A stretch of DNA of 64,000 nt from Beroe forskalii (lineage: Eukaryota; Ctenophora; Nuda; Beroida; Beroidae): contig WFMF01000206.1 in the NCBI GenBank assembly GCA_011033025.1, positions 124,001 through 188,000 on the forward strand, given 5' to 3'. Position numbers and translations under genes: made by a program. A model generated the notes under the pieces. It made no database searches, had not been told where the DNA came from, and saw only the letters and a program-made list of their open reading frames with translations. Below, one piece after another: positions 1-64,000 of the stretch (positions are counted from its first letter, which is position 1; each line of letters starts with the position of its first letter).

Positions 1-324
1 GCCACGTTCAGCAATTCACTGTGAGGCTCAGGAACATGATATCAAAAATCTATGATCAACCTACACTGCAGAATTTTATCCTCTATCGATTCCCGAAGGC
101 CCCAAGTCTCTATCTTCAAAAATGTGGACCTCTATAAAGAAAAACCCCGAGAGGGTGTAAAAAAGCACATCACTGTCTACGAAAGAGGCACCGCAGCACT
201 GTTACGTGACAACAACCAATGCGCGCGTGCGCTGTGTGTGGCGGATGCGAGAGAGCAGACAAATCCTGTCCCCGTTCGCCTCCGTGTGCCCGCTCGTGCG
301 TGTGTTTGGCTTGTTACCGTTTTC
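1..324 (+). repeat. Left terminal inverted repeat of copy 1 (partial), T-to-C hypermutated
   Basis: This segment is the reverse complement of 3020-3590 and matches 20301-20624. Between 100 and 291 it differs from the copy 3 left arm at 16 sites, all T to C, plus a 1-base deletion. The open frame through it is not conserved as protein in the arms and is not treated as a gene. Confidence 0.85.
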
Positions 325-659
325 GCATGGTTTTCGCCTTTCTTTCAACCTTTACACGGGTCATTTTGTGGCTTGAACATGTTAAGTACAGTAACCCTTG
401 TATGGAAACTGTATACTTTTGCTATTTTTCTATGTAACTACTAAGCTAACTTTAGAAATGGCCATTCAAACAGTGAACAACCTACAAATGCTACTCAAGG
501 GCCCGTATGCAGAAATGAGGGATTCCCTATAAAATTGGGAAAAGGTCCAAAAGTTGTGATAATGCTTCAAATAAGGGAAATGCTCGAAAAGTCACGGAAG
601 AGTTTGCTTGAAGAGCTAGGGGCTTCTCTAATTAGGTACGGGAGGGTTGTTCATTGTTC

Positions 660-1240
660 AGATGTGGAATATGAGTGAAGAGGGGTGTGTTATGAGTTGA
701 TAGGGGTGGGATATGAGTAAATAGGGTTGTGTTATGAGTGGAAAGGGGTGGGTTATGAGTGGAGGGTGGGTTATGCGTGGAGAGGGGTGTGTTTTGAGTA
801 AATAGGGTGGGTGATGAGTGGAGGGGGTTGGTTGTGAGTGGAGAGGGGGTGTGTTTCGAGTAAATTGGGAGGGATATGAGTAAATAGGGTGTGTTATGAC
901 TTGAAAGGGGTGGTATATGAGTGGAGAGGTGTATTATGAGTTGAGAGTGGTGTGTTATGAGTGGAGAGAGGTGTGTTATGAGTGAAGAGGGTGTATTATG
1001 AGGATAGAGGTGTGTTATGAATGGAGAGGTGTGTTATTAATTGATAGGGGCGTGTTATGAGTGGAGAGGGGTTTGTTATGAGTGGAGAGGATGCGTAAAA
1101 GGTGTTATGAGTAAATAGTGGTGTGTTATGAGTTGAGAGTGGTGTGTTATGAGTGGAGAGGGGTGTGTTATGAGTTGATAGGGGCGTGTTATGAGTGGAA
1201 AGAGGTGTGTTGTGAGTGGAGAGAGGTGTGTTATGAGTTC
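660..1240. repeat. 21-bp minisatellite A (copy 1)
   Basis: Tandem units of about GGTGTGTTATGAGTGGAGAG with a 21-bp period. Because 21 is a multiple of three, the minus strand reads as a heptapeptide repeat (HNTPLST). The left part is more degenerate and uses GAGTAAATAGGG variants. Confidence 0.9.
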
Positions 1241-1360
1241 TGCAGTCTTTGTAATTAGTCCGTTTAGGCAATTTATTTGATTCCACTATCTTGTTAATTT
1301 AATTTCATTGATTAAAACCAAGGATATGGCAGGCATCAATTTTGTCTCCTGCCGCAACGC

Positions 1361-1693
1361 CTAACTGCCAAAGCCTAATACAATCGCAAGGTCAAGGAGG
1401 TACACCTCACTAATTTTACTCTTCATGAACTCGCTAAACTGCCCTGATTTAACAGTACAAGGCAACGACAGCAGCTGTAATGCAAAGAACACGTCATAGT
1501 CTTCTTTTTGTAGCCTTCTCGCACTCCTGAACAACTCTATTGTACTTCTGAGCAACCCACTCAGACTCCCGAGCAATCCTCTTGTACTAATAGTAATGGG
1601 CAGCCGGGCATCCAAGTAACCGTGTATCACACCCCTTAGTAATCTTATCACACTCCTAGGTAAGCCTATCACTCTCCTAAACAAGCCCGTCAC
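1361..1693 (-). pseudogene. Element-borne reading-frame remnant (copy 1)
   Basis: The minus strand encodes a non-repetitive stretch including RRLQKEDYDVFFALQLLSLP and then CTVKSGQFSEFMKSK. The same stretch is at 7986-8300, and in shifted form at 21633-21857. Here a few missing bases shift the end of the frame. Its conservation suggests descent from a coding sequence, either the element's own or captured. I recognise no domain. Confidence 0.4.
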
Positions 1694-2224
1694 ACCCTAA
1701 GTACCTAAGTAAGCCCGTCACACTCCTTAGTTAGCCTATCACACTCCTAAGTAAGCCTATCGGACTCCTTAGTAAGTTAGTAAGCCTATCACACGCCTAA
1801 GTAAGGCTATCGGACTCCTTAGTAAGCCTATCACACGCCTAAGTAAGCCTATCACACTCCTTATTAGCCCTATCCCTCCCTAAGTTAGCCTATTACACTC
1901 CTAAGTTAGCCTATCACACTCCTAAGTAAGCTAAGTAAGCTTATCGGACTCCTTAGTAATCCTATTAAACGCCTAAGTAAGCCTATCACACTCCTTAGTT
2001 AGCCTATCACACTCCTAAGTAAGCCTATCACACTCCTAAGTAAGCTTAGTAAGCCTATCGGACTCCTTAGTAATCCTATTAAACGCCTAAGTAAGCCTAT
2101 CACACTCCTATGTATGTAATTAAACTGTAATTATAATTATATTTCTATTTCTCCACTCCTAAGTAAGCCTATCAAACTCCTAAGTTAGCCTATCACACTC
2201 CTAAGTAAGCCTATCGGACTCCTC
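1600..2224. repeat. 21-bp minisatellite B (copy 1)
   Basis: Tandem units AAGTAAGCCTATCACACTCC(T), alternating with a CTATCGGACTCCTTAGTAAG variant. The period is about 21 bp and is interrupted by an AT-rich segment near 2105-2155. The same array occupies the same place in copies 2 and 3. Confidence 0.9.
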
Positions 2225-2813
2225 ATAACCCGAAATACATGGTAAATACTAAGGGAAAGCATGAGGGAATCCCTCAAAAAGACGTGCTTTTGGTGAGGGT
2301 TTCCTTCTCATTTTATGCTTTTCCCCTTCTATTATAAGGGATTCCCTTATTTTTATAGCAATTTCCTATATTAGCCACTTTTCACCACACCTCTTCCAGG
2401 AGCTCTATCTTGGAACTGTGAGCAGATTTCTGTGCCCTATAAGATAGCTTTTTCACACGAGCAATGAGCATGGATGCCTTGGACCCCAACTAGTCGGCAC
2501 ATACCGCGGTACGTACCGCGGTATAGCTGATTGTTATGATGTTCCGTGGTACATACCCCGGAACATATCCTAACTAGTCGGCACATACCGCGGTACGTAC
2601 CGCCTTTACTACATTAAGAGTCAAAGCCACCAGATTCAAACTCCGACCTTCCACAACCAATGGCAAACAGATTCAAGGCAACAAAAGTCACCAGTATCTC
2701 AGTATAAGACAAGCTGAGTCAAGGCAGCGTAACCAGTGTCAAGCCAGAGAGTCAGAGCAAACAACGCATCGCATGGCAGCAGCAAGGAAATGATTTCTAC
2801 TTATGAGATGGGT

Positions 2814-2977
2814 GTTGACCCCTGGTGGGTGATGGTCACGTGACCCATATGACTATCATGCAAGGTTGGACAGATTGAGACTGTCTGGTAGGACTGACTG
2901 GGTGTCTGGTTCGCTCAATGTATGTCAGGCCAATAGGTCACGTGACCGGTGACCAGCAGGGGTCAACACCCATCTCA
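2814..2977. repeat. Inverted repeat with CACGTG motifs inside copy 1
   Basis: The ends are TGAGATGGGTGTTGACCCC and its inverse. Just inside are two GGTCACGTGACC palindromes, which are perfect E-box cores. It resembles a small MITE. It lies next to the right arm and is also present at 23371-23537; in copy 2 the left half is lost. Confidence 0.7.
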
Positions 2978-3019
2978 TTATAGAACTTTCTCAAATAAAC
3001 CTCCATTCATTGCCTAATT

Positions 3020-3590
3020 GAAAACGGTAACAAGCCAAACACACGCACGAGCATACACACAGAAACGAACTGGGAACAAGATCCGTCTGCTCTCTCGCAT
3101 CCACCACACACAGCACACGCGCGCATTGGTTATTGTCACGTAACAGTGCTGCGGTACCTCTTTCGTAGACAGTAATGTGCTTTTTTACACCCTCTCGGGG
3201 TTTTTCTTTATAGAAATCCACATTTTTGAAGATAGAGACCCGGGACCTTCGGGAATCGATGGAGGATAGAATTCTGCAGTGTGGGTTGATCATAGATTTT
3301 TGATATCATGTTCCTGAGCTTCACAGTGGGTCGCTGAGCGTGGCGCTACTGGAAAACCTTGTTTTCTGCTGCGAGGTGTTATTGATCATAACTTCTGACA
3401 TTAAAGCCCTATTCCGATGATCTTTACACTATTGAACTCCCTGTGCTGTGCTCTATTGAATGGCCATCTTCCAGATCACTCTATCTGAAGTTTAGTCCAT
3501 GAAATGGGGCAATATCGTTGCAAAATTGCTGCGTTTCCCAAAACTGCGCACAAAGTACTAGCAGCTGCGGTACCTCGCGTTCCGGGGGTG
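3020..3590 (-). repeat. Right terminal inverted repeat of copy 1
   Basis: 571 bp, from GAAAACGGTAAC to CGCGTTCCGGGGGTG, the inverse of the left arm. The flank to the right starts AAATAGG. The sequence is close to the arm consensus. Confidence 0.85.
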
Positions 3591-4088
3591 AAATAGGCTC
3601 AACGAATGTTTGAAGTTTGTCTCTAAAGCAAGGAATAGTGCTGTGATGACTTCAATTTGGCTGCCTTGACCTTTGAATCCTCAAAATCGAGTAAAAAGTG
3701 TGCGTTACGTAACGTGGATTTGGACATATGAATTATGATTTATGGTGATTTGCAGTGCCTATAATCCTTGTTTCAAACCCTTGAATGTGCTTTAGGGTGC
3801 TACTTAGTCATATATTTGACTTATAACTTTATTTTGGTTCTGGTGAGTAAAAAACTTCATTGTTAGAACTCACCAATTAATTAATTAGTGGCACAATGAT
3901 TTTGTATATTCAAAGTACTTAGTTGTTTAAAAATGTGCTTTAACTGTTTTGATATTAAAGTGAGATCAATAGGAAGAAATTGTTTATTTCATTTTCATTT
4001 AATTCATCAGAAAATATGTCCCTTATAGGATGTGAATGAAACTGCCTTGTGCTGGACAACTAACTTGCAATGCCCTATCTGACTGACT
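3591..4088. other. Unique flank before the CYLD-like exons
   Basis: AT-rich single-copy sequence between copy 1 and the first CYLD-like exon. No supported exon or repeat was seen; it may hold a 5' UTR or promoter. Confidence 0.5.
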
Positions 4089-4283
4089 ATGACAGTTAGT
4101 GACCCTTCACCACAAGTATGTTTACTACGAAAAACAATACAGATACCAACTGGTCATGGTAATGGTCAGCTTGTCAAAGGAGAACTTGTCACTGTTATAA
4201 GTTCCCAGGAAGATGAGTGCACAATTTCACTGCTCATGGATTCTTCTCAAGTTTATTCCTGCCATGAGAAGAACTTAAGAATG
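4089..4283 (+). CDS. CYLD: CYLD-like protein, exon a (N-terminus)
   Basis: Sixty-five codons from an ATG to a GTAGGT donor after phase 0. The protein has QVCLLRKTIQIPTGHGNGQL followed by VKGELVTVI. This resembles the start of CYLD deubiquitinases (LLLQE...LKVPKGSIGQ). CYLD removes Lys63- and Met1-linked ubiquitin chains to restrain NF-kB signalling; its N-terminal half carries CAP-Gly domains and the USP domain is at the C-terminus. Joined to the next two exons it gives one open frame. The ATG is the first in frame, but an upstream exon cannot be excluded. The identification rests mainly on exons b and c. Confidence 0.7.
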
Positions 4284-4480
4284 GTAGGTAAATACTATTG
4301 TCTTTCTTCTTACTAGTCTTCATCTTCATACTAATCTTCCTTATTTTCATATTGAAAATTAACTAGTGGCTAAACTGGTTGAACTGAATGCTAGAAATTG
4401 CTTTACTATACATTGAAAGGTGATTAAGGTGCTATCATTTTTGCTATTAACTTATTAATTCTAATCTTATTGAAAATCAG

Positions 4481-4636
4481 GTACCATATGAAATTGTGAA
4501 ATACCTCCTGCCTGTTATTCCTTGCTCAAAGAGGTATGATGCATTCACGAAATTGGACAAAGACCTTCTGAACTTACCTATAGGATGTCATGTTAATATT
4601 ACCAGAGGAAGGCCAAACACAACTGTCATTGGGGAG
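4481..4636 (+). CDS. CYLD: CYLD-like protein, exon b (start of first CAP-Gly domain)
   Basis: Fifty-two codons between an AAAATCAG acceptor and a GTAAAC donor, phase 0 at both ends. The text RYDAFTKLDKDLLNLPIGCH, then VNITRG, lines up with the vertebrate CYLD segment around ERFSLFKNRN...IDVGCPVKVQ. It ends in VIGE, the first strand of a CAP-Gly fold, which is completed by the next exon. Confidence 0.78.
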
Positions 4637-4760
4637 GTAAACTGACAAACTGTCAATCACTTAAAACAACCTGCATTAAGTTAGAACTCAGTCAAATTGA
4701 TTATCAGATTTATAGTACTTACAACGTGTTGAAATTATATATGTGCACGATGGTAGCGAC

Positions 4761-4791
4761 TTACGCTGCCTGTAATTAACAGGCAGCGTAA
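4761..4791. repeat. Perfect hairpin in the second CYLD-like intron
   Basis: Arms TTACGCTGCCTGT and ACAGGCAGCGTAA (13 bp each) flank a 5-base AATTA loop. It is GC-richer than the surrounding intron. No function can be assigned. Confidence 0.6.
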
Positions 4792-4950
4792 AGCTGCGCA
4801 CGATTATTAGCTGCGCATGGAAAGCCGCACATATGAGTTCGACACGCCCCTGTTATATTTCCTATCACCATTTTTCACACCCAGAGTAATCACCTCTTTT
4901 CATTTGCAAGAGATGAATATTCATTTCACCTGCCTACCTTCTCAACTTAG

Positions 4951-5127
4951 TTACGGTACTGTGGAGAAATCAAAGACCGGTTAGGAATTTGGTTTGGTCT
5001 AAAGTTGGTGGGTCTTGCAGCTGGGTATGGTGATAGTGATGGTTCTATAGGTGGAGTTTACTACATTGAAAGGACCACACCTAACTCTGTTATATTCACA
5101 ACTATTGATTTAGAGCTTTATTTACGA
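4951..5127 (+). CDS. CYLD: CYLD-like protein, exon c (CAP-Gly domain)
   Basis: Fifty-nine codons between a CTCAACTTAG acceptor and a GTATGT donor, phase 0. Joined to exon b it reads VIGE-LRYCGEIKDRLGIWFGL, then GDSDGSIGGVYY and VIFTTIDLELYL. This is the CAP-Gly pattern (G-x-[VL]-R-Y-x-G, G-x-W-x-G, DGS-x-x-G-x-x-Y, then a VF/LEL strand), closest in arrangement to the first CAP-Gly of CYLD. No further CYLD exon, including the catalytic USP domain, was found downstream. The gene is either incomplete here, split by large introns, or a fragment. Confidence 0.8.
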
Positions 5128-5283
5128 GTATGTGACTATGTGATCTACCGGCGCTTCAACGTCATCAATTTGCAATGCTGAATGATGGAAATGATATAAC
5201 TCACAATTCCTATCATTGGGGTTTCCAAGGGTAGCACACGGCGCCATACTTATTGGCGTCAAAGGGCTACGCGGTACAGACTC

Positions 5284-5352
5284 TTAAGTACACTTGAGGA
5301 TTGGCAGCCACACGGTATGAAAAATAGCAGCGATTTTGTGTAGAATCAACAC
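5284..5352 (-). CDS. Possible terminal exon of the unrecognised minus-strand gene
   Basis: On the minus strand, a GAGTATAG acceptor is followed in phase 0 by 22 codons and a TAA stop (VLILHKIAAIFHTVWLP...). Exon 5524-5734 ends in phase 0, so it would fit as a last exon. The only support is phase and an acceptor, and chance is a serious alternative. Confidence 0.25.
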   Translation of the reverse strand: MLILHKIAAIFHTVWLPILKCT

Positions 5353-5382
5353 CTATACTCCGCGCAGGAGAAATAGGCGGGT

Positions 5383-5447
5383 AGGATGACGTCATTATCA
5401 TAGCTCAATGAAGTGAGTTGATGACGTTGCACCGCCTATTTCTAGTG
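5383..5447. repeat. Dispersed short repeat with TGACGTCA core
   Basis: Contains ATGACGTCATTATCATAG, then GTGAGTTGATGACGTTG and ACCGCCTATTTC. Related copies lie near 19855, 27618, 39373 and 45636. TGACGTCA is the CREB/ATF palindrome. Confidence 0.6.
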
Positions 5448-5523
5448 AGCGGCGTTTAATTCTAAGAATCAGCACAGATTTAAATTAAAAAAAAAACCGT
5501 TCATGGGAGAGTTCCTACTTTAC

Positions 5524-5734
5524 CTGTTGTTGCGGTGTTAGAGTGTCGAGGAAGGCGTGATCCACAGCAAGAGGGTTAGCAGGAGGAGGTTCTGTGGTCA
5601 GTAGCACCAGCTCCGCCAACACATCCCATACTGTGACGTCAGAGGAAGGATGTGTGACGTCATCCGAGCAGTAACGCGTGAGGGATTGGAGCTCCAGGGG
5701 GCTGTCCCGGTCTATTGTGCCGATCATTTCACAT
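5524..5734 (-). CDS. Unrecognised conserved-looking protein, exon 3
   Basis: Minus-strand exon with a CCATCTCAG acceptor and a GTAAAG donor, 211 nt. The phase joins exactly to exon 5947-6109 (AG|A, Arg). The peptide begins RCEMIGTIDRDSPLELQSLT and later has TVWDVLAELVLLTTEPPPAN and DHAFLDTLTPQQQ. The even composition and amphipathic stretches look like a folded protein, but I do not recognise the family. It is convergent with the CYLD-like exons. Confidence 0.65.
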
Positions 5735-5946
5735 CTGAGATGGAGGTGTGTATCACCAGTAGGTAATAGGTTACAACTGGAATCGAGTATTCTAAGTTCT
5801 AACGATCTACATTCTCATAATCAACTCCTTTTCAATCTATGGAGATATGAATAAGAACTAACTCTCAGCAGGAGGAACTTGGGAGCTAAGGACCATCCGT
5901 ATTCCTTAAATGTAATAACAATGAGGATACTATTTACTGTTAGTAC

Positions 5947-6109
5947 CTGTCCACAAGTCTTTGGTGCCCGGATCTGAGCCAGACGTAGGGGCGTCTGTAG
6001 GTCTCGTAACAACCCAGCAGGAATGTGGTCGTGGTTTCCTCAGATTCACCCTCCTCTGGTGTTGGGACGGGGCAGGGGCTGGAGGGCGGGTGTTCTCTGT
6101 CACTCATCA
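5947..6109 (-). CDS. Unrecognised conserved-looking protein, exon 2
   Basis: Minus-strand exon of 163 nt with a TTTGTTCCAG acceptor and a GTACTA donor; phases agree on both sides. It starts VMSDREHPPSSPCPVPTPEE, a Pro/Ser/Glu-rich linker. It continues with TTTTFLLGCYETYRRPYVWL and RSGHQRLVD, which looks structured. The plus-strand open frames over this region are shadows. Confidence 0.65.
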
Positions 6110-6339
6110 CTGGAACAAATTAATGAAGGTAAATTTTATTGACGGTATATTGGTACTGTAGCAGCGAGATTTCCATTTGAAATTGATCAATCAGTGCGAA
6201 AACTGACCGTAAAAGTGCAATCTGATTGGTCGATTTCATGGTAATTTCGGGATTGCACCGACAATAATCCGATAACAGAAAACCTAATTTCCTAGTTAAT
6301 AGATTTTTAAGGAAATTACATGTGTCAGAAGATGCAAAC

Positions 6340-6483
6340 CTGGGTCAAAGTTGACAAGGTCGAGTGTGGTTGAAGCTATGCTAGGGTTATCCTCTTTATA
6401 CGTGTTGTTGACAGTTACTAGGAGTTCTTCAGAGGTTCTCAAACGGAGGGTAAAGTGTTTGAACCCCACCAGACATCCCACCT
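6340..6483 (-). CDS. Unrecognised conserved-looking protein, exon 1 seen
   Basis: Minus-strand exon of 144 nt. The acceptor is at ATGCAAG and the donor is CCCAG|GTTTGC; the G carried over completes the first codon of exon 2. The peptide contains VGCLVGFKHFTLRLRTSEEL, then LVTVNNTYKEDNPSIASTTL. The exon edge and its acceptor are duplicated just upstream (about 6535-6572), so there are two candidate acceptors about 75 bp apart. Earlier exons were not found. About 200 bp further upstream lies transposon copy 2. Confidence 0.6.
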
Positions 6484-6672
6484 CTTGCATCTGATAAAAG
6501 GGGTGGAGAAGGTAAGAGAGGGGAAGAGTGAGGGTAGTTTGGACCCCACTAAACACTTCTTGCATCTGATGTAAGTATATGAGGGGGGGGGGAATGTGAG
6601 AGGGGGAGAGTGAGGGGTGAAATATCATTGATTTAGACTTTCAGTCTTCTGTGCTCATCTACAATACATATA

Positions 6673-6993
6673 CACCCCCGGAACGCGAGGTACCGCAGCT
6701 GCTAGTACTTTGTGCGCAGTTTTGGGAAACGCAGCAATTTTGCAACGATATTGCCCCATTTCTGAAGGTCCCAAGTCTCTATCTTCAAAATGTGGATTTC
6801 TATAAAGAAAAACCCCGAGAGGGTGTAAGGGAGTGCATTGCTGTCTGCGAAGGAGGTGCCGCAGCGCTGTTGCGTGACAGTGGCCAGTGCGCGCGTGTGC
6901 TGTGTGTGGTGGATGCGAGAGAGCGGACGGGTCTTGTCCCCTGTTCGTTTCTGTGTGTTTGCTCGTGCGTGTGTTTGGCTTGTTACCGTTTTC
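6673..6993 (+). repeat. Left terminal repeat of copy 2, shortened and A-to-G hypermutated
   Basis: 321 bp; the part between CCCATTT and GAAGGTCCC is deleted relative to the 571-bp arms. From 6829 to 6931 it differs from the copy 3 left arm at 18 positions, every one A to G, with no other change in that stretch. Confidence 0.88.
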
Positions 6994-7324
6994 GCATGGT
7001 TTTCGCCTTTCTTTCAACCTTTACACGGGTCATTTTGTGGCTTGAACATGTTAAGTACAGTAACCCTTGTATGGAAACTGTATACTTTTGCTATTTTTCT
7101 ATGTAACTACTAACTTTAGAAATGGCCATTCAAACAGTGAACAACCTACAAATGCTACTCAAGGGCCCGTATGCAGAAATGAGGGATTCCCTTAAAATTG
7201 GGAAAAGGTCCAAAAGTTGTGATAATGCTTCAAATAAGGGAAATGCTCGAAAAGTCAGGGAAGAGTTTGCTTGAAGAGCTAGGGGCTTCTCTAATTAGGT
7301 ACGGGAGGGTTGTTCATTGTTCAG

Positions 7325-7922
7325 ATGTGGAATATGAGTGAAGAGGGGTGTGTTTTGAGTAAATAGGGGTGGGATATGAGTAAATAGGGTTGTGTTATGA
7401 GTGGAAAGGGGTGGGTTATGAGTGGAGAGGGGTGGGTTATGCGTGGAGAGGGGTGTGTTTTGAGTAAATAGGGGTGGGTGATGAGTGGAGGGGGGTTGGT
7501 TATGAGTGGAGAGGGGTGTGTTTCGAGTAAATTGGGGAGGGATATGAGTAAATAGGGTGTGTTATGACTTGAAAGGGGTGGTATATGAGTGGAGAGGGGT
7601 GTATTATGAGTTGAGAGTGGTGTGTTATGAGTGGAGAGAGGTGTGTTATGAGTAGAAAGGGGTGTATTATGAGTGGATAGAGGTGTGTTATGAATGGAGA
7701 GGGGTGTGTTATTAATTGATAGGGGCGTGTTATGAGTGGAGAGGGGTTTGTTATGAGTGGAGAGGGATGCGTAAAAAGGGGCGGGTTATGAGTAAATAGT
7801 GGTGTGTTATGAGTTAAGAGTGGTGTGTTATGAATGGAGAGGGGTGTGTTATGAGTTGATAGGGGCGTGTTATGGGTGGAAAGAGGTGTGTTGTGAGTGG
7901 AGAGAGGTGTGTTATGAGTTCT
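7325..7922. repeat. 21-bp minisatellite A (copy 2)
   Basis: Same GTGTTATGAGTGGAGAGG unit as in copy 1, here with fewer deletions, so the minus-strand heptapeptide frame runs further. Confidence 0.9.
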
Positions 7923-7985
7923 GCAGTCTTTGTAATTAGCCCGTTTAGGCAATTTATTTGATTCCACTTTCTTGTTAATTTAATT

Positions 7986-8300
7986 TCATTGATTAAAACC
8001 AAGGATATGGCAGGCATCAATTTTGTCTCCTGCCGTATCGCCTAACTGCCAAAGCCTAATTCTATCGCAAGCAAGGTCAAGGAGGTAGACCTCACTAATT
8101 TTACTCTTCATGAACTCGCTAAACTGCCCTGATTTAACAGTACAAGGCAACGACAGCAGCTGTAATGCAAAGAACACGTCATAGTCTTCTTTTTGTAGCC
8201 TTCTCGCACTCCTGAACAACTCTATTGTACTTCTGAGCAACCCACTCAGACTCCCGAGCAATCCTCTTGTACTAATAGTAATGGGTAGCCAAGTATCCAA
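7986..8300 (-). pseudogene. Element-borne reading frame (copy 2, most intact)
   Basis: Minus-strand frame of about 104 codons. It includes TIELFRSARRLQKEDYDVFF, then SGQFSEFMKSKISEVYLLDL and DACHILGFNQ before a stop. The sequence is shared with copies 1 and 3 and is not made of the minisatellite units. It could be the remnant of an element protein or of a captured exon. I do not recognise it. Confidence 0.45.
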
Positions 8301-8304
8301 GTAA

Positions 8305-8938
8305 CCGTATCACACCCCTTAGTAATCTTATCACACTCCTAGGTAAGCCTATCACTCTCCTAAGTAAGCCCGTCACACTCCTAAGTACTTAAGTAAGCCT
8401 ATCACACTCCTAAGTTAGCCTATCACACTCCTAAGTAAGCCTATCGGACTCCTTAGTAAGTTAGTAAGCCTATCACACGCCTAAGTAAGGCTATCGGACT
8501 CCTTAGTAAGCCTATCACACGCCTAAGTAAGCCTATCACACTCCTTAGTTAGCCTATCACACTCCTAAGTTAGCCTATTACACTCCTAAGTTAGCCTATC
8601 ACACTCCTAAGTAAGCTAAGTAAGCTTATCGGACTCCTTAGTAATCCTATTAAACCTATCACACTCCTTAGTTAGCCTATCACACTCCTAAGTAAGCCTA
8701 TCACACTCCTAAGTAAGCTTAGTAAGCCTATCGGACTCCTTAGTAATCCTATTAAACGCCTAAGTAAGCCTGTCACACTCCTATGTATGTAATTAGACTG
8801 TAATTATAATTATATTTCTATTTCTCCACTCCTAAGTAAGCCTATCAAACTCCTAATTTAGTCTATCACACTCCTAAGTAAGCCTTATCACACTCCTAAG
8901 TTAGCCTATCACACTCCTAAGTAAGCCTATCGGACTCC
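8305..8938. repeat. 21-bp minisatellite B (copy 2)
   Basis: CTATCACACTCCTAAGTAAG units with CTATCGGACTCCTTAGTAAG variants. The order of variants is close to that in copy 1, so the arrays descend from one array already present in the ancestral element. Confidence 0.9.
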
Positions 8939-9218
8939 TCATAACCCGAAATACATGGTAAATACTAAGGGAAAGCATGAGGGAATCCCTCAAAAAGACG
9001 TGCTTTTGGTGAGGGTTTCCTTCTCATTTTATGTGTTTCCCCTTCTATTATAAGGGATTCCCTTATTTTTATAGCAATTTCCTATATTAGCCACTTTTCA
9101 CCACACCTCTTCCAGGAGCTCTATCTTGGAACTGTGAGCAGATTTCTGTGCCCTATAACTCTATAAGATAGCTTTTTCACACGAGCAAGGAGCATGGATG
9201 CCTTGGACCCCAACTAGT

Positions 9219-9254
9219 CGGCACATACCGCGGTACGTACCGCGGTATGTGCCG
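9219..9254. repeat. 36-bp perfect palindrome (copy 2)
   Basis: A perfect self-complementary sequence from CGGCACATACCGCGG to its inverse, containing two CCGCGG sites around a GTAC centre. It is identical at 23066-23101. It is followed by a second, imperfect palindrome (AACATGTTCCG ... CGGAACATAT). Confidence 0.85.
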
Positions 9255-9682
9255 ATTAGTTAGAACATGTTCCGTGGTACATACCCCGGAACATATCCTA
9301 ACTAGTCGGCACATACCGCGGTACGTACCGCCTTTACTACATTAAGAGTCAAAGCCACCAGATTCAAACTCCGACCTTCCACAACCAATGGCAAACAGAT
9401 TCAAGGCAACAAAAGTCACCAGTATCTCAGTATAAGACAAGCTGAGTCAAGGCAGCGTAACCAGTGTTTTGAAGGACGTCATGTTATTATTGTTAGAGTG
9501 TCGTCACACAATCATAATTATGACTATACTATCGCAACATTCATACATGTTTCTACTCCTCTCTAAAATGGGAACGTACTGTAATAACCAGCCACCACCA
9601 AGTGCTATTCAAGTTCTTAAGTATTTTTAGGCACATTTCTTCAAGGAGTAACCTTGCATATCAATGGGAATTGGGGATAATA

Positions 9683-10261
9683 CCTTAGTGGTAGAAATTA
9701 AGAAGTGTACTATTTAAGGCAGTAAGCGATTTTACTACCTTAAATAGTACACTCCTTAAATTCTACAAATCTTAATTTCTACCTACCGTAATTTTTACAA
9801 TACCAAAATTTTAGAAAATTTTGCTAAAGTAAAGATTTATAAATTTATACCTATCTTTTCTTTCACTACAATATTAAGCATTCTATTTTCTCTCAATACA
9901 GGTTCAGAATTTTTTTCAAATCAAATTTGATATGATAAACAATTATCACTCGATAAAAATTATAGGCATTTCTTCAGCTTCTTCGTCTTCATTGACCCGT
10001 TTGCTAATCTGTTTCTCTAGAACGCATAGTTTTTACTTTTGTCTCTATTTCATAGATTCCAAATAATCAAATAGATTGAATTCAATGAAAAAAATCTGCC
10101 CTCTCCTTGTTTTCATATCGGTATTTTTGGCTGAAAATTGGTGAAACGACGAAATTTAGTCCTTATAGATTTGCCTGATTTTGGAGAAATTTTACCTTAA
10201 TTAGTACACTTTTAATTAGTACGTCCTTAATAAATACACTTCTTAATTTCTACCACTAAGG
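9683..10261. mobile_element. TA-flanked MITE (579 bp), nested in copy 2
   Basis: The terminal inverted repeats start CCTTAGTGGTAGAAATTA and TA lies directly outside both ends. This matches Tc1/mariner-type insertion. There is no coding frame. Inside the ends are repeated AATTAAGAAGTGTAC-like blocks in both orientations. A relative is at 42642-43420. Confidence 0.82.
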
Positions 10262-10929
10262 TATGCAAGCATTTTGATTGAATTATGAAATAGGTCAGAG
10301 CATAGCGTGGAGAGGAACAGGACACCCGCTCTCTCTAAATAGTGCCAATTCGATTATCTACCTCCCCACTTCACTGTTGGACTAACATGAAAATGACTAA
10401 CATGCTTTTGCAACGCAACATACAATAATACAGTGGGTTGCCTAGATCTGGGCAACCTGACATACAAATATGAACGGGGTTGCCTGTTTCTGAAACTTGA
10501 GCTCCCTAGCAGAGGAGGAGCAATATGCAATAGCATTTGTAAACAGTGATGAACAGTGTCCACTAGCGACTGGTCAATGTATACAATCGGAACTGTTGAT
10601 TAATTTCACAATTTTATTTCTGTGGATGTTTGTTGTCAACCGTCAAGCAGGTCACATGTTAGTAATTTTGTCCTTTTATTATCCTAGATGTTAGTACAAT
10701 ATGTTGCATAAGTTGCCTGGGTTTTTGAATGGGGACCCCTGGTGGGTGATGGTCACGTGACCCATATGACTATCATGCAAGGTTGGACAGATTGAGACTG
10801 TCTGGTAGGACTGACTGGGTGTCTGGTTCGCTCAATGTATGCCAGGCCAATAGGTCACGTGACCAGCAGGTGTCAACACCCATCTCATTATAGAACTTTC
10901 TCAAATAAACCTCCATTCATTGCCAAATT

Positions 10930-11493
10930 GAAAACGGTAACAAGCCAAACACACGCACGAGCATACACACAGAAACGAACTGGGAACAAGATTTGTCTGC
11001 TCTCGCATCCACCACACAGCACACGCGCGCATTGGTTATTGTCACGTAACAGTGCTGCGGTACCTCTTTCGTAGACAGTAATGTACTTTTTTACACCCTC
11101 TCGGGGTTTTTCTTTATAGAAATCCACATTTTTGAAGATAGAGACTTTGGGACCTTCGGGAATCGATAGAGAATAAAATTCTGCAGTGTAGGTTGATCAT
11201 AGATTTTTGATATCATGTTCTGAGCTTCACAGTGAATCGCTGAACGTGGCGCTGGAAAACCTTGTTTTCTGCTGCGAGGTGTTACTGATCATAACTTCTG
11301 ACATTAAAGCCCTATTCCGATGATCTTTACACTATTGAACTCCCTGTGCTGTGCTCTATTGAATGGCCAACTTCCAGATCACTCTATCTGAAGTTTAGTC
11401 CATGAAATGGGGCAATATCGTTGCAAAATTGCTGCGTTTCCCAAAACTGCGCACAAAGTACTAGCAGCTGCGGTACCTCGCGTTCCGGGGGTG
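10930..11493 (-). repeat. Right terminal inverted repeat of copy 2
   Basis: 564 bp, inverse of the left arm with a few small deletions. It is not hypermutated: A residues changed in 6829-6931 are unchanged at the equivalent positions here. Confidence 0.87.
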
Positions 11494-14400
11494 ATATATA
11501 TGCAAGCCAGTGAGCATAATTGGGCCCCAGGCCATCTTTCACCTTTTTCTGAACCATGCCACTCACTGCACCACAATTTAGCACATCTAAAGAATTCTAG
11601 AGAGTTGTACAATACGAAGAAAAGTACCTCATTATATTCCAATTTCCATTTAAATGAGATTTGATACATCATGCGGTGTAATGGTGTGTACTGAATACAT
11701 GCAAAACACCAGCTGTACCCGCATTAGAAACAGTACATCTGGTGTTGAGAATGTATTCTGATTCCTGAGTGAAGTGAACCGATGCAACGAAATCATGTTA
11801 AATTCTGATGAAGAAATGTGCAATGGAACAAAAAGTAAGATTAAGTTAGAGTTTGTTTACATTGTTTCAATGGTAAATGTTTTAGAAATCTCATTGCTCC
11901 ATCACATGACCATATGTTCAAAACCTCACATGACTAACACATATTCACATATATTCACAGATGATCACACATACACAGATGATAAACCTGGTTAGCAAAG
12001 AGGAGCATCTTCCTTTTGTCAGGTACATTGAGGCGGGTACGTGATACAGAGCTACAAACGCTCATCCTACAAGGATAAGAGGATGGATTTAGAATATGAG
12101 CAGTTTCAAGAACTGTGGTCGGTTTAAAGAAGTGTGGTCGGTTTGGCGAAAGATCATCCAATTGCAATCAGAAGATCATTTCACTGTAATGGTATGATAT
12201 TTTGGTTGCAATTGCTAAGTTGCGACCAGATCATATCACTCCTGAAATGTTTTTTTCATTCAAGTACCATCTGACCACAGATAAGAAGAAAAAATTTTGA
12301 ACTGCATAGGACTTATTTTGAGGACTTTGGGGCTTCGCATGTTACCTAATGAAATAAATCGTTCAGTATGATAGTCAATAGGTCTATATTGAGTTGAGGG
12401 GAAATTTATTTAGGTCAGGTATTCAAAACTTTTGTGATATCAAAAGAATTTTGACGTCATAATTCCTAGAAATTGGCCAGTCTCGCGATACTAATTGTGT
12501 CAAAGGTAATCGTAAATTGCGTTAACTATTAAAGTATTAAGTCAATACGAGGATAATGAATGTCTTTTGGTGGTGTATAAAATTCAAATTTTTATGTTAG
12601 TAGGTATCTCGATCTCTAAATCTAAGAAATTATATTATTACTCATAAACTCAGTTAAATTCATCACTAGATCATCAATTATTCTTGTGCTAATTTCATCG
12701 ATTTAAAAACACATCTGAGAAATCGTTTGTGATAGGATTACTAGTAATTGCACAATTAGGAAAAACAAGTAGTGATCATATTAGATCATTCTAAATTATC
12801 ATAATAGAGGTATTGATGTCAAACATGTCACTTCGAGTGATGGTTATCACAATTTGGTCATTCCAATACCTCATATTTGGACAGCTCTATTAAAATGCTA
12901 ACAAATACAACATATTCAAAATCGATCTACCAATATTCGAATTATATATTATATCAACGTTATTCGACGTGGATCTCAAAGTGACAAATAAATTGACAGT
13001 CAGCACCTGATCAGATTCGGAAAGATTAAAATTTATAAATCATGCTCTAAGCAATGAAGTATAAATTATTTATCAATAACAAGCTATCCAAATACCTATA
13101 ACACGAAACTATACAAACAGTAAAACGGATACAAAAATAAAAAAAACCGGCCTCAAATTTCCCTTTTCAAAAATAAATATGTTGCATCAATCTTCCCAAT
13201 AATTTTCATAAAAATACCCCCAATCAAATGAACTAAAAAATTTTTTTTATCGCGGTAAAAAGATCAAAATTTTTTAATCGCTTGCAACTCAGAAAAGGAA
13301 CGAAGAGTATAAAAGCCGGGGTATGAGGAGCTTCAAAAATTAAGTCCAACCCAAAAATTTTTAAATCTTTAAAAATCCTAACAAAAATTTTTCCCCCCTT
13401 TTTAAAATAAAAATATTTGGTCAAATACAAAAAAATTTCCCAAATTTTAATTAAATACTTAGTACAATTGTGTACAAAGGGGTTTTAAAAATTTTTAAAC
13501 CAAAAATTGAAGATACAGTACTGGAGTAAATTGGGAGTATACTTAAATTTAAAAATTTCAGTTTAAAAACCTTTAATCAAACCATATAACCAAAATATCA
13601 AAAAAAATTTTAATATCTTAAAATATATTCTTAACTTTAACATATTCACTGTACCGCCTTGTTTTCAGCAACTTGGAGAAGAATTTAAAAAAGTACTTTA
13701 AATGTTAATTGGAAACGTAAGGCACTCTCACTCTTCCCTCACTTCTCACGCCACAACACTGCAAAGAATTCTTTGAACGGCCCACATTTAAACTAAGTTT
13801 ACTGATATAGTTCTTTGTGTGTGCGTGCGTGTGTGTGCGCGTCCTTAACCGTGCTAAGCAGAATTCTCTCACGACCAAGCAGCACATTCCACGCTCTCAA
13901 AGTATACTCTCAAGTATGTGTACTTATTGGCATTATAATTACTGCGGTCTATCTCTGGCATGAATAATATCTTGAAATAGCACTCGAGTAATTGCCATAA
14001 AGTGTGTATCATGGTGTCTGATATACGTGGCGGATAGTATCTGACAAGCAGGCAAATGTCAAAAAGCGTCCTCTCTCTCCCTCAGGGGAATCCTTTAGTT
14101 TGTGTCAAGTGAGGAATGGGTGAGTTTGAGGTGCTTCCAATACCTGTTGACAGTTTTACAGTCCACTCCGTGGCTTACATATGATATACTGAGCAGCTGT
14201 AGGACTTGTAGTAGTATATTTGTAGTTTACTCAGCATGCACAGTACGCGCTGTGAGGTCGTCTACTCGTCATCTTATGCCGTGATAATGACATCATTCAC
14301 CATGGTCAATTTCCTGAACTGCGTGTCGTAGAGTAGCAAGAATTCTACTTCATTTTGCATACTATGTTGTTGTGTTGGTTTGCATATCCCCCTCTCTCGC

Positions 14401-14497
14401 CCTTTCTATCACTTTCCTGCGTAGAAACGCATGAACTGTAGAGTGCCTTGAATCAGGAAAACTTTATAATTCGCATTATCTTTGATATTATTAATGC
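11494..14497. other. Gene-poor AT-rich interval
   Basis: No exon with convincing splice sites or protein similarity was seen on either strand. About 13130-13640 is especially AT-rich, with many A and T homopolymers and AAAATTTTT strings; open frames there are compositional. Confidence 0.5.
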
Positions 14498-14696
14498 ACT
14501 AATATACGCTTAGAGCATGGCTTGGGATGCGCTAATAAAAATTATTGCACGAGGCGAAGCCGAGTGCAAATAATTTGGGTTATCGTCACGAGGCAAAGCC
14601 GAGTGCGATAACCCCAGTTATTGCACGAGGCGAAGCCGAGTGCAATAACTGTAATTAGCGTATCCCAAGCCATGCTCTTAGTGTATTAGCCAATGT
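14498..14696. mobile_element. Palindromic MITE with GCACGAGGCGAAGCCGAGTGC repeats
   Basis: The outer arms (AGAGCATGGCTTGGGATGCG and its inverse AGCGTATCCCAAGCCATGCT) enclose three copies of an internal palindrome of the type GCACGAGGCGAAGCCGAGTG. The whole can fold into nested hairpins. A relative is at about 16366-16525, where the left arm is lost. Confidence 0.75.
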
Positions 14697-14713
14697 GAGG
14701 AAAACGATATTAA

Positions 14714-14839
14714 AACTTATTTGCATGAGCATTTTAATTGCAAAATGCTGTATTATAAATTATTGCACTTTCGATTCAACTTATTTGCATGAGCATTTTA
14801 ATTGCAAAATGCTCTATTATAAATTATTGCACTTTCGAT
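14714..14839. repeat. Tandem repeat (about 64 bp x 2) with octamer motif
   Basis: Two units of AACTTATTTGCATGAGCATT... ending TTATTGCACTTTCGAT. Each has an ATTTGCAT octamer (POU-type site) and an ATGAGCATTTT/AAAATGCTC inverted pair. The same two-unit array is at 16141-16258. Confidence 0.75.
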
Positions 14840-14993
14840 GAAAACCTATTGTTCGTCAATTTGACTTGTGAAAAGATGAATCACAGCAACGATATGATAA
14901 AGTTGGTCACGTGACGCGCAGTGACAGCTACAAATCATGTTACCGTGTGTTACAAATAAGTCTGAAATTCATTACGATACTGATGTGTGTGCT

Positions 14994-15211
14994 CATAGGT
15001 TGAAAGCAACAGGTCGAAAAGTAGGTAGAAAGGGCTCAATAAAGACCCTTCTTGGCTTGGAAATTGCAGATCATGCTTTCAATCTTCAAGAGAAATGAGG
15101 GAAAGATAGTTCCTGTTGTGAAAACCATCCAGACTGGGGCACAGTAAAATTCTACATGTCCTTTCGACCTTCTTTTTGACCTACTTTTCAACCTGTTGTT
15201 TTCGACCTATG
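14994..15211. mobile_element. Small MITE with AGGTCGAAAA inverted ends
   Basis: Left CATAGGTTGAAAGCAACAGG and right TTGTTTTCGACCTATG are inverted. Inside are repeated AGGT(C/T)GAAAAGTAGGT blocks. Length is about 218 bp with no coding frame. Confidence 0.65.
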
Positions 15212-15811
15212 AAGACACATATGGGATACGCCTTTTAAAATAAAACAATTTGTTAACTAAAGGAACGAAACAATGGAAATTATGATACAAATGAAAATTA
15301 TGATACAAATAATCACTGAAGGAGAAGGATGGTTCGTGAACAGAAATAATTGATAATTTAATGAATTAAACAGGAGTATGTCTCAAAGAGCACTATTGTA
15401 CGATCATAAATGCAACAACAAAAACAATATCGATCAAAGAATCAATACAACAAAAACAATATTAACGAATAAGGGCATTGCGATATAATCTGCAGAGCAT
15501 GCAAAAGAGGTAAATGAACTTTCTCGCCGTGTAAACAAGTAAGGCAGAGCCAGAACGGCGAAACAAAACAGAAACTGTGAATGAGAGAATGAGAAACCGT
15601 TTGCTCCGAAACCATTGGCACGTGCGCGCGCGCAACACCTGACCTTGATTTGGTACAGTAACAGTGACACGTGTGCGAGTCACGTGGGAAGGTAATTACA
15701 TGTTTAGAGAGATTCTCGCGGGAACGAAACATTTGCATTTGATTTGTATACATTTGCTAGTAAGAGTGCGTGTTGTTTGAAAGGAGTACAATACACTGAA
15801 ACTATGTGATA

Positions 15812-16062
15812 GAGACAGTGAATGTATTTGATAGAGGGATTCTGCCAGCGTGTCTATCGCTCTATTTTTTGTCCCCTCCTGCTGGCTAAATCCTCACGCA
15901 ATAACTCGGACGAATCTATCAAATACATTGACACACGCGTATCGGGTCCATTTTGGGATACTCTCAGAGGGCGTTAGCCCGAGGGATGTATCCGGTTTTG
16001 GCCCGAGCCCGTAGGACGAGAGTCTAAACCAATATGGACCCGAGCAGGCAAGTGTCTATATG
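15812..16062. repeat. Nested inverted repeats
   Basis: GTGAATGTATTTGATAGA pairs with TCTATCAAATACATTGAC. Next to it TATCGGGTCCATTTTGGGA pairs with CAATATGGACCCGAG. The structure is hairpin-forming and non-coding. Confidence 0.6.
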
Positions 16063-16140
16063 TTACAGAAAACGTCAGAGGGTTCTATAATCATCATCCC
16101 ATAACTATTCAGAGCAAAATTTTTAGGAGTGCAATAATAG

Positions 16141-16258
16141 AACTTATTTGCATGAGCATTTTAATTGCAAAATGCTCTATCATTAGTTATTGCACTTTCG
16201 ATTCAACTTATTTGCATGAGCATTTTAATTGCAAAATGCTCTATCATTAGTTATTGCA
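16141..16258. repeat. Second copy of the octamer-containing tandem repeat
   Basis: Two units matching 14714-14839, with ATCATTAGTTATTGCAC in place of ATTATAAATTATTGCAC. Octamer ATTTGCAT is kept in both units. Confidence 0.75.
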
Positions 16259-16365
16259 CGATGAGCAGAATAAAATCATTCCCCTGCCAAAACAAACAAT
16301 CAAATCAGTCATGCACTATTACAAATTATTGCACGCTTATAAGTACCCTCAAAATTGGCTAATAC

Positions 16366-16525
16366 AAATTATTGCACGAGGCGTAGACGAGTGCAATAAT
16401 TTGTATTGTCGCACGAGGAGCAGGCCGAGTGCGACAATACCAAATTATTGCACGAGGCGAAGCCGAGTGCAATAATTTTATTAGCGTCATGACCATTTGC
16501 CATGCTCTTAGTGTATTAGCCAATG
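16366..16525. mobile_element. Second GCACGAGGCG...GAGTGC palindromic MITE (partial)
   Basis: Carries three GCACGAGG...GAGTGC palindromes, and the right end CCATGCTCTTAGTGTATTAG is shared with 14498-14696. The matching left arm is missing. Confidence 0.65.
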
Positions 16526-16529
16526 TGAG

Positions 16530-17632
16530 GAGTGCAATATTTGCTGAAAGACATCTGTGTTATTGATCTCAGTATTTGCTGCTGCCTTACTCTCTTCCTT
16601 TGCAATCGTGACTCGTCGAGCTATGTGAGATGTTTGTCGTACGCTATTCTTCTTTTTCCCTATTATCTCGAAGCCCTGAATTATGAGTCACTTCTTGTCA
16701 GTTGTCACCTTGGAAGGTTTAACGCTCAATACCGGTATTTACAGTGACCCGTTTTTTATGGTTATACTGACGAGGTATATGTCCTGTTACCAACTAAAGT
16801 GGCTAATGAACTTCATCACTTGACCATTGCAGTCCATGGTCATGACATCACTGCCTTTTCACTTGCTCTGGATGTGTTGTGTGGCTAGTGGCTGAGTGTT
16901 ACTAGTCCCTGTTAAACACATGCCACTCTGAAGAGGGGGTGATGGGCACGTTGTTAAAACGTACCGTGTGAAGACATTCACTGTACCTACTCGATCCTTG
17001 ACGTGTGGTTGTTGTCGTTTTCAAGCATTTCACCGAGTTGGTACAATGATCGTTACTAGTTTTGATTCAGAAAGCAACACCAAAGGTCCTATCTAGATGT
17101 AAGGGCTCAGGAAATACCTTGATGTCAGACGCTCTATGTAAGACAAAGGATCGATGCACACCAATCTTAGAACTTTAGACATTGCGTTCATGAGGAATGT
17201 ATATCGTAAACATCTGATGAAAACTACTCAAATACTTGGCATACTTGTACCAACGCTCATTGCCCATAGTCCAGTAATTGGCTTTAGTTGCATTTGTCTT
17301 TGAATGGTCATGTCCAGTGCCTGGAACGTTTCCTAGCCTTGGACATTCCTCACAATCCGCAGCCTGCTGTGTAAACCTCCGGATTTTATCATTAGTTTTG
17401 TTGGTTCTTGCTGATTTTATGAACCTCGTGAAATTAATTATTTTGGTATTTTGTTGTTGTTTAGTGTTTATTTACTACACGCTATCTTTGTTCTTTTCAA
17501 GATAATTCTGGACAACAAAATTAGAAGATGTTATTGAACTTGCTGATTTTGTATCCCTTTTGTGTGATATATCTTTGTCTCAATTGCAATTGCTTGCACA
17601 ACACTCGGTTGATATATCTGTTGATTTTTTAG
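16530..17632. other. Interval upstream of the first CASKIN exon seen
   Basis: No supported repeat or exon. A 5' exon or promoter of the CASKIN gene could be here, but I cannot place one. Confidence 0.4.
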
Positions 17633-17736
17633 ACAGCCAGTCGTGGGGCAAGATGTCATGTTTTGTCAGTGCTTCAGCTCCAAATCCAACGTTTACAACC
17701 CAAGGGAGGCAACGTTAGAGTACCTGTACAACAAAG
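17633..17736 (+). CDS. CASKIN: CASKIN-like, exon 1 seen
   Basis: 104 nt, with a TTGATTTTTTAG acceptor and a GTTAGT donor. The frame QPVVGQDVMFCQCFSSKSNV, then EATLEYLYNK, has phases that join exactly to the next exon. In vertebrate Caskins the corresponding region is the N-terminal ankyrin-like helix pair before the INVNF motif. The similarity of this exon alone is weak; the assignment rests on phase and position. Confidence 0.6.
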
Positions 17737-18859
17737 GTTAGTTCCAGTGTACAAGAATGTGCTGGGTAAATTTACCTGTACAACATATAGGTTAGTTTCA
17801 GTGCCAACAAAACAATGGTAAATTTACCTCAGAAAATGAATGCATTATGAATGATTATTACAGTGATCTGAATTTCTGAAATGCAGAATGCTTCATGTGG
17901 TATAACTAAGTACAGTAGCAGGTTGTAATGAAGGGTATATGAGTTAGTAACGCTTCAAATAGTATAACAATTCTCATAAGCTCATACGGAGACAAGTAGA
18001 CTGGAATGATGTCATGATACTGTCATCATATTGTGTTTTCTGTCAGATAATCCTGTTGTCAGACTATTCTGTTGTCAGCTATGGTATGACTGGGTGGGCC
18101 ACGACTGTCATCTTCAAGTCATAAATGACTAGTGATGAAGTTGTCTGTAACTGCCCAGTTTACACTATTTGTACATTTTGTAGTAGTGATAGCGATGTGC
18201 AGTCTGTATTGGCTCCAGCCACCGAATTTTGAAATTAGAAATTCATCTTTGATCCATATTATATGTGTTTCGACTGCTCTGGGTCAGCCAGGCATGATAT
18301 GAACAAATTTTAAATGGTTGATATTATAATTGTTGGTAAATACACAGAGATAAAGGATGATTTGACGATCCCATGATATCCTCTTATCTGAGTCATTTGC
18401 TCTGTAAATCACTCCGTGTGTCTGTACTAATGGACCCATTAAGACTTCATTCAAGCTTCCAAAGCAGCCGATGGCGACTGCGGATATTCCCATGCATCAC
18501 TCCCTGAAATCACTCTACCATGACATCACGATGCGGTTGATTGTACGGAGGTAGCTTTAAGTACATGATGTAATGATAGGATCTTAGTTAATTTGTATGA
18601 TTGTCTGTAAATTTCTTGCAGTTGTGTGTCGGCACGAGTCAGTAAATGTCTCAGTTGGTTGTCGGCACTTGTTTGTGTAATGTCTCAAGAATGTAAGTCA
18701 CCGAAGTTATAGAGTTTTTGGATACTGTCATGACTTTTAATAGATCAAAATACATATCATCGGTATCTTCGTTTCTCGAGTGTTGAACTGTAAGAGTTCC
18801 TTATTAATTTGAACTAAATCAAACACTGGGAAATAAAATGATTTATTTTTCCCCATCAG

Positions 18860-18941
18860 TTCAGAGAAAAGACCGGACCGGGCGCATTGGCGGTTTCGGA
18901 AGCAGAAAATCCATCAATGTCAACTTCCCTGATGAGAGCGG
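18860..18941 (+). CDS. CASKIN: CASKIN-like, exon 2 (INVNF motif)
   Basis: 82 nt, with a CCCCATCAG acceptor and a GTAAGA donor. It encodes QRKDRTGRIGGFGSRKSINV and NFPDESG. This matches the Caskin N-terminal signature LGSTKKINVNFQDPDG that leads into the first ankyrin repeat. Its final GG joins the G that opens exon 25551-25797 to make a Gly codon, so the two exons splice in frame across a 6.6-kb intron that contains transposon copy 3. Confidence 0.85.
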
Positions 18942-19854
18942 GTAAGAGCACAAATCACCAAATAATTCGAAAATTTTTGGGAAGTTTTTGCTAACTTGAT
19001 ACTTTGATACTTGCTTCTATTCACCTCTCCCGAGCACCTAAATTAACCTTTTCACGTTAGTAATCCTTCCTTACCTTTGAGATGATAATTTACTCAGCTG
19101 CACTATAACCTCGCGCAGATCTCTTAATACCGACCAATGGCAGACCTCTAAAGTATTTAAAATAAGTAGCCGTGTGTTGGAAAACAATAACATGTCATAG
19201 GCTACATCGTTTAGTGATAATAACGCGGAATTGTACACTTTAGCCGATTATCCCAATAGTAAGAGAGCATTATAAAACACTCGATGTTGGGAGTTTATAG
19301 AATATTATATGCGGATCGTTGGAATACGAGTCTCGCTCTTGAAACTGGTTCCAAAATTCATCCTGAAAACTCTAGTCTCAAATCATCCCTAAAAAGCTAA
19401 AACTATAGTCTCAATCCATCCTGAAATTAGCCCCCACTCTCGAATGAACTTGGAAAGTGGTGTCTTGCAGGCATCTCAATCCAGCAATTTGCAGTCTCCT
19501 CAAGTCCACATCCCATGATGACGATCTGCTCGTACTCGTATATTCATGGTAATTGTGGTTCCACCTCAGTGTAAATGCCTTGCTTCCCCCACAGAAAAGG
19601 CGATGTAACATCATCAATTCCCCAGTCTAAACCATGATAATGACGTCACTTTCAACCGTGCATTATTCCTTCACAACCAATAGCTCATCGCAGATCATTA
19701 GCATCTCTTAACTTCTTAACTGCTTCATCATCCAGATAGAGAGAATAATATTATATCTCCCTTTACAATATAAAGATAGCCTTTACTCGTTATATCACCA
19801 TCTCTATTTGAACGGTATTTATATCATCTCGCTATGTCTACACGGATAATGGGT

Positions 19855-19922
19855 GATTGAGAGTGACGTCTTTATCACAGTTTATAGCAGTGAGTTGATG
19901 GCGAATTACCTGTTCATTTCTT
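19855..19922. repeat. Dispersed short repeat with TGACGTC core
   Basis: GAGAGTGACGTCTTTATCACAG...GTGAGTTGATGGCGAATTACC, a divergent member of the family at 5383. Confidence 0.5.
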
Positions 19923-20053
19923 GACACGCCACATGAAATATAGGAGCTATAAAACTATAAAAAGAGTCGTTAAATCCACGTGTCAGGAACTGATAGACAC
20001 AGCATGGTGCAGAATGAGTTAGGGTTATCATGTTTACTGTGGCATCCCATATA

Positions 20054-20624
20054 CACCCCCGGAACGCGAGGTACCGCAGCTGCTAGTACTTTGTGCGCAG
20101 TTTTGGGAAACGCAGCAATTTTGCAATGATATTGCCCCATTTCATGGACTAAACTTCAGATAGAGTGATCTGGAAGATGGCCATTCAATAGAGCACAGCA
20201 CAGGGAGTTCAGTGGTGTAAAGATCATTGGAATAGGGCTTTCATGTCAGAAGTTATGATCAATAACACCTCGCAGCAGAAAACAAGGTTTTCCAGTAGCG
20301 CCACGTTCAGCGATTCACTGTGAAGCTCAGGAACATGATATCAAAAATCTATGATCAACCTACACTGCAGAATTTTATCCTCTATCGATTCCCGAAGGTC
20401 CCAAGTCTCTATCTTCAAAAATGTGGATTTCTATAAAGAAAAACCCCGAGAGGGTGTAAAAAAGTACATTACTGTCTACGAAAGAGGTACCGCAGCACTG
20501 TTACGTGACAATAACCAATGCGCGCGTGTGCTGTGTGTGGTGGATGCGAGAGAGCAGACAAATCTTGTCCCCTGTTCGTTTCTGTGTGTTTGCTCGTGCG
20601 TGTGTTTGGCTTGTTACCGTTTTC
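20054..20624 (+). repeat. Left terminal inverted repeat of copy 3
   Basis: 571 bp, ending GTTACCGTTTTC. Near consensus; used here as the reference for judging changes in the other arms. Confidence 0.9.
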
Positions 20625-20937
20625 GCATGGTTTTCGCCTTTCTTTCAACCTTTACACGGGTCATTTTGTGGCTTGAACATGTTAAGTACAGTAACCCTTA
20701 TATGGAAACTTGTATACTTTTGCTATTTTTCTATGTAACTACTAACTTTAGAAATGGCCATTCAAACAGTGAACAACCTACAAATGCTACTCAAGGGCCT
20801 GTATGCAGAAATGAGGGATTCCCTTAAAATTGGGAAAAGGTCCAAAAGTTGTGATAATGCTTCAAATAAGGGAAATGCTCGAAAAGTCAGGGAAGAGTTT
20901 GCTTAGGTACGGGAGGGTTGTTCATTGTTCAGATGTG

Positions 20938-21570
20938 GAATATGAGTGAAGAGGGGTGTGTTTTGAGTAAATAGGGGTGGGATATGAGTAAATAGGGTTG
21001 TGTTATGAGTGGAAAGGGGTGGGTTATGAGTGGAGAGGGGTAGGTTATGCGTGGAGAGGGGTGTGTTTTGAGTAAATAGGGGTGGGTGATGAGTGGAGAG
21101 GGGTTGGTTATGAGTGGAGAGGGGTGTGTTTCGAGTAAATTGGGTTGGGATATGAGTAAATAGGGTGTGTTATGACTTGAAAGGGGTGGTATATGAGTGG
21201 AGAGGGGTGTATTATGAGTTGAGAGTGGTGTGTTATGAGTGGAGAGAGGTGTGTTATGAGTAGAAAGGGGTGTATTATGAGTGGATAGAGGTGTGTTATG
21301 AATGGAGAGGGGTGGTTATTAATTGATAGGGGCGTGTTATGAGTGGATAAAGGTGTGTTATGAGTGGAGAAGGGTGTGTTATGAGTGGAGAGGGGTTTGT
21401 TGAGTGGAGAGGGATGCGTAAAAAGGGGCGGGTTATGAGTAAATAGTGGTGTGTTATGAGTTGAGAGTGGTGTGTTATGAGTGGAGAGGGGTGTATTATG
21501 AGTTGATAGGGGCGTGTTATGAGTGGAAAGCGGTGTGTTGTGAGTGGAGAGAGGTGTGTTATGAGTTCTG
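20938..21570. repeat. 21-bp minisatellite A (copy 3)
   Basis: GTGTTATGAGTGGAGAGG units. The minus strand is open for over 160 codons as a heptapeptide repeat because of the 21-bp period. It is not considered a gene. Confidence 0.9.
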
Positions 21571-21632
21571 CAGTCTTTGTAATTAGTCCGTTTAGGCAAT
21601 TTATTTGATTCCACTATCTTGTTAATTTAATT

Positions 21633-21857
21633 TCATTGATTAAAACCAAGGATATGGCAGGCATCAATTTTGTCTCCTGCCGTAACGCCTAACTGCCAAA
21701 GCCTAATCCTATCGCAAGCAAGGTCAAGGAGGTAGACCTCACTAATTTTACTCTTCATGAACTCGCTAAACTGCCCTGATTTAACAGTACAAGGCAACGA
21801 CAGCAGCTTGTAATGCAAAGAACACGTCATAGTCTTCTTTTTGTAGCCTTCTCGCAC
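21633..21857 (-). pseudogene. Element-borne reading-frame remnant (copy 3)
   Basis: Shares SLPCTVKSGQFSEFMKSKIS, then EVYLLDLACDRIRLWQLG and DACHILGFNQ with copy 2. A one-base insertion shifts the upstream half. Confidence 0.4.
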
Positions 21858-21944
21858 TCCTGAACAACTCTATTGTTCTTCTGAGCAACCCACTCAGACT
21901 CCCGAGCAATCCTCTTGTACTAACAGGGTAGCCAAGTATCCAAG

Positions 21945-22437
21945 TAACCGTATCACACTCCTTAGTAATCTTATCACACTCCTAGGTAAGCCTATCACTC
22001 TCCTAAATAAGCCCGTCACACTCCTAAGTACTTAAGTAAGCCTATCACACTCCTAAGTTAGCCTATCACACTCCTAAGTAAGCCTATCGGACTCCTTAGT
22101 AAGCCTATCACACGCCTAAGTAAGCCTATCGGACTCCTTAGTAATCCTATCATCACACGCCTAAGTAAGCACACTATTACACCTCCTAAGTTAGCCTATC
22201 ACACTCCTAAGTAAGCTAAGTAAGCCTATCGGACTCCTTAGTAATCCTATTAAACGCCTAAGTAAGCCTATCACACTCCTATGTATGTAATTAGACTGTA
22301 ATTATAATTATATTTCTATTTCTCCACTCCTAAGTAAGCCTATCAAACTCCTAAGTTAGTCTATCACACTCCTAAGTAAGCCTTATCACACTCCTAAGTT
22401 AGCCTATCACACTCCTAAGTAAGCCTATCGGACTCCT
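21945..22437. repeat. 21-bp minisatellite B (copy 3)
   Basis: Shorter array of the CTATCACACTCCTAAGTAAG unit with the CGGACTCCTTAG variants. Confidence 0.9.
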
Positions 22438-23065
22438 CAGTAACCCGAAATACATGGTAAATACTAAGGGAAAGCATGAGGGAATCCCTCAAAAAGACGT
22501 GCTTTTGGTGAGGGTTTCCTTCTCATTTTATGCTTTTCCCCTTCTATTATAAGGGATTCCCTTATTTTTATAGCAATTTCCTATATTAGTATATTAGCCA
22601 CTTTTCACCACACCTCTTCCAGGAGCTCTATCTTGGAACTGTGAGCAGATTTCTGTGCCCTATAAGCAGGCCCGTAGATAGGATTTTAATCCGGGAGGGG
22701 CCCTCGAGCCGCGAGAACTCCGAAGTGAGCAATCCTGCGGGGCGCAGCCTATGCGGGGTCCAGGGCATGGAAAAAATACATGGTAAATACTAAGGAAAGC
22801 TAACGAAGAAATGTCAAAAGACGTGCGATTTTGGTGAGGGTTTAGAGCATCAAATATGTTTTCAATCAATTATAAACGAGATTTAACAGTTATAGTAATT
22901 TCAAATTGCCACTTTTCACCTCAATAGGAAACATGATTAGCCCTATTCACACTTTTTTTTGAAATGGAACATATCCCAACTAGTCGGCAGCCCCCGGTTC
23001 TGTAACTCTATAAGATAGCTTTTTCACACGAGCAATGAGCATGGATGCCTTGGACCCCAACTAGT

Positions 23066-23101
23066 CGGCACATACCGCGGTACGTACCGCGGTATGTGCC
23101 G
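23066..23101. repeat. 36-bp perfect palindrome (copy 3)
   Basis: Identical to 9219-9254; followed by a related imperfect palindrome with AACATGTTCCG/CGGAACATGTT arms. Confidence 0.85.
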
Positions 23102-23370
23102 ATTAGTTAGAACATGTTCCGTGGCACATACCCCGGAACATGTTCTGACTAGTCGGTACATACCGCGGTACGTACCGCCTTTACAACATCAAGAGTCAAA
23201 GCCACCAGATTCAAACTCCGATCTTCCACAACCAATGGCAAACAGATTCAAGGCAACAAAAGTCACCAGTATAAGACAAGCTGAGTCAAGGCAGCTTAAC
23301 CAGTGTCAAGGCAGAGTGTCAGAGCAAAAAACGCATCGCATGGCAGCAGCAAGGAAATGATTTCTACTTA

Positions 23371-23537
23371 TGAGATGGGTTTTGACCCCTGGTGGGTGCT
23401 GGTCACGTGACCCATTTGACTAGCATGCAAGGTTGGACAGATTGAGACTGTCTGGTAGGACTGATTGGGTGTCTGGTTCGCTCTATGTATGCCAGGCCAA
23501 TAGGTCACGTGACCAGCAGGGGTCAACACCCATCTCA
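23371..23537. repeat. Inverted repeat with CACGTG motifs inside copy 3
   Basis: Same structure as 2814-2977, with two GGTCACGTGACC sites and TGAGATGGGT ends. Confidence 0.7.
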
Positions 23538-23579
23538 TTATAGAACTTTCTCAAATAAACCTCCATTCATTGCCTAATT

Positions 23580-24150
23580 GAAAACGGTAACAAGCCAAAC
23601 ACACGCACGAGCAAACACACAGAGGCGAACAGGGGACGGGATTTGTCTGCTCTCTCGCATCCGCCACACACAGCGCACGCGCGCATTGGTTGTTGTCACG
23701 TAGCAGTGCTGCGGTGCCTCTTTCGTAGACAGTGATGTACTTTTTTACACCCTCTCGGGGTTTTTCTTTATAGAAATCCACATTTTTGAAGATAGAGACT
23801 TGGGACCTTCGGGAATCGATAGAGGATAAAATTCTGCAGTGTAGGTTGATCATAGATTTTTGATATCATGTTCCTGAGCTTCACAGTGAATCGCTGAACG
23901 TGGCGCTGCTGGAGGGCCTTGTTTTCTGCTGCGGGGTGTTGTTGATCATGGCTTCTGACATGAAAGCCCTATTCCAATGATCTTTACACCACTGAACTCC
24001 CTGTGCTGTGCTCTATCGAATGGCCATCTTCCAGATCACTCTATCTGAAGTTTAGTCCATGAAATGGGGCAATATCGTTGCAAAATTGCTGCGTTTCCCA
24101 AAACTGCGCACAAAGTACTAGCAGCTGCGGTACCTCGCGTTCCGGGGGTG
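23580..24150 (-). repeat. Right terminal inverted repeat of copy 3, A-to-G hypermutated
   Basis: 571 bp, inverse of 20054-20624. Between 23624 and 23951, eighteen A residues of the arm consensus read G on the plus strand. The reverse direction is almost absent. Confidence 0.88.
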
Positions 24151-24298
24151 ATAAAGCAGTCATCAAGTCTTGACTCATTACTATGGAGTATAAATAGCTA
24201 TGTTTGATACAGTGACGTAGGCTTGATGAAAACAACATTAAACTTTGTAGCGGAATGCTGGAAGTGGAAACAATCATTCTACATTCTGGAAGTCTTGT

Positions 24299-24480
24299 CG
24301 CGTCGGCGACACTTATTAATTTATTAACCCCACCTCACTTTTCGCCGCGGCCACTCATCCCCGCCCCACTTTACGCCGCCCCACTCCCCCCGACCCACGT
24401 AACCCCGCGTCAATTTACCCTGCGTCACTTAACCCCCGTAGCACTTCACCCCGGTAAAGTGTTCCCAGTGTCGCGGATTG
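24299..24480. repeat. C-rich degenerate tandem repeat
   Basis: Irregular units of about 16-20 bp, with consensus near CCCCGCGTCACTTTA, in an otherwise AT-rich intron. No gene is seen in the rest of 24151-25550. Confidence 0.6.
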
Positions 24481-25550
24481 AAGTGTCTTCATGCCGTTGA
24501 ATCTTGTTAGATTATCATTTTTCCTATTCCTCTGGTCTTTTATTCATAGAAAATTTGTTCGGTTTATTTCTTGAATTATCACAAATTTCACTTTTCTTTA
24601 GCTTCATATGGAATCTCAAATCACAAGAGATAATTTCCCTATAATTGGAAACTTTTCCTGATATTTCACATTCGCCCTGATTTCACTGTTAAATGTTAAT
24701 GATAACACGACCTGTCAACAGCTGATTACTTAATAATAACCGGATATACTAACGAGTAATTTGCAACATACATCGAAGAAATCTCGCGAATAATCCTGAT
24801 TCGCAGCTCACTTTTCTATTAGAACTCAAAAGTGATACTGTAATAACGCTGAATTCAAATTCCTGATCACAGAATTTCGACTTTTGAGCGTTATCACACC
24901 TTCTCCCTACACGAATTCAACGTGAATACACTGATCTAACCTTCAACAAAGCCCCACAGGTCACCCAGACGTGAACCTTTGTTTGGATATGAAATATTCC
25001 GAAATAAAGTGTCGTTAGTTAGTGGTCGTGAGGTGAAGAGTCCGTTCGCCTTTTTTACTGAGTGAAAATGTTGAGATTCCCAGAGTTACCTCACAATGCA
25101 CAATTATTATTGACGTGAAATAAATGAGTACTTGACATATCAGATCACATTAGCAGTTTATTTAACTGTCAACACTGTCATTAAATCGTCATCCCATATT
25201 CTAATTTAGTAATTTGCTATGCCTTCAAATGCCTCTTCATAGAATTAAGAGTGGGCATTAGTCCTAACTAGGAAACTTATTCTCTGGAACACATTTCACT
25301 GACTAGTTCAGTTATCTGTCGCAGTAATCTCTCGCAGATGCATCCCCGTTAAGAGTAGCCAGTAATCTCTTGGTCTGTGGTACACAAAACTTACCTACTA
25401 ACTAAGGCTTTGGAACGTTATTTGGTCGTTGATGCACTTGCAAGTTACAATGAACCCATTCTAGCTCTTATGCCGAACATATCTCTTGAAACCAATCCCT
25501 GACCCTTGTATATACTGATAAATGTCCCCCCTCAAAGCACCCCATTTCAG

Positions 25551-25797
25551 GCGGACGTGTCTCCACTTTGCCGCCACTGTGGGAGATGTGGGGATGGTAG
25601 AGGACCTGCTGATCTGTCTGGCTGACCCCACCCTCAAAGAAGGGCGTGGTCAGACGCCCCTCCACTACGCGACCATGCACAACAAGACACCGGGCATAGT
25701 GGACATGTTGATGAAGTACGGGGCTCCAGTTAACCAGAAGGACATTCACCAAAACAACCCCCTCCACCTCGCTGCTATGTTCGGCAACCTAGTCGCG
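25551..25797 (+). CDS. CASKIN: CASKIN-like, exon 3 (ankyrin repeats 1-3)
   Basis: 247 nt, with a CCCCATTTCAG acceptor and a GTAAGT donor. It encodes three ankyrin units: RTCLHFAATVGDVGMVEDLL; GQTPLHYATMHNKTPGIVDM; and NNPLHLAAMFGNLVA. Caskins are cytoplasmic scaffold proteins; vertebrate CASKIN1 binds the synaptic kinase CASK. Their order is ankyrin repeats, SH3, CASK-interacting region, SAM domains. The spacing of these repeats, the INVNF exon before them and the SH3 exon after the last repeat together identify the family. Exon-end fragments and the donor are duplicated just downstream. Confidence 0.92.
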
Positions 25798-26030
25798 GTA
25801 AGTAAACCACGAGTTATACGTTAATCTAGTCGCGGTAAGTAGACGCGCTGCTATGTTCGGCAACCTAGTCGCGGTAAGTAGCCACTTTAAGAACACGAGT
25901 TATACGTTATTAATCTGGTCGCGGTAAGTAGTCCTAGCGTTAAATCTTTATAAGTTAGCTTAGTGGCGGTGAATAAACCTTGCACTCTAGTGGCGGTAGG
26001 TAAATTAAGTGGCAGTAAGTAATTCTTTAG
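25798..26030 (+). repeat. Tandem duplications of exon end and splice donor
   Basis: GTCGCGGTAAGTA occurs four times (donor GT at 25798, 25835, 25874, 25924), followed by degenerate AGTGGCGGTGA, AGTGGCGGTAGGT and AGTGGCAGTAAGT copies. One unit also repeats the exon text GCTGCTATGTTCGGCAACCT. These are potential alternative donors. Confidence 0.85.
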
Positions 26031-27617
26031 TTCTAACTACTAGTCGCAGATACTTAACATAGTGTTACTAGTCAGTATTCAATAATTCTACACTCAATAG
26101 TAGTACTGTTATCAGCACTCAGAAAATTTTGGAAGCGCGTTGGCATAAATAATTTACTTGGCATGTCCGTTGGAAAGTTTCAAGGGTGCTAAACGTTAAA
26201 TGCCGTGGTATTTGACTGCTTGGTGTGAAATAACTAGAAAGTTACTGAAAGCATTTCATCGTGATGTTTAGTTTCATACATCGCATACTGCATTATTGCA
26301 CACATGTTTACTGTCTAAGTTACTCAGGATAGGTGTAAGTAAGTTGGTGGTATCACTTCCCGCCTTACATATTATTTTGTTTTTCAACATGTCAACCAAA
26401 TGTTATGTCTCGTGTTAGGTCAAGTTACCAAGCAGTACCAACTTCGACCTTTGCTGTCATACTCAAAACATCTGACTGTTGGCACTTTTCCAGCTGTACT
26501 AATAATAGGCTAACACCTGATCATATCAGCTGGGAGTAATACTTCCACATTCCATGATGCGTGGTTTTGTTGACAAAGTACTGTGCACGAAAAAGAGCGG
26601 GAATACGTCATATATTCTTCATTAGGACCGTGATGATGCCATCACTGTAGTAGATCTGTGTTGTGTTCAAGAGAGGCACCATGTAGTTAATATGAACGTA
26701 TGAACATGGGTAAGGAGCAGTGAATGCTAGACATTTCATCATCATTCAGGACCAGTGATAGCTCATTCTATTAACTGATAAATGCAGAGAGGTCTGGTTA
26801 TAGACACAGCTAAATTGGTTTTTATAATCAATCAATTCATATTACTGTACTGTGGTTTGTAGATTTAAATATTATGTAAATTGACGTATTAATTTTTATT
26901 GGTAGGTAGAGCTTATCATTGCTACGAGGATGTTTTTCAAAATTTCACTTCTCACTAGAAATTAATTGAATAGGTAATATTGGACATTCAGAGCATTGGA
27001 CCTCCAGAATTCCAATATCAGCTTTCAATTCGAATTCTTTTCATAGCTCGCATTTTAAGACCATTCAATATGTTATTATTGTCATGAGCACAAACTAAAA
27101 TTAGAATCAATTTAAATTCCGCTGTAAGAAGCGCCTCCCTATGCAGAACACGCTACGCATTAAATCACACTACGGCAGTAAATGTACGCAGCATGTTACA
27201 CGCAACACTTGATACAGTGAAACGCAAGGAAATATTTTAGGACGATGCACTGAAATGAAATAACGTTCGCTTATGTTCTGTCCTAAAGTTACATGATATC
27301 AGGGCAATGTCTCCTCTGATTGTTAGTCTGTAATGTGATTTAGATAGCATGGAGATGCTAGTTGAGAATTTGTACAAAATGCACGTCTGTGATTCTGCAA
27401 CTTTGAAAATCTCACTCCAATTATCTCCAAGATTTGTCAAATTCAAGCCGCAAATTTTTTGAGCTACTAAAATGATATGATATGCAAGGAAATTATTTGA
27501 GACAAACATAAGCAAATTCTCTGAAGCAAGCTTGGAACATGGTTTTTCATTTTCCTGGTTATTTTATTTTTCGCATGCCCATTTGGTATCTAACATGAGC
27601 ACAAGATAAATAGACTG
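26031..27617. other. CASKIN intron, unique sequence
   Basis: Nothing supportable was seen apart from AT-rich unique sequence. Confidence 0.5.
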
Positions 27618-27740
27618 TTAAAATGACGCCATATCATAGCTGAAGTTTTTAGTTGATGATGACATTATCATGATCTCAAAGTAGTCAGTTGATGACGTAA
27701 TTATAATATCTCAAAGTGGTAAGTTGATTTTATACCGTCC
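27618..27740. repeat. Dispersed TGACG repeat, about two and a half units
   Basis: Contains repeated GACATTATCATGATCTCAAAGT and AGTTGATGACGT blocks, the same family as 5383. It ends about 40 bp before the next CASKIN exon. Confidence 0.55.
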
Positions 27741-27780
27741 ATTCAACTCAGTAAAGCAGTAACTCATTCTGTGTTTCCAG

Positions 27781-27876
27781 GCCAGGGAGCTGGTTAAGTA
27801 CAGCATTGAGATCACAGCTGTTAACAGTAAAGGGTACACGCCCATGGACGTCGCCTGTCTCTACGGTCATCACAAG
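27781..27876 (+). CDS. CASKIN: CASKIN-like, exon 4 (ankyrin repeat 4)
   Basis: 96 nt, with a GTGTTTCCAG acceptor and a GTAAGA donor, phase 0 at both ends. It encodes ARELVKYSIEITAVNSKGYT and PMDVACLYGHHK. GYTPMDVACLYG corresponds to the TPLDLACEFG repeat of Caskins. Confidence 0.9.
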
Positions 27877-30800
27877 GTAAGAGAGCTTCGTCAGGAAGTG
27901 ATTTAGTGTACGGAATCCATCACAGATGCGATTCAAAAAGAAAAAGGATCATTATATTATCATCATGTCATGTCAAGAATTGAATTAAAAACTGGATTTG
28001 TCCATTCAAAATTCAAAGACGGTTCGTTAAAGTATACCATTTTTGAAAAAATTTCTATCTTGCTGTTACGTGCTGTGAAGACTTGACACCGGAATTGTAT
28101 TTTACATTGTATACTTTTTGTGGGTCGTAACATTTAAAAACATGCGTTGTCGCTGTTGTTTAAAAACCCCAATCTCCAATTGATTCTCATTCATCCAACA
28201 ACGAACAAGAGTTTTCTATTCTCATCTCCCGTTTTAACACATCAAGTTGTTAACATGTTAGCATGTTGTACACTGTTGTAGTACAAGGATTCATCATCTG
28301 GGGGTGAGATTGTAGAGTCACAATGCGAGTGTTTCGGGAGGAATGAATATGCGACATACCGATCTCAAACGAATAATAGGCGATCGATGGTTACATCATT
28401 ACATCATTATCATAGTTTAATAACGGTGTTTCAATGATCTAGTGTTTTCTGATGACTCGTTCATCATGCCGTTGTTGTGTTCTTGTAATGATAAGATGTA
28501 ATGAGACATGTACATCGCTTGTTAAACATATTATGCATGATAAGCTAAGTCAGAGTCATCATCACATACACATTATAGTAGAGTAATAAGGAGGGTAGGT
28601 ACACTTGGTGATGCCAGTAGGAACTAGGTTCAATGGAAAACGCTTTTAGAATCATTTTTTCTTCCACTTATTCCTTTATTCCAAGTAAAAATGAATTATA
28701 AACCCTTTAGTCTATGCTTCATACTGCATCTAGACTTGCAGTCTAGAGGTCCTTATTCCCACGAAATTTCCCTGCTCATAATTGTTTAATTATCGTAAGT
28801 TCGCTGGTATAAAACAATGCTCTAAGTTTAATGGATCTTCAGCAAGTATCTACCTATCAAGAGTCTGACATATATTGATAACTGTTACTAAAATGTCATC
28901 AAGTTACTATTTAAAAACCGGATTAATACGTCACACTGCACAGCCTGTTGTTAGAGTTTGTGTGATCTATAGCAGGTCTTAGAGTATCACCAGTCACGCT
29001 GGTCCGACCTACCAATTAAGTCAGACGTAAACTCCATTTCGAAATACACAAAACTCTTATATGGAAGAATTTCTGTCTGAGTTTATGAAAATTCAGAAGT
29101 TTTCTTACTACGATAGCGTGATCTGTAATACACCTCACGTCACGAACGAAAATTTGGAAAATTTTCTCGTAATCGTTTTGTGAAAAGCGGTTCCTGCTCC
29201 TAAGCATTACTGTTGATAGCTCGTGGAGGGAGTCCGAGTCACTTCCGGACGAGACGGCCACTGGGAAAATTCCTTTTTCGAGTGGGGAGAGTTAGGGTTA
29301 CAGAAGTTATTAGAAATGATGTGAAGTTTTATGTGGATCCGAAAGATTTATTTCAGGATACTAATACCATCTATCACCGAAACGGTCGATCGATCATCAT
29401 AGATCATCGCATATTTTTCAGTTGGCCACTGGGCTACTGGTACTCTTTCATTCAAACAAGACCTTTTCTTTTCGTTGTTCGAATTTTTGTCTGTCTTATA
29501 CCTGTTCTGTCAACGACCCGTCTCCTGTCACATCCCAGAATCTCATATCCAGGCTGAATCACATCAAATTATGATGCGACATGCGTTAATTTCCACCTTC
29601 CAATCATTTATTAATTTAGGTCAAGTGTGAATGTGTGATGGATGACTATCATAATAATAATCACGAACACAACATTTGATTAATCCGACGCGATGGTTTG
29701 TAACTAGCTCGAAATCAAAGTAATGCTTCCTCTTCTGTCGTCAAGTAACGAAGTAACGGTGCAACTGTGGGAAAGTTACGTCTTCTCGGAATCCTTGATC
29801 CACCACATTTATGTTGTGCAGGATACGCATTTCAATCTCATAAAGTCATAATTAAGACAGTAACTAGGTAAGTGCAGTTCTGCGCTATTTGGAGATACTA
29901 GCTGATTGCAGATAATTACTGTAAACCGTTAATGACCACCAAATGATTGCAATTTCCCGGCGTATTAAGCAGCACGTTGTCTTTCTGCAGAGGAGGCATT
30001 CTCTGAATCTCAGACAGCAAACAGCCCAGCACAGCTCTGAGAGCTGTACTGTCAACATGGGAAAATAATAGAGTGTTAATTGGCCCATTAACCTCTCAAG
30101 TTGCTTAACACAGTTCTGTGTGAATTAGCGGGAATGTGGCAGGCGCCAGCCCGGGCATATTATCGCTATTCTTGGAATAAGTTTGATTTTAATTGTTGAA
30201 TGAAAGCTCAGGTTTTATTAAAAGTACCATGGAAGCTTGGGGAGCGACCATGCACCCAGTAGTCCCTTGCAGAAGGACACGCCGGTGACTAGGTACAGCC
30301 AGTATGGCAAATAAAGCTATTTTCTTTGGAATTGTCAATGTAATAGTCATCCGTCACCGTTCACACTATCCCACCATTGACTGAGGATTATTGGAGAGAT
30401 ACTCATGCGTTTGAAAGCATTTCCATTGTGCATTGTGCAAGTCAATCACACTGGATGGTTTTTGAAACACCCACTGAAAAACTGCTAGAACTCTCTCTAT
30501 CTCACTAAATATCTCACTATAATAGGACCACGACAATTTTCGTTCTGTTCTCATGGATTCTTTCATTAGGAAACATTCCTGGCAATTTCTTTTATTCTAA
30601 CTTTGCTGGTTACTTTATTGTACTTGACAATAAGACATTCCTAACCAAATTATGCTGTTGACAATTTTGAAAAATTCAGGAGTAAAATATTTTCAATAAC
30701 AGATTAAATTTCGCATAATTCAAATTCTTTTAAGTCAGTTTTTTGCACGTAAACTATCAAGCAGATATTTGTATCGATGAGAGATTGAGAGATATGTTGG

Positions 30801-31115
30801 CACTGTGCTATGCGAGGGCTACTTTATCATGAAATAGTTGACACGCAAATCATTGTCCAACATGTGATGTGGGATTGAATATTAGTTTAAAACTAATTCT
30901 CCAAAATAGCGTGTGTGGAAACTAAACTATCGTTTAAAGACGTTATCATGACTTCTTGATGACCATTGACCATGATCAATTGCAGACATTTGCCATAGTA
31001 ACACAAAATGTAAACCAATAAAATGCAGATTCTGTCTTTTGAAGCTTTGAGACTGTTTTTAAACTAATATAAATCCAAACAAACCATCGCAATCCATCAC
31101 TTCCTCCCCCCTCAG
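27877..31115. other. CASKIN intron, no further feature supported
   Basis: Unique AT-rich sequence. The open frames here (for example near 29016-29557) lack splice context or recognisable similarity. Confidence 0.5.
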
Positions 31116-31247
31116 ATCGCCTCGCTGCTGCTGATGTCGCACTGTGACGTGATCATGACGTCAGGAAGTGTGGCAGCTCGTCACGACAAGACCTCCACCA
31201 CCCCACTGCACCTTGCTGCAAGGAAGGGACACACTGAGACATGCCTG
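31116..31247 (+). CDS. CASKIN: CASKIN-like, exon 5 (ankyrin repeat 5; 3' boundary uncertain)
   Basis: CCCCTCAG acceptor, phase 0. It encodes IASLLLMSHCDVIMTSGSVA, then TTPLHLAARKGHTETCL, matching the Caskin repeat [20 protein letters not shown]. The expected continuation VLLKHG is encoded twice in part: GGTCCTGTTAAA lies here at 31247-31258 and again at the start of the next exon at 42231. Neither possible junction inside this repeat is a clean GT-AG. A canonical alternative uses GTGTCT at about 31271 and adds eight residues. Confidence 0.85.
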
Positions 31248-31279
31248 GTCCTGTTAAATCCTTTAATCTGGTGTCTGAA

Positions 31280-33963
31280 GAAGTGTAGAAGTTGCTTGAT
31301 TGAAGAAAGTTTATACGTCTGAACGAGTTCAAATAAATATCAATTCCGATATTCTTGGTCTGTTATACCCGCTATTCCATGTTTGAGCATGGTAAACTCC
31401 AATGTAGCCTCAACCCTCAATCCTCATTGTACTAGTATTGCAAATTGCTGAACAGGCTGCTACAGCCTACAATGCAATCATGTTTCTACACATATACATG
31501 CAAAACAGATTAGGTTCCTTAATCCTTTTGCTATACGGACATGATTGTGATGGAAATGGTTGAGATTTGATATTTAGCCTGATCATCCCGGTTTATCCTT
31601 TTATTGTGTTTTTTATTTGGCAACTCAAAGCTGTCAACCTATTAGCATAAAGTATGATTAGTCAATAGGAACAATACATTTGTACATTTTGAATACTATT
31701 CATGATGTATTTCCCATGAGCTGTGCTACACGAATAAACCAATTACAAGTGATCTGGAATTCCGAATCACGTCACTCATTGTTTATCTAATTGCTGGCTG
31801 GGGCCCATGTACTGTGTTTGATCCCGTACCAATATGAGAATATTGTGTGCCCTCCTAACCTGTGGATCATGGAAAAGTCTATATGCTTAGAATGACTGCC
31901 ACTGGCGTGGCCCTCCGTCTGATTTAAACGACCTTGAACAATTTACTATCCTGGTTGCCACCTACTACAATCATACTAGTATTTACTATTTTACTATTCT
32001 ACAACACAAATGCCTAAACGTGACTGATTACCGTTTAGAAGGTTGTTATCAGGACTTTGTGTCACCCCTGGTCGCCTCAAAGGCACAATCAGTCTGGGAA
32101 ACGATGTGAAAATAATGCACCATCTCGGTAAGGAGCTCACCAACACAATGAGCAATACTTCAATGCCCTCGCCGCCCCACGCCCTATTCGAGTGTGCAAA
32201 CATTTGCTTTCTCCTCGAGAAAGCATGATATCACCATTCATTACTACGCTGTGTTATTATTATACTAGCAGGCCCGTTCGGCGCTGCTACGCAGCATCAC
32301 TCTCGCAAATTTCGGTTCTATACACTTCAAATTAATGAAAATCTTTTTACCAGATCGAAAAATTCGAATCAGAACCAAAGTTGTTCCGTGGAGTAGCGTA
32401 ACAAAGCCAACAAAGCAAGAAATGAAATTCACACACTTCTCATATTACCATAGCAACGCAAGCATTTCCCACTATCTGCACGTGCATGCCGACACTAATC
32501 CATAAACACATCGACACAGTGCCCATACACACGGTTTTCCCATTCTAATCTATAATGCCGACACAAAACCCATACACACACTGACACAAAATCCATACAC
32601 ACAAGGACACAGTGTCCATACACACGGTTTTCCCATTCTAATCTATGATGCCGACACAATAATCCACACACACGCCGACACAAAATCCATACACTCGCTC
32701 CAAATTATAATTAGAGATACACAGCACCACTCACTGCCCACATTTACATTTCACACTCACCACATTGCTTGTTATTAGCGGAATTGGGAAATCAGACTTC
32801 CACTGCGGTGAACTCAAAGTGAGTTCTGAATCTAAAGCTGGATATCAAGCTGTCCTTTCTTCACCCTTCACGTCTTCAAACACAGACAGTTCTATCAGTC
32901 CTACTTGAAGCAATGATCTGTGTATCACCAGATGATCTGGAATCTGGATTATGTTTTAATGATAGCAATAAGTTAATATATGGGAGGGGTTTGTGGCTAG
33001 AAGCCTGCCCTGCTGTGCCCTGGATTTGTGCCCTGTGGTTTATCTTATGTTGCTGGGTAAACATGAATAACGCCCGTTGATACGTTGGGAATAACATCCT
33101 ATGAGCCGAAAATACGAAGATAATTTTAGAATTATGGACATTATTTGGGAGTTGTCTTAGATGTTTAACCCTGAATCTATAATTCTCAAAACATTAATAT
33201 TCTTCTCGAAATTATTATATGATTTCATAGCGTCATGTTAGTGATAAGTGAAAAAATTAAGTGAAAGGCGTTGTAGTTTAAAAATTGGTTTAATTGAGTG
33301 ATTTTATTCAATAACGTTAAATATTCACACTATATCATCTAATTTTTGTGAAAAATATGTGTGAAAAATACAAGTTGGTGTGGTTATCTTCTCCTAAATC
33401 TAAAACGAGATGAATTTAGTAAGCCTCAACCGCTTAATCGACTGTTAGCAACAGTAACCATATGTTAAGTGACCAGTAACAGGACAAACTGACCTCAGCT
33501 CTGTTAAGATACCAGTAACTGACCTCCCTTAAAAGATACCAGTAACAGGACAGTAAGTGACCTCCGGTAACCGATCAGCGACTGACCAGCGATCTTCCGT
33601 CGATGCATTACCGAGCTACGGAAGTTGAAGACTAGACCCTGGTTCGTATTCTGTATTTGTGCCAGTATTCTCATGGGTTTCAAGAACGTTCCAACATTCA
33701 AATGACACCTTTACTATGCTGTCAACATGCTTTTGTACTGTTGTTATGCTGTATTTCGATGACGAAAGCCTTTTAAAACCTTATTTTGAGTAGGGAATAT
33801 TCTTTACCTCAAATAGAAATGGCTCTTGAGGAAAAATATGATCAAAGTTCAAAAATCTCTTTTCAATCTCTTGAATTTCAAAGCAAATAGGTAGTTGAAA
33901 TAACAGTTTTACAATTTTGTAAATCGCCGTTTAAGGAGATTTTGTAAAATAACCCTGCTGGTA
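31280..33963. other. CASKIN intron with minor tandem repeats
   Basis: Mostly unique. About 32480-32700 has tandem ACACAGTGCCCATACACACG and TTTTCCCATTCTAATCTAT units (about 120-bp period, two copies plus fragments). No coding exon was found. Confidence 0.5.
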
Positions 33964-34089
33964 AACCTTAACAGGCATGGATCCAGCCCAGAATTTTTGG
34001 GGGCGTGCAAATTTATATAGCTCACTCGGCGCCGCTTCGCGGCACCTCGTTCGCACTTAGGACGCTTTTGAATATTTGAAGGATAATTA

Positions 34090-34987
34090 AAGTATTATAA
34101 GCAGGGGTCTGGGGGCGGCAGCCCCCAGAGGCCAAAGGTCTGGAGTATAACGAAATGGCAACTCAATAGTGTTTGGGCATTGTTTCAAACTTAACAGCAC
34201 TGTTGTTGCTGTCATAAACAATCCCAATGAATATAATCATATTAAGAATCAAAGGGGCAGCAGGGGTCTGGGGGCGGCAGCCCCCAGAAACCGGAGGTCT
34301 AGAGTATTTAGGAAATGGCAACTCTTGAATAGTGTTTGGGCATTGTTTTAAATTTAGCAACACTGTCGTTGCTGTCGTAAAAAATCCCAATGAATATCAC
34401 CATATTGAGAATCAAAGTGGCAGCAGGGGTCTGGGGGCGGCAGCCCCCAGAAGCCGGAGGTCTAGAGTATAAAGAAATGGCAACTCAATAGTGTTTGGGC
34501 ATTGTTTTTCAATTTAACAGCGCTGTTGTTAATGTTGTACAAAATCTCAACAAATATAAAATCAAAAGAGCAGCAGGCCGGGTCTGGGGGCGTCAGCCCC
34601 CAGAAGTCAGAGGTCCGGAGTATAAATAAATGACAACTCGATAGTGTGTGGGCATTGTTTTTCAATTTAATAGCGCTGTTGTTGCTGTCGAACATAATCT
34701 CAATAAATATAAAATCAAAAGAGCAGCAGGGGTCTGGGGGCGGCAGCCCCCAGAAGCCAGAGGTCTGGAGTATAAAGAAACCACAACTCAATAGTGTTTG
34801 GGCATTGTTTTTCAATTTAACAGCGCTGTTGTTGCTGTTGTACAAAATCTCAACAAATATAAAATCAAAAGAGCAGCAGGCCGGGTCTGGGGGCGTCAGC
34901 CCCCAGAAGCCAGATGTCCGGAGTATAAATAAATGACAACTCGATAGTGTGTGGGCATTGTTTTTCAATTTAATAGCGCTGTTGTTC
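34090..34987. repeat. About 150-bp tandem repeat with GGGGGCGGCAGCCCCC palindrome
   Basis: Six units, each with TCTGGGGGCGGCAGCCCCCA, then a GGTCTGGAGTATAAAGAAAT-like segment and an AACAGCGCTGTTGTTGCTGT-like segment. The array resumes at about 37835-38080 after the LINE insertion and recurs inverted at 47430-47940. Confidence 0.85.
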
Positions 34988-37835
34988 ATCATCATCAAAA
35001 GAGAGGCCGGACCCGAAGGTCCGCAAGAGGATAGTCCCGGAGTGGGACTGTGCCTGCCTCTGGTCGCCGAGGCGACGGGGGGTGAGGGTGAAAGGTGATG
35101 GTGGTGGTGGGAAAATGAGGGTGTGGCTAGCGAGGGGAGAATACCTTACCAATACAATACCAGATACTTCAGAGCTATCGGAGAGATGAGTAGATGCTAT
35201 GTCACCCTGTATTGTCCGCCTCCTCTCTGTTCGTTGTAGTCTTTGGTTTGGAGTGTAACTGATCAGTGCGTCCATACTGTTGTTGTCCATGATGTCGTTA
35301 ATGGAGTCATAGTATGTCCCGAGTGTGTTGCCTCTGATTCTCATAAATGCAGGGCATTGTCCAATGAAGTGTGCAACTGTCTCCTCTGTGTCAGTGCAGT
35401 AAGGGCAGTTTGGTGTGTCAGCGTGTTATTCTGTACAAGTGTTTGTTCAGTCCTATGTGTCCTGTGATAATGGAGATAGCAGTTCGGTACCGGATACGGT
35501 TGCCTGTGTTGTTGTTAAGTGAAAAACCTTCTTCTGATGGTTACCTATGATCATGTCAGTGTGAGCATGTTTGTTGGTGATCCACCTGTCGTGGCTGAGG
35601 TTGGTTACCTTGGTATTGATTAAGTGTTTGATGAATGAAATGGGGACAAGGCTTGGTGACGGGGTTACTATCTTTGGTACCAGCCTTGGCAAGCTGGTCT
35701 GCTTTCTCGTTTCCCCAGTGTCCGATGGGCTTTTATCCATCTGACTTGGACTGTGTTGTCATGAGCTAGGAGGTGAGTGACTTGTGACAGTCTGCAACTG
35801 ATTTGTTCCTGTGGATTCTGTTGGAAAGAGCTTGGAGTGCCGATAGGCTGTCGCCCAGAAGGTGATTAGCTTGTTGTTGTGGTGTTTAAGTCTGTCAGCA
35901 GCATGCATAAGTGCTGCTATCTCGGCCTGAAAAACCGTGCAGTGATCTTTCATCTTGAAGTGGTACTCGGTTGTGTTCTCGTTGTGGGGGTCCTTGATGA
36001 CGCAGCGCCGCCGCCCACCCCCGTGGTCTGTTTTTAGAGCCATCTGTAGCAGCAAATGTTGTTGACGCTGATAAGCTTGATGTCATTGTCCAGGTTGTTG
36101 GTGAAGTCAGGAGTGAGCGTCTTGAGGGTATGTTATGTTATAGTTGCGGTCAAAAGAATAAGATGGGGTTTAATAGTGTCCCATTGGTTGTGCCCTGGGA
36201 CTTTGAGCTCAGAAATTAGGTTGTTTGATATGGTGCTATGAGCTTTAGTAGATTCCCTTTGCCGGTGGGGGCTGTTTCTAGGGTCCAATCTCCGTACCCC
36301 TATGAGCCTGACTGCTCCCTTGGCTTCACCTTTGAGGTAGTGGTCAGTGGTAATGGGAGGTATACTAGTGAGGTGTTAAGAGTGTTGTAAGGTGTGGAAG
36401 GTAGGGCTCCAGTCATATGCCTGGAGTGAGAGTCCTTGAACTCTTTCAAGTTTCTTGGTATTGGATTTGTTGTCTGTTGCCTTGATCCAGACAACAGCGC
36501 TGTATGCCAGCGCTGGTCTAATAATGGAGGTGTAAATCCACTTGCATACTTTAGGAGTAAGTCCCCATGTGGGGGCCTATGGCTCGCTTGCATTGGAAGA
36601 TAGTCCTATGCATTTTTGGTAATGTTGTCGATGTGTGAGTTAAAGTTGAGTTTGTTGTCCAGTGTTACTCCAAGAAGCTTTGCTTTACTGAGCTCAATAG
36701 TTGAGCCCATTACTTTGATTTCTCATGTAAGGTCCACTTTCTGTTCCATGAACATGACTAGTTTGGTTTTGAGAGCGCTGATGATGTTGAGTCCTTCGAC
36801 TCACACCATGTCTCAATAGTCTTGATGGTGGTCTGTGTTCTCTGCCAGATGACGTCGAGGTCATCCCCCTTCTGCTAGTGACATTAAGTCATCAGCAAAA
36901 GCCTGCAGATAGCCTGAATGTGCTTTTGCTGTGTGTACTGAAGGAGGTCATCCAGCACAAGATTCCAGAGGAAGGGTGAGAGAATGCCTCCTTGGGGCAG
37001 CCTCTTTTAATTCTGATCCTTCTTGAGGAGTTTTTTTGAGTGAGATTGTAAACATTTCTGTTAGTGACCATTCCTTGATCCAGCCATTTTAATGCTTGGG
37101 TCTAGGGGACTTGTCGATGGCTTCCGAGATAGCTTTGAAGGACACATTGTCGAAGGCCCCTTCTGATGTCAAGGAAGGTGCCTAGAACATATCCCTTATT
37201 GGCTATTCTCTTCTCGATCTTGTGGATGACTTTGTGGAGAGCTGTTTCCAGTTGAGGTGCCTTTCTTGAAGCCAAACTGCTTTTTGCTAAGTTTGTCCTC
37301 CATGCCAAGGTCATGCTGCATATGCCAAAGGATTATCTTTTCCTGTAGCTTGAGGAGAGTAGGTGAGAGTGTAATAGTGCGGAAAGCGTTGGGTTTGTTA
37401 TAGTCAGTCTTTTCCAGGTTTGGGGATGAAGATGCCGTTGGATTCGGTCCAAGGTTTGGGAACGTGCTGCATTTCATGACTTTTGATCATGATTGTCTTC
37501 ACAGCGATATTGATGTGCTTCCACGCTTGTTGAATTGTGATTGGCTGGAAGTGTGTCTGGGTCCAGCTGCTTTGAGGGGTCGAAGGACATTATTGCTTCC
37601 TTCATTCTTGTGTCACTGTAAATATTGTCTAGAAGATGTGTGTCTGGGATAGTATGGTCTGTATGAGGATTAGAGGTAGCATCATCTTTGAAATGACTTC
37701 TCTCCATAACCTCGAGTGTCTCTTCCGGTGTGGTCGTGAGGGTGCCATCTGATTTGTAGACAGATTCTAGCTTCTCTGTCTTGTCATTGCAATTTTTGAG
37801 AATTTTGTTCATTGCTGTTCATTTTGTTCATTTTG
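34988..37835 (-). pseudogene. 5'-truncated non-LTR retrotransposon with RNase H domain
   Basis: The minus strand reads, with frameshifts and stops, as a reverse transcriptase followed by RNase H. Landmarks: KPNAFRTITLSPTLLKLQEK (about 37300-37400), the catalytic AFADDLMSLAEGG (about 36870-36905), LGVTLDNKLNFNSHIDNITK (about 36610-36670), and VFQAEIAALMHAADRL of RNase H (about 35880-35930). A C-terminal RNase H points to the I/R1-type groups. The endonuclease region is absent, as expected of 5' truncation. The 3' end has a short GAT-repeat tail near 34990. It interrupts the hAT tandem array. Confidence 0.8.
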
Positions 37836-38099
37836 TTGTTGCTGTCGTACGAAATCTCAATAAATATAAAATCAAAAGAGCAGCAGGGGTCTGGGGCGGC
37901 AGCCCCAAGAAGCCAGAGGTCTGGAGTACGAAGAAATGCCAACTCAATAGTGCTTTTGCCATTGTTTTCAACCAACTCGATCGCTTCGATCTACGCAATC
38001 TCAAAATATATTGGCATTAAAAAGAACAAGAGGGGTGTGGGGGCAGCAGCCCCCAGAAGTCAGGGGTCTGGGAAATCAATTACATTGTGCCTGTTATTT

Positions 38100-38694
38100 G
38101 CTGGATAAACATATCAAGAAAGTATCTCAGACTTGCTATCAAAATCTTAGGAAGATTGGAAGAATAGGAAGTAGGTTAACTGTTAAACTGAAAACACAAC
38201 TGGTCCATTCTTTTATTCATTCAATCATTGATAACTGTAATGGTGCCTATTTCGCTATAACAGCCTCACAACTCCAAAAACTTCAAAAGATTCAAAAATT
38301 CAGCTGTGAGATATATTCTTAATCTTCGAGGAAAGGAAAGGTTTCAATCAATAACACCCTATCTCAAAGAGCTTCATTTCTTACCAGTGAAATACAGAAT
38401 CGAATTCAAACTTGCTTTTATGTTTTCAAGTGCATTAACAATGTTAGTCCTGAGTATTTATCAGATATGTTATCTCAGACAACAAAATCAGCACAGTGTA
38501 AGGGCTGATAATGACTTTTTCCTACTCAAGGAAGCCAGTGAACCAAGGTGTAAGAAAACACAAGGGGCATTCAGTTATAGTGCACCAAAAGTATGGAACA
38601 GGCTGCCTTACGAAATCAGATGCATACCTAATATTGACAATTTCAAAGTTGCATTGAAAACTTATTTTTATCGCTGTGCATTTGATGTTCAATA
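38100..38694 (+). pseudogene. C-terminal fragment of an L2/CR1-like LINE ORF2
   Basis: Reads HIKKVSQTCYQNLRKIGRIG, then LHFLPVKYRIEFKLAFMF and APKVWNRLPYEIRCIPNIDN, ending in FKVALKTYFYRCAF. These are hallmarks of the region after the reverse transcriptase in L2/CR1 LINEs. There is one frameshift near 38305. A TTA-rich 3' tail (ATT repeats at about 38838-38855) follows. Confidence 0.82.
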
Positions 38695-39195
38695 AGTTGA
38701 GACATTTTTGACCTTTAGCTCACTTTTTTAGTTTTAGGATACTTTTCAAGACTGTTTATGAAGGTTATTTGGTAGGCTTCCGCTTTGTTACTTAGAGCTT
38801 GCTCAATCATGGTTTAGCGGAATATAAGTTCATTCTTATTATTATTATTATTTAAAGCTGTAAAGTTGCTAAGGCAGTGGAGTGGTATTTGTTTCCTCTG
38901 TTTTGTTTCCTTTCCCTTTTGCTAACTATAGAAATATGGTTGATCATAATATTACAGCTACTCTGTACTGTTGTATGTAGACAAAGAATGTAGACAGAGG
39001 TATTGAAATTTAGAATATGCTTTTAGAAGTAAGAAATGAATGAAATTTTTCAACTAAATTTATTTTTGGCATCTTTAATTCATCTCAAGCATCAAATTTT
39101 CAAAAATCGCAAGCCCCCATGCACGCCCCCAAATTTCTGATGGGGGCGTGCGCACGCCCCCCGCACGCCCCCGTGGATCCATGCCTGAACCTTAA

Positions 39196-42100
39196 GAGCA
39201 TCACTATAACCTCACATGTCATTACTTAATCAACATAATTTAATATTTTACTTTAACAAGTGTGAAGTCCGCGCGTTAGTGTTTTACATCTTCGTTAGTG
39301 TTTTACACTTTAATTAGTGTTTTACTTTAGTTAGTGTTCTACACTTAACATGGCTGTCATGTAAGTTTAATTGGAGAGTGACGTCATTATCATGGTTTAA
39401 CACGGAGAACTGATGACGTATACAGCTACTCACACTGTTTACGTCTCTACATCCCTTCCCATAATCCAGTAAACTGGATTATATATAATTCAGTACGTAA
39501 CGCATTATATTATGTGTTATATTTTTCACAAATCGTGTAATGAGTGTGCTACAGTGTGAGTGTAAGTCTGTGAGGTAAAATATAACTAATTAAGTAATTT
39601 AAATTCAGTCTTGATGACGGGTAGAATGTTCGAGGTGTAGCTCCATTTAACCTATAAAATCATCCTGTACATATCAGGGACTGCGGATATCGGCAGGAAA
39701 ATCCATAATTTAGAATTCAATCATGTTGCAACTCCTGTTTTTACTTTACTTGTAAAATTAACTTCAAGATGTCTACCAAGACTTTTTGTAATGAGTTTCA
39801 ATTATTGATCAATATGCTCAATTCTCAACAACGCCCAGATCCTCAATTCTTTCAACCAGACAGAACGATCTCGCAGCCTAGTATAATACCTTTGACAAAT
39901 ACAAAGATCCTGCCTCCCCATGGTCCAGCAAACTGAAGGGTTTCTGTCGTTAACTTTGTCTGTCTACCTGTGCTCGTGAGGAAAGGAGTCTCTCTTATCC
40001 TATGAGACATTGAGACGTCGTATCACATGACCTTTCTCACCAGTTGCTTAGTTTTCTGCATTTGTAATCATTTGTCGGACAGTATCTGGAACAGGATTGT
40101 GGAAGAGTCTGTCTGGATTGACATTGTGAATTAGAATCAGAAACTTACACATACACATACACTGTACAAGCTCCATGTAATCGTACACAATACACTATAC
40201 AGGTATACAGTTTAGTCTGGCTGGTCTGAGGACTGCTACCTTACACTGGTATTCTTAATTCTACCTGAAATATACAATCTGACAGTATTACTGGAGTCTG
40301 ACAGTATATTACTGCTCACTGCTCAGTCTGACAGTATTTTACTAGAGTCTGACCGGGAGTTACTACACACAGTGACTTAATCCATAGTGACTTACTACAT
40401 TATTACATCTAGAATGTGCACTGTCAAATACTAGCAAAGTACCAAGTACAGGGCGACAACAGTGCTAATTCCTTTCCGTATCCCTTGAGAATTATTGTGG
40501 ACATGTTGATTATTAGCCTGAACTATCATAGTGTTAAGAGAGGGTTTTAAAACAACTTGTTGACTTGATATCATCTCATGGAATACCTATATCATATCCC
40601 CGTAGATATCTGGGTTGTAGAAAATATTTTCATTTTTGATAGTTATATCGGGCACTATGTATTATGAATAAATACAGTCAGAAAAGTGTTGACAGTTAAG
40701 TCCCTAAATTATGAAATTAGTCCCGTGTGTTACAAAGCAAATACAATAATGTAGACACCTCAGTTTCCTCAATGTTCTGCTTTTTGTATTAATGGATAAT
40801 TTAATATACAAATAATTGTTCTTAAACCTGGACTCCTTAAAGATTACAAAAGTAAAAATATCCTGCCTTACACAATATAAATGCTAGACATAATATTATG
40901 TTAGATAATGCTGCTAAAATATGTTTTTCAAAATATATAAATTCTTTAAACTGCGCACCGCTAAGAAGCTCCCTGTAATTTGTAGTCTTGAGACATGGGC
41001 TGTAACTTTCCCGTGTGTTTGTGTGCACAGACTGCATACTAGCACAGAATGAATACTCACGGAAAAACTGCGAGGTAAACAGTGTGGGCTCAATTTTTTT
41101 CGGTGCAGCACCTGCATACAGCGATACACTTCACTGATTGCCACAGTTCATTTGCCACAGTTCTGACCTACTGCACGATGTTTATACGAAAAATCATGCA
41201 CTGGACCAGCCACCACGATTATACAATATACATGCTACTTTGAGATTTGGTGCCCAGAAAACAAATATATTTTTGTCGTTTTCAAATTATTATTGGCACA
41301 TAGCCAATTTGAAACTCGTAATGTGTCAGACCAGAAGTTTCTCAGTTCCCTCCCAGTCACAAAGTCGGTGCTTGAAGTCGCTAAGTCTGCTCCTCGCCCC
41401 TGTCTTCCTTGCATTTCTTTGCACATTCTGTAGAGAATTATAGAGAATTCGTTACAATTCATCATGAAACTTGTTATGTATTCGACTTCCTGGTGTATGT
41501 ACACATGTGTGATGTAGCAAGCAGGGCCGCTACTCCTTTCACACATGCTTGCGATGTAGCGCAACATGCTGCTCTATACAGGTAAATTGAATATGCTGTT
41601 ACATCTCACAACATGGACTCACATCAGAGTGCATCAGATTCAAGGTGTACATCGGGTGTAAATATGTGATCCAGCCGGTATAATTCAGCATGTCAGATGT
41701 ACTTTGCATTAGGTATACAATGAACTTGATACTTTTAGTATTAATGTGCATTCAAATCACATTTAATGTACATTCAAGTCATATACACAAAGGTGCTAGC
41801 CCTGGTAACCAACCATTACTAAAGCAAGGTCCGCCTGAGCTAGAGTTCCAGCAGCAGCTAGACTTGGCTTGTTGGTGTAATCCTTATAATTATACCCTGG
41901 TGCTTATACTGTCCAGCTATTCGTCCTCAGGACTCAATCACTCATTATACACAAGCATAATTTATCATGCTGTGGTATAACGTGGGTTCTCTATTTTGAT
42001 TACACAAGCTTACACGAGGAGTAGTACAGCAATGGTTATCATGGCTCTTCAACAAAATAATTATCGTCTATGATTCGATCAAAGCATTGAATTCTTCCGG

Positions 42101-42230
42101 TAATCGCACGTCTGATCAACATAATCTATTGTCCCTACATTCTTCAAATCTAGTGGTGATCTTGAAATTTGAAAACCTTGTTGGTGGTGTTTTACCTATG
42201 TTGACTGTTCTAACGTGTCCACCTCCCCAG
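39196..42230. other. CASKIN intron, mostly unique
   Basis: Contains a TGACGTCATTATCATGG dispersed repeat at about 39373-39440 and scattered CTGACAGTATTACT repeats near 40270-40350. Open frames near 40837-41980 show no splice context or known domain. Confidence 0.5.
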
Positions 42231-42448
42231 GGTCCTGTTAAAGCACGGGTTTAACGTTAACCGGGAGAGTACCAGTGGTACTGCCCTACATGAGGCTGTG
42301 TTACACGGCAGACTGGAGGTCACCAAGCTGCTGTGCGAGCACGGTGCTGATGTAACCATTAAGAACGTACACGGACAGACACCCCTAGACGTGGCTCAGA
42401 AACTCTCTGCTGCTCACTCGGCTGACAAACTCGAGGCGATAATCCGAG
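42231..42448 (+). CDS. CASKIN: CASKIN-like, exon 6 (last ankyrin repeats)
   Basis: 218 nt, with a CACCTCCCCAG acceptor and a GTTAAG donor. It encodes VLLKHGFNVNRESTSGTALH, then EAVLHGRLEVTKLLCEHGAD and GQTPLDVAQKLSAAHSADKL. This matches Caskin [20 protein letters not shown] followed by the QTALDIV helix that caps the ankyrin array. The final G joins GT of the next exon (Gly). Confidence 0.92.
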
Positions 42449-42641
42449 GTTAAGTTTGGGAAGGTGGGGGTTCAGTACATGAGTACATGAAATATAATGA
42501 ATATCTGGTATTCTGATGTACCTGTATACAGTTGATAAATTGATGGTTCAATATTGGGTAGATTACCACCCTCTTTGCACAGGCGTGGTTTGATTTTGTA
42601 TCTCCTATCAATACACATTTGATATGCAATCAAAGGATCTA

Positions 42642-43420
42642 CCTTAGTGGTAGAAATTATGATGCGTACTAATTATGATTATTTTTGCAAAATGATCATA
42701 ATTAGTACGCATCATAAATTCTACACATCATAATTTCTACAGATCATAATTTATACTTTCTCAAAATTCGACCATTATTTAGACTTTTAGAAAACATGTT
42801 GAAACAACCAGGATGACCATGTTGCCCAAAAATTATGGTTGGCTTCAAGGCCCTTTTCACATCTTTGTAATACAACTTCAATCAGCAAATTTTCAAAATC
42901 AAAGGTTGCGGTGCTATCATATCATGGAGTTGACATGATTACGGAGTTTCACTCAACTTACTTGATACCAATAATCAAGGCCCTAACCTCCAAATAAGCT
43001 ACCTTACTGTCAGACCTTATCAAAGACCAAATTTACATTTGATCCAAAATGAAAACACCGACAGCATCGGTCGAAAACAATATGTGAATGGGGGCATGAT
43101 ATTCACATGACATTAACTTCCCAATCACCATGATGTTGAAAGTTAGCACAATTATGATGTAAATCATGCTAAAAGAAATGATTTTGTCAGAAAATAGCCA
43201 GCATCAAGTCTTATTTTATGATTTTTGATCGAATTTCGGAGGATTCTGGACAATTATGGTTTAAAGGGCCGGCTAAAATGGTAAAATAATGAAATTTCAT
43301 TCCACTGGTTGTTCGCCAAAAAGACCTTTGTTTTTATCCCAAAATTTTTTCATCATAATTAGTACCGATCATAATTTCATTCGTCATAATAAGTACACAT
43401 AATAATTTCTACCACTAAGG
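42642..43420. mobile_element. TA-flanked MITE (779 bp)
   Basis: CCTTAGTGGTAGAAATTA termini with TA on both outer sides, as at 9683-10261. Internal repeated blocks are AATTATGATGCGTACTAATT instead of the AATTAAGAAGTGTAC type. There is no coding frame. Confidence 0.82.
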
Positions 43421-45635
43421 TATTCGCTATTCAGCTGCATGTCAGAGCTGACTCTAATGAAACTCTGATGTCTCATTTGCCGCGCTTATTTTGAAATTCA
43501 ATGCGTTCTTCTGTAAGACTCAAATTACATCAATTAATCCAGATTCAGGCTTTCTCATTAATCTCCTTGAATTACTGAATAATAATGAAACAGCACAAAA
43601 ACCATGCACTCTGAATTAAGTTTTAAAATGAATTATGTTGCACGTGTGAGCAACAGATGTTAGATCACCATCATGTAACTTTACCACTAAGTTTGTGGTG
43701 TATGTTATTTAACAGTTCAATGCAATATCGAGCCACTCCTGCATTACTAGCTACAGCTGAGTCAACATTGATGCGAGCTGCTGTGTATAGGGCTATTTAA
43801 AAACTTGTGGCTAAATAAAGGACAATAAAGAAGATCGTTCTCTCAGATAGATTTAGTACAAACTATTCCCATCTTTTGAAAAATATCCATTTAGTTATTT
43901 GAGGCTTTTCCTACCTGAAAAAGTAGTTCGAATTCAATAATGGCCAGAGAAATCTGAAAATAATCTCCGATTAATTTGGTACTCAAAATATCTAAATTAG
44001 TAAATTAACTGTATAAACTGTAGTTTTATAATCTAAATTTAGTAAAATCCATTCCGTTAAATTGGCTTTCAACACTTTTGTATTTGTTTTTGCTCCTCAT
44101 GTAACACAAAATAGGTCCGTGATTCCATCATTCGCCACAGTTATAATTAAATTTTGATTAGGATACCCCTACTGTAGCCTGCTTGAGATGACGAGCGTTA
44201 AATGATATAATGTGGAATTCGCTAAAGAAATTTGAAAATTAGTAAATCAGTGTGTTTGAGAAAGGAACTTTTATATAAGAAAACAGTAAAACAGTAAGAA
44301 TTCTGATCATTTTATGTTCTCAAAGTGACAGATTTCTGATGTAGCTGAAGCTCTCAAAGCTGATAGTGGCCTTTTTAAGTTAGTTTTCATTAATATAAGT
44401 GTCTAGAGTATAATAAAGACGACCACCTTAGAATTATTTAGACGATGTCTAACTTTCAAACAAGCAGAATATGAATTCTCGGAATTGAAGAAGTGACGGG
44501 AATATTCCCTCAACTAGATTCGTAGTATACGCAGATCTCACATAATCTATGCACGTATTCGCATAATTCTGTACATCTACACACTTCTCTAAAGCTACAC
44601 AATACCCTCCACACCTTACACAGAACTTGACGCCTAAGGCCGGAATGATCACCTCTGTAGTATTGTACGGGGTAGTGAAGGAAGGGGTGTATTGGGATTG
44701 TGTGTACATGTGCTATATCAACTAATGCCTTGTATTATTATACACACACAATAGGTCAATGTCTCTCTCCCTCCCTCTCCTCTCTCCCGCAATACCTTTC
44801 CTACACTCACTAACCCAGATTTAATGAGTGATCTGATCGCGATTGTAAACCCTACCGAGTAATGATAGGCGGTTCAATGTCATGAATTTACACCTTTCTG
44901 ACATGATAATGACTACCCTAACGTAATATTAACATGCCTATATTGCAGAACTTGCCTTACATTAGCTAGTACATTATAAACTTCTCCCTATCTCTTTGGC
45001 TCTCAGACCCTGTTAATTACAGTGTAAATTGGATTTACTGTCACATTTCCCGCAATTTATGTTGGGGAAGTTTGACCCAAATTGGGATATGTAACATTGC
45101 GCACTTTCATGTCAGAGCTCGAGAAATTTTTTCTAGCTTTCTAAATGATCTAATATTCATTAAAACCTAAATTTCATTTTACTTTTATTTGAAGAAAAAT
45201 TCTCAATTCTTCCATGTTACAATGTAAATACTTCGACGCATAATCAAATTATGTGTTCGTACATAAGTTCCAATATTTAATTGGCCACTTGAGACGACAT
45301 TATTGAAATTTGCCGCTACCAACGAATTTTATACTTGAAAAAGTACATCCACGTGTTTTTCTTTCTCTTCTATGAAAGTTACTGCTTTAGAATATGTAAT
45401 TGTAGACGGATGTAATTAAGTAGTGTATGAGATTTTATTGAAATACTGAACGAAGAGGGACCCCTTGATTAAGGAAACTGAATAATATTCCATTGAATTA
45501 TTTCTAGCTCAGTCATAAATTATTCGCCCGTTTCGTGCATTTCACGAACTCGAATACTTTCTCCCGATTTCTATGTTATTATTTGTGAAATATGAGCCCT
45601 GTTGCTTTATACTCCACGCCAATTAATTGGCAGCC
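43421..45635. other. CASKIN intron, no supported feature
   Basis: Unique sequence. A minus-strand frame at 44449-44709 has several Cys (VKFCVRCGGYCVALEKCVD) but no matching splice or family evidence, so it is not called. Confidence 0.45.
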
Positions 45636-45700
45636 GAGTGACGTCATTATCATACCTTAGAATGGTAAATTGACGACCTCTAACCGCCTGTTTTCGTGCA
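45636..45700. repeat. Dispersed short repeat with TGACGTCA core
   Basis: GAGTGACGTCATTATCATAC...AAATTGACGACC...ACCGCCTGTTTTC. It lies about 30 bp before the CASKIN SH3 exon. Confidence 0.6.
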
Positions 45701-45728
45701 GAGTATAAACACTTGGTGTACGTTGCAG

Positions 45729-45880
45729 GTTTCCAGAATCAAGAAGCCCTCGTCGGACAGGCTATGGAGGACTGTGTCGCTGAACAGATTGCCGATCTGG
45801 ACGTGAAACACGGGGAACTCGTCCACATTCTGTCCAAAAACCAGGACGGGAGGTGGCGAGCTTTTGTCATCCGCGGACAG
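45729..45880 (+). CDS. CASKIN: CASKIN-like, exon 7 (start of SH3 domain)
   Basis: 152 nt, with a CGTTGCAG acceptor and a GTTAGA donor, phases consistent. It encodes GFQNQEALVGQAMEDCVAEQ, then LDVKHGELVHILSKNQDGRW. This corresponds to the Caskin SH3 start ([20 protein letters not shown]). The ankyrin-to-SH3 junction is what separates Caskin from other ankyrin proteins. The GYFP end of the SH3, the SAM domains and the stop were not found, so the gene probably continues beyond a large intron. Confidence 0.9.
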
Positions 45881-47046
45881 GTTAGATTAGAAGTCAAAAT
45901 ATTAAGTGGGAGTTTTTCTTTCGTTGTCCAAATGATTTCTCTGAACTCTTGTACTTGAAATAAGAAAGCTCGTACTTACGATTGCTCTTTATACCGCATA
46001 TGCAGTTTTCAATGACATAACTATTCCCATAGTTACGTTCTACATCAGTCATCATGGAATTCTCCACGTATTATGTTTGTGATCAATCGTTTGTGACCAA
46101 TCGTGAATTTTGACATGCACCATCGTCACAAAAAGTGAGAGAAGGTGTTCTAGCGTTTTTGTCATAAAAGTGTCAGGATTTTACAGGATTTTACAAGAGG
46201 TTCCTCTCCATTCTTGTCATGGATTTTACGGAATTTCCGTCAATTAAAGTATCAACAAAGAGCTCCCTGTGGCTTTGCGGCTTGCAATATGTCTGCTCGA
46301 TGTCACGTTCTATGTTTAAGGCGGTTCAGCTGACGTAATTTTAATTGAGCAGAGTGGACGCTTGATTACGCCCAATTGTCTACTAGCTTGATTCTTGAAT
46401 GAAACCATGTCCGTATCATGATATCAATTACAGATATTCTTAGAAATTCGTAGGAGCTTGTTCGTGTCCAGCTACGGAACGCGCCGCATGCTCTGTCGAG
46501 GATCAATAGGTACAACTCCTGTAAAATCATGACATTTTTGGGCTAGAACATCTACTGAAAGTGAAAATTGCGCGAAACTTAGCGTTACGCGCGAAAGCAT
46601 TTTACCAGAGCATTTGGTAATATCTAGATCTATGTGTCATAGAGGAACTTATACAGAAGGATTGCCAATAGTAATAGTAACAATCAAGCAGTGGAATCAA
46701 TCAGTGGTACTTTACCAAACGCATTGCTGGGACATTGCTAGTTTCTGCGAAAAATAAAAGAAGCTGATTTTGATAAATAAATCTGATTTAATAAACTGAC
46801 ATCAGGAATATTAAATATTTTCAGTTTATTTATTACAATCAGCCTCTTTTATTTTGTTGCAGACTATAATCATCATTCATCATATCAATATGCGACTAGG
46901 AACAGTGATCAATCATCATTCAGTTCAATTCAATTCAATTCAAGAAACACAACATGATACTTGCAGCGAATTTACACATAGCTTATGACATCATCCGGCT
47001 GAAATTTTATCGACAAATTTCATATCACTGCACAATTAATACTACT

Positions 47047-48060
47047 CAGGCATGGATCCACGGGGGCGTGCGGGGGGCGTGCGCACGCCCCCATCAGAAA
47101 TTTGGGGGCGTGCTTGGGGGCGTGCAATTTTTGAAAATTTAATGCGTGTGATGTAATCAAGATGCCAAAAATAAACTTAGTTGAAAAATGTCATACATTT
47201 CTTACTTCTAAAAACATATTCTAAATTTCAATACCTCTGATATAATAATGATATCTTTGTCTACATACAACAGTACAGAGTAGCTGTAATATGATCAACC
47301 ATATTTCTATAGTTAGCAAAAGGGATAGGGAACAAAACAGAGGAAACAAAAACTTTACGCCTGTGGAATATTACAACAACAAACTAACAAATATGTAGCT
47401 GTAGCAAATAACAGGCACAATGCAATTGATTTCCCAGACCTCTGACTTCTGGGGGCTGCCGCCCCTAGGCCCCTAATGTTCTTTTTATTGTCAATATATT
47501 TATTGAGATTGTGTACATCGCAGCGATCGAATTGGTTGAAAACAATGGCAAAACACTATTGAGTTGTCATTTCTTCGTACTCTAAACCTCTGGCTTCTGG
47601 GGGCTGCCGCCCCCAGACCCCTGCTGCTCTTTTGATTTTATATTCATTGAGATTATTTTCGACTGCAACAACAGCGCTGTTAAGTTGAACACAACGCCCA
47701 AACACTATTGAGTTACCATTTTTTTATACTCTCGACCTCTGGCTTCTGGGGGCTGCCGCCCCCAGACCCCTGCTGCCCCTTTGATTCTTATTATGAAGAT
47801 ATTCATTGAGATTTTATTGCGACAGCAACAACGGTGCTGTTAAATTAAAAACAATGCCCAAACACAATTGAGGGTGCCATTTCGTTATACTCCAGATCTT
47901 TGGCCTCTGGGGGCTGCCGCCCCAGACCCTGCTATAATACTTTAATCATCATTCAAATATTCAATAACGTCCTATGTGCGAACGAGGTGCCGCGAAGCGG
48001 CGCCGAGTGAGCTCTATAAATTTGCACGCCCCCAAAAATTCTGGGCTGGATCCATGCCTG
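47047..48060. mobile_element. hAT-type non-autonomous element (1.0 kb)
   Basis: CAGGCATGGATCCA termini and a perfect 8-bp duplication ATACTACT (47039-47046 and 48061-48068). The matching uninterrupted site is present at about 55725-55745. Four units of the about 150-bp GGGGGCTGCCGCCCC repeat form the core, inverted relative to 33972-39187. Confidence 0.92.
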
Positions 48061-48090
48061 ATACTACTCAATTTAGGGATCATTCACATA

Positions 48091-50124
48091 TCGTCACCTT
48101 CAAATCAAAAGGTGATAACTCGAGTTATCACCTTTTCAAAAAAACCTTACCAAGTGATTCAGAATCTCATTGCGCACCCGTGAGTGAAATTTTGAAGTGA
48201 TTTGAGCAAAATCAGCAACAAAATTTTTTAGAAAGTTTTGCCAAAAGTTATAACCCGAGTTATTACCTCCTAAAATAATTTGAAATAATAAAATAAAATT
48301 TTATAGGGCTATAACTCAACATATCACCTTTTAGTAACGAATAAAACAGTCCAAAAATTCCGAAAAAAGGTTATAACTCCAGTTATAACCCTATTTTTGA
48401 AAAGATTGTTTGCTTTTTCTATTAATTTTCAGGTTATAACTTGAGTTATAACCCAGTTTGAAAAGTAATTTTTCACATATTTAGGGTTCTCCAATTTGAG
48501 AAATAAGAAATTGTAAGAATGTTTTAAGTACTATAATGTGCCTCTGTTGTATCAAAGATTCGTCTAGGGAAATCTAAAAATACCTATTATAGTAATTTCA
48601 GAGTAGGTACTAACAGTATATGGAAGTTTTTGACGTGCTTTCGTGAGCATTGGTCAGCAATAATATAGAGAAGTATCGAGGTGAAACATTTCTTTCAGTG
48701 CCAACAGTTCATTTTTGACAACTTGGAGTATGACATAGTTATGCATTTTCCAAATTATTTCCATTATTATGTCACCCATTTGTTTTAAAATTGAGTACCT
48801 GTAAACAATGCTGTAGTGATTGATGATTAGGGTACTATTGCTCTATTACTAAAATATTTTTTGCCTTATTTGAATCTGCAAGTTAGGAAATTACTAATAG
48901 GAAATTCAAGGAGCCACGATTTCATTTCTACGATGAATGGATGATTTGCTGATTTGGAGGATTTTTTCTGATTTAATCAATTGGAATGACATATAGGTTG
49001 TAATAATAAGATGACCACAGTGGTATTAACCATGATCAGAACCACATATCTGACCGAAAACACACGATTTTATCCCTATGGTTGTCAGGTTTGTTAAATA
49101 AATAAAATGTTAATTTCTGGCCATTCTTCACAAAAACAAAGTAACAAGTAAAACTTGATAGATGTAAGTGGTATTTTTGTGACTGATAAAAGGAATGTGT
49201 AAAATCCTCAATAAAGCACGGAGTTTGCTCAAGACGTCATGATGATATTGTTAATTTAGATGGTGTTTAGTGTTTCTACTTCCATACTTTCTGAATAGTT
49301 TGAAATATGTAATTTCAAGCAGACATGACATGTCAAAGCTTTATGCTAGTATGGTACATAGTACTACCGAAAAGTAGTTTGATGAACTCACACAAATAGC
49401 TAAATAGCAGCCACAATTTGAGTTGAAACTTAATACTTTAATAAGTCAGCTCGTTGTGGTTATTCGTGTTGTGGAACTTGGCAATTACAGTGTTTTATTA
49501 TAATAAGGATTTTAGGGTACAAAATAATTGTGAACAGTATCATGAAAGGGGCTAAATGAAAATTAATAGGGCTTTCTTTTCTTAAAATCACTACAAAGGC
49601 GCTAAAAATCGTGAAATTTCGTAATGATGTCATTAAATTTCATGAAACTTTATAATTTTAGTGTTTTGAAAATAAAATAAGAACCGAAGAAAATAACAAA
49701 AGGATGTCGTCTTCAAATATCAGTTTTTAAATAATTCAAGAACATTTTGATATCTTGAAATTATGGAATTTAAGGCAATAAGGTGATAACTCAATATAAT
49801 ATGTGATAATACTGCTGTCTTTAGTAGGAGAAAAGTAATTAAAAGGTTATAATTAGAGATATCACCTCTTCAAATCATTTTTAAAATTAAAGTTTCGACC
49901 AAAGGTGATAACTGTCAACTTTTCAATTAATTAATTAATTGTAATTAATTGGGTGGACATCGGGAGGAGTGAAAACATTATCTGATCATACTACATTATT
50001 ACATACTATTCAAAAAACCATAAGTTGAGAACATTTGACCATTAGTTTTGAAGAAAATTAGTTTTTTTCGATTATCTCAAAACTATACTTTTCAAGTTAT
50101 CACCTTTTGATTTGAAGGTGACGA
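48091..50124. mobile_element. Non-autonomous element with TCGTCACCTTC inverted ends (2.0 kb)
   Basis: Left TCGTCACCTTCAAATCAAAA and its inverse at the right are flanked by TA (ATAT also possible). The related empty site is at about 55757-55770. Multiple short palindromes such as GGTTATAACTTGAGTTATAA fill the left part. No transposase frame was found. Confidence 0.82.
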
Positions 50125-50605
50125 TATTATAATATAAACACCTAGGGGGGAGGGGGGTTCCAGATAATTATGTAATATTATAATAATAAAGCACGCATTT
50201 TTAACCCGCTTAACCATAATTAAGAAACTCAATTCTCTAGGCATCTAAGCGGTAACTGTTAAGTGACATTTCACATCCTTTTGGATCCTTTTCAAGAACA
50301 TGTTACATGTTATTATAGCAAAAACAACGACTGTGAACTTAATTACAAGGAGAAGGGGGTCAAATTGGCCAAAATTGATTAGGGGGGGATCAGGGACTAA
50401 GTGCAAGACACGAGGCCGGGGTGGGTGGTGTTTGGCCCTTGGCGAAATCACTAAGTCCACTGTACTAACTGAGGTGGTCACCTAATGGGAAAATCATAAT
50501 CACTTAGTCCAAATGGCATATTTTTCCATATTTGGGCACTTTTCTGCCAGATGACGTTATAATTTTGGGGTGGGTCCCCACAAATTGTATTAAATTTCAG
50601 TTAGT

Positions 50606-51098
50606 AATTGGAGATTGGGTACAAACACACGGACAACATATGACAGCATTCAACAAGTTACAGTCACAATCTGCACGGATTTCACAGCACCTAATTCATA
50701 TGGTTCCAGAAAACATTTGACAGTGCCCTAACACCACTCTTTTCCCTTGTTGGTTTCAACCTATTGCTGTGCATTTCCCATTCACTGCTTCAACCTTCAT
50801 TCCTTATGTGCTGCAAGTTGGACCCCTGCATCGAAAAAAGAAAAAAGATCTAATCTTCCTCCTAGAATCCCAGTGGAAACACTGATCCCCAAAAATTCCT
50901 TGGTGTACACTTCATTCCATAAAGAACTACCCTTTGCTGAATTGCTAAACAAGCCACCCCCAAGTCGTTTAGTTATTGATGTTAGCCACGTCCTGCGAAG
51001 TATATACACTGTTCAGTGAAAATGCTATGTGTCTGTGGAATGTCCTGCGAAGTTGACACTTTTCACAAAATGCTTTGCTTCTGAGAATGAGTGTTTCA
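50606..51098. other. Unique interval
   Basis: A plus-strand frame at 50747-51019 has no recognisable domain and is not called. Nothing else is supported. Confidence 0.4.
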
Positions 51099-51175
51099 AG
51101 TTTATTATAAAGTTTTAACTTATTATGAATCCATCTGCAATGGATTCATAATAAGTTAAAACTTTATAATAAACT
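51099..51175. repeat. Perfect 36-bp hairpin with 5-base loop
   Basis: The arms 51099-51134 (from AGTTTATTATAAAG) and 51140-51175 are fully complementary, with loop CTGCA. It could form a 77-nt RNA hairpin or be a young fold-back insertion. No mismatches are seen. Confidence 0.85.
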
Positions 51176-51561
51176 GCCCCCTTATTAAGGCTCCAGCTTG
51201 ATTGTTCGTGACCAAGGCAATTTGAAAGGCTCCTCTTAGTCGCCTTAATTAATTAAAAACGCTACAAAACAATCCATTGGTTCAAAATATTGATGTACCT
51301 AATATGAGGCAACGTCTTTCATGAATATTTGGGCATTGTGTTTTCGGACCAATAGCAGTTACCCAACCTTTGTGTCAGAGTGAATACAAAAGGTGCCCAT
51401 TAAACTGTAGTTCGCAAATTCGTTAAAAGCAAGACGGCTCGAGAAGGCTCCAACAATCTGTCTTCGCTGCTTTGACGAATGTGACGAAAGTGTTGGTCGT
51501 GTTTGAGTTAATTAATATGGGTAATTTATCAATCTTAGTCCTTGATTGATTCCATTGCTTT

Positions 51562-51631
51562 CCGCTCATAAACATTTATGTTTATGAGCGGCAAGAAGCA
51601 AAAAGCAAAAAGGTATAACTTTTTGCTTTTT
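51562..51631. repeat. Two adjacent perfect short hairpins
   Basis: CCGCTCATAAACAT with its inverse (2-base loop, 51562-51591) is followed at once by AAAAAGCAAAAAG/CTTTTTGCTTTTT (6-base loop, 51600-51631). Confidence 0.8.
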
Positions 51632-51919
51632 TGGGTCATAGACTCATGTTCAACATCTTTTTCTTTTGGCGTTCGTAACAGTCTTGTTAAGATGGGGGAA
51701 CCAAAATAAAACCCCATAAACACCCTAACCACTTGGAGGTTATGGGGTTATAATTTTCCAGGTACTATTTCCAAAAGGATCAAAATTTAAAACAAAAATG
51801 GCTCAATTATCGTAAATTTGTAATTATCGTCAATTTGTTAATCTTGCGATCCTTGCTCAATTTTAAAGCCGGTTTCAAACTAAGAAGCGAAGAAAGAAAG
51901 AAAAGTTTAGCCCAAAATC

Positions 51920-52270
51920 TCTAAAAAATGGTGCCATTTTAGAAAAGGGTCGAAAATCTGCAACAAATAGTGGTACCATTTCTGAGAAGTGCCAAAAATC
52001 CTCAACAAAAATGATACCATTTCAGAAAAGGGTTGAAAATAATCAACAAAAATGGTATTATTTCAGAAAAGGGCGAAACGTCTTCAACAAAAAAGGGTAC
52101 CATTTCGGAAAAGGGTCGAAAATCATCAACAAAAATGTTGTCATTTCTGAAAAGGGCCAAAAATCCTCCACAAAAAAGGGTACCATTTCAGAAAAGGGTC
52201 GAAAATCATCAACAAAAATGTTATCATTTCTGAAAAGGGCCAAAAATCCTCCACAAAAATGGTAGCATTG
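51920..52270. repeat. Tandem repeat upstream of the protease gene
   Basis: Units of about 30 and 60 bp built from ACCATTTCAGAAAAGGG and TCGAAAATCATCAACAAAAA with alternating variants. Open frames on both strands are repeat translations. It ends about 270 bp before the protease ATG. Confidence 0.8.
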
Positions 52271-52540
52271 CGTTAAAAAGCCAAAAATCGTGAACAAATT
52301 CCATCATAAAACAGCAAAATCATAAAACTAAATTAAGCCCACATAAACCCCCAAAAATTAAACCCCCATTTGCCATTTTTCTATATTTACCGGGTGTTTA
52401 TGGGGGTTGGCCCCCTAGATAACGTGCTAGATATACCATTATTTACAGTTTAATTTTCATAATATCAAAGTTATATCATTGAGTAATTGAACCCAATTAA
52501 CTTTAAACCTATTTACCACTCTCAAATCTCAATCCCTAGG

Positions 52541-54850
52541 ATGTTTTTCTTGATACTCTTGGCTCTGATTTCAACTGGAGCGTCAACTGAAGCCTGCGCA
52601 TCAAAAAATTTAAACTTTGCAAATCTGAGGTCTTTGTTCCACGAAAAAGTTGCAGAATTCAAAAAGCTCAGAATTGAGAACGGCCTGGCATTAGCCGACG
52701 ACAGCCAGCACTTTAAGATATTCGTTAAGGCAGTCAAGTTCATAACGAAGCTGAATGAGAGACCGAGCATGAAATGGAAGGCAGTTCTCAATCTCTTCTC
52801 GATGATGACAGAGGAGGAGCAGGACCTGTATCATGGGATCAACAGCACCAAAGTTAGTTCGGATTCGGGGCCGCCACCACCGACCCGGCGAAGGCGGGAT
52901 CTGTCCCGCACCCTGCGGGATGCAAAAGAGGACAAAACCCCCGTGATCAATGTGGACAAGGACACAGTAGACTGGACCCACAAAATACCCCCTGTCAAAG
53001 ACCAAGGTGGCTGTGGGAGCTGCTGGGCTTTTAGTGGAACTGTCTCAGCTGAGTACCAACTCAACAAAGACAAAGACGACATCACCTCGCTCTCAGATCA
53101 GCAGTGCGTGGACTGTGCCTACTCTGAAACTGCCAATGGGTGCGGGGGAGGGTGGCCGGATGCCTGCTGGGCCATGGTCCGGGATAACGGGAACATGGCT
53201 GCTTCTATCGACGACTACGACCCTTACCGGGCCAGTGATGGCCCCTGTAAGACTGACCAGGTCACAAAGTCCGCTATGGGAGAATACCATGTCCTTGGGT
53301 GGAAGTGGGCGCATGGTGGTAACGAAGCTGTGAGACAGATGGTAGCAAACCCTAAAATAGGGGTTACAACGGTCCTAGTAATGGCTAATTCTCCATTTGC
53401 CTACTACGGCAGCGGGATATTCTACGATGAAGAATGCTACAGCTATAACCACGGTGTAGCAGTAGTGGGGTACGGGACTGAAAACGGGGAACAGTACTGG
53501 AAGGTAAGGAACAGTTGGGGCACATGGTGGGGAGAAGGTGGCCACATCAGGATGAAACGAGGTCCAGGCATCAGCACCTGTAACATCGTCACCTGGCCCG
53601 AAATTTCATGGATAGTGAAGGACGAGGAGCTGGACACCTTCTACAACATGAACGAGGTGGGAAAAGAGTGCATTATCAGTGAAGAGCCTAATGGATACTG
53701 GTACCGTGGCACAGTGAGTGTCACCAAGTCCGGGAAGAGGTGTCAGAACTGGTTGAGCATGACCCCCAACGTCCACACCACCACACCAGAAGCCCACTAC
53801 CACACCGGACTCGGAGATCACAACTACTGCCGGAACCCGGACCGATCCCCGGAACCTTGGTGCTACAACGGGGAAGGAACGGACCCTGTTAGGGAGGCTT
53901 GCAACGTTCCCATGTGCGAGTGCATGTTCCAGGTGGCCACCAAAGAAACGAAGACGATGAGTAGAAGTGAGGCAGTGGCTGAGTGTAACAAGGACTTGAT
54001 GTGTACAGGGGTTAGGTGTGATGGTAACGATTACTGCTGGACTATACAAGATAGTGACGAGGGGTGGGATGTCGTGGTGGGAGTTTATAACAAAGGAGGG
54101 GATTCTTGCGACGTCTACCCGACCTACCCTGATCCAAAAAACGACACGGAACCTTGTGAGTGGCAATGGAGTGTGTTGGAAAAGGGGACTAAGATCTACG
54201 ATACCCTGGACAAAGCCAAGTATCAGTGTGAGGCGAGAGAGGGTGAGTGTGTGGGTGTTTCGTGTGAAGGTCCCACCAATTGCTGGCTAAACCTGGCTTC
54301 TCATGATGATAACTTTGCAAAGGAGCCCGCCCTGTATGGCAATTTCTGTGATGGTGATGGTAAAGGTATTGAGGACGGTCCAGGATATGGCATGGAGTTG
54401 GGAAAGGAGTGCCAGGAGTCATGGGATGGATCTGGAGCTTCCTACAGGGGAACAATGAACACCACTGCGTCCGGACTCCCTTGTCAGAAGTGGACGAGTC
54501 AGAAACCCAACGATCACTCCCGGACACCTGAATACAATCCGGGCAAAGGGATTGGGGATCACAACTACTGCCGAAATCCGGACTATGAGCAATGGCCGTG
54601 GTGCTACAACGGAGACAGCGCCAGCCCCCGGTATGAGAGGTGTGACCTCCCAAGCTGTCCGAAGTGTGAGTGGGTGGTTGCTCAGGAGGGGGACGAGACC
54701 TTGGGTCGGAGAGAGGCTGTCGGGAAGTGTGTCTTGGAAAAGGGATGTGCCGGGTTCTCGTGTAAGAGTGATACAGATTGCTGGATCCACACTTCCAAGG
54801 CAGGAAAGAAGAAGCCTAGCATTTACACCATGAAATGCACACCAGTTTAA
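52541..54850 (+). CDS. Secreted papain-family (C1A) cysteine protease with two kringles
   Basis: A single exon of 769 codons. The start chosen is the ATG at 52541, which gives an immediate signal peptide (MFFLILLALISTGASTEACA); the frame is open further 5' but without an ATG. A divergent I29-like propeptide (about residues 28-105, LFSMMTEEE) ends before a furin-like RRRR (about 115-118). The C1A domain has the oxyanion Gln155, catalytic Cys161 in GGCGSCWAF, His304 in NHGVAVVGYG and Asn324 in RNSWG, so it should be active. Kringle 1 spans about 377-459 and kringle 2 about 624-706, each with six Cys and HNYCRNPD...PWCYN. A Cys-rich module (C-x-G-x-x-C...CW) occurs three times: twice between the kringles and once at the end. 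Kringles usually bind proteins or lipids, so I infer targeting of the protease outside the cell. It is intronless among intron-rich genes, which may mean a retrocopy. It is GC-richer than its surroundings. Confidence 0.93.
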   Translation: MFFLILLALISTGASTEACASKNLNFANLRSLFHEKVAEFKKLRIENGLALADDSQHFKIFVKAVKFITKLNERPSMKWKAVLNLFSMMTEEEQDLYHGINSTKVSSDSGPPPPTRRRRDLSRTLRDAKEDKTPVINVDKDTVDWTHKIPPVKDQGGCGSCWAFSGTVSAEYQLNKDKDDITSLSDQQCVDCAYSETANGCGGGWPDACWAMVRDNGNMAASIDDYDPYRASDGPCKTDQVTKSAMGEYHVLGWKWAHGGNEAVRQMVANPKIGVTTVLVMANSPFAYYGSGIFYDEECYSYNHGVAVVGYGTENGEQYWKVRNSWGTWWGEGGHIRMKRGPGISTCNIVTWPEISWIVKDEELDTFYNMNEVGKECIISEEPNGYWYRGTVSVTKSGKRCQNWLSMTPNVHTTTPEAHYHTGLGDHNYCRNPDRSPEPWCYNGEGTDPVREACNVPMCECMFQVATKETKTMSRSEAVAECNKDLMCTGVRCDGNDYCWTIQDSDEGWDVVVGVYNKGGDSCDVYPTYPDPKNDTEPCEWQWSVLEKGTKIYDTLDKAKYQCEAREGECVGVSCEGPTNCWLNLASHDDNFAKEPALYGNFCDGDGKGIEDGPGYGMELGKECQESWDGSGASYRGTMNTTASGLPCQKWTSQKPNDHSRTPEYNPGKGIGDHNYCRNPDYEQWPWCYNGDSASPRYERCDLPSCPKCEWVVAQEGDETLGRREAVGKCVLEKGCAGFSCKSDTDCWIHTSKAGKKKPSIYTMKCTPV

Positions 54851-55307
54851 AGGCGTGATGGACGAAAAGGTGACCCCAGGATCACTTGGACATTGAGAAA
54901 TGAACTATCATGCTAAAATCAAATGATTGTTCCAAGAAGGTTAAGTTTACATCACATTTTATCAGTTATCAGTAATTTTTAACCTGTAGTAGGTTTTTTC
55001 GTTCTAAAGTTCTAAATGTAATTTTGTTTCAAATGTTTGCCTTCCAAGAAGAAAAAAAGGTTCATTTTATTACGATACTCAGTTCAGTCATTCACTGGAA
55101 ATAATGTCTTTCCATCAAGGTTGAGGGGGGTTAATTGCAAAATCAATATCCAGAGTGTAATCCGAGATAATTGTCCAATTAAATTCGAGACAGTAGGTGG
55201 AGAGTGGAAAATTTAATGGGCGACAATATTGTAACCCGAGTTGAATAAGAGTACAGTATTTTTCAACGTAATTTGTGGTTTTACATGATTAGCTGGTCTT
55301 AATATCC
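54851..55307. other. 3' flank of the protease gene
   Basis: Unique AT-rich sequence. An ATTAAA at about 55178 and AATAAA in the following repeat near 55438 are candidate polyadenylation signals. No other feature. Confidence 0.4.
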
Positions 55308-55818
55308 TAGATCTATGTGTCATAGAGGAACTTAATACAGAAGGATTGCCAATAGTAATAGTAACAATCAAGCAGTGGAATCAATCCAGTGGTACTTTAC
55401 CAAACGCATTGCTGGGACATTGCTAGTTTCTGCGAAAAAATAAAAGAAGCTGATTTTGATAAATAAATCTGATTTAATAAACTGACATCGGGAATATTCA
55501 ATATTTTCAGTTTTATTTATTACAATCAGCCTCTTTTATTTTGTTGCAGAGACTATAATCATCATTCATCAGTATCAATATGCGACTAAGGAACAGTGAT
55601 CAATCATCATTCAGTTCAATTCAATTCAATTCAAGAAACACAACATGATACTTGCAGCGAATTTACACATAGCTTATGACATCATCCGGCTGAAATTTTA
55701 TCGACAAATTTCATATCACTGCACAATTAATACTACTCAATTTAGGGATCATTCACATATTATAATATAAACACCTAGGGGGGAGGGGGGTTCCAGATAA
55801 TTATGTAATAAAGTAATA

Positions 55819-56930
55819 AGGGATCGTTCACATATTACGTAATCAGCCGAGGGGGGGGAGGGGGTTTCCAAATGATTACGTTTGATTACGAGGGGGGGAG
55901 GGGGGGTTTGGCCAATGATTACGTTATCAAAATATCTAAATTTTCATGAAAATTTCAAGGATTTTTACGAAAATTTCACAAATTTTCATGAAAATTTCAA
56001 GAATTTTCATAAAAATTTGAAGAAATTTCATGAAAATTTCTATAACCATTTGCAGAAAAATGTCAAAATTTCATAAGTGTGATTAAACATGATCTACTCT
56101 AACTCAATATGGTTCAGAATGTATAGTGCTGCCCATATAGGAGGGATGTACTCCATTCATTGAACTCTTCCAAACCACTTCAGTGCCCCTTTGTATATAA
56201 GGTTTGCTGCTCTGTGCTTGATCAGAGGTTCGGAGACCTTTCTTTCCCTAGAGCTCTAGAGTTGATGCCAGAGCAGGTCTTGGCGTACATCCGCAGCTCC
56301 ATTATCCAGGAATCAATCTTTTTGATGAAGGTGTAGGAAGCTGCAGTTGTCTGTGAAGTTGCCAGACTCTGATCTGGCACTTAGGGGCTAGGGCTGATCT
56401 GGATCTTGGGTTCTGTCGGCTTTGGTGGCAGATGAGCAGGACAGAGATACTGAACTTTGGTTCCATCGGTTTTGAAGGAGGTTGAGATGGGACCAAGACG
56501 TTGATTTCTGGCTCTTTAGTGGAACCGGGGGCCTCAGGTGTAGAGGAGGAGGAGGAGGATGATCTGTTGGAGGTAAAGGAGGATGATGAGCAGATGAGGA
56601 AGAGAAAGAGGAGGAGGTGTCCATCTCATTGTCAGTGGAGTTGTCGTAGGCAAGATTTCCGTAGGAAAAACTAAAAGAAGCTTTGAATGTCATCTTCAGG
56701 TCGATGATGTTGATGATTGAATTGAAACACACGATACTGTTCTAATTTTTTGTCAGTTAATATAGTTTTTTGTGACGTCAAAAAAACTGAAGGAGGGGGG
56801 GTTGGGCCATGATTACGTAATATTTTCCGAAAAAGAGGGGGGGTTTGGCCATGATTACGTTTGATTACGGAGGGGGGGAGGGGGGTAAAAAATGCCCAAA
56901 AATTGATTACGTAATATGTGAACGATCCCT
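55819..56930. mobile_element. Element with AGGGATCGTTCACATATTAC inverted ends (1.1 kb)
   Basis: The left AGGGATCGTTCACATATTAC and its inverse at 56930 are flanked by AATA on both sides. Copy X lacks it. Near the left end are AAAATTTCATGAAAATTTCA repeats. In the right half is a minus-strand Pro-rich coding-like segment, so it may have captured host sequence. An older diverged relative of its end seems to lie in X and Y themselves (AGGGATCATTCACATAT). Confidence 0.75.
56226..56680 (-). pseudogene. Pro/Ser-rich coding-like segment inside the 55819-56930 element
   Basis: The minus strand reads ASFSFSYGNLAYDNSTDNEM, then a Pro-rich tract (HHPPLPPTDHPPPPP), then in another frame EPEINVLVPSQPPSKPMEPK. 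Further on it reads SYTFIKKIDSWIMELRMYAK, ending in a stop near 56226. Frame changes suggest decay or unseen splicing. I do not recognise the protein. Confidence 0.35.
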
Positions 56931-57716
56931 AATAATAATAAAGCACGCATTTTTAACCCGCTTAACCATAATTAAGAAACTCAATTCTCTAGGCATCTAA
57001 GCGGTAACTGTTAAGTGACATTTCACATCCTTTTGGATCCTTTTCAAGAACATGTTACATGTTATTATAGCAAAAACAACGACTGTGAACTTAATTACAA
57101 GGAGAAGGGGGTCAAATTGGCCAAAATTGATTAGGGGGGGATCAGGGACTAAGTGCAAGACACGAGGCCGGGGTGGGTGGTGTTTGGCCCTTGGCGAAAT
57201 CACTAAGTCCACTGTACTAACTGAGGTGGTCACCTAATGGGAAAATCATAATCACTTAGTCCAAATGGCATATTTTTCCATATTTGGGCACTTTTCTGCC
57301 AGATGACGTTATAATTTTGGGGTGGGTCCCCACAAATTGTATTAAATTTCAGTTAGTACACGGGACTAACTGCTCATTTTGGGGTGGGTCCCTACAAAAC
57401 ATGACAAATTTCAGTTAGTAAATGGGACAATCTGCAGCGTTTTATGTTCATTTAGGGGTGGGTACCTTCAAATAGTGACAGATATCAGTTAGTACAGGGG
57501 AAAATCTGCCGCTTGGATAGGTTTTTATGCTAATTTTGGGGTGGGTCACTACAAATGGTGCCAAATATCACTTAGGTCATGGGATTATCTGAAGGGGTGG
57601 TGGGTGGTATTTCAAAATTGGGCAAAAAATCACTTAGTACCCCTCATGTCTTGCACTTAATCCATGATTCCCCCCCCCCCACCAATTGATTACATAATAA
57701 GTTCAATGGAACTCAC

Positions 57717-57768
57717 CTTTCTGGGAAGAATAGTCATTGTCGTAGTCTCTGATGTCCATTCGTGACAT
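57717..57768 (-). CDS. Possible first coding exon, minus strand
   Basis: An ATG followed by SRMDIRDYDNDYSSQK and a strong GTGAGT donor. The one-base overhang is compatible in phase with the Pro-rich segment at 56680, but the acceptor there is weak. It may be a real 5' exon of an unseen gene or chance. Confidence 0.3.
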
Positions 57769-57849
57769 GATTCACCTACCAAAGGACATCAAATTGATTA
57801 ATTACTTCTCAATATAAAGTGTGCCATACTTACATTTAAGAACTTATAC

Positions 57850-60800
57850 AGGGGGGGAGGTAAGGCAAACTTTGGCAAACTATGGCAAACTTTGGCAAAC
57901 ACTTTATTTGGCAAACTCCAAAAAAAGTGGAAGCATTTGCCAAAGTTTGCCAAAGTTTGCCAAAAATAAACTACCTTTTTGAGCACTTTGGCAACACTTT
58001 AGGTACCCATAATATGCTATTCAAGGATGCTGAATCGATTCCCAAGGCCTGTTTCACATTTTGACGTTATCCAGAAGCTGTAGCAGAGACCACATCCACA
58101 TTGAATAGAGTAGTAGGCTAGAGTAACAAATACGATATTTCATTACCTCTTACTTTAAGTTTAATGCATTTAAGTACTGAGTAGTCCGACCAACGGATCA
58201 AATAGTTGTATGAAGCCCTAAAACCGAAGCATCTACGCTACATAAGCAACCTAAAATCAATGGTAAGGCCCACCGTAACCGCTGGTCACCAGTTTCCATG
58301 GATTCCTGCAGCATAACCCAACACAACGGTGTTGAGAATGCTAATTGCCTAGTAAAGGCTTAGTGGCGCCTAGTGGAGGCTGGGTTGAGCCTAGTGGAGG
58401 CTGCATGGAGCCTAGTGGAGGCTGTGTGACGCCTAGTGGAGGGCGGAGGCTGAGTGGAGCCTAGTGGAGGCTGCGTGGAGCCTAGTGGAGGCTGTGTGGT
58501 GCCTAGTGGAGGCTGAATGGAGCCTAGTGGTGGCTGAGTGGAGACTAGTCGAGGCTGAATGGTGCCTAGTGTATTTTGGTTGGAGCCTAGTGGAGGCTGA
58601 GTGGAGACTGAGTAGAGTCTAATGAAGGCTATGTGGAGCCTAGTGGAGGATAAGTGGAGCCTAGTAGAGGCTGGGTGGAGCTCAGTGGAGGCCGAGTGGA
58701 GCCTAGTGGTCAGTGGAGGCTGTGTGGAGCCTAGTAGAGGCTGGGTGGAACCTAGTAGAGGCTGAATGGAGCCTAGTGGAGGCTGAGTGGAGCCTAGTGG
58801 AGGCTGAGTGGAACCTAGTGGTCCAGTGGAGGCTGAGTGGAGCCTAGTTGAGGCTGGTTGGAGTCTAGTGGAGGCTGTGTGGAGCCAAGTGGAGGCTGAG
58901 TGAAGCCTAGTGGAGGCTGGATGGAGCCTAGTGGAGGCTGAGTGTTGCCTAGTGGAGGGTGTATGGAGACTAGTGGAGGCCGAGTGGAGCCTGAAAGGAG
59001 CCTAGTGGAGGCTGTGTGGGGCCTAGTGGAAGCTGAGTGGAGCCTAGTTGAGCCTGGTGGAGGCCTAGTGGAAGCTGAGTGGTGCCTAATGGAGGCCAAG
59101 TGGAGCCTTGTGGAGGCTGAGTGGAGCCTAGTGGAGGCTGAATGGAGTCTAGTGGAAGCCGAGTGGAGGCTGAGTGGTGCCTAGTGGAGGCCAAGTGGAG
59201 CCTTGTGGAGGCTGAGTGGAGCCTAGTGGAGGCTGATTGGAGCCAAGTGGAGATAGAACGGAGACTAGTGGAGGCTGAGTGATTTCTAGTGGATGCTGAG
59301 TGGAGCCTAGAGGAGGCTGTGTGGAGCCTAGTAGAGGCTGAGTGGAGCCTAGTGGATTTTGGTTAGAGCCTAGTGGAGGCTGAGTGGAAACTAAGTGGAG
59401 CCTTATGGAGGCTGTGTGGAGCCTTATGTGACTGATTGGAACCTAGTGGTCAGTGGAGGCTGAGTGGGGCCTAGTGGAGGCTGAATGGAGCCTAGTGGAG
59501 GCGGAGTGGAGCCTAGTAGAGGCTGGGTGGAGCTCAGTGGAGGCCGAGTTGAGCCTAGTGGTCAGTGGAGGCTGTGTGGAGCCTAGTAGAGGCTGGGTGG
59601 AACCTAGTAGAGGCTGAATGGAGCCTAGTGGAGGCTGAGTGGAGTCTAATGGAGGCTGAGTGGAACCTAGTGGCGGCTGAGAGGTGGCTGAGTAGAGCCT
59701 AGTAGAGGCTGAGTGAAGCCTAGTGGAGGCTGAATAGAGCCTAGTGGAGGCTGAGTGGAGTCTAGTGGAGGCTGAATGGAGTCTAGTGGAGGCTTAGTGA
59801 GTAAGTGGAACCTAGTGGCAGCTGTGGGGCCAGTGGTCCAGTGGAGTCTGAGTGGAGCCTAGTTGAGGCTGAGTGAAGCCTAGTGGAGGCTGGATGGAGC
59901 CTAGTGGAGGCTGATTGGTGCCTAGTGGAGGGTGTATGGAGACTAGTGGAGGCCGAGTGGAGCCTGAAAGGAGCCTAGTGGAGGCTGTGTGGGGCCTAGT
60001 GGAGGCTACTTGGTGCCTAGTGGAGGCTGAATGGAGCCTAGTGGAGGCCGAGTGGAGGCTGAGTGGTGCCTAGTGGAGGCCAAGTTGAGCCTTGTGGAGG
60101 CTGAGTGGAGCCTAGTGGAGGCTGAATGGAGTCTAGTGGAGGCCGAGTGGAGGCTGAGTGGTGCCTAGTGTAGGTCAAGTGGAGCCTTGTGGAGGCTGAG
60201 TGGAGCCTAGTGGAAGCTGAATGGAGCCAAGTGGAGATAGAACGGAGACTAGTGGAGGCTGAGTGATTTCTAGTGGATGCTGAGTGGAGCCTAGAAGAGG
60301 CTGTGGGAGCCTAGTAGAGGCTGAGTGGAGCCTAGTGGAGTCTGAGTGGAGGATAGTTGAGCTGTCTGAACGTTTGAATCTATAAATTGATTTTAGTGCA
60401 CATTTTACCAGTTTTATGGAGGCTAATTGATTTAGGCTCCACACAGCCTCCAAATAGCGTCCATAAATTAATTGATGTTATATTTTATTTACCGTTGAGG
60501 CTAATGGGGGCTAATTCTTCCTACTTCATTGGAGGCTAGTGGAGGTGAAACCAAAATTTTAGCCTCCATTGAGGCTGAGCGGAGGCTAATGGAGGCTAAT
60601 TAGCCACCACAGTGGAGGCTATTTTTCGAAAATTAGCCAATTGCAACCATAAGCCTCCATGGAGGCTTATTCTTGAAATTAGCCTCCACTCGACCACTCA
60701 GCCTCCATGGATGTTAATGAAGGCTAATGTTGGTTATATTCCTGTGGTACAATTTTGCCAAAGACACGTTATCTGATGAACTAGTACTCTATTAGTAGAT

Positions 60801-61218
60801 AGTAGATACATGGATCCATGCCTTGGAATTATAAAGATCTCTTTTCTTGAACCAAAAGGTTATCGAAATTTTGTAAGCCTGGTCGTTTACGATAACTTTT
60901 TGTGAACAATGGGGTGCTTGCAGAGGGAAGTTCCAGGCGTGGAAACCAGTAAAGCCTCCAAGGGGAAGGTATGAATGAAAATTAAGCATTGGAAATCGAT
61001 TCAGCTCCCTCAAAAACCATTATGCACACGTCCTGCATGCACAGTGGACAAGAAATCAGAAATAACAAAATTTTTGAGGTATTTTTGGCAAACTTTGGCA
61101 AATTTTGGCAAACTTTGGCAAACTATGGCAAACTTTGGCAAACACCTTTTTTGGCAAACTCCAAAAAAAGTGGAAGCGTTTGCCAAACTTTGCCAAAGTT
61201 TGCCTTACCCCCCCCCCT
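57850..61218. mobile_element. Possible element with (T)GGCAAACTT palindromic ends around a minisatellite
   Basis: The left AGGGGGGGAGGTAAGGCAAA and its inverse near 61218 are inverted. Each end carries tandem TTTGGCAAAC blocks and their inverse around AACTCCAAAAAAAGTGGAAG. TATAC flanks both ends, a possible 5-bp duplication. The poly-G ends make the boundaries imprecise. Confidence 0.55.
58355..60365. repeat. 21-bp minisatellite (about 2 kb)
   Basis: About 90 units of GGAGGCTGAGTGGAGCCTAG(T) with many single-base variants and some 42-bp higher-order variants. Stretches such as 58960-59080 and 59930-60070 are near duplicates. Open frames in it are repeat translations. A diverged tail with GGAGGCTAATGGAGGCTAAT and inverted AGCCTCCAT runs to about 60735. 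Confidence 0.92.
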
Positions 61219-61224
61219 TATACA

Positions 61225-61990
61225 TTACAATCTTGAAAAATACAACCCATATAACAATTCCTTAATAATTTTTCTTGAAACACAATAAAAATAAATTATG
61301 ACAAAAAAACAAATACTAATCAGGAACAAATTCTGTCCCAAGTTGTTTTGACTTTTTCCAAAAGTTTTTTAGCCCAAAAAATCGATGTAGCTACTTTCCA
61401 GGGTGGGTAATGTGCCAAAAAATCGTTTTTAGTTAAGGAGGAGCCAACTGACCTGAGAACAATCCTTACTTAGCTCAGGACTCAGGAGGGTCATATTGAC
61501 TTTGATTTGCATTTGAAAGAAGTACAATGACTATGTTTATGTAAGACTTGTTGATAAACATAAGCCCCAAAATGGTCAAGAACAGAGTTATGAGCAAGAA
61601 TCTTACTTGTGGGCACCAGCAATACATAACAGGGGTGATTTTTGTATCTTGGCTAAGGAAGGTCGCAGAAACCTCGTTTTGGTCTTAAAAGAAGCACATT
61701 AGCCATGTTTATGTACAAATTTGAATTAAAAAGAAACCTTTCTTCAAGACATCAATCTGCAAGACTTTTCTCTAACTCCGTACTTGAACACCAACATGAT
61801 CCCTTCAGCTAATGCAATGTGGAGAGCAGTAGGGTCTTGGTGAGTCACACCAAGATGAGTGGTGTGCAGGCATCTTCAGTCCAATACCTACCTCAGCTTT
61901 TGGGGTGTTTAAATTGCGAGAGCTTTTTATGAGGTAGGCCCCCCAGCAGTCACCCCCTGGTACCAGGGTAAAGCACCATCAAGTGCAGTG
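61225..61990. other. Unique interval between the two satellites
   Basis: No supported exon or RNA gene. Confidence 0.4.
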
Positions 61991-62004
61991 ACCACCTGCC
62001 TGAA

Positions 62005-64000
62005 TGAAATATGAGTAGTGGTTGTGAAATAGTGAAATCAGAGGTCTGTACAACAGTACTATCAAGGTATGGTGAAATCCATAATAAACATGATAAGAAG
62101 TGGGACTAGCTCCTTCTACGATACCATCAAGGTATGAGTAGTGGTTGTGAAATAGTGAAATCAGAGGTCTGTACAACAAAAATTATCAAAGGTATGAGTA
62201 GTGATAGTGAAATAGTGAAATCAGAGTCTGTACAACAATTACTATCAAGGTATGAGTAGATTGTGAAATAGTGAAATCAGAGGTCTGTACTACAGTACTA
62301 TCAAGGTATGAGTAGTGGTTTGTGAAATAGTGAAATCAGAGGTCTGTACAGAGTACTAACAAGGTATGAGTAGTGGTTGTGAAATAGTGAAATCAGAGGT
62401 CTGTACAACAGTATATCAAGGTATGAGTAGTGATAGTGAAATGAAATCAGAGGTCTGTATTACAGTACTATCAAGGTATGAGTAGTGGTTGTGAAATAGT
62501 GAAATCAGAGGTCTGTACAACAGTACTATCAAGGTATGAGTAGTGGTTGTGAAATAGTGAAATCAGAGGTCTGTGTTACAGTACTATCAAGGTATGAGTA
62601 GTGGTTGTGAAATAGTGAAATCAGAGGTCTGTACAACAGTACTATCAAGGTATGAGTAGTGGTTGTGAAATAGTGAAATCAGAGGTCTGTACTACAGTAC
62701 TATCAAGGTATGAGTAGTGGTTGTGAAATAGTGAAATCAGAGGTCTGTACAACAGTACTATCAAGGTATGAGTAGTGGTTGAAATAGTGAAATCAGAGGT
62801 CTGTACAGTACTATCAAGGTATGAGTAGTGATTGTGAAATAGTGAAATCAGAGGTCTGTACAACAGTACTATCAAGGTATGAGTAGTGATTGTGAAATAG
62901 TGAAATCAGAGGTCTGTACTACAGTACTATCAAGGTATGAGTAGTGATAGTGAAATAGTGAAATCAGAGGTCTGTAATACAGTACTATCAAGGTATGAGT
63001 AATGGTTGTGAAATAGTGAAATCAGAGGTCTGTACAACAGTACTATCAAGGTATGAGTAGTGGTTGTGAAATAGTGAAATCAAGATCTGTACAACAGTAC
63101 TATCAAAGGTATGAGTAGTGGTTGTGAAATAGTGAAATCAGAGGTCTGTACAACAGTACTATCAAGGTATGAGTAGTGGTTGTGAAATAGTGAAATCAGA
63201 GGTCTGTACAACAGTACTATCAAGGTATGAGTAGTGGTTGTGAAATAGTGAAATCAGAGGTCTGTACAACAGTACTATCAAGGTATGAGTAGTGGTAGTG
63301 AAATAGTGAAATCAGAGGTCTGTACAACAGTACTATCAAGGTATGAGTAGTGGTTGTGAAATAGTGAAATCAGAGGTCTGTACAACAGTACTATCAAGGT
63401 ATGAGTAGTGGTTGTGAAATAGTGAAATCAGAGGTCTGTACAACAGTACTATCAAGGTATGAGTAGTGGTTGTGAAATAGTGAAATCAGAGGTCTGTACA
63501 ACAGTACTATCAAGGTATGAGTAGTGGTTGTGAAATAGTGAAATCAGAGGTCTGTACAACAGTACTATCAAGGTATGAGTAGTGGTTGTGAAATGTGAAA
63601 TACAACAGTACTATCAAGGTATGAGTAGTGGTTGTGAAATAGTGAAATCAGAGGTCTGTACAACAGTACTATCAAGGTATGAGTAGTGGTTGTGAAATAG
63701 TGAAATCAGAGGTCTGTACAACAGTACTATCAAGGTATGAGTAGTGGTTGTGAAATAGTGAAATCAGAGGTCTGTACAACAGTACTATCAAGGTATGAGT
63801 AGTGGTTGTGAAATAGTGAAATCAGAGGTCTGTACAACAGTACTATCAAGGTATGAGTAGTGGTTGTGAAATAGTGAAATCAGAGGTCTGTACAACAAGC
63901 TATCAAGGTATGGTGGTTGTGAAATAGTGAAATCGAGTCACAGTACTATCAAGGTATGAGTAGTGATTGTGAAATAGTGAAATCAGAGGTCTGTACAACA
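62005..64000. repeat. 58-bp satellite array, open at the right edge
   Basis: Unit GTATGAGTAGTGGTTGTGAA, then ATAGTGAAATCAGAGGTCTG and TACAACAGTACTATCAAG; about 34 units. Units near the left edge are divergent and indel-bearing. Those from about 63110 on are nearly identical, apart from a few deleted units near 63590 and 63895. This is as expected for an array homogenised away from its edge. Confidence 0.95.

Follow-up and report, generated by a model that had tools for sequence, protein, structure and literature searches.

Why should one arm of a DNA transposon differ from its sister arms, over about a hundred bases, by A-to-G changes only? This question is raised by a stretch of the genome of the ctenophore Beroe forskalii (contig WFMF01000206.1 of assembly GCA_011033025.1, positions 124,001 to 188,000 of the forward strand). 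The whole 64,000-nt stretch is called the window below, and all positions refer to it. The initial annotation described dense A-to-G hypermutation in the left arm of one element copy and read it as a trace of ADAR-like adenosine deamination. Mutated and unmutated arms lie side by side in this element, which makes the question testable by the alignment of genomic copies. The published articles cited here are represented by the parts of their text that were available, and what is said of them applies to those parts.

Three copies of one element are present in the window (Table 1). With its inverted termini and target-site duplication, the element is a terminal-inverted-repeat DNA transposon, and it may be a non-autonomous one. 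All five visible element ends share 47 bp without a mismatch. Copies 2 and 3 are flanked on either side by ATA, which fits a 3-bp target-site duplication; the right flank of copy 1 starts with AAA, and the left end of this copy is outside the window. The arms had been annotated as 571 bp long and able to form a near-perfect RNA duplex. This holds for copy 3, with 571-bp arms and a predicted duplex of 570 pairs, but not for copy 2, whose left arm measures 321 bp; as 249 bp are missing from it, the arms of copy 2 alone would pair over only ~200 pairs.

The interior of the element consists largely of tandem repeats with 21-bp spacing. One tandem-repeat open reading frame in the element (20929-21315) matches the herpesvirus GP350 Pfam model at 28.4 bits against a cut-off of 26.4 bits, and is probably a low-complexity match. 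About 1.2 kb of copy 2 (9467-10725) is absent from copies 1 and 3. Twelve open reading frames of at least 110 aa were placed in or across the copies, and none of the 10 that were scanned against Pfam matched a transposase. Further copies were sought with arm patterns in prokaryote genome and viral contig collections and with one interior pattern in viral contigs only, with 0 matches, a result that says little about an animal element, as only prokaryote and virus sequences were scanned and only exact matches counted. Elsewhere in the window, long tandem arrays spaced at 21 bp and 58 bp extend from 58312 to the window end at 64000. A 787-aa open frame at 52487-54850 encodes a papain-family protease domain together with kringle domains, a combination that is unusual to our knowledge and that points to an animal genome.

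Table 1. Element copies and single-type substitution patches in the window
Feature	Position	Strand	Description
Element copy 1	1..3590		Truncated at the start of the window; arms 1-324 (left, remnant) and 3020-3590 (right)
Element copy 2	6673..11493		Left arm 6673-6993, lacking 249 bp internally; right arm from about 10930 to 11493
Element copy 3	20054..24150		Arms 20054-20624 and 23580-24150, 96% complementary
Patch in copy 1 left arm (c1L)	100..291	-	16 T-to-C on the + strand, equal to A-to-G on the - strand; a single base deleted, otherwise unchanged
Patch in copy 1 right arm (c1R)	3261..3338	+	6 A-to-G
Patch in copy 2 left arm	6829..6931	+	18 A-to-G; nothing else changed
Patch 1 in copy 3 right arm (c3R)	23624..23734	+	10 A-to-G
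Patch 2 in copy 3 right arm (c3R)	23908..23951	+	8 A-to-G

For the analysis of the substitutions, the six arms were aligned to the left arm of copy 3 and the majority base was taken as the reference; the right arm of copy 2 was compared to arm position 511 only. The majority is tied in four columns (arm positions 159, 161, 175, and 189), none of them inside a patch; in these four columns, the two arms of copy 3 agree together against the right arms of copies 1 and 2. Against this reference, the hypermutation at 6829-6931 is confirmed in the assembled sequence as it had been described. All 18 substitutions within the 103 bp are A-to-G and there is no indel. The annotated polarity is also borne out, with G derived by majority: each of the 18 sites is covered by all five other arms, which unanimously carry A at 16 of them, while the right arm of copy 1 has G as well at 6929 and 6930. 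The interior of copy 2 has 11 private changes in about 2460 bp, a rate at which 0.46 private substitutions are expected in 103 bp (Poisson P about 1e-22); the comparison behind this baseline uses 76 changes in all and omits arm changes, flanks, and the copy 2 changes at 10298-10871, a region that is badly aligned at 10298-10733. No changed A follows a G, as had been noted (5' neighbours A 9, T 6, C 3, G 0), and 8 of the 14 unchanged As in the patch do (Fisher P = 0.0003). Self-folding of the mutated stretch of this arm is nothing unusual (z -0.9).

The majority is modest proof of ancestry because the arms are all within 24 kb and partly homogenised. Being also few, they leave some room for a reversed polarity, in which G or C would be ancestral and the other arms would have changed through cytosine deamination. 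We consider this very improbable, given the A carried by every other arm at nearly all of the sites and an ancestral block that would have to differ from arm to arm. Editing by APOBEC or AID enzymes leaves derived C-to-T or G-to-A changes in TC, CC, or WRC contexts. Here the derived state is G, and when the sites are read in reverse, the 18 cytosines are preceded by G 7 times, T 6 times, A 3 times, and C twice (CpG at 3/18), with no preference of the APOBEC or AID kind.

The annotation had placed the hypermutation in the left arm of copy 2 alone. It does occur there, but three further arms are changed in the same way, on either strand (Table 1). Over the five patches in four arms, 58/58 substitutions are of a single type within their patch. 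No patch is seen in the right arm of copy 2 or the left arm of copy 3, which have 3 and 5 differences from the majority, respectively. The right arm of copy 1 has, outside its patch, one A-to-G change at 3179 and T-to-C pairs at 3083-3084 and 3240-3241. Ordinary divergence is ruled out by the density and purity of the patches. Gene conversion from a diverged relative is ruled out as their origin, since mixed types would be expected, though it may have moved patches; for GC-biased gene conversion, a mixture of A-to-G and T-to-C within a patch would be expected, and this process is ruled out as well.

The bias belongs to the arms rather than to the copies as wholes. Private A-to-G and T-to-C changes make up 67 of the 75 substitutions in the arms versus 35 of the 112 in the interiors, and the interiors of the same copies have an ordinary substitution spectrum. 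When the window was compared with itself (256 alignments, each no shorter than 80 bases and no less than 80% identical), same-type runs of at least six appeared in 14 alignment rows, all between element copies and all A/G or C/T; the rows overlap, and thus they are not 14 independent patches. One same-type run of 19 extends one site past the arm. Outside arm-arm comparisons, the longest same-type run is 5 (98 of the 256 alignments, 2913 mismatches). It is located at 1609-1716 in the interior of copy 1, and three runs of 4 are found in repeats at 34 and 47 kb. The surrounding 1601-1717 contains 8 AT-to-GC transitions on mixed strands (5 T-to-C, 3 A-to-G) in and beside a tandem array. It was excluded as a patch since the tandem array makes the alignment unsafe, and it counts mildly against a strict arms-only rule.

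ADARs favour A and T over C, and C over G, as the 5' neighbour of the edited A, and G as its 3' neighbour. Pooling the five patches gives 58 mutated and 88 unmutated As, with 27/36 mutated after A, 18/29 after T, 10/47 after C, and 3/34 after G. When each arm site is counted once, the fractions are 24/31, 15/24, 8/34, and 3/30, respectively, with P = 2e-5 for G versus the rest and P = 2e-9 for A/T versus C/G; C and G do not differ significantly (P = 0.14). Patch by patch, the depletion of 5' G is significant on its own in the left arm of copy 2, while the other four patches give P = 0.08, 0.15, 0.15, and 0.29. An excess of 3' G is absent (8/58 mutated versus 24/88 unmutated As). This does not speak in favour of ADAR, and we have treated the 3' G as a weaker, enzyme-dependent feature. 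Overall, a 5' G precedes 3/58 mutated As (5%) versus 31/88 unmutated As (35%); in ADAR-type clusters of cDNA, the reported values are 7.85% versus 30.3% (PMC2873906).

The neighbour order also bears on a serious rival that involves no ADAR, in which a Pol iota-like polymerase would fill a gap in an arm and place G opposite template T, giving A-to-G on the new strand. Inverted arms are break-prone, which supports such gap filling, and the strand bias, purity, and shortness of the patches would all be accounted for. In mammals, the enzyme incorporates G opposite T with a higher frequency than A (PMC3031609). On the other hand, the dependence on the 5' neighbour is strong, with 45/65 As mutated after A or T versus 13/81 after C or G. 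We know of no such property of Pol iota, and this polymerase adds few bases at a time, so we judge this origin improbable. Pol eta has a hotspot that likewise places A or T before the mutated A, a point against the ADAR reading, but it is too accurate and its errors are too mixed for it to be the source.

The edges of the patches and the state of the partner arms constrain the mechanism further. In copy 2, 18/24 As without a 5' G are mutated inside the patch, compared with 0/18 just to its left and 0/1 to its right. The left edge is sharp; it is the only testable one, as a single such A lies right of the patch. The partner arm keeps the original base at 18/18 sites for copy 2 left, 18/18 for copy 3 right, 6/6 for copy 1 right, and 14/16 for copy 1 left. 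With the partner bases intact, the changes look like short patches in a single arm.

The patches are read from the assembled sequence, and assembly is difficult in inverted and tandem repeats. Sequencing, polishing, or assembly errors in the inverted repeats, or edited RNA reads taken into the assembly, could produce them in principle. Same-type clusters are a known artefact of sequencing traces, but of the G-to-A type (PMC2873906). A context-driven caller error should affect arms alike if they share sequence and orientation, but the left arm of copy 3 and the right arm of copy 2 are free of patches. Furthermore, patches are carried on both strands and their neighbour order is enzyme-like. We therefore regard an artefact as quite unlikely. 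The A-to-G patches are real, repeated in other arms of the window, and unusual.

Taken together, the uniform chemistry, the one strand affected in each patch, the ADAR-like order of 5' neighbours, and the restriction of pure patches to arms able to pair fit adenosine deamination of a duplex. By a somewhat better than even judgement, we read the patches as a DNA record of ADAR-type deamination on arm duplexes, by one of two routes. The annotated proposal of deamination in hairpin RNA or in a hybrid stands in part. The derived G, the one-strand A-to-G changes, the recurring 5' order, the pure patches confined to the arms, and the mostly intact partners agree with it; a sharp edge and a single mutated arm are not expected from the editing of a whole hairpin, and the 3' G is not in excess. 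The edge and the single arm thus call for a patch-wise transfer or a local hybrid.

By the first route, transcripts of the element or read-through RNA would form arm:arm double-stranded RNA, in which As would be converted to inosine with the neighbour preference of ADAR. Reverse transcription or RNA-templated repair would then carry the edited RNA into the chromosome in patches of ~40-190 bp, converting one arm. We infer all three elements of this route, namely the enzyme, its RNA substrate, and the step from RNA to DNA. This edited-RNA route is a possibility to which we lean only tentatively, and the same tentative standing applies to the broader proposal that the chromosomal DNA of inverted transposon arms is recurrently rewritten from ADAR-edited RNA. 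In arm coordinates, the T-to-C blocks of copies 1 and 3 fit together almost as tiles (c3R 200-243 and 417-527, c1R 253-330 and 412, c1L 346-538), as if gene conversion had handed out one edited molecule in pieces. Eight mutated sites are common to c1L and c3R (context-stratified P = 0.025), and the patches may consequently not be independent, which the once-per-site counts correct in part. Pieces resembling a broken LINE are found at 34970-37818 on the minus strand, where RVT_1 (E 0.019) and RVT_3 matches are below the Pfam cut-off. Such a remnant is no more than a hint of past reverse transcriptase activity in this genome.

By the second route, RNA would invade an arm as an R-loop, ADAR would deaminate deoxyadenosines in the DNA strand of the hybrid, and replication would fix G. 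One strand, one arm, and sharp edges would be accounted for without reverse transcription. According to a review that cites Zheng 2017, ADARs edit As of a DNA strand that is paired with RNA in a hybrid (PMC8072771), and such editing would yield one-strand A-to-G changes in DNA. However, full-length ADAR1p110 was inactive on matched telomeric RNA:DNA hybrids and required A-C mismatches, and fixed patches in transposon arms are not described in the available part of that work (PMC7955049). The R-loop also gives no reason for the restriction of the patches to inverted arms. We consider it rather unlikely, its likelihood being a share of that given to ADAR-type deamination as a whole and not an addition to it. 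The edited-RNA route is favoured over it partly on account of the unedited matched hybrids.

Among known systems, the hyper-editing of inverted-repeat double-stranded RNA by ADARs in animals (PMC9989829, PMC4323055) resembles the present case in its one-strand A-to-G clusters, its depletion of 5' G, and its targeting of a DNA transposon's long inverted repeats. In the available text it is an RNA phenomenon, whereas the patches here are part of the genomic DNA, have a sharp edge, and affect a single arm. The editing of retroelement DNA by APOBECs likewise leaves one-strand clusters of a single type in mobile elements, but these are G-to-A changes from cytosine deamination during reverse transcription (PMC2873906), as opposed to A-to-G changes in a DNA transposon. 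The A-to-G hypermutation of measles virus and LCMV is similarly dense, in RNA genomes rather than a DNA element (cited in PMC8072771). The nearest prior work is a survey of trace archives, which, in its available part, reports ADAR-type clusters in cDNA traces and no excess of A-to-G clusters in human and Xenopus DNA traces of high quality (PMC2873906); the latter result counts against an ADAR reading in DNA. No natural example of A-to-G patches in DNA transposon arms was found in the titles and abstract starts retrieved by searches of the open-licence PMC literature.

ADARs are described as a metazoan innovation that is present in sponges and ctenophores (PMC4323055). A-to-I editing in animals, sponge and ctenophore included, is directed primarily at repeats, with DNA transposons among the most editable (PMC9989829). 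Fixed ADAR-like A-to-G patches would mean that edited RNA has been copied back, or that ADAR has edited chromosomal DNA in the germ line. If edited RNA is recurrently copied back in this way, RNA editing would be a germline mutator of DNA transposons.
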